Of a stretch of DNA of 32,640 nt, positions 1 through 32,640 are shown one piece after another. Positions within the stretch are counted from its first letter, which is position 1, and each line of letters begins with the position of its first letter. The DNA lies in contig JAQXSY010000108.1 in NCBI GenBank assembly GCA_029219205.1, positions 1 to 32,640 on the forward strand, given 5' to 3'. Source of the DNA: Bacillota bacterium (GTDB lineage: Bacteria > Bacillota > Clostridia > Oscillospirales > CAG-272). The notes under the pieces were generated by a model. The model saw only the letters and a list, made by a program, of their open reading frames with translations, made no database searches and was not told the DNA's origin. The position numbers and the translations under genes are program-made.

Positions 1-65
1 ATTTAACGAAAAATAAACATCGAAAAAATACATGAAACATTCAATATCGAAAGGAAATAAAAATT

Positions 66-1349
66 ATGTTTAACTATAAATTTGAAACACTTCAGCTCCA
101 TGTAGGTCAGGAAAATCCCGATCCCGCAACCGACGCACGTGCAGTACCGATATATGCAACAACTTCTTACGTTTTTAAGAATTCCGCTCATGCAGCAGCA
201 CGCTTCGGTCTTGCCGATGCAGGCAACATCTACGGCAGACTTACCAACTCCACACAGGATGTTCTCGAACAGCGCGTTGCCGCCCTTGAAGGAGGCGTTG
301 CGGCTCTGGCGCTCGCTTCCGGCGCGGCGGCAATCACCTATACTTTGGAGGCTCTCGGTCAAAACGGCGGCCATTTTGTAGCGCAAAAGACTATCTACGG
401 CGGCAGCTACAACCTGCTTGCGCACACGCTCCCGAACTTCGGGATTACGGCAACCTTTGTAAATATCCACAATCTTGCCGAAGTTGAAGCGGCTATTCAG
501 GATAATACGAGAGCCATATATATTGAAACTCTCGGAAACCCCAACAGCGATATTCCCGATATCGACGCGCTTGCTTCTCTTGCGCACAAGTACGGACTTC
601 CTCTCATCGTGGACAACACTTTCGGGACGCCGTATCTGATTCGTCCCATCGAACACGGTGCGGACATCGTAGTCCATTCCGCCACAAAGTTTCTCGGCGG
701 TCACGGCACAACGCTTGGCGGCGTAATCGTCGACTCCGGAAAATTTGACTGGACGGCAAGCGGCAAGTATCCCGCAATCGCAGAAGCCAACCCGTCCTAT
801 CACGGTATATCCTTTGTAAAAGCGGTTGGTCCTGCGGCATTTGTTACCTATGTTCGTGCGATTTTGCTCCGCGATACCGGCGCGACAATTTCTCCCTTCG
901 CCGCATTTCTGCTTTTACAGGGAATTGAAACCCTGTCTCTTCGCCTGGAGCGTCACGCAGAGAACACAAAAAAAGTTGTTGAATTCCTTACAAACCATCC
1001 TCAGGTTGAAAAGGTCAATCACCCGTCTTTGACAGATCACCCCGATCATGAACTGTATCAGAAATATTTTCCGAACGGCGGAGGTTCCATATTCACCTTC
1101 GAAATCAAGGGAGCTCAGGCAGAGGCGCACAAATTCATCGACAATTTGAAAATCTTCTCCCTTCTTGCTAATGTTGCCGACGCCAAGAGCCTTGTAATTC
1201 ATCCGGCAACCACAACACATAGTCAGTTAACCGAAGAAGAACTGGCTGATCAGGGTATAAAGCCCAACACCATCCGTCTTTCTATCGGCATCGAACATAT
1301 CGATGATATTCTTGCTGATCTGCAGCGCGGCTTTGACGCAGTAAAATAA
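66..1349 (+). CDS. metY: O-acetylhomoserine aminocarboxypropyltransferase / sulfhydrylase (Cys/Met metabolism PLP enzyme)
   Basis: 427-aa ORF; FETLQLHVGQENPDPATDARAVPIYATTSYVF N-terminus and PLP-lysine region VVHSATKFLGGHGTTLGGVIVD are typical of MetY; AAGGAAA upstream of ATG. Confidence 0.95.
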   Translation: MFNYKFETLQLHVGQENPDPATDARAVPIYATTSYVFKNSAHAAARFGLADAGNIYGRLTNSTQDVLEQRVAALEGGVAALALASGAAAITYTLEALGQNGGHFVAQKTIYGGSYNLLAHTLPNFGITATFVNIHNLAEVEAAIQDNTRAIYIETLGNPNSDIPDIDALASLAHKYGLPLIVDNTFGTPYLIRPIEHGADIVVHSATKFLGGHGTTLGGVIVDSGKFDWTASGKYPAIAEANPSYHGISFVKAVGPAAFVTYVRAILLRDTGATISPFAAFLLLQGIETLSLRLERHAENTKKVVEFLTNHPQVEKVNHPSLTDHPDHELYQKYFPNGGGSIFTFEIKGAQAEAHKFIDNLKIFSLLANVADAKSLVIHPATTTHSQLTEEELADQGIKPNTIRLSIGIEHIDDILADLQRGFDAVK

Positions 1350-1463
1350 TCATTGCAAGCCAAAACAAAACTTCAAAGAAGCCAGAACATCGACAAAGAG
1401 CAACCGCCTTATCACGCAAGCCGTGCTGAATATGCGGCAGCCGGTAAGGCAGAATAATGAAAA

Positions 1464-1499
1464 GCGCCGGTGCCTTAGCTTTTGGCACCGGTGTTTTTT
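1464..1499 (+). terminator. Rho-independent terminator
   Basis: CGCCGGTGCC ... GGCACCGGTG stem followed by TTTTTT. Confidence 0.8.
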
Positions 1500-1704
1500 G
1501 CAGAGGATAAAATTTCTTTGTATGCCTGCTGAAAAAAAACAGATAATTTTGCGCACAACCTATTGCTTCCGCTGTTTTCACGGCGGCCATCTGTAAATAA
1601 AACAGAAATATTGCGCGTCCAAAAGCATCGCTTTCGACGGCTGTCACTCAAATCAAACATGTAATCAATAATTTAAAATTTATCATATTAAAGGAGTTAT
1701 TACA

Positions 1705-2580
1705 ATGGAAAACAACAGATTTGAACTCAACAAGAATTTGGCGCAGATGCTCAAAGGCGGTGTAATTATGGATGTAACCACACCCGAGCAGGCGAAAATT
1801 GCCGAGGAAGCCGGTGCTTGCGCCGTTATGGCGCTGGAGCGTATTCCCGCAGATATCCGCGCGGCGGGCGGCGTTTCCCGTATGAGCGATCCGAAAATGA
1901 TTAAGGGAATTCAGAACGCTGTTTCAATCCCGGTTATGGCAAAATGCCGTATCGGTCATTTTGCGGAAGCGCAGATTCTTCAGGCGATTGAAATCGACTA
2001 TATTGACGAGAGCGAGGTTTTATCCCCCGCTGACGATAAATACCATATTGACAAAACCAAATTCGACGTACCGTTTGTCTGCGGCGCAAAAGACCTCGGC
2101 GAAGCTCTGCGCCGTATAAACGAAGGCGCTTCTATGATTCGCACAAAGGGCGAGCCGGGTACGGGCGATGTTGTTCAGGCGGTACGCCATATGCGTATGA
2201 TGCAATCCGAAATTCGCAGAATCGGAGCAATGGCAGAGGACGAGCTGTTCGACACCGCAAAGCAGCTGCAGGTTCCTTATGAGCTGGTACTGTATGTTCA
2301 CGAGCATAAGAAACTGCCTGTTGTTAATTTTGCGGCGGGCGGCGTTGCCACTCCGGCAGACGCGGCTTTAATGATGCAGCTCGGCGCAGAGGGCGTATTT
2401 GTAGGCTCCGGCATTTTCAAATCCGGCAATCCCGCAAAGAGAGCCGCCGCTATTGTTAAGGCTGTAACCAACTTTAATGACGCAAAGCTTCTTGCCGAGC
2501 TTTCGGAAGATTTGGGCGAGGCTATGGTTGGAATTAACGAACAGGAAATAGAGCTTTTAATGGCTGAGAGAGGTAAATAA
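1705..2580 (+). CDS. pdxS: Pyridoxal 5'-phosphate synthase lyase subunit PdxS
   Basis: 291 aa; [52 protein letters not shown] is diagnostic; AAAGGAG SD. Confidence 0.98.
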
Positions 2581-2583
2581 AAA

Positions 2584-3162
2584 ATGCAGATTGCTGTGCT
2601 TGCTCTGCAAGGAGCTTTTTTGGAGCATGAGCAGATGCTTGAACGGCTTGGAGTTTCCTCCGTCGAAATTCGTCAGAAGCGTGATTTGGAACGCCCTTAT
2701 GACGGCATAATTATACCCGGCGGAGAGAGCACAGTGCAAGGTAAGCTTATGCGCGAGCTCGAATTGTTTGATCCGATTAAAGAACAGATTGAACAGGGAC
2801 TTCCAGTGTTCGGAACCTGTGCGGGACTGCTTTTGCTTGCAAAGAAAATCGAAAACGACGACCGCAGTCACCTTGCGACAATGGATATCACAGCCGTACG
2901 CAACGCCTACGGCAGACAGCTCGGCAGTTTTTATACAGAGGCGGATTTCAAAGGTATCGGAAAAATTCCGATGACATTTATACGCGCCCCGTATATTGGG
3001 TCGGTTTCCGCCGATACGGAAATATTAGCGTCCGTGGACGGCAAAATTATTGCGGCAAAACAGGGAAATCAATTAGTAACGGCGTTTCATCCCGAACTCA
3101 ACGGCGATTTATCCGTGCATCGCTTCTTTTTAAAAATGGCAGGTTTTGACCCACAGCCTTGA
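2584..3162 (+). CDS. pdxT: Pyridoxal 5'-phosphate synthase glutaminase subunit PdxT
   Basis: 192 aa; [35 protein letters not shown] nucleophile motif and C-terminal AFHPEL; 3 nt downstream of pdxS. Confidence 0.97.
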
Positions 3163-3365
3163 ATTCAAAGAAGCATATAAACAGCTGAAATAAGATAAAA
3201 ATTAATGATTTTCTAAAAAAGCATCGGAAAACAAGCCTTTTTGTATTAAAAAGTTCCTTGTTTGCTTCGCGTGAATTTAATGCTGTTTAACGAAAGCAAT
3301 CGGAATGCGTGAAATCGGTTTAATCATGTCTCTTTTTCCGTCCCGTTTTTAACCTATATTCGCAC

Positions 3366-3408
3366 AAAAAGCACAACATTATGGAAAAATCCTGTGTTGT
3401 GCTTTTTT
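3366..3408 (+). terminator. Rho-independent terminator
   Basis: GCACAACA ... TGTTGTGC stem, A-run 5' and TTTTTT 3' (possibly bidirectional). Confidence 0.75.
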
Positions 3409-3510
3409 ATTGACGTCAAAAGCGGCAAAACATCGCCTGACATTGTGTTTTGAAATTTGTTTATTCCGTTTGAAACAAAAAATTAAATTTATCCGTATTA
3501 AATTTATCCG

Positions 3511-3560
3511 TTGACAAACCCAGACTATTGTGATAGTATATACTATAACGATAGTCTGGG
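3511..3560 (+). promoter_or_regulatory. Promoter with overlapping composite dyad operator for the BlaI-family operon
   Basis: TTGACA (3511-3516), 17-nt spacer, extended -10 TGaTAGTAT (3531-3539). 42-bp near-palindrome at 3519-3560 (19/21 pairs) made of two ACTAT-N4-ATAGT boxes (3524-3537, 3543-3556). Confidence 0.85.
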
Positions 3561-3567
3561 GGATAAA

Positions 3568-3924
3568 ATGATGCAAAAACTATTTGACAGCGAATTTAAA
3601 ATAATGGAGTTAATCTGGGCAAATGAGCCAATCAGCGCCAAAGAATTAAGCGTTCTTGCAGACAAGGAATTTTCGTGGAATAAGAATACTACATATACGG
3701 TAGTCAAAAAAATTGAAGCGAAAGGCTATATTAAACGCACCGATCCGGGTTTTGTCTGCACGTCTCTTATATCAAGAGCGGATGTTTGCAAAAACGAAAC
3801 AAAAGGATTAATCGACAAGCTTTTTAAAGGATCGAGAAAAGCGCTTTTTTCCGCATTGATTGAGGATGAAAATCTGACCCGGGACGAGATCGACGAGCTT
3901 CGCGATTTAATAAATAAAAGGTGA
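3568..3924 (+). CDS. BlaI/MecI/CopY family transcriptional repressor
   Basis: FDSEFKIMELIWANEPISAKELSVLADKEFSWNKNTTYTVVKKIEAKGYIKR winged-helix; start set at ATG 3568 (GGGG just upstream), not the 3511 ORF start, which lies in the promoter. Confidence 0.95.
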   Translation: MMQKLFDSEFKIMELIWANEPISAKELSVLADKEFSWNKNTTYTVVKKIEAKGYIKRTDPGFVCTSLISRADVCKNETKGLIDKLFKGSRKALFSALIEDENLTRDEIDELRDLINKR

Positions 3925-3927
3925 CGT

Positions 3928-4842
3928 ATGCTCGGGGAAATATTTTACTGGATATTCAATATGAGCATAGCGGCAACAATTTGCGGAATACCGATTCTTT
4001 TGATTCGTTTTATCAAAAAAATCCCGCGCAGATACTTTGTATGGCTTTGGGCAATTCCGTTTGTCAGAATGCTCATTCCGGTTGGCATATCAAGTAAATA
4101 CGGAATTATGGCGCTGATATCCAGATTTACTACGAAAACGGTTACTGTTCATGAGTTAAGCGGCGGCTCTGCATTAACAATGATGAATCACGTTATGGGA
4201 GCGAACAGTTATTTCCCTATCACTTATAAGAAAAATCTCCTTGAAAAACTGTTCGGTATCGTTTCTGTTGTTTGGATCGTCACAGCCTTGGCGGCAATAT
4301 TTGCTTTGTTTATCATTTATTTCGTGACAATATACGAGATAAAAGACGCACGCTTGCTGAAAGAGAATATATATCTTTCGGATAAAATCCGGACGCCCTC
4401 GGTTTACGGCATTATAAAGCCTAAAATCGTTCTTCAAAGTGAATATCGGGAATGCGAACTTGACTATATTCTCATGCACGAAAAGGCGCATATCAAAAGA
4501 TGCGACAATCTTTTAAGAACGGCGGCATTGATTATCGTGTGTTTACATTGGTTCAATCCTTTTTCGTGGCTTTTTTTGAAATTGCTGTACTCAGACATTG
4601 AGCTTGCCTGCGATGAAGCGGTGCTCTCAAAATGCAGCAAAGAACAGAAAAAGGAATATGCCCGGGCGCTGCTGTCGACAGTCGAACAAACAAATGTATT
4701 TGCCGCTTCCTTTGGCGGCGCAGCAATCCGAATCAGAATCCAAAATATACTGTCCTACCGGAAGCTTTCCGCAATTTCCGCAATTACGTTTTCGGTGCTG
4801 CTCCTATCTGTTGCCTATATACTTCTCACAAACGCATCGTGA
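3928..4842 (+). CDS. M56 family (BlaR1/MecR1-type) membrane zinc metallopeptidase lacking a C-terminal sensor domain
   Basis: 304 aa, multiple TM segments, HEKAHIKRCD (HExxH) and ELACDEAV motifs; ends soon after the last TM (VLLLSVAYILLTNAS). Confidence 0.92.
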   Translation: MLGEIFYWIFNMSIAATICGIPILLIRFIKKIPRRYFVWLWAIPFVRMLIPVGISSKYGIMALISRFTTKTVTVHELSGGSALTMMNHVMGANSYFPITYKKNLLEKLFGIVSVVWIVTALAAIFALFIIYFVTIYEIKDARLLKENIYLSDKIRTPSVYGIIKPKIVLQSEYRECELDYILMHEKAHIKRCDNLLRTAALIIVCLHWFNPFSWLFLKLLYSDIELACDEAVLSKCSKEQKKEYARALLSTVEQTNVFAASFGGAAIRIRIQNILSYRKLSAISAITFSVLLLSVAYILLTNAS

Positions 4843-4858
4843 AAGGAAATTTATCGAA

Positions 4859-5824
4859 ATGAAAAACAAATCATTCGGAATTTTTTATCTGTTTTCCGTT
4901 TTAGGTATTCTTATCGCCTCTTTTTATCCCGTTTATATGGGCGTTTCGGTCGTGTCTGATATGATCCGTTTCGGTACTGTATATGCAGAGGATTATCCGA
5001 AATACATCATACCGTATACCCCAATCGCTCTGTCTGTGATTATCGGCGTTGTTTTCATGCCGATATTTATGAAACTTCTGAAAAAATTCGCGCTTCTCGT
5101 CGGTTCATCGGTTTCTGTTGCGGTCTTCTTTGTATCCGAACTGCTTCTTGAAAGTATGGTTACTGTAACAAGAACCGTTACAGGCATATTTTCAAAACTG
5201 GAAGACTGGCAGATGTATATGTGCTATGTTTCTCCGGACGCTTTTGAAGAAAGAACCTGGACGGAAGTTGACGTTCTGATGGGAGAATACAGTCCCGCTT
5301 TCAAGCTTCATTTTTACATTATATCCGTCGTACTTATAATATCAATTCTGAACTGCTTTTACGGCTTTGCAAAAATGATTAAAACAGGCGACAACAGCCG
5401 CCGCAAATCGCTGATTATCCAAGCTGCCGCAAGCGGCGCTTTTCTTGGAATGTGCATTTGGGCTTGCTTTACCGCTTTTTACAGAAACGGTAATATCAGG
5501 GTTTCTGCGCTGTCGGCAGTTCTGATGATTATATTTTTCGTGCTTTTCGGAGTCACTTCGGGAATATATGTCGCATCGTTTACGATCAATAAGAAAAAGG
5601 GACTTTCGGTCGTTCTTCCTTCGGCAGTCGCTTCGGTTGTCACTCTGATAATGTACGTCGGCGAAATGATATTGCTCAGCGGTCATCTTTACCGTTTCGG
5701 AAAAGGATTCTTTTTTGAAGGAATTCCCGGCATCGTACTCGCACCCGCCGATATTGTTGTCATTCTTGTTTCCGGCGCAGTTACAGCCATGATTTCACAT
5801 TTTGTCCGTAATAAAAACACATAA
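4859..5824 (+). CDS. Multi-pass membrane protein of unknown function, co-operonic with BlaI/M56
   Basis: Start ATG 4859 (MKNKSFGIFYLFSVLG) behind GAAAGGAAAT; 321 aa, many hydrophobic segments; no family recognised. Confidence 0.8.
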   Translation: MKNKSFGIFYLFSVLGILIASFYPVYMGVSVVSDMIRFGTVYAEDYPKYIIPYTPIALSVIIGVVFMPIFMKLLKKFALLVGSSVSVAVFFVSELLLESMVTVTRTVTGIFSKLEDWQMYMCYVSPDAFEERTWTEVDVLMGEYSPAFKLHFYIISVVLIISILNCFYGFAKMIKTGDNSRRKSLIIQAAASGAFLGMCIWACFTAFYRNGNIRVSALSAVLMIIFFVLFGVTSGIYVASFTINKKKGLSVVLPSAVASVVTLIMYVGEMILLSGHLYRFGKGFFFEGIPGIVLAPADIVVILVSGAVTAMISHFVRNKNT

Positions 5825-5909
5825 GTTTTAACTCAACACCTTTACCCCGGCAGGCATATTCCAAAACCTTAAACAATACTTCAGACGCGCGTTATAAAAT
5901 CAGAGAGTA

Positions 5910-5938
5910 TTGACTTTCCCGCAAAAGTACTGTACAAT
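5910..5938 (+). promoter_or_regulatory. Sigma-A type promoter
   Basis: TTGACT (5910-5915), 17 nt, TACAAT (5933-5938). Confidence 0.7.
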
Positions 5939-6093
5939 TAACTGGAAATAATTTAAATAACCGGATTTCAAGCTCATCCGATATTGTGCACGACGGATCT
6001 TGAATGCCTTATGCATCCGGATTATCGGACGGCTTTTTGCGGAAACGTATTCTGCTTCGGATCTGTTCCGCTTTTTGTGAGGAGGTTTTACAG

Positions 6094-7272
6094 ATGAATT
6101 TATACGAAAGACCGCTGGTAAATCAGAATATGCTTCAGATTACCTCATATGAGGTATTGGGCAAGCTGCCCGATCCGTTTCTCTGCAACGACGGACACCG
6201 TATTTCTTCTCCCGACGAATGGCCGGCGCGTCGGAAGGAATTGTACAAAACCGTAATTGAACTGCAGTACGGCGTTATGCCGCCGAAAAATGAGGTGATT
6301 GAGGTTGAAACTCTGTACCTCGGAAGAAACGCCAAAGTGTATAAAATTAAAGCCGGTCCCGCGTCTCACCCCGTTACCTTTCGTCTTAAGCTGATTATGC
6401 CTGATAATGTGAAGAATCCTCCGGTCATCGTGGACGGAGATTTGTGTTTCCAGTACGCTATGGATAAGGAGTGGCTGAACGCGGCGCTGGACCAGGGCGT
6501 TGCATGGGCTTTGTTTGACCGAACGGAGCTGGCGCGTGATATAAGGGGAGAAGGACGCTGTATCGGACAGCTGTATGAAGCCTATCCGGAGCTGACGTGC
6601 GGTTCGCTTGGAGCATGGGCATGGGGATATTCAAGGGTGGTCGACGCGCTTGAGATCATCGGCTTGACTGATATGAACTGCGTCGCGTTTACCGGACACT
6701 CACGCGGAGGAAAAACCTGCGCTCTGGCCGGGGCTTTGGATGAAAGAGCCGCCATTGTCAATCCGAACGCAACATGCGCCGGCGCTTGTTCCTGCTATCG
6801 CTTACATGTTGACGCGACATACGAAGGTACATATTCCTGCCGCTCCGAGCGGTTGGAAGAGCTGTGGAATATTTCCGGTTTATGGTTGGGGCCTGAAATG
6901 GGCAAATATGCCCTGAACGAAGGAGCGCTTCCGTTTGACTGCCACGAACTTAAGGCGATGATTGCGCCGCGCACTCTGTTTTTGTCCGAAGCGGCAGGTG
7001 ATATATCGTCAGGTCCCGTCGGCTCATGGAAAACGACGATGGCCGCAAAAGAAGTATATTCCTTCCTCGGCGCCGAGGATGAGCTCTTCTGGTACTTTCG
7101 TCCCGGCAGGCACGCTCACGCCGTTGAGGATGTGGAAATGCTGGTCTCGCTTATAAAACGCAGACAAAACGGCAAAGAGGGCTTTGACAGCAGCCGTTTC
7201 TTTAATCTTCCTTTCAATCCCGAAGGTCTTGAGCCTTCATTATATGACTGGAGAGCACCGGATTTAAAGTAA
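6094..7272 (+). CDS. Alpha/beta hydrolase, CE15 (glucuronoyl esterase)-like
   Basis: Nucleophile elbow FTGHSRGGKTCALAGALDERAAIVNP, then LPFDCHELKAMIAPRTLF and late His (GRHAHAVEDVEML); start ATG 6094 with GGAGG SD; no obvious signal peptide. Confidence 0.72.
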   Translation: MNLYERPLVNQNMLQITSYEVLGKLPDPFLCNDGHRISSPDEWPARRKELYKTVIELQYGVMPPKNEVIEVETLYLGRNAKVYKIKAGPASHPVTFRLKLIMPDNVKNPPVIVDGDLCFQYAMDKEWLNAALDQGVAWALFDRTELARDIRGEGRCIGQLYEAYPELTCGSLGAWAWGYSRVVDALEIIGLTDMNCVAFTGHSRGGKTCALAGALDERAAIVNPNATCAGACSCYRLHVDATYEGTYSCRSERLEELWNISGLWLGPEMGKYALNEGALPFDCHELKAMIAPRTLFLSEAAGDISSGPVGSWKTTMAAKEVYSFLGAEDELFWYFRPGRHAHAVEDVEMLVSLIKRRQNGKEGFDSSRFFNLPFNPEGLEPSLYDWRAPDLK

Positions 7273-7365
7273 CGCGAATACTCATACCCGAGCAACGCTA
7301 AAATCAGCCAAACGAAACAGTACCCGCATTTTTTCACAAACATTAACGAAAAAACGGAGATAGTA

Positions 7366-8373
7366 ATGAATCGGATCAGAGTAAAATATTCACATTTTTT
7401 ACCGTCGGCTCTGTTGGAAGAGTTAAAAAATCATTATGATTTGCCTGCGGATTCCGAGTGTATATTTTTCAAATCGGGATTAAACGACATATATAAAATT
7501 ATTTCGAAAAACGGCACTTATTTTCTGAGAATATCGTTATGCAGCGTGTATAATACACAGCAAATTGAAGAGGAAATTCAATTTGTTCTTTACCTTTTAT
7601 CGTCCGGACTTTCAGTAGTTGAACCGGTTTCACTTAAAAATAATTCTTATGTTCTGGAGCTTGACGCACCAGAAGGTATGCGCCAGGCCGTAATGTTTCG
7701 CGGTATTGAGCATGATCCGTCGGGTGATGCAAATGTGAAAATGAAAAATCTCGGAAAGCTTATCGCGCAGATACATTTGTCCTCGCTTTCTTTTCGAGAA
7801 AATTCCGTTCGGCCTTTGATAAATGATAAGATGCTGGTTGAAGAGTCTTCCATATTGCTTACCCCTTTTTTGACGAATCGCCCCGACGATCTCGATTTTC
7901 TGAATAAAACCGCAAAAAAACTGTGGTCGTCAGTTGATTCAATGCTTTCAAAACAACCCGGCGCCGCCGGCTTCTGTCACGGCGACGTACAGCCGAACAA
8001 TTATTTTTTCAACGGTGAATCGCCGGTTCTTTTTGATTTCGATTGCATGGGCCGTGGGTACTTTGCATACGATTTAGGCGTTTTACTCTCAAACCTGACG
8101 TTTCTGGATAACGAAATATATCAAAATCCTCTTTGGCATTCCGTAATTGACGGATATCGAAGCGTTCGCGCACTGAATGATGATGAGGAAAGGGCAATTT
8201 TCATTTTTGCAGCATTGCATATGCTTAGAGTTCTGTCTTATCATGCAAAATGCAGAGAACAAAATCAAGGCGCGTTTTATTATATGACGGACAATCATTT
8301 AAATACTTTTTTCGAGGCATACCGTCGCCTGACAGTTCTTGCAAATGATAAAGGAGCCCTGAATATTCTTTAA
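7366..8373 (+). CDS. APH/choline-kinase-fold phosphotransferase family protein
   Basis: FCHGDVQPNNYFFNGESPVLFDFDCMGRGYFAYDLGVLL = HGDxxxxN and DFD motifs. Confidence 0.85.
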   Translation: MNRIRVKYSHFLPSALLEELKNHYDLPADSECIFFKSGLNDIYKIISKNGTYFLRISLCSVYNTQQIEEEIQFVLYLLSSGLSVVEPVSLKNNSYVLELDAPEGMRQAVMFRGIEHDPSGDANVKMKNLGKLIAQIHLSSLSFRENSVRPLINDKMLVEESSILLTPFLTNRPDDLDFLNKTAKKLWSSVDSMLSKQPGAAGFCHGDVQPNNYFFNGESPVLFDFDCMGRGYFAYDLGVLLSNLTFLDNEIYQNPLWHSVIDGYRSVRALNDDEERAIFIFAALHMLRVLSYHAKCREQNQGAFYYMTDNHLNTFFEAYRRLTVLANDKGALNIL

Positions 8374-8410
8374 CTCGTATTACCTTTTTTGTATCTTTTA
8401 TTATACGGAA

Positions 8411-8461
8411 TTTAAAAATCCGAACCTTTTTTTCCGAAGGAAAAGAGGCTCGGATTTTTCT
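8411..8461 (+). terminator. Rho-independent terminator
   Basis: AAAAATCCGA ... TCGGATTTTT stem-loop with T-run. Confidence 0.75.
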
Positions 8462-8639
8462 TTCAGAGTTCCTTTATAAAAAATCATGTTTTCCGGCCGG
8501 CGTATGTCTCAGGCTTCCTGAAAATAATAGTTCAGTTTATTATCCAAGCGTTAACAATTTATACTTTATACATTCACATTTTTGTTATAAAATAGATTTG
8601 ATTTTTTGAAATCAGACATTTTTATACAGGTTGGTGTTT

Positions 8640-9914
8640 ATGAATACCCTTATTGAAATAGCGGTCGCGCTCACTGCCGGACTCATGCTTTCACGTTTAA
8701 CGAAGCTTGTAAAACTGCCTGCCGTTACTGCATATCTTGTCGCAGGCATTCTTATCGGTCCGTTCTGTCTCGGACAGCTCGGCGTCGACGGCTTAGGTTT
8801 TATTTCTTTTGAAGCGACTGAAAAGCTCAGTATCATCTCAGACGTCGCGCTCGGATTTATTGCTTTTTCAATCGGAAACGAATTCAGAGTTCCGCAGCTC
8901 AAAAAAATCGGAAAACAGGCCACCGTCATCGGAATCGTTCAGGCTCTGACCGCAACGCTATTTGTCGATATAGCTCTGATCATTCTGCATTTCATTATAC
9001 CTGATAAGATTTCAATTCCCTCCGCGATTATTCTCGGAGCAATCGCAACCGCAACCGCTCCCGCCGCAACACTTATGGTAGTTCGTCAGTACAAAGCGAA
9101 AGGCAAGCTCACCGACATACTTCTGCCTGTCGTTGCGCTTGACGACGCTGTGGGGCTTGTCGTTTTTGCGGTTTCCTTCGGAATCGCGCGTGCGATGATC
9201 GGAGGAGAAATCAGAATAGTCAACATTATTCTCGAGCCTCTGATTGAAGTCGTTCTTTCTCTTGCGCTCGGCGCGGCAATGGGATTTATACTCAACTTCT
9301 TTGAGAAATTCTTTGAATCGAATACACGCCGTCTCTGCATGATTGTCACATTTGTCATGGCAACCGTCGGACTTTCCATGATTGAATTCAATATCGGGGA
9401 CATACATATCGCGTTCTCTTCCCTGCTTGTATGCATGATGCTCGGAACCGTGTTCTGCAATATTTGCAAATATTCGGAAGAGCTTATGGAAAAAACCGAC
9501 AAATGGACTGCTCCGCTTTTTGTGCTGTTTTTTGTTATAAGCGGCGCCGAGCTTGAGCTCAGCGTCTTCAAGGACGGCGCGATAATCGGTATAGGACTTA
9601 TATTCATTTTATTCCGTTCGCTCGGTAAATACATCGGCTCTTTCGCCAGCGCAAAGGCTACTGGATGCGACGAGAATATCGTTAAATATCTTGGTATAAC
9701 CCTGCTTCCCCAGGCCGGAGTCGCGCTGGGAATGTGCTTAAAAGCGTCCGCTCTAGGAAATTCCGACGGCGCACTCATACGCAATATCGTACTGTTTGCG
9801 GTTCTTGTCTACGAGCTTATCGGACCGTATCTCACAAAAGTCTGCCTGATTAAATCCGGCGATATTTCACCGAAAGCCGATAATCCGAGAAAAACCAATT
9901 CAAACGCAGCCTGA
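8640..9914 (+). CDS. Cation:proton antiporter, CPA2/KefB-like membrane domain
   Basis: LPAVTAYLVAGILIGPFCLGQLG, LDDAVGLVVFAVSFGIA, multi-TM; start ATG 8640. Confidence 0.88.
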   Translation: MNTLIEIAVALTAGLMLSRLTKLVKLPAVTAYLVAGILIGPFCLGQLGVDGLGFISFEATEKLSIISDVALGFIAFSIGNEFRVPQLKKIGKQATVIGIVQALTATLFVDIALIILHFIIPDKISIPSAIILGAIATATAPAATLMVVRQYKAKGKLTDILLPVVALDDAVGLVVFAVSFGIARAMIGGEIRIVNIILEPLIEVVLSLALGAAMGFILNFFEKFFESNTRRLCMIVTFVMATVGLSMIEFNIGDIHIAFSSLLVCMMLGTVFCNICKYSEELMEKTDKWTAPLFVLFFVISGAELELSVFKDGAIIGIGLIFILFRSLGKYIGSFASAKATGCDENIVKYLGITLLPQAGVALGMCLKASALGNSDGALIRNIVLFAVLVYELIGPYLTKVCLIKSGDISPKADNPRKTNSNAA

Positions 9915-9960
9915 TAAACAATATTACGTATTATTGAGGTTGTAATCTTAATTTAAAGCT

Positions 9961-10011
9961 CAAAAAACGCATGCCGCCGTTCTTGAATCCTCGGCGGTAT
10001 GCGTTTTTTTT
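9961..10011. terminator. Bidirectional terminator between convergent genes
   Basis: CGCATGCCGCCG ... CGGCGGTATGCG flanked by AAAAAA and TTTTTTTT. Confidence 0.88.
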
Positions 10012-10024
10012 CAATATTACGAGA

Positions 10025-11167
10025 TTATTTCACAATGAACGGACGCATTCGAAGCGCTGTGTCAGGCGAATACGGCGCCGGAACGGAAAGCGCGTACAGT
10101 CCCTCTGCTTTCAGAGCGGTTTCAAAGCAGTTTCGCGATTCTTCCGGCAAATGCTTGTAGTCCGCCGGCTTTGTGAGAATTTTTACCGACGACGTCCGGC
10201 GTATCTCAGAGAGAATCTCACATCCGGTCTTATTTGCCGCAAGCAATGTTGTGTATCCGGGAAAACGTCCCACATCATCGTAGCTCACACCGACTGCCGC
10301 GTTCAGCGTCATGCGGCGAATACGCGCGTCCGTAAGATGCTTTGCGGAACATTCTTCAAAATAACCTTGTATATCTGCCGACGTCCATGCCGCGTCGTAC
10401 ATTCTTCCTGCCTCGCCGGCGCACTCCGCCGCTTTTTCGTACGAACCCAAACGCAGAGCTGCCAAAATCGCAGAACCGATATTCTCCAGTTTTGCCGGAG
10501 AACCGTATTTTAAACATAAATTATACGATTCTTCCGGAACAAGTTCGGCAAGACGTTCATAATCGCCGGCGGCAAACGCCTGTCTGGCTTTTGTTGCGGA
10601 AAAATCCGGCTCGCGTTTGTGTGTAAAAAGACTGATTTTTGAGTCAATGCGTTTAACCGCCTTAATATATTCAACCGCCAGAATATCGTTTGGAAGCACC
10701 GGATATCCCTCGCCGAAAGTACTTGCGTAAACCTCCTCTCTCAGTCTGATTTCGGATGAACACGTATTTCTTTTTTTCTCCGAATATGCTTTCAGAAATT
10801 TGTCGGAGAGAATGTTTTCCGCGCATTTTTCGTATTTTATCAGCTCCCCGGTGCTGCTTCCGAAGCACAAAGCGTCAACCGCGCCGAGACCGCTTGCAAT
10901 GCGTACGGCGCATGATGCAAAATGTTCCGCCCCGGAGCACGACCACGGAAACGGAAGCTCAAGAACAAGGTCCGCTCCGCATTTTACAGCAACTTCCGCA
11001 CGTTCATATTTCGGAATAACCGCCGGCTCTCCGCGCTGCACAAAATTACCGCTCATAAGCGCAATTACGGCCGTATCTGCTCCAAAAGTTTTTTTTATCA
11101 GTTCAAGCTGTGATTTATGTCCGTTGTGAAAAGGATTGTATTCACATATAACAGCAACTTTTTTCAT
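10025..11167 (-). CDS. tmcAL: tRNA(Met) cytidine acetate ligase TmcAL (YlbM-type nucleotidyltransferase)
   Basis: MKKVAVICEYNPFHNGHKSQLELIKKTFGADTAVIALMSGNFVQRGEPAVIPKYERAEVA; start placed at MKK. Confidence 0.93.
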   Translation of the reverse strand: MKKVAVICEYNPFHNGHKSQLELIKKTFGADTAVIALMSGNFVQRGEPAVIPKYERAEVAVKCGADLVLELPFPWSCSGAEHFASCAVRIASGLGAVDALCFGSSTGELIKYEKCAENILSDKFLKAYSEKKRNTCSSEIRLREEVYASTFGEGYPVLPNDILAVEYIKAVKRIDSKISLFTHKREPDFSATKARQAFAAGDYERLAELVPEESYNLCLKYGSPAKLENIGSAILAALRLGSYEKAAECAGEAGRMYDAAWTSADIQGYFEECSAKHLTDARIRRMTLNAAVGVSYDDVGRFPGYTTLLAANKTGCEILSEIRRTSSVKILTKPADYKHLPEESRNCFETALKAEGLYALSVPAPYSPDTALRMRPFIVK

Positions 11168-11203
11168 TTTTCTCCGTCTTTTTAACAAAAATTGAAATTT
11201 GTC

Positions 11204-11232
11204 TTGTAATATTCTAAAAATCGGTGTATAAT
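11204..11232 (+). promoter_or_regulatory. ackA promoter
   Basis: TTGTAA (11204-11209), 17 nt, TATAAT (11227-11232). Confidence 0.65.
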
Positions 11233-11275
11233 GCTAAATGTACTATGTTTATTTTTTTGGAGGAAATAATTCAAT

Positions 11276-12475
11276 ATGAACGTACTCGTTGTTAACGCCG
11301 GAAGCTCGTCTTTAAAGTATCAGCTTTTTGATACGGCTACCGGTAAAGTTAAAGCAAAAGGTATTTGCGAACGCATCGGTATAGACGGCAAAATCGAACA
11401 CAAGCAGGCCGACGGAACAAAGACTGTCAAAGAAATTGAAATGCCCAACCACTCCGTAGCAACACGCGTGCTTGTTGAAACGCTTACCGACCCCGAAATC
11501 GGATGCATCAAGAACATGAGCGAGATTGAAGCAGTCGGTCACCGCGTTGTCCACGGCGGTCCGTACTTCTTCCAGAGCGTGCTCGTAACCGATGAGGTTA
11601 TCAAGAAGCTTGAGCTTTGCCGCGATTTCGCTCCGCTTCACACCGGCGCTCATCTTATGGGTCTTAAGGGATGTATGGATGAAATGCCCGGAGTACCGCA
11701 GGTGCTCGTATTCGACACCGCTTTCCATCAGACAATGCCCGAAGAAGCATATTTCTATCCGATTCCTTATAAAATGTATGAAAAGTACAAAATTCGCCGC
11801 TACGGAGCTCACGGTACCTCTCACCGTTATGTCAGCGGAGAAATGTGCAAAATAATGGGACGCACAGAAGGAACCAAGATCATAACCTGTCACCTTGGAA
11901 ACGGATCATCGATCTCCGCCGTTAAAGACGGTAAGGTTATCGATACAAGTATGGGATTCACGCCTCTGGACGGCCTTGAAATGGGAACACGCTGCGGCTC
12001 AATCGACCCTGCGATTGTAACATATATCATGGAGCGCGAAGGTTTAACGCCCGCCGAAATGAACGAATTCATGAATAAAAAGTGCGGTTTCCTCGGAGTT
12101 TCCGAGATATCTTCGGACAGCCGCGATATCGAAAAAGCAGCAGCCGAAGGTAATCCAAAGGCAATTCTGGCAACCAAAATTCTTGCATACCAGATAAAGA
12201 AGTATATCGGCGCATACACCGCAGCAATGGGAGGCCTTGACGCCATAGTATTCACAGCTGGACTCGGCGAAAACAACCCTCAGCTCCGTCAGCGCGTTTG
12301 CGGCGATCTGGGCTGGCTCGGCGTTGAAATCGACGAAGCCGTCAACGCTGAAGCTCACCATCAGCCCAACACAATCAAACTTTCGACCGACGCTTCCAAA
12401 GTGCTCGTTTACCTCATTCCCACAAACGAAGAGCTTGTTATCGCAAACGACACCGAGAAGCTCGTACGCGGATAA
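11276..12475 (+). CDS. ackA: Acetate kinase
   Basis: MNVLVVNAGSSSLKYQLFD, GHRVVHGG, FDTAFHQTMP, THGTSH-type YGAHGTSHRYV, FTAGLGENNP. Confidence 0.98.
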   Translation: MNVLVVNAGSSSLKYQLFDTATGKVKAKGICERIGIDGKIEHKQADGTKTVKEIEMPNHSVATRVLVETLTDPEIGCIKNMSEIEAVGHRVVHGGPYFFQSVLVTDEVIKKLELCRDFAPLHTGAHLMGLKGCMDEMPGVPQVLVFDTAFHQTMPEEAYFYPIPYKMYEKYKIRRYGAHGTSHRYVSGEMCKIMGRTEGTKIITCHLGNGSSISAVKDGKVIDTSMGFTPLDGLEMGTRCGSIDPAIVTYIMEREGLTPAEMNEFMNKKCGFLGVSEISSDSRDIEKAAAEGNPKAILATKILAYQIKKYIGAYTAAMGGLDAIVFTAGLGENNPQLRQRVCGDLGWLGVEIDEAVNAEAHHQPNTIKLSTDASKVLVYLIPTNEELVIANDTEKLVRG

Positions 12476-12559
12476 ACGAATAAACCCGCCGTTACAGATT
12501 ATTCTTCAGTATACCACACAAAACACTGCAATGTCAACAACGGCGCAGGCATAAATCAA

Positions 12560-12591
12560 GACCGGATGGTAAATACCATCCGGTCTTTTTA
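12560..12591. terminator. Terminator between convergent ackA and ABC transporter gene
   Basis: GACCGGATGGTAAATACCATCCGGTC stem followed by TTTTT. Confidence 0.85.
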
Positions 12592-12594
12592 GTT

Positions 12595-15500
12595 TTATTC
12601 TGAACGAAGGGCTTCAACCGGATCCTTTTTCGATGCAATTCCGGAGGGGATCAGTCCGGCTATAAAGGTCAGCGCCATGCTTATAAGCACAAGAACCACG
12701 CAGGCCATAGGTTCAAGAAACGCGTTGATTGCGCTTATACCGCTGAGCGCATGAACAATCATGCTGATCGGTATGCAAAGCAGCAGCGATATGCCGATTC
12801 CTATCATGCCGGCGCAGAAACCGATTATCAGAGTTTCGGCGTTGAACACACGGGATATGTCGCGCTTTGACGCTCCGATCGCACGAAGTATGCCGATTTC
12901 CTTTGTTCTTTCAAGAACGGATATATAGGTTATTATGCCTATCATTATTGAAGACACAACAAGCGAAACGGATACAAATATAATAAGTCCGTAAGAAATT
13001 GCGTTTATTATGTTTGTTATTCCCGACATGAGCAGCGCAATGTAGTCTGTGTACGAAATCTGCTTTTCTTCCTCAACAGAGCTGTTGTATTCTGCGATAA
13101 AATCAGCGATTTTATCCTTATCCTCAAAAGTTTCCGTGTAAATATTGATACGGCTCGGCTTTGAATAGTCTGCAACTCCAAGTTTCTCCAGATTTTTCTC
13201 AAGCGTCGATTCCGACGTCTCCGAAAGCATATATTTATCGTAGCAGACTGTCAGCACCGCTGTGTCGGTTGAGTTTGTGTATTTTTTATCAAATATTTCC
13301 GCAACGACCGCATAGCCTCTTTCCTCACTTCCGGATTCGGACGCATAAAGCGTTCTTGCATTCTTTTCAGCAAGAACATACACCGCATTGTCAAGCACGT
13401 CGCTGTCCGCCGACATAAGGTACATAACCGCGTCTTCATAGCTCATGGTCGTCGCGCTGCTCCAGTCGAACGCAACGAACCCGACCTTTTTCTCCTTTGT
13501 GTCAAGACTTCCGATTATCTGATTTATCATCGCATTGAGAACGTCCTCTGGCGGCGTTGTCATAAGATTTTCTATCTCAGCTTCCGCTTGCTGCTTATAA
13601 TTTTCCGTAATTACTTTTGTAAAATATTCTTTGAGCATCAGACGCAGCTCGTCGTCTGTATACGTCTCAAGATACTTTTGCATTTCTTCCTCGGGCATAC
13701 CGTACGAAGCCGAAATCGTGCTGATTATCTTGTCGCGGCTGTCGTACTCCTTCATGTAGTATTCGAGCATGGAATCAAGTTCCGTCTGATTCGGCTCTGA
13801 AAGAATCTTAAGGTAAAGCTCGGTTTTTTCTTTATCGGTAAGCGAAGCAAAATATTCCCGGATTTTTTCCGCCTTATACCAGTCGGTGGGCTCGTCTACC
13901 TGATCACCGACAAACGGCAGACCTGTAAATATGTCGCGGTTTGCATTTTTTTCGTCCTTTTGGGCAAGGACGACCTCGCTCTTGTTCACCTTGTCAATAA
14001 CGTATTCGGTAAGCGCGCAGGTGTATCCGAAGGTTCCGGATATGGCGGTTGCCGCAGCGCCGCTGTTCGGACGTATTACTCCGCATATTTTCAGCTCGTA
14101 TGCGTTATTAAGCTTCAGCTCCATCAACGCCTCGTCATCGCTGATATTTTTCCACACGCCGTCGCCGTCGCTGTCTGAATAGTAATCCGCGTCTGTCAAA
14201 AGACGAAAGCTTATCTCGCATACGTCGGCATAGTCTATTGACCTGTCCTGAAATTCAATCGTTTCGTTCTTCATTACCGCCGAAAAAATACTCTTAATCT
14301 CTTCGTCCGGTATCATACCGAGAGCGTAAAACGCCATGTCGGAAATTTCGTTGTTCTTGTCGAGTACAAGAACGATCTCGTTTGCGTTTTCCGGCCATTT
14401 TCCGTATACGAGATCATACTGATCATATATCAGATCGGAAACAAGCGCGCCGTTTTTGCCCGGAAGAATTTCTTCCCACATATTCATCATCGGCATATTC
14501 TGCGCCATCGGATTTGCATCCAGAAATGAAGCGCTGCCGGACTGTGAACCGAAAATTTTACCGAACATTTCCGATATATCTGTGTTCAGAAACTTTCCGT
14601 CAGTGCCCTTAACATAGGTATTGAGAGATACCGGATACAGATACTGTACCGACGATATGCTTTTGAGTATCGCTTCTCCGTCGTCAGACGCCATCTGTTC
14701 TTCAAGATATTTTTTGAAACTGCCCAGGTCGTTCTGAGTCGCCTCAACATTGACCATCGCATTAAACATTTCATACATACCCGAGTTTGCGTATACGGCG
14801 TCCTGATCATGCTGCTTTGCCGCCCCGCCTCTTCCGGAGCCCATAGCCGACAACAGCGACGAATAGTCCGCCTGCTCCGCTTCAAGCGTCAGCGGATAAG
14901 ATGAAATCGTATCCCTTTGCACCTTGTTTATATACGCCTGAACGCCGGTTGACATTGCAAGTATCGGCGCGATGCCAATTATTCCTATGCTGCCGGCAAA
15001 CGAGGTCAGCAGAGTTCTCGTCCGTTTTGTCATCAGATTGTTGAAAGAAAGGGACAGCGCCGTGAAAAACGACATGGATGTGCCGCGCGTTTTTTCCTGC
15101 TTCTTTTCCGCTTCGGCGTCGCGTTTTATTTCTTCGTCAGTATACGGAAGCGTGTCTCCCGTAACGCTGCCGTCAAGCAGGCTAACTATTCTTGAAGAAT
15201 ATTTTTCCGCCAGCTCGCGGTTGTGTGTAACCATAATTATCAGGCGGTCTTTTGATATTTCCTTAAGCAGCTCCATAACCTGAACGCTGGTTTCGCTGTC
15301 GAGCGCACCGGTCGGCTCGTCGGCAAGCAGAATATCCGGATCGTTGACAAGCGCACGTGCGATCGCCACACGCTGCATCTGTCCTCCCGACATCTGATTC
15401 GGCTTTTTTCTTATCTGATCACCGAGTCCAACCATTCTGAGCGCTTCTTCTGCGCGCTTCCGCCTCTCCGCCTTTGAAACGCCGGATAAGGTAAGCGCAA

Positions 15501-15816
15501 GCTCAACGTTTGCAAGCACCGACTGATGAGGAATCAGATTGTAACTCTGAAAAACAAAACCCACCGAATGGTTTCTGTAAGAATCCCAGTCCCGGTCGGA
15601 AAATTCCTTTGTCGATTTGCCGTTTATAACAAGATCGCCGGACGTGTATCTGTCAAGTCCGCCTATAATATTCAGCATCGTCGTTTTTACGCAACCGGAA
15701 GGGCCCAGAATCGACACGAACTCACTTTTTCTGAACGCAAGGCTGACGCCGCGGAGGGCAGCCACGTCTGAATCTCCCACGGTATAATTTTTTACTATAT
15801 TTTTTAGCTGAAGCAT
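12595..15816 (-). CDS. ABC transporter, fused ATPase plus MacB/FtsX-type permease with large extracytoplasmic domain
   Basis: N-terminal NBD (FQSYNLIPHQSV Q-loop, MSGGQMQRVAIARAL signature, ILLADEPTGALD Walker B); C-terminal FtsX-like TMs (LERTKEIGILRAIGASKRDISRVFNAE). Walker A reads GPSGCVKTT. Start placed at MLQLKN. Confidence 0.92.
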   Translation of the reverse strand: MLQLKNIVKNYTVGDSDVAALRGVSLAFRKSEFVSILGPSGCVKTTMLNIIGGLDRYTSGDLVINGKSTKEFSDRDWDSYRNHSVGFVFQSYNLIPHQSVLANVELALTLSGVSKAERRKRAEEALRMVGLGDQIRKKPNQMSGGQMQRVAIARALVNDPDILLADEPTGALDSETSVQVMELLKEISKDRLIIMVTHNRELAEKYSSRIVSLLDGSVTGDTLPYTDEEIKRDAEAEKKQEKTRGTSMSFFTALSLSFNNLMTKRTRTLLTSFAGSIGIIGIAPILAMSTGVQAYINKVQRDTISSYPLTLEAEQADYSSLLSAMGSGRGGAAKQHDQDAVYANSGMYEMFNAMVNVEATQNDLGSFKKYLEEQMASDDGEAILKSISSVQYLYPVSLNTYVKGTDGKFLNTDISEMFGKIFGSQSGSASFLDANPMAQNMPMMNMWEEILPGKNGALVSDLIYDQYDLVYGKWPENANEIVLVLDKNNEISDMAFYALGMIPDEEIKSIFSAVMKNETIEFQDRSIDYADVCEISFRLLTDADYYSDSDGDGVWKNISDDEALMELKLNNAYELKICGVIRPNSGAAATAISGTFGYTCALTEYVIDKVNKSEVVLAQKDEKNANRDIFTGLPFVGDQVDEPTDWYKAEKIREYFASLTDKEKTELYLKILSEPNQTELDSMLEYYMKEYDSRDKIISTISASYGMPEEEMQKYLETYTDDELRLMLKEYFTKVITENYKQQAEAEIENLMTTPPEDVLNAMINQIIGSLDTKEKKVGFVAFDWSSATTMSYEDAVMYLMSADSDVLDNAVYVLAEKNARTLYASESGSEERGYAVVAEIFDKKYTNSTDTAVLTVCYDKYMLSETSESTLEKNLEKLGVADYSKPSRINIYTETFEDKDKIADFIAEYNSSVEEEKQISYTDYIALLMSGITNIINAISYGLIIFVSVSLVVSSIMIGIITYISVLERTKEIGILRAIGASKRDISRVFNAETLIIGFCAGMIGIGISLLLCIPISMIVHALSGISAINAFLEPMACVVLVLISMALTFIAGLIPSGIASKKDPVEALRSE

Positions 15817-15943
15817 CTTTTTTCTCCGTTTTAAATAATAACGCATTTATTCTATCACAACAATACCCTCTTCACCACCTCGGACTGTAATTATTTTATG
15901 AATTTTCTTGAAAATGATTGTAAAAATTTTTTATTCGTATTAA

Positions 15944-15972
15944 TTGACAACAAATGCGTTCTGTGATACCAT
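15944..15972 (+). promoter_or_regulatory. feoAB promoter
   Basis: TTGACA (15944-15949), 17 nt, extended -10 TGaTACCAT (15964-15972). Confidence 0.65.
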
Positions 15973-16036
15973 AAATCACATAGAAATATAATGTATGGTT
16001 TTAATTTAAGCTATTTTTTCAACACGAGGTTAGGCA

Positions 16037-16273
16037 ATGGATCTATCAAAAATGACCGCCGGTCAGAAAGGGATTATTACAGTTGTAGGCGGAGAAGGCG
16101 CGCTGAGACATCGTCTGCTGGATATGGGACTGATTCCGGGAACCGCCGTATCCGTAATAAAGGTAGCGCCTTTGGGCGACCCAATGGAGATCAGAGTCCG
16201 CGGTTACGAGCTTACGATCAGACGCAGCGACGCAGCTCTCATTGAGGTTGAAAACGGAGGCGACAAAAAATGA
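16037..16273 (+). CDS. feoA: Ferrous iron transport protein A (SH3-like)
   Basis: 78 aa; LRHRLLDMGLIPGTAVSVIKVAPLGDPMEIRVRGYELTIRRSDAALI. Confidence 0.95.
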   Translation: MDLSKMTAGQKGIITVVGGEGALRHRLLDMGLIPGTAVSVIKVAPLGDPMEIRVRGYELTIRRSDAALIEVENGGDKK

Positions 16274-18276
16274 CATTCGCTTTGGTCGGAAACCAAAACT
16301 GCGGAAAAACAACTCTTTTTAACGCGCTTACCGGCTCAAATCAGCATGTCGGAAATTTCCCGGGCGTCACGGTCGACAGCAAAGTCGGCGAAACACGCGG
16401 AGCAAAAGGTCATTCTGTCGTGGACCTGCCGGGTATATATTCGATACGTCCGTATACCGCGGAAGAAAAGGTTGCGCGCGATTTTATTCTAAATGAAAAG
16501 CCGGACGGCATAATAAATATTGTAGACGCAACGAATATCGAACGAAATCTCTATCTGACGCTCCAGCTGCTCGAGCTGCGAATACCGACCGTTCTCGCGC
16601 TTAATATGATGGACGAAGTACGCGGAAACGGCGGTTCCATCGACGTTGACGAAATGTCGAGACTTTTAGGTATTCCGGCTATTCCAATATCAGCCGCAAA
16701 AAATGAAGGCATCGCGGATCTGATTAAATGCTCAATTCAAACCGCAGAAACAAAACAGCTGCCGTCCGTTCTTGATTTTTGCCCGTCCGGACCGGTTCAC
16801 CGCTGTATTCATGCCGTTTCGCATATTATTGAGGATCATGCCCAGCGCATAGGCGTTTCCCCAAGATTTACCGCATCAAAACTAATTGAAGGAGACGATA
16901 ACGAATTTATCTCCTCCCTTTCGCTTTCGCAGAATGAAACCGAACTGATCGAACATTCCGTTATCGAAATGGAAAACGAACGCGGGCTGGACAGGAATGC
17001 GGCGCTTGCGGATATGAGATACAATTTTATTGAAAAAGTATGCCGCCGCACCGTCGTAAAATGCGTTGAAAGCCGCGAGCGCCGCCGAAGCGTTCGCATT
17101 GACAATATTGTAACAAACAAATACCTTGCGCTGCCGATTTTCTTTTGCGTAATGATTCTGATTTTCTGGCTGACATTCGGAGTAATCGGAAAATTCCTTT
17201 CAGACCTTCTGACGCTCGGCATTGATGCGCTGACCGAGATTGCCGACGAAGCGCTTTACGCATACGGAATAAATGAAATCGTACACAGTCTGATTATTGA
17301 CGGAATTTTCGCCGGCGTCGGAAGCGTTCTTTCATTCCTTCCCGTAATCGTTGTGCTGTTCTTCTTTCTCTCAATACTCGAAGACACCGGATATATGGCG
17401 CGCGTTGCGTTTGTTATGGACCGGCCGCTCCGTTTTCTCGGACTGTCCGGAAAAAGCTTTGTTCCGATGATAATCGGCTTCGGCTGCTCGGTTCCCGCAA
17501 TAATGGCCACTCGTACTCTCTCAAGCGAACGCGACCGTAAAATGACGATACTGCTAACTCCTTTTATGAGCTGCTCTGCCAAAATTCCGATCTATTCCGT
17601 TTTCTGCGCGGCGTTCTTTCCGAACAGCTCCGCATGGGTAATGACCGGTTTGTATTTCACCGGAATCCTCCTCAGCGTTTTTATGGCGGCACTGCTCAAC
17701 CATACGGCTTTTCGCGGCAAACCCGTTCCGTTTGTAATGGAACTGCCAAACTACCGTTTTCCATCCTTCAAGAGCGTCGTGCTTCTTATGTGGGAAAAGG
17801 CACGCGATTTTCTCCAGAGAGCGTTTACCGTTATTTTCCTTGCGTCGATTGTTATCTGGTTTCTCGGCGCGTTTGATACGCGTCTTAATCATGTCAGTGA
17901 CAGCTCGCAAAGCCTTCTTGCGCTTATCGGAAAACTCATAGCGCCTGTTTTTACTCCTCTCGGCTTTGGCGACTGGAGAATTGCAACTTCGCTGATTGCC
18001 GGTTTTACCGCCAAAGAAGCAGTTGTAGGTACTCTCGGTATACTTGTCGGAAACGGAGCTAAGCTTGAATCGGTTCTTCCCGCCTTCTTTTCAGTTCCGA
18101 CAGCGCTGAGCTTTCTTGTTTTCACTCTGCTGTATACCCCATGCGTCGCAGCCGTTGCCACAATAAAGCGCGAGCTTAATTCAACGGTAAAAACGATAGG
18201 CGTTATTATTGTCCAGTGTGCGATCGCTTGGATATGTTCGTTTATTGTCATTAATGTTGCAGCCTTGATATTTTAA
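16270..18276 (+). CDS. feoB: Ferrous iron transporter B
   Basis: GNQNCGKTTLFNALTGSNQHVGNFPGVTVD G1/G2, VVDLPGIYS, NMMDE, gate motifs; overlaps feoA stop by ATGA. Confidence 0.97.
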   Translation: MTFALVGNQNCGKTTLFNALTGSNQHVGNFPGVTVDSKVGETRGAKGHSVVDLPGIYSIRPYTAEEKVARDFILNEKPDGIINIVDATNIERNLYLTLQLLELRIPTVLALNMMDEVRGNGGSIDVDEMSRLLGIPAIPISAAKNEGIADLIKCSIQTAETKQLPSVLDFCPSGPVHRCIHAVSHIIEDHAQRIGVSPRFTASKLIEGDDNEFISSLSLSQNETELIEHSVIEMENERGLDRNAALADMRYNFIEKVCRRTVVKCVESRERRRSVRIDNIVTNKYLALPIFFCVMILIFWLTFGVIGKFLSDLLTLGIDALTEIADEALYAYGINEIVHSLIIDGIFAGVGSVLSFLPVIVVLFFFLSILEDTGYMARVAFVMDRPLRFLGLSGKSFVPMIIGFGCSVPAIMATRTLSSERDRKMTILLTPFMSCSAKIPIYSVFCAAFFPNSSAWVMTGLYFTGILLSVFMAALLNHTAFRGKPVPFVMELPNYRFPSFKSVVLLMWEKARDFLQRAFTVIFLASIVIWFLGAFDTRLNHVSDSSQSLLALIGKLIAPVFTPLGFGDWRIATSLIAGFTAKEAVVGTLGILVGNGAKLESVLPAFFSVPTALSFLVFTLLYTPCVAAVATIKRELNSTVKTIGVIIVQCAIAWICSFIVINVAALIF

Positions 18277-18387
18277 GTCTTTCACGTCAGTGAAATCCGC
18301 TTTTTAAGCTTCAAAATAATCAATTAAATCAGATACATAAGAAAGGATCCGGCGCGCAGCCTTTCTGCCTCGCCGTACGGATCAGCC

Positions 18388-18837
18388 ATGAACATACTTG
18401 TCAGCGCATGTCTTCTCGGAGTAAACTGCCGTTACAGTGGAAAACGCGCGGAAGTTGATTCCAAGCTGAAAAAACTCATAAAAAAACACAACATTATTCC
18501 GGTCTGCCCGGAAATTTTCGGAGGGCTTCCGACGCCGCGTGAACCGGCGGAGATAAACGGAGAACGCGTAAAATCGACAAGCGGAAAAGACTTTACGGAC
18601 AGCTTTTTACGCGGTGCCGGCGAAGTTTTGAGGCTGGCGGAGCTGTTTGAATGCCGTTATGCTCTGCTCAAGGAGCGAAGCCCTTCCTGCGGGCACGGCA
18701 GAATATACGACGGTACGTTTTCGTCGGCGCTTACCAACGGCGACGGAATATGCGCCAAGGCTTTGTCTGACGCAGGAATACGTGTTTTCGGAGAGTCCGA
18801 AATAGACGAGCTTATTTTGCTCTGTGACATTGTGTGA
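18388..18837 (+). CDS. DUF523 domain protein
   Basis: MNILVSACLLGVNCRYSGK, VCPEIFGGLPTPREPAEI, ALLKERSPSCGHGRIYDGTF. Confidence 0.93.
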   Translation: MNILVSACLLGVNCRYSGKRAEVDSKLKKLIKKHNIIPVCPEIFGGLPTPREPAEINGERVKSTSGKDFTDSFLRGAGEVLRLAELFECRYALLKERSPSCGHGRIYDGTFSSALTNGDGICAKALSDAGIRVFGESEIDELILLCDIV

Positions 18838-18860
18838 GCGACGGCGCTCTCTATTGACAC

Positions 18861-18906
18861 AAAAAAAGGCTTCTTACCGGTTTGAAACCGGCTTGAAGCC
18901 TTTTTT
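18861..18906. terminator. Bidirectional terminator between convergent genes
   Basis: AAAAAAAGGCTTC ttACCGGTTTgAAACCGGctt GAAGCCTTTTTT. Confidence 0.9.
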
Positions 18907-18919
18907 ATTTGTAATGATT

Positions 18920-21274
18920 TTATTTTTTAAGAGGGAATCTGAACTCGCGCTCTGTCTGAACCGCCGTTGCGGTTACCGTAAGCTTTGCATCCTTGTCCGT
19001 CAGATAGTGAATAGTATATCCGGTCAGCCACGTTCCGCTGAATTTAAGCTCATAGCTTTCGTCCTCGTATTCTGCTATCAGGTTGAAATTCTTGTCATAA
19101 TGACGCGCTTTTTTGCCGTTGAATTCAATATAGTCGCCTGCATTTGCCGTTATATTGTAGCCGAGTTTACGGTCGGATCCGAACCAACCGCCGTAGAACG
19201 CGATCCCGTATATTTTTCCGTTTTCGTCGGGATATCCCACTCTTATCCTCATATTTAAAGGTTCAACCACGCACGGAATTTTCGGATCTGTCGATGATTT
19301 ATCCAGGACAATAAGACATTTGTGCTCAACAAATTCGCCTTTCTCGTCGGACGACGACTCATAACCTGCCGTGCCGCTTTCGGTTACCAGTTTGTTCTCA
19401 CGGTATCCGAGGTCGTGTTTGTAAACAGACATTTTACTGAGTATCCATTCATCCTCGGTCTTTTCAAGATGCCAGTCCGAATGTTCCTCGCGCATAAGCT
19501 TTTTTACGTCTTCGGTCACAACGCCTGCAGCACGGAAATCGATCCAATTTTTAATTAAGTCAAGATATTCCCCTGTTCTGCCGTTCGGACAACCGTCATA
19601 ATAGATACAAAGTCCTGCGTCAAAAGCAACAGTGCGCGAAAGAATGAATTCCATAACCTCCGGAGTCGTTGCCTCATATTTTCCATGGTTGCCCCAAAGC
19701 ATATACCATCCAAGCATTCCGGGAAGAAGGTTCCTCCGGAAATAGTCCTGATTCAGCGCACGGTAATTATACATTCCGCCGCGCTGATTATCGTCGTAAA
19801 ACGGTTCTCCCCAGTTAAAATATGAATGGGCGTGCCAGCGATAGTGCGTTCCGCCGCTTGCGTCGCAAAGCAGCTCGTTGCCCGCAGTTTCGAAAACCTT
19901 TCTGACAAATTCCGAGCAGCCGTATTCGCCTCTGCCGGGATACTGACATCCCTCAATACCGTCAAAGCTAATCCTGCGTATTCCCGCGTATTTTATCAGT
20001 TCTCCGATATTCTCCGCAACCTCAGCCTGAAGTTTAAGATTAGGAAACAACGTTTTGTAGCCGTGATCGCTCATACGTTTGATTTCCGAACCCGCCTTAT
20101 GTGCGGACCTTACTGTTCCGAAAGCTCCACGCGTGCAGTCTTTCAGGCACATGCCGTCTTTATCAAAACTTTTGAAGCATATGAGCTCGTCGCCGATCCG
20201 CGCGCAGTTCAGAGTGGAATTGATACCGTAATTTTTTTCGTTTTTAATGTATATGACAGTATCGTCTTCGTCCAAATCTTTTGTCAGCACGGTCGAATCG
20301 ACGGTCAAAAGATCTTTATGCGGAACCGGCGTTACATACGGATCATCCGTTTTGATAAAATTGCTGAGCGTGTGGAATCCAGTATCAACTCCGTGAGCGC
20401 GCGCATACTGAACAAAATTGCGGAATTCTTCCCTTCCGTTCGGATATATCTCGCGGTTTATGTCAAAATGTCCCCACGATTTAAAAGGATCCGAAAAATA
20501 AAGACAATGTACGCCGGCGCGTTCCGCAATGGCAACCTGCTCCTCCGGGCTTCCGGAAGGAATAACAAAATAAATCTCTGAGCTTCTGGGCGACGTTTTT
20601 GCCCATTCGCCGTCTATTGTCGGGTGAGGAAGGTTTTCCGCAACTTCAAGCTCGCTTATTATTTCGAGCATATGGGCTGAATCCTCCGCTGCAAGCAAAG
20701 CAATCGCGGCGCCCGGAATATACGCGTCCGGTCCCTCGACCGCCTCTACCTCAGCATTTTTCATACCGAACAAATTTTCAACGACGCAAGGCTTCGACAT
20801 ATCGTTTGCGGAACATTGAAGAGTTATTTTACCTTCTTTGTTTTTCCCGGCGGCAGAGCCTGCCGGAGCAGCAAAACCGCTGTTGTTTTCTGAAATCCGG
20901 CACCTGGATTCGCCTACGGTTTTGGGATTGAGCGACTGTATGCATATTACAGAACCGTCGTCAAACCATGCGGAACCTACAAGTTCGCCGAAAGATTCTG
21001 CGCCTTCGGCGGTATACGGTCCGAAAACAAATGATTCCGTTCCTTCAGGCACCGATTCGACCTTGAGCTTGTACCATTTTCCGCAGTCGGTCACGGAAAG
21101 CACCGCAGCTCCCGTATCAAAAACAAGCGTAAGCTCCTCTTCGTCAAGTCTCAGGCTTTTCGGTGCCAAGAGCTTTTCGCCGCTCACGATCATTCCGACC
21201 GGAGAACGTGAAATTGCCGTACGTTCGTTGTAAAGAGCTGTAAGCGTTCCGTCTTCGTTAAATATGATCTTCAT
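18920..21274 (-). CDS. Large uncharacterised protein, putative TIM-barrel carbohydrate-active enzyme
   Basis: 784 aa, no signal peptide; barrel-like strand motifs such as RRISFDGIEGCQYPGRGEYGCSEFV, TGFHTLSNFI, CIYYDGCPNG, and a beta-rich C-terminus. Family not identified. Confidence 0.55.
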   Translation of the reverse strand: MKIIFNEDGTLTALYNERTAISRSPVGMIVSGEKLLAPKSLRLDEEELTLVFDTGAAVLSVTDCGKWYKLKVESVPEGTESFVFGPYTAEGAESFGELVGSAWFDDGSVICIQSLNPKTVGESRCRISENNSGFAAPAGSAAGKNKEGKITLQCSANDMSKPCVVENLFGMKNAEVEAVEGPDAYIPGAAIALLAAEDSAHMLEIISELEVAENLPHPTIDGEWAKTSPRSSEIYFVIPSGSPEEQVAIAERAGVHCLYFSDPFKSWGHFDINREIYPNGREEFRNFVQYARAHGVDTGFHTLSNFIKTDDPYVTPVPHKDLLTVDSTVLTKDLDEDDTVIYIKNEKNYGINSTLNCARIGDELICFKSFDKDGMCLKDCTRGAFGTVRSAHKAGSEIKRMSDHGYKTLFPNLKLQAEVAENIGELIKYAGIRRISFDGIEGCQYPGRGEYGCSEFVRKVFETAGNELLCDASGGTHYRWHAHSYFNWGEPFYDDNQRGGMYNYRALNQDYFRRNLLPGMLGWYMLWGNHGKYEATTPEVMEFILSRTVAFDAGLCIYYDGCPNGRTGEYLDLIKNWIDFRAAGVVTEDVKKLMREEHSDWHLEKTEDEWILSKMSVYKHDLGYRENKLVTESGTAGYESSSDEKGEFVEHKCLIVLDKSSTDPKIPCVVEPLNMRIRVGYPDENGKIYGIAFYGGWFGSDRKLGYNITANAGDYIEFNGKKARHYDKNFNLIAEYEDESYELKFSGTWLTGYTIHYLTDKDAKLTVTATAVQTEREFRFPLKK

Positions 21275-21300
21275 AGACGCCTCCGTTTATAAAAAATATT

Positions 21301-22050
21301 TCAGTTAAGTCCCCAGCTTCCGAGCACTTCTCTGCTTTGCTTCAGATCAAGAAGCGGCTCTCTCAGATGCGTATCGTGTTCAACATGTATCCATTTGTCG
21401 TAGCCGCGCTTTATGAGCGTCTTAACAACGCCTTCGTTATCAACCGGGAAATTGCCCGCTCCGAGACCGGTAAAATATCCTCTTTCGTTCCAAACGGTTT
21501 TTTCAGGAGCGGTCATAAACCAATCCTTGACATGAACAGCAGCCAGACGGTCGTAGTACTTTTCAAGAACCCTCATAACATCTCCGCCCGCAACCGCCAT
21601 ATGCGCGGTGTCAAAAACGAGCTGAGTATTTTTGCATCTTGCAAGGAACTCATCGAGCTGTTCTTCCGTCTCAACAAGCGACCCGAGATGATTGTGTATT
21701 GCAGGATGTATACCGTATTTCAGGCAAGCCTTTTCAAGATAATTGACGTTTCTGCAATATATATCAAAATTTGACGCGTTTGAAAGACGGTCCGCCCAAA
21801 TGTACTTTCCGCCGTATGCCGCAGTCATTTTGATGTTTCCTTCGACATCGCCTGTTACAACGGTCGCAAAGCTCATACCTCTTTCGGCGAGCACCAGCAG
21901 TTTCTGGTACGCTTCTTCCGACGTTTTGGCGTAAAGCCGTTCACAGCCGTCGTAGCCTATTGCCTTGAGGTCGTCCATTTTTGCGGCGTAGTCGTAGCAC
22001 GCGCCGTACCATACCATCATACCGTAATCTGCAACTCCAATTTTTATCAT
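21301..22050 (-). CDS. Sugar phosphate isomerase/epimerase (xylose isomerase-like TIM barrel)
   Basis: 249 aa; AIHNHLGSLVETEEQLDEFLARCKNTQLVFDTAHMAVAGGDVMRVLEKYYDRLAAVHVKDW; HVEHDTHLREPL. Confidence 0.88.
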   Translation of the reverse strand: MIKIGVADYGMMVWYGACYDYAAKMDDLKAIGYDGCERLYAKTSEEAYQKLLVLAERGMSFATVVTGDVEGNIKMTAAYGGKYIWADRLSNASNFDIYCRNVNYLEKACLKYGIHPAIHNHLGSLVETEEQLDEFLARCKNTQLVFDTAHMAVAGGDVMRVLEKYYDRLAAVHVKDWFMTAPEKTVWNERGYFTGLGAGNFPVDNEGVVKTLIKRGYDKWIHVEHDTHLREPLLDLKQSREVLGSWGLN

Positions 22051-22099
22051 TGATTACTGCCTCACTTTAAATAATAATCTATAGTTTTGAATTCAGTTT

Positions 22100-22128
22100 A
22101 TGATACCATTTTTACATGTTCTTGTCAA
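22100..22128 (-). promoter_or_regulatory. Promoter for the isomerase/784-aa protein operon
   Basis: On minus strand: TTGACA (22128-22123), 17 nt, TATCAT (22105-22100). Confidence 0.75.
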
Positions 22129-22157
22129 TGTAATTATTCTTCTCTTCGAAAAAAATA

Positions 22158-22186
22158 TTGAATTCAGAATGCTTTCATGTTATACT
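22158..22186 (+). promoter_or_regulatory. Promoter for DUF4317 gene
   Basis: TTGAAT (22158-22163), 17 nt, TATACT (22181-22186). Confidence 0.65.
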
Positions 22187-22238
22187 ATTATAACATAATT
22201 AAATAAATATAATAACCTTTCAAGGAATCAGATAATTT

Positions 22239-23375
22239 ATGAACAAAAGAGAAACCGCCGAAATAAAACGCCGTTTTACAATCGAAAATACAAATATATC
22301 CTGTATTCGCGGATGCTATGTTAACGAAAAGCGCGAAATAATTTCGCAGTTTACGGCTTCCGTTCCCATGCTTCCGCAGGAAGAAGCGGAAAAATACCTT
22401 TCAATATTCAAGCGAACCATATCCGGCTCGTTTGGCAAAAATTTAAATTCGATAGATTTCACTGTTTCGCAGGTATCAAACTCAAAAGAACATGAACTCT
22501 TAACCAGGCTCAGAAAAACCGAGCTCAAGGACGACGACACGGTGAACGAATTCTTTTCGGGCATAATCGAAAAAGTTAATTTCGAAGGAAATTATCTCAT
22601 TCTTCTTATGCACGAAACATACGATGTTCCGGTACGGGCAAAGGACGGTATGCGAACCGGCGAATCTGATTCGCAGTATTCGTATATTATGTGCAGTGTG
22701 TGTCCCGTAAAAATGACCAAACCGTTTCTTGGATTTGACCTGACGACAAACTCATTCAGAAGCCGCGGAACGGACTGGGCGGTTTTTTCGCCCGAAGTCG
22801 GCTTTCTTTTTCCGGCTTTCGACAATCGGAAGACAAACATTTACGGCGCGCTGTACTACACTCGCGACGGTTCCGGCAAATACAGCGATTTTGCAAAAGC
22901 AATATTCAGTTCTGATCCGCCGATGCCTGCCGAGGAGCAGAAGGAGCTGTTTTGTGCTGTACTTACAGACTCGCTCGGCGACGAATGCAATTATGATGTG
23001 ATACGTTCCGTAAACGAAAAGCTGAACACAATGATTGAAGAGCACGATAAAGACAAAACGGATCCCGAGCCGCTGAGAATTTCAAAGCTTGAGGTCAGAA
23101 ACGCGCTTGAGGAATGCGGCGTTTCCGAAATGCGTTCTGAAGCGTTCGGTGAAAAATTTGACGAAGCGTTCGGCGCAGGCGCGGACATAAGTCCGCTGAC
23201 TGTAGCCGGAGTCAAAAAATACGAACTTCGCACACCGGAAGCCGTTGTACATATTGACGCAGATCACGGCGACCTTGTAAGCACAAGAGTAATCGACGGG
23301 GTCAAGTACGTGCTTATAAGAGCCGACGGCGGAGTGGAAGTTAACGGAATCAGCGTAAACATCAACGACGACTGA
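22239..23375 (+). CDS. DUF4317 family protein
   Basis: MNKRETAEIKRRFTIENTNISCIRGCYVNEKREIISQF N-terminus typical of this Firmicutes family. Confidence 0.85.
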   Translation: MNKRETAEIKRRFTIENTNISCIRGCYVNEKREIISQFTASVPMLPQEEAEKYLSIFKRTISGSFGKNLNSIDFTVSQVSNSKEHELLTRLRKTELKDDDTVNEFFSGIIEKVNFEGNYLILLMHETYDVPVRAKDGMRTGESDSQYSYIMCSVCPVKMTKPFLGFDLTTNSFRSRGTDWAVFSPEVGFLFPAFDNRKTNIYGALYYTRDGSGKYSDFAKAIFSSDPPMPAEEQKELFCAVLTDSLGDECNYDVIRSVNEKLNTMIEEHDKDKTDPEPLRISKLEVRNALEECGVSEMRSEAFGEKFDEAFGAGADISPLTVAGVKKYELRTPEAVVHIDADHGDLVSTRVIDGVKYVLIRADGGVEVNGISVNINDD

Positions 23376-23455
23376 TTTTATTTGTGCATATTATTCTTGA
23401 TATAATCAAAATCCGCCCAAGCTGATTAAATATAAATTATTTCCGGGAGCGACAA

Positions 23456-24208
23456 ATGCAGGCTGAGCTGTTTGAAAACGAAACCCTGACAGAAGTCAAC
23501 GACAAAATAAAACTCATTCAAAACCCCAAGGGCTTGACATTCGGTACTGATGCTCTTCTGCTTGCTGCCTTTGTCAGACGCGATCAGAAAGCCGTATCCG
23601 CGGAATTCGGTGCTGGAAGCGGAATCATCAGCATGCTGCTCGCCGCCCGCGGAAAGCTCGGTCATATTTATGCCGTTGAGATACAGCCGGAATACGCGTC
23701 CATTTGTCAAAGGAATGTTAAGCTGAACTGTCTTGAAGAAAAAATCACGGTTTGCAGAAGCGACTTACGAGATTTTGTCCCCTCATCAGGGCTCGGCACA
23801 CTGTCGGTTGTGTTCACAAACCCTCCGTATATGACCGTTTCCGCCGGTTACAGAAATACGGATGACGGAAAATTCGCCGCACGCCACGAATTGAACGGTT
23901 CGATATTTGATTTTTGCCGAGCTGCCGCCGCTCAGCTCAACTGGGGCGGCGCTTTCTACTGCGTATACAGACCGGACAGGCTTGTCGATCTCATTTGTGC
24001 AATGCGTGAAGCAGCAATTGAACCGAAGAGAATGATTTTTGTTTTTCCGGACAAGCTGCACAGTCCGTGTCTTGTGCTTGTCGAAGGCAAAAGAGGCGCA
24101 AAGCCTTCTTTGTGCATCCCCAAATCGCTCTACCTCTACGAAGACGGAACTCAAACCCCAACTGCCGAGTTAGAATATATATATGAAAACGGAGAATTCA
24201 AACCATGA
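23456..24208 (+). CDS. tRNA1(Val) (adenine(37)-N6)-methyltransferase-like protein
   Basis: GAGSGIISMLLA SAM-binding and VFTNPPYM (NPPY) motifs; LIQNPKGLTFGTDALLLAAF N-terminus; adjacent to rsmI as in the B. subtilis yabB cluster. Confidence 0.9.
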   Translation: MQAELFENETLTEVNDKIKLIQNPKGLTFGTDALLLAAFVRRDQKAVSAEFGAGSGIISMLLAARGKLGHIYAVEIQPEYASICQRNVKLNCLEEKITVCRSDLRDFVPSSGLGTLSVVFTNPPYMTVSAGYRNTDDGKFAARHELNGSIFDFCRAAAAQLNWGGAFYCVYRPDRLVDLICAMREAAIEPKRMIFVFPDKLHSPCLVLVEGKRGAKPSLCIPKSLYLYEDGTQTPTAELEYIYENGEFKP

Positions 24209-25065
24209 CCGAATTTACCGATTCAGAAAAGAACCGCGTCGAAAGCGGCACGCTTTATTTAGTCGCAACGCCGATAGGAAACCTGTCGGATATTTCGGAG
24301 CGGGCTGTTAAGGTGCTGAACGAGGTGTCGTTCATTGCCGCGGAAGACACAAGAGTAACATCCAAGCTTCTTTTTGCGTCAGGAATCCGCAGCCCTTTGT
24401 TCAGCTATCACGAGCACAACAAGAAAGAAGCCGGCGAAAAAATCATCGAACGTCTCAAAAGCGGTCAATCATGCGCAGTTGTTACCGATGCGGGCACTCC
24501 GGCTATCAGCGACCCGGGCGAAGATATCGTTAAAAGCTGCATTGACTCAAACATCCCTGTTGTATCCGTTCCCGGCGCCTGCGCCGCAATAACTGCTCTC
24601 ACCGTTTCCGGCCTTTCAACACGTCGATTCGCTTTTGAAGGTTTCCTTGAAGGCAGCGACGCCGAAAAACGGTCACGGCTTGCGGAAATTGCCTCCGACA
24701 AACGCACAACCGTGTTCTATGAAGCACCGCACAGACTGTCCGAAACTCTCTCCATAATGCTGAGCGAACTTGGCGACCGCCGTATATCGCTATGCCGCGA
24801 GCTTACAAAAATCAACGAGGAAATACTGCGCGTCCGTCTTTCGGAAGCTGTCAGAATTTTCGAAAGCACAGTTCCGAGAGGCGAATTTGTGATCGTCGTT
24901 GAGGGTTGTACATCCGAAGAAACGCCTTTCTGGGAGAATATGACGGTCAGCGAGCACGTTGCTTATTACTCTCAAAAAATGGGCATGGACAAGATGTCCG
25001 CCATGAAAGCCACGGCAAAAGACCGGGGCGTTTCAAAAAACAGTATATATAAGGAGCTTATATAA
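24205..25065 (+). CDS. rsmI: 16S rRNA (cytidine(1402)-2'-O)-methyltransferase
   Basis: GTLYLVATPIGNLSDISERAVKVLNEVSFIAAEDTRVTSKLL, VTDAGTPAISDPG; ATGA overlap with the upstream gene. Confidence 0.97.
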   Translation: MTEFTDSEKNRVESGTLYLVATPIGNLSDISERAVKVLNEVSFIAAEDTRVTSKLLFASGIRSPLFSYHEHNKKEAGEKIIERLKSGQSCAVVTDAGTPAISDPGEDIVKSCIDSNIPVVSVPGACAAITALTVSGLSTRRFAFEGFLEGSDAEKRSRLAEIASDKRTTVFYEAPHRLSETLSIMLSELGDRRISLCRELTKINEEILRVRLSEAVRIFESTVPRGEFVIVVEGCTSEETPFWENMTVSEHVAYYSQKMGMDKMSAMKATAKDRGVSKNSIYKELI

Positions 25066-25098
25066 CGCTCCGGCATTATCATAAGATAAGAGAAAAAT

Positions 25099-25560
25099 AT
25101 GAATAACAGTAAAAAAAAGTCAGAAGAAAAAAAAGAGATCAGCCGTAAAAAGTTAACTGCTCTGACGACGCTTACAATTTCAGTTGGCTTGCTCCTTGCT
25201 GCGGCAATAATTATTGTTATGATGTGGGATAAGCTGCCTTTCAACAACGCAAACGAAGACAATTATGCCGAGCTTCTCCCGACAAAGGAACGTCCGTCAG
25301 ACAAAACCGCAAATTCAGACGGAAACGAAACATCGGACGGACAGAACGAGTTCAGAATAAAGGGAATTGTTTTCAATTCGTTTGCCAATTCCTCCTGTAT
25401 AATCGAAAACGCCGGTAAGGTTTATGTTTTGAGCCTGAACGAAATTATCGGAAATACCGGTTGGTACGTCGCCGAAATCGGAGTCGATTATGTCGGGCTT
25501 TGCAACGGCGAACAGTCTGTCACTTTGAATATCGATGATAAAGGAGGGATGACAAATTGA
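25099..25560 (+). CDS. Bitopic membrane protein with GspC/PilP HR-like extracytoplasmic domain (putative)
   Basis: 153 aa: charged N-terminus, one TM (LTTLTISVGLLLAAAIIIVMMW), low-complexity linker, then FRIKGIVFNSFANSSCIIENAGKVYVLSLNEIIGNTGWYVAEIGVDYVGLCNGEQSVTLNI, resembling the GspC-HR/PilP beta fold pattern. Confidence 0.65.
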   Translation: MNNSKKKSEEKKEISRKKLTALTTLTISVGLLLAAAIIIVMMWDKLPFNNANEDNYAELLPTKERPSDKTANSDGNETSDGQNEFRIKGIVFNSFANSSCIIENAGKVYVLSLNEIIGNTGWYVAEIGVDYVGLCNGEQSVTLNIDDKGGMTN

Positions 25561-27392
25561 GTAAATCATTAATGCGGACGCTCGCTTTAACCGCGACGGC
25601 GGTATTGTTTGTTTTGTTTTCACTAACCTCGGTTTTCGGAGCAGAAAACGAAGAAATAATTATTTATGAAGTAAAACAGGGCGACACGCTGACAAACATC
25701 GCAAATCAGTACGATACCACGGTTGAAGATATCGTTCGTTTGAACGAAATAAAGGATATCAACAAAATCGTTCCCGGTATGCAGCTGAAAATCCCCAAAA
25801 ACGCTTCGTCCGAAGTAAAGGGTCCGGATAAGTCCGAAACAAACTCATATGAAACTACCGAAGAACCTCAGTATAAAATAATTTCCGAAGCCGACAAACT
25901 TTCCGAGGCTTCTTATGACGATATAATAATGCCGTATGATACGGTTATATCATTACGGTTCGAGAATTCAGACATACGCGACGTTTTGAGCGCGCTTTCG
26001 CTTTCAACCGGCGTTGGAACAGTTTATATCGGCAAGCCGGTATTAATTACGCTGAATCTTGACAGCGTAAGCTCGGATGAAGCTTTCTCGCGGGTCGCTG
26101 CGTTCGCAAATCTGGAATGCAGAAGGCTTGACAATGGCAATAATTACATAATCGCCTCAGCTGAACAGCTTGACGGCGAGATTTCGTCTGATGAGCTTAC
26201 GGCGGAAATAAATCTGACTTCCCTGAGCCGAAATGAGTTCTCTGCCTATGCTTCCGCCGCCGGTTTTACCATTGACCAGTACGATGCGGAGGACTCTGAG
26301 GCCGATATTATCAAAGTTAAAGGCGGAGCAAGCACCCTGATCAGGCTCAGAACCCTCGTAAATATGCTTGAATCAAAAAATACCGACTCGGATCCGAAAG
26401 AGTTTTATACCATGAAGCTCAAGCATACGGATTCTGCGTTTGTGTCGCGTATGCTTTTCTCGCTCGGTCTCCCTGCCGGAGCAATCGGCATGTCCGATGA
26501 CACGCTCTATCTGTATGAATCGTCCGCTGTTTATGCAAAAACGCTTCAGATCAAGGAAGTTGTCGACTCAGAACAGGGGCAAATTAAGTTTATGAGCGCT
26601 GATATAAAGCGTTTTTCCGTTGACGATACCGCGGCTCTTTTAACAGAGAAAGCCGGAGTCAGATTAATTAAAAAATCGCCGGAAGGCTCTGTTTGGATAA
26701 GCGGGACAAATGAGCAAATAACCCTGGCAAACGAGATACTGACCGTTCTTTCTTACGAAGAGTCGGAGCTTTCTGATTTCAGAATTATCTCCACCGATTT
26801 TATAAGTTCATCCATGCTTGCCGAAGCTATGCAAAAGCTCGGCTATCCAATCGGTACGGTTTTCGAAAAAAATAAAAACGCATTCTTCGTTTTCGCAGAC
26901 GATGAGCTGTACACGTTTATTTCGGATGTAAAAAATGCGGTTGACCGCGATGAATTCGCCTCCGGATTTGTCGCATCCGACGGCTCTCCGCTCGTTTTCA
27001 GCAGTTATGAGCTTGAGCACGCAGATAAAACATCCGTATCGATCTTTTTGTCAGTGATTCAAAGTAATGTACGCCTTGTAAACCCGATATCAACAGGAGA
27101 AACGGCCATTCTCATGGGAAGCTCCGCCGAAGTCAAAGCCGCAACCAATCATTTGAACTGGCTCGACCGCGACGGATATATTGAAAATTCTGATTATTTT
27201 ACATATACACCTGTCAACATCACGCCGGAACAGCTGATTGAGGAAATGCGCGACAACATCCGCGACGGATACCGTACCAGAATAATCAACGGTCTGAACG
27301 GAGAAAAAAGCGTGCTTATATCCTGCCCGTCAAAAATGTCCGACTCGCTCAAACGCTTGATTTCCCTTATTGATATAGACGAACCCGTTTAA
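25557..27392 (+). CDS. Secreted LysM protein with STN-like and repeated secretin N-domain-like modules, no secretin barrel
   Basis: TTG start in TTGA overlap with upstream stop, AAAGGAGGG SD; signal peptide; LysM YEVKQGDTLTNIANQYDTTVEDIVRLNEIKDINKIVPGMQLKIP; STN-like LRFENSDIRDVLSALSLSTGVGTVYIGKPVLITLNLDSVSSDEAFSRVAAFANLECRRLDNGNNYIIAS; last repeat ends LKRLISLIDIDEP. Confidence 0.78.
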   Translation: MSKSLMRTLALTATAVLFVLFSLTSVFGAENEEIIIYEVKQGDTLTNIANQYDTTVEDIVRLNEIKDINKIVPGMQLKIPKNASSEVKGPDKSETNSYETTEEPQYKIISEADKLSEASYDDIIMPYDTVISLRFENSDIRDVLSALSLSTGVGTVYIGKPVLITLNLDSVSSDEAFSRVAAFANLECRRLDNGNNYIIASAEQLDGEISSDELTAEINLTSLSRNEFSAYASAAGFTIDQYDAEDSEADIIKVKGGASTLIRLRTLVNMLESKNTDSDPKEFYTMKLKHTDSAFVSRMLFSLGLPAGAIGMSDDTLYLYESSAVYAKTLQIKEVVDSEQGQIKFMSADIKRFSVDDTAALLTEKAGVRLIKKSPEGSVWISGTNEQITLANEILTVLSYEESELSDFRIISTDFISSSMLAEAMQKLGYPIGTVFEKNKNAFFVFADDELYTFISDVKNAVDRDEFASGFVASDGSPLVFSSYELEHADKTSVSIFLSVIQSNVRLVNPISTGETAILMGSSAEVKAATNHLNWLDRDGYIENSDYFTYTPVNITPEQLIEEMRDNIRDGYRTRIINGLNGEKSVLISCPSKMSDSLKRLISLIDIDEPV

Positions 27393-27477
27393 AAAGCCAA
27401 AAAATTAAATTGTAACCGATAAGCAACACAGAGTAAACAAAATTGCCGGCAGTTCTTGTTTATTGTGTTTTCGCTAA

Positions 27478-27512
27478 AGATAAGGCTACCGCTATTTGCG
27501 GTAGCCTTATCT
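27478..27512. terminator. Strong hairpin, probable transcription end or RNA stabiliser
   Basis: Perfect 15-bp stem AGATAAGGCTACCGC-tattt-GCGGTAGCCTTATCT; no downstream T-run. Confidence 0.5.
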
Positions 27513-27644
27513 GCTATTTGTACTGAATTCTTTGCTCATTTCTCATATCCGTTTCCATTAAGCGATGAAGTTCCGGGAGATTTTCAAAACATTTCCAAAC
27601 GTTAAAACTTTATTTTTGTACAGCAAGAAAAAACTGATTTTCTA

Positions 27645-27673
27645 TTGACTAACGAACGATAGGTAGTTATAAT
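27645..27673 (+). promoter_or_regulatory. tetR promoter with operator-like dyad in the spacer
   Basis: TTGACT (27645-27650), 17 nt, TATAAT (27668-27673); spacer contains CGAACGATAGGTAG (27653-27666). Confidence 0.85.
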
Positions 27674-27722
27674 AGAATCATGTTAGCGAGACGTTTCGGT
27701 TATTGAAAAGGAGTAAATATCT

Positions 27723-28358
27723 ATGGATCGTGGAAACACAAAGCAGGAAATTCTGGAAGCATCACTTGATTTGTTCTCCGTACAGGGATTTGAAGCCACC
27801 TCAATCTCCCAGATTGCGAACGCCGTGGGTATTCGCAAAGCATCTCTTTACAGCCATTTTGAAAACAAGCAGGCGATTCTTGACGCGCTTGTAAAGGATG
27901 TTTTGGAGCAGTATGCGGAGCATTCCATCTTTGCAAAGGCGGATTGGGATAAATATGATGATAAAGAGGATAAACCGGCATTAACTCCCGATTCGACAGT
28001 CCAAATGATCCTGTGTCAGATCCGCTACATCCTCCATGAACCACATATCAGCAGGGCACGAAAAATGTTGGTGATGGAGCAGTTCCAAAACCCGGAACTG
28101 GCAAGGCTGCAGACAAAGCAGAATTATAGTGATGTAATGCAGTACTTCACAGGGCTCGTAAAATACCTGATTCGGAATGGTATCTTGACCGAGGATAATC
28201 CCGAGATCATGGCAGCTCAGCTTTGTCTTCCCATTTCCACATGGATCAACCTTTGTGACAGAGAACCGGATCGGGAATCGGAAGTCATGGAGATGGTGGA
28301 TAAGCATATTCGGCAATTTTTCAGGGCATATCAGAAGAGAGAATCTTTCAGTAATTAA
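27723..28358 (+). CDS. TetR/AcrR family transcriptional regulator
   Basis: ILEASLDLFSVQGFEATSISQIANAVGIRKASLYSHFENKQAILDALVKD HTH. Confidence 0.96.
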   Translation: MDRGNTKQEILEASLDLFSVQGFEATSISQIANAVGIRKASLYSHFENKQAILDALVKDVLEQYAEHSIFAKADWDKYDDKEDKPALTPDSTVQMILCQIRYILHEPHISRARKMLVMEQFQNPELARLQTKQNYSDVMQYFTGLVKYLIRNGILTEDNPEIMAAQLCLPISTWINLCDREPDRESEVMEMVDKHIRQFFRAYQKRESFSN

Positions 28359-28456
28359 GCCGTCCGGCTTGATGATAAAAAAATATTTTTCATGTAGGAT
28401 TCTGTTTGAAGAAGCATCAGAAAGCAAAGGAGACTCGAAATACAGTCTCACACAAA

Positions 28457-28490
28457 CCTCCCAAAAGGTTTCGATTTTTCTTTTGGGAGG
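28457..28490 (+). terminator. Hairpin between tetR and GNAT gene (terminator/attenuator-like)
   Basis: CCTCCCAAAAG ... CTTTTGGGAGG perfect 11-bp stem; T-run lies in the loop, not after the stem. Confidence 0.4.
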
Positions 28491-28550
28491 ATGTCCCGAT
28501 AAACAGGAAGAACAAGAATGACACAGGAAGAAGAATTTACGGAGGTATCT

Positions 28551-29342
28551 ATGGACAGATTTGCGGATGAAAGAGACCTGAAAATACTGGAGAACGACAG
28601 ATACACATTTTTTGTGCTTCGACATATTATTGGAGAAACGTGTAAACTGCTCTTGACCGACCATGAAAGGCTGATCATTTGCTATACAGGCCATCCGTTT
28701 CCGGTATGGATATGGACTCCGGACGATGCATCAGAAGCGGAAATGGAGAAGGCGTATCAGCTTGCATCGGAACATTCTTTGCTAAGCGGTGAATATCGTT
28801 TTAACCTCAAGTATGATCTGGCAAAGTTTTTTATTGAACGGGCTGCCGCAGATGGCAAAAGTCTTTCCGTCTGTATGAATATGTTCGCATATGATTGCCG
28901 TAATCCGGTCAAGCCGGACAAGACGGCGGATGGTTCCATTCACCGGTGCAGCAGCGAAGATCTGGATGAATTGGTGGATTTGATTGATCTGTTCCAAAAA
29001 GAAACCGGGATAGACCAAAACGATCGTGACGGCTATCGCAGGGATGCGGAGGCATTTATCCGCGCAGGAAATACGTTCTTTTGGAAGAACGAACAGGGGG
29101 TGAATGTCGCAAGCTGCAAATATACGGCTGGCGGAACAATGGCATCGATCAATCTTGTGTTTACGCGGCCCGAGTTTCGCCGAAAGCATTATGCTCAAAA
29201 TCTTGTTTATCAGGTTACAAAGCTTGCAATGGATGCCGGATATGTTCCCATGCTTTATACAGACGCGGATTATGCCGCGTCAAACAACTGTTACGAGAAA
29301 ATCGGATATGTTCTCCGAGGCAAATTGTGTATAATAGGATAA
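28551..29342 (+). CDS. GNAT family N-acetyltransferase
   Basis: ASINLVFTRPEFRRKHYAQNLVYQVTKLAMDAGYVPMLYTDADYAASNNCYEKIGYVLRG; start at ATG 28551 preferred (GGAGGT 5 nt upstream) over the 28518 ORF start. Confidence 0.88.
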   Translation: MDRFADERDLKILENDRYTFFVLRHIIGETCKLLLTDHERLIICYTGHPFPVWIWTPDDASEAEMEKAYQLASEHSLLSGEYRFNLKYDLAKFFIERAAADGKSLSVCMNMFAYDCRNPVKPDKTADGSIHRCSSEDLDELVDLIDLFQKETGIDQNDRDGYRRDAEAFIRAGNTFFWKNEQGVNVASCKYTAGGTMASINLVFTRPEFRRKHYAQNLVYQVTKLAMDAGYVPMLYTDADYAASNNCYEKIGYVLRGKLCIIG

Positions 29343-29365
29343 ACCGAAATTTTGGAGGCGGCAAG

Positions 29366-29788
29366 GTGACTTTAGTAACAATCCTTTTTGAAGCAATATT
29401 GTTTTGTTGGTTTTTTGGATGTATCTGCACATACAAATTTAAAAATTATATTTTGGTTGAGGGTGTTGGGATAAAGAGCGCAGAGTTTATAATGCTGTGT
29501 CTGTTCGTCATCGGAGTTATTTCCTTTTGGATTCAGCCTTTTTGGGGAAAGTGGTTTCTTCTGGGAGTATTGGTTTTCTGGTTTGCGGTTCAATTTTTTT
29601 GCCATTGGTATTATACTTTTTTCGGCGCTTCGGAAAAGAAGTTAAAAGGATATAATGACTGCTTTAAAAATACAGTACATATTATTCCCGCAAGCGAAAC
29701 AAAACTGATTCCGGATTTATATCATATTATTTTACATTTGCTCATCTTGACGAATATTGGTTTAATCATATACAATATTGCAATATAA
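29366..29788 (+). CDS. Small multi-pass membrane protein of unknown function
   Basis: GTG start 29366 with GGAGG at 29354; VTLVTILFEAILFCWFFGC ... LLILTNIGLIIYNIAI hydrophobic segments. Confidence 0.65.
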   Translation: MTLVTILFEAILFCWFFGCICTYKFKNYILVEGVGIKSAEFIMLCLFVIGVISFWIQPFWGKWFLLGVLVFWFAVQFFCHWYYTFFGASEKKLKGYNDCFKNTVHIIPASETKLIPDLYHIILHLLILTNIGLIIYNIAI

Positions 29789-29903
29789 CCTGTCTGATTA
29801 TGAGCAGGCTCCCATAAGCAAATCCGGCGCATCATAGCTCCGCTTTAAGGAACGTACAGTCTCCGGTTTGCAGAACAGGATAGCTTCCCGTTTACAAAAC
29901 GCC

Positions 29904-29940
29904 GCGGCTGTGTCCGCTCGGTCACGGCCGCTTCATTTTA
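29904..29940 (+). terminator. Probable terminator
   Basis: GCGGCTGTG ... CACGGCCGC stem followed by TTCATTTT. Confidence 0.5.
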
Positions 29941-29949
29941 AGCAGCACA

Positions 29950-29967
29950 CTACCGAACGATAGGTAG
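29950..29967. promoter_or_regulatory. Second copy of TetR-type operator
   Basis: CTACCGAACGATAGGTAG dyad shares the 14-mer CGAACGATAGGTAG with the tetR promoter. Confidence 0.75.
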
Positions 29968-29993
29968 CATACGATAAAAAGAAAGGATTACAT

Positions 29994-30215
29994 ATGATCA
30001 TACTATTTGTAATTGGCATCATTGTGCTTACAGCAAAAATTGTTCATTTCGCATTCAAAGCCGCTTGGTCAATCACAAAAGGAGTTCTGTTTGCGATTGG
30101 AATTCCCGCCCTGCTGACCGTGCTGTTTGTTGCCGGGCTGGCAGTTATTGCGGTCCCCCTTTTGTTCCTTGCGTTGTTGGCAGCATTTCTCCGTCCGGTT
30201 TTGAGATGGTTTTAA
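29994..30215 (+). CDS. Small hydrophobic membrane protein (73 aa)
   Basis: AAAGGA SD before ATG; almost entirely hydrophobic with two likely TM segments. Confidence 0.7.
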   Translation: MIILFVIGIIVLTAKIVHFAFKAAWSITKGVLFAIGIPALLTVLFVAGLAVIAVPLLFLALLAAFLRPVLRWF

Positions 30216-30219
30216 GGAT

Positions 30220-30531
30220 ATGAACAACGGAAAAAAGCGCACATGGATCGAAGAGGAAAACAAAATCGCGTCGTTCTATGTTGTTAACGGCGGAAAAATT
30301 AAAATGAAAGCAGAAAAACTGTTTTGTGACTTTATTTCCGTCCAACAAGCTCAGGATACCGAATTATTTGAAGGAAGATTGATTTGAAATGAAAAGAACA
30401 ATCTTGCCGCGCTCACGTACCGTTTCCCGGGATATGCGGAATTGGGCACCGGCATGAAGATCCGAAACGCCGGACAAATGAACTGGTACATTGAGCGGCA
30501 GACGCATTTGAAGAAAAAGTGCGGCATCTGA
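30220..30531 (+). pseudogene. Small ORF interrupted by an in-frame TGA (55 codons + TGA + 47 codons)
   Basis: Not in the ORF track. MNNGKKRTWIEEENKIASFYVVNGGKIKMKAEKLFCDFISVQQAQDTELFEGRLI-(TGA)-NEKNNLAALTYRFPGYAELGTGMKIRNAGQMNWYIERQTHLKKKCGI-stop; the frame stays open and soluble-protein-like after the TGA. Confidence 0.5.
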
Positions 30532-30614
30532 AAAACTGACACATATGCATACAAAAAATGCCTATATGCCGCCGGGATTCTTTTGTATAATATAGGATAT
30601 AAGCTGCTGAAGCA

Positions 30615-30890
30615 ATGGAAATTCAAAACCGAACACCAAGGGTACGCACTTTACGGAAAGCGGCGCAGCAGTATCAGAAAGCTTGCGTCCGCTGCATTTG
30701 GATGCCCATCGTGTCAACAGTGATCGCATCAGTAAACATGGCGAGTCTGGGCGTAGATCGAAAAGGCTATGTCAGCAGCCTCCCGAATGCTTTTACCGGT
30801 ATCGTTCTGATTCTTGCTTATCTGATCTTCCGCTGCCGGGCAGAACTGCGGGAACAGAATCGCTTTCTGATTTCTGACGCTAAGAAATAA
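30615..30890 (+). CDS. Small hypothetical protein with TM segment(s)
   Basis: 91 aa; hydrophobic FTGIVLILAYLIFRC; no clear SD before 30615, true start uncertain. Confidence 0.45.
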   Translation: MEIQNRTPRVRTLRKAAQQYQKACVRCIWMPIVSTVIASVNMASLGVDRKGYVSSLPNAFTGIVLILAYLIFRCRAELREQNRFLISDAKK

Positions 30891-30926
30891 GACGAAACAA
30901 TCGAGAACAGGGATGGTAAAAATCAA

Positions 30927-31499
30927 GTGAAAAGAAATGCAAAGTCAGTCCATAAATGGAATACAGCCGACACCATAACATCTGCGCGGATGGCATTTTC
31001 TCTTCTCATGCTTTTCATCCCTCTGCGTTCGGTCGGATTCCTTGTGGTTTACACCTTCTCCGGCCTGACCGACGTACTGGACGGCTGGCTGTCGAGAAAG
31101 ACAGGAACTGCCAGCGATTTCGGGGCAAGACTGGACAGCATTGCGGACCTTCTGTTCTACGGCGTTTTGCTGTTCAGGTTGTTACCGGTTTTATGGCAGA
31201 CTCTGCCGGCGGCGATCTGGTATGCCGTTGCGGTCATTTTGATTGTGCGGTTGGCATCCTATGCTACGGTTGCGGTCAAGCATCATCGTTTTGCTTCTTT
31301 GCACACTTGGCTGAATAAGCTGACCGGCGCTGGCGTCTTCATGCTTCCCTATGTCTTTGCGATGTCAACAGGCATAGTATACAGTTGGGCAATATGCGTT
31401 CTTGCTTTTGCAGCAGCTTTGGAGGAACTTTTGATCCATCTTTGCCGGAAGGATTACTGTACTGACAGAAAATCCGTCTTTCAGAGGAAAGAAGCCTGA
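30927..31499 (+). CDS. CDP-alcohol phosphatidyltransferase family protein
   Basis: GTG start; LTDVLDGWLSRKTGTASDFGARLDSIADLLFY matches DGxxAR-x8-G-x3-D-x3-D (Ser for Ala); multi-TM. Confidence 0.92.
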   Translation: MKRNAKSVHKWNTADTITSARMAFSLLMLFIPLRSVGFLVVYTFSGLTDVLDGWLSRKTGTASDFGARLDSIADLLFYGVLLFRLLPVLWQTLPAAIWYAVAVILIVRLASYATVAVKHHRFASLHTWLNKLTGAGVFMLPYVFAMSTGIVYSWAICVLAFAAALEELLIHLCRKDYCTDRKSVFQRKEA

Positions 31500-31608
31500 G
31501 AGAAGGGGTTGACATATGGTACAAAAAAATCAAAGAAGGAATGATTTCGTACAAGAAAACCTGTGTAAATTACCCGAATGTACAGATTGGCTATGGAGCG
31601 AATTGTAA

Positions 31609-32094
31609 ATGAAGAAAAAGATACTAAATCCTTTCGCCATGCTGTGTTTTGGTCTGCTGATTGGACTCATTTCAAGATTATTGGATATTTACACAACAAA
31701 TTTGGGAGAAGTTTTTTCCCAAGCGGCAATCTGGATTTTATTTGGCACTATGATTTCTATTTATAGCAAGACCGCAAAGAAAGCGATGCTGAATGTTTTG
31801 ACATTCTGCTTGGGAATGCTGTTTACATACTACTTAACCGCAGCCTTAAGTCACGGAGTGTATTCAATCGAATACATAATCGGTTGGACCGTGTTAGCTC
31901 TGTGTTCGCCTGTTATGGCTTTTTTTGCATGGTATGCAAAGGAAAGCGGATTATTCCCGAGAATTGTGAGCGTGGGAATAATTTCGGTTTCCGTTCTGTC
32001 ATCAATTATTTTATTCGACAGATTGCGAATCTATGATATCGTGATTAACGGAGCATTGTTTTATTTTTTGTTTTTCAAAAAAGTTGACAGATAG
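31609..32094 (+). CDS. Multi-pass membrane protein of unknown function
   Basis: 161 aa, four to five hydrophobic segments (FAMLCFGLLIGLISRLL, AMLNVLTFCLGMLFTYYL, IIGWTVLALCSPVMAFFAW). Confidence 0.65.
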   Translation: MKKKILNPFAMLCFGLLIGLISRLLDIYTTNLGEVFSQAAIWILFGTMISIYSKTAKKAMLNVLTFCLGMLFTYYLTAALSHGVYSIEYIIGWTVLALCSPVMAFFAWYAKESGLFPRIVSVGIISVSVLSSIILFDRLRIYDIVINGALFYFLFFKKVDR

Positions 32095-32196
32095 ACCTAA
32101 ATATTGTCCGAAACCATCTAATTGAACAGTTCTCTGCGCAGACGTTTGTTGTTGGCAGGAATTCGGAACTATAAATTGCACAAACGGAGCACAAAT

Positions 32197-32640
32197 ATGG
32201 AGAAAATCACACTTCGAAGATTTCAAAAAGGGGATGAATTTGCTGTTTCGGATGTGATCTGCACAACGCTTGCCATCAGCAACATAACGGACTATCTCCA
32301 TGAGTTTATCGAGGAAAATATAAAAAGTCACTCCCCGGAGATGATTGCCGCATTGGCCGCGGAAGCCCATTTTTATGTGGCAATGGATGGAAAAGCGATC
32401 ATCGGATGCGGTGGAATTACAGGCTATTGTGGCAGTACCGAGGAAAGCTATCTGACCTCGATCTTTGTTCTGCCGGACTATCAGGGAAAAGGCGTGGGCA
32501 GGAAGATCGTTGAAACCCTGGAAGCAGATGAATACTTCAGCCGGGCCTGGCGCACCGAAGTCGGTTCCTCCCTGACCGCAGTTCATTTCTATGAAAAAAT
32601 GGGCTACAAATACAAAAACGGGGTTGCTGAGCCAGACAAA
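32197..32640 (+). CDS. GNAT family N-acetyltransferase (truncated by window end)
   Basis: Open frame to the window end, absent from the ORF track: MEKITLRRFQKGDEFAVSDVICTTLAISNI ... SIFVLPDYQGKGVGRKIVETLEADEYF ... AVHFYEKMGYKYKNG. Confidence 0.9.
   Translation, partial: MEKITLRRFQKGDEFAVSDVICTTLAISNITDYLHEFIEENIKSHSPEMIAALAAEAHFYVAMDGKAIIGCGGITGYCGSTEESYLTSIFVLPDYQGKGVGRKIVETLEADEYFSRAWRTEVGSSLTAVHFYEKMGYKYKNGVAEPDK

Follow-up and report, generated by a model that had tools for sequence, protein, structure and literature searches.

The question raised by this locus is what a second copy of a TetR-type operator does when it lies more than 2 kb behind the gene of the regulator, within a window that comprises the whole analysed stretch of 32,640 nucleotides from a Bacillota bacterium of the Oscillospirales. 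The sequence-only reading had placed the same motif at two promoters and proposed that the TetR protein represses both itself and a downstream unit containing a small membrane protein and a CDP-alcohol phosphatidyltransferase, as a membrane-modification regulon. The features on which the argument turns are collected in Table 1.

Table 1. Features of the tetR locus in the window (positions counted from the first nucleotide of the window)
Feature	Position	Strand	Remarks
tetR promoter TTGACT-17-TATAAT, operator within spacer (class A)	27645..27673	+	11/12 consensus
Operator 1, CTAACGAACGATAGGTAG	27649..27666	+	motif scan, conserved in relatives
tetR, TetR/AcrR-family regulator, 211 aa	27723..28358	+	TetR_N and AefR-like C-terminal domain
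GNAT acetyltransferase	28518..29342	+	start may be 28551 by comparison with a relative
140-aa membrane-protein ORF, GTG start	29366..29788	+	no Pfam family
Terminator-like hairpin GCGGCTGTGTCCGCTCGGTCACGGCCGC	29904..29931	+	conserved
U-tract, weak, interrupted, TTCATTTT	29932..29939	+	3' of hairpin
Operator 2, CTACCGAACGATAGGTAG (class B)	29950..29967	+	18 nt after stem, without -35/-10
73-aa membrane protein	29994..30215	+	first gene past operator 2
55-aa ORF	30220..30387	+	relative of a ~50-aa protein

Both copies of the motif are present with the sequences and positions given earlier, as the two matches to CTAMCGAACGATAGGTAG that the window contains (27649-27666 and 29950-29967). A window scan allowing up to three mismatches returned 2 matches, while 100 dinucleotide shuffles gave a mean of 0.02 and never two. 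The rest of the draft genome (2.30 Mb, 191 contigs) contains neither CTAMCGAACGATAGGTAG nor a further exact copy of the 13-base core, and the flanks of near copies at one or two mismatches in the same genome are mostly unrelated. Two draws of 391 and 395 genomes from the same class and family, chosen independently of the presence of the TetR, yielded sites at up to one mismatch in six genomes besides the window's own. Half of these six carry this TetR (contigs of L073, L083 and L092), and the three remaining sites are one intergenic site in an AT-rich genome, one within a coding frame and one before a different TetR gene. The 31 genomes with a close TetR relative contain 1-4 sites each, mostly two (pattern scan, up to two mismatches), against 0-2 matches each for a reversed control pattern in the same genomes. 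The motif accompanies this TetR and is almost absent from genomes without it, and as far as sequence comparison goes the pairing of regulator and operator is well supported. Genome-wide, then, the motif is not spread over unrelated positions but almost confined to TetR genomes, and the small, site-specific regulon that had been predicted finds strong support in footprinting. The spacer operators of distant TetR relatives differ in sequence, which makes the motif a property of this TetR subfamily. A related sequence, CTACCGTTCGGTAG, occupies the spacer of a promoter elsewhere in the window's own genome (L013, G000; contig C21, position 1496, minus strand, TTGACAGCCTACCGTTCGGTAGGTATAAT), on a contig which also has a TetR paralogue, 28% identical, so that cross-talk is possible.

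The regulator itself belongs to the TetR/AcrR family, with a TetR_N helix-turn-helix (PF00440, E 9.1e-15) and an AefR-like C-terminal domain (PF14246) reaching 28.5 bits in Pfam, above the cut-off of 22. Among the NCBIfam equivalogs (TetR, AcrR, RefZ, BetI, FadR, ScbR and others) 20 models match, all far under their cut-offs. Scanning species genomes across the Clostridia gave about 40 close relatives with about 68-86% identity, carried by Oscillospiraceae, Lachnospiraceae, Clostridiaceae and other Clostridia; they are rare in the window's own family, and the distribution of tetR is therefore patchy. Oscillibacter valericigenes An890 and Fournierella massiliensis An912 are among the cultured carriers. 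Plasmids and phages provided distant TetR relatives only, the best listed having 38% identity, and no carrier element was identified among them.

When all sites were aligned in register they were sorted into two classes, A (35 sites) and B (23 sites). Operator 1 belongs to class A, and the promoter around it is the top promoter-like site of its region. Its placement in the -35/-10 spacer of tetR was borne out by the same layout at all 35 class A sites, where TTGA stands right before the operator in 100% and TATAAT follows one base after it with 91-97% per position; the best sigma-70 score over these sites is 10.91, compared with 6.58 when the flanks are shuffled. Class A consists of tetR promoters plus some promoters elsewhere, which precede a GNAT gene 76% identical to that of the window (L136), an alpha/beta hydrolase (L140) and a GyrI-like protein gene (L141). 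In a minor set of tetR promoters this spacer contains the operator in inverted orientation (L033, L072, L078, L079, L091, L093, L098 and L100), and the distance from operator 1 to the tetR start ranges from about 60 to 439 bp across loci. Nearly all TetR relatives carry the motif in the promoter of their own gene, and footprinting strongly supports the earlier proposal that the TetR represses itself. Autoregulation is thus a well supported prediction, in which TetR bound between -35 and -10 would block initiation. Two observations concern the surroundings of such promoters. A perfect 15-bp hairpin (27478-27512) lies between a LysM-protein gene and the tetR promoter of the window and includes CTACCGC/GCGGTAG, similar to the operator arms. 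Another genome (G212) has near-identical operator-promoter stretches in L139 (C30) and L138 (C15), only one of which is followed by tetR, apparently a duplicated promoter fragment.

The second copy has a different setting. It does lie upstream of the 73-aa membrane protein gene, as had been noticed, its last base being 26 nt before the ATG at 29994; the 18-bp dyad described for it stands as to sequence and place, although its symmetry is imperfect (CTACC-8-GGTAG, with 5-bp arms and 14/18 positions symmetric). Where loci have enough downstream sequence, 20 out of 36 present a second copy at ~0.7-2.2 kb downstream and 16 have none. The copy is on the same strand, 697-2119 bp from the tetR start in the relatives and 2227 bp in the window. 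Its presence on the tree is patchy, with 12 changes against a shuffled mean of 13.7 (L097, a frame-shifted copy, is a long-branch artefact in it). Within class B, which includes operator 2 of the window, nearly all operator positions are conserved at 91-100%, and neither TTGA nor TATAAT is found at the 23 sites. Their sigma-70 score over the site, 6.65, shows no excess over shuffled flanks (6.57), nor does the best -10 behind the operator (3.91 vs 3.81), while a promoter on the opposite strand shows a slight excess (7.04 vs 6.21). The claim of two promoters consequently holds for the first site and is not supported for the second, which is linked to a hairpin instead; a two-promoter TetR regulon finds no backing in consensus -35/-10 elements above shuffles at the 23 sites, although a non-consensus promoter may exist there.

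Before every class B site there is a same-strand hairpin of the type GCGGCTGTGTCCGCYNGGRCATGGCCGC, then TTCATTTT or a variant of it. Stem end and operator are separated by 18 or 19 nt at 23/23 class B sites, a class that was itself defined partly by the hairpin; no well-matched site in a TetR locus lacked both promoter and hairpin, and each one outside a TTGA..TATAAT promoter has the hairpin 18 or 19 nt upstream on the same strand. This spacing is kept over a linker that is near random (pairwise identity of 0.35 for the eight bases before the operator, 0.92 for the operator). In 23 genomes there are 11 occurrences of the strict hairpin pattern, no genome having more than one and each lying at a class B site, so that a common terminator family, which had been considered as an origin of the hairpin, was rejected on account of the pattern's uniqueness to site 2. 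The element has the build of an intrinsic terminator, with a GC-rich hairpin, a weak U-tract and a d score above 0 in 16/22 cases: the stems are strong, about -20 kcal/mol, and the U-tract score has a median of 3.3, whereas most of the strongest terminators of these loci reach about 4.2-5.8. In 96% of cells the pairs of the stem are preserved, mainly through conservation and wobble switches, and base-pair covariation in the hairpin was not above shuffles. The conserved U-G and G-U pairs would fit selection on the tetR-sense RNA rather than on the other strand. An Rfam search of 27400-32640 returned nothing at the gathering score and only two sub-threshold, chance-like matches. Relatives of the element also occur in other settings: in the window's own genome (L150, G000:C54:940-980) one stands behind an alpha/beta hydrolase without an operator and is directly followed by the second conserved block described below, as if the operator had been lost, and in L084:2013 a hairpin-operator element lies 4 kb upstream of tetR, beside the usual downstream one, before a decayed 73-aa membrane-protein gene.

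We propose, at roughly even odds, that one TetR autorepressor serves two control points, a block of its promoter at site 1 and a roadblock that tightens a leaky terminator at site 2. TetR on operator 1 would close the tetR promoter. Transcripts that start there would pass tetR, the GNAT gene (which most likely is part of the tetR transcript) and the 140-aa membrane ORF before reaching the hairpin at 29904-29931, where the weak U-tract would allow part of the polymerases to read through. Release typically takes place 7-9 nt past the stem, which would leave the RNA end about 10 nt before operator 2, and a polymerase pausing at the U-tract would have its leading edge at that operator. Since the footprint of RNA polymerase extends roughly 15-20 bp downstream from the active site, a bound TetR would touch the polymerase paused at the U-tract and, as a roadblock, would turn the leaky terminator into a tight one. 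Removal of TetR by a ligand would let the promoter fire and the terminator leak, and read-through would lead to expression of the 73-aa membrane protein and the 55-aa ORF. Binding, roadblocking, read-through and the ligand are what we infer; the TetR-motif pairing, the two classes, the coupling and spacing of hairpin and operator, the absence of hexamers at site 2 and the weakness of the U-tract are read directly from the aligned sequences. That 16 loci lack site 2 is a point against the roadblock, many DNA-binding proteins are poor roadblocks (PMC10310618), and the fixed spacing between hairpin and operator may come partly from common descent of a compact block. Taken as a general type, namely a protein-gated terminator in which the repressor encoded by the first gene closes the promoter, tightens a weak terminator and spreads with its regulator gene while the cargo is exchanged, the proposal is one that we hold tentatively, at somewhat under an even chance.

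The main rival of the roadblock is a weak promoter without consensus hexamers. Operator 2 would then act in the usual way on the downstream small gene, by covering a promoter that is weak or depends on an activator, and the hairpin would be the terminator of the upstream operon, packed against it by descent. This TetR does work at promoters, judging by site 1, and in most loci an ATG follows operator 2 by 23-26 nt with a Shine-Dalgarno-like purine stretch, so that a start point right behind the operator would give a short leader; start codons in most class B loci fall 23-39 nt past it, and about 17/23 loci have an ATG or a gene remnant 23-45 nt past the operator. However, at the 23 sites no -35/-10 signal rises over that of shuffled flanks, these genomes contain no other copy of the strict hairpin sequence, and hairpin and operator have been retained in about five loci with no gene start right behind them (L065, L073, L083, L088 and L092). 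We consider this explanation possible but doubtful. Both functions could also be combined, as for YtgR at the Chlamydia trpRBA operon, with a weak internal promoter being repressed and read-through from upstream being stopped; the anatomy fits both and a precedent exists, yet promoter hexamers are equally absent here, and we judge this combination unlikely. Looping between the two sites, by which an auxiliary operator 2 would strengthen repression at site 1, could be imagined for the same motif placed 0.8-2.2 kb apart in cis, but it is the distance to site 1 that varies widely and the distance to the hairpin that does not, and TetR proteins are, to our knowledge, normally dimers without a looping interface, which makes it very improbable. 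Equally improbable is that the hairpin-operator element marks a recombination or cassette boundary, which would account for the shuffled cargo and the strongly different gene content on either side of it among loci, since this 18-mer also occupies the spacer of the tetR promoter as a textbook operator and its presence follows the TetR gene, so that the regulator explains the motif without a recombinase.

The genes around the sites differ from locus to locus. They include GNAT acetyltransferases, CAAX-protease-like proteins, GyrI/Cass2-like ligand-binding proteins, MerR-GyrI regulators, ABC transporters, FMN reductases, isochorismatase-like and alpha/beta hydrolases, small lipoproteins and the 73-aa membrane protein. 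Relatives of the last occupy the same place in L067, L069, L071 and L094 and are cut short or frame-shifted in L086 and L137, and the ~50-aa protein related to the 55-aa ORF stands directly behind class B sites in L070, L082, L084 and L099. Genes adjacent to the sites thus vary by genome and mostly have small detoxification, transport or resistance-type functions, and the regulon looks like a xenobiotic or stress-response set. No counterpart of the CDP-alcohol phosphatidyltransferase (30927-31499) was found elsewhere in the set. In the window this gene sits behind a second conserved non-coding block at ~30525-30607 (ACACATAYNCATACAAAAASYGCCTATA...TTGTANAATATAGG), aligned (A3) as ACACATAYNCATACAAAAA..GCCTATA..TTGTANAATATAGG..GTAAGC, which is promoter-like, with a CCTATAT/ATATAGG dyad; most loci of the set have this block too, frequently right after operator 2, and at the threshold of the search the window's own genome has one copy. 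The gene is best treated as a separate transcription unit. The membrane-modification interpretation was abandoned because no cargo is conserved: it is exchanged among loci, and within the set the CDP-alcohol phosphatidyltransferase was seen only here, behind another promoter-like block. Two further elements were noticed between the genes of the window. A perfect 11-bp inverted repeat with a T-rich loop (CCTCCCAAAAG / CTTTTGGGAGG, 28457-28490) separates tetR from the GNAT gene as a possible attenuator or terminator, and a small lipoprotein gene (MKRT..., ..PGYAELGTGMKIRNAGQMNWYIE) survives as a remnant at 30389-30533, with intact relatives behind class B sites in L142 and L082.

Bacterial precedents exist for repressor roadblocks and for the blocking of read-through at an intergenic operator (PMC6504234; PMC10310618), and TetR autoregulation is known as well. 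Autoregulated TetR/AcrR repressors with spacer operators share the own-promoter operator between -35 and -10 and the small regulon, and the present locus differs from them by its extra, promoter-less and terminator-linked second operator. For LacI, PurR, GalR, ArsR, CcpA and CodY, whose roadblocks are reviewed in PMC10310618, a repressor bound downstream likewise stops elongating RNA polymerase; here, in contrast, a specific terminator-like hairpin goes with the operator, 18-19 nt before it. The nearest natural case is YtgR at trpRBA of Chlamydia trachomatis (PMC6504234), where an operator also separates the regulator gene from genes further along the operon, YtgR binding ends transcripts from the upstream promoter and its release gives read-through; the likeness to our locus is one of geometry. 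The blocker there is not the operon's own regulator (TrpR), whereas here the first gene itself encodes the repressor; the Chlamydia operon has an internal promoter and none is visible at site 2; and no dedicated hairpin at fixed spacing is described for it in the passages used. Yeast Reb1, as cited in PMC6504234, is comparable in that a site-specific DNA-binding protein stops read-through by roadblock termination; the system is eukaryotic, and the comparison is no more than an analogy, a shared release mechanism not being implied. Within the open-access literature, the exact operator motif was not found, and neither was a description of a terminator hairpin at fixed distance before a repressor operator, an absence which, with that coverage, proves little.

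What is known of repressor roadblocks comes mostly from single cases and engineered circuits. The present locus adds a hairpin and an operator kept at 18-19 nt across many Clostridia, a combination open to testing with a single short fragment and a single protein, and it cautions that not every conserved operator copy is a promoter operator. If the proposed mechanism is true, it would provide a ready-made part for gene circuits, and in these bacteria a single regulator would control in two steps an operon with frequently exchanged cargo.
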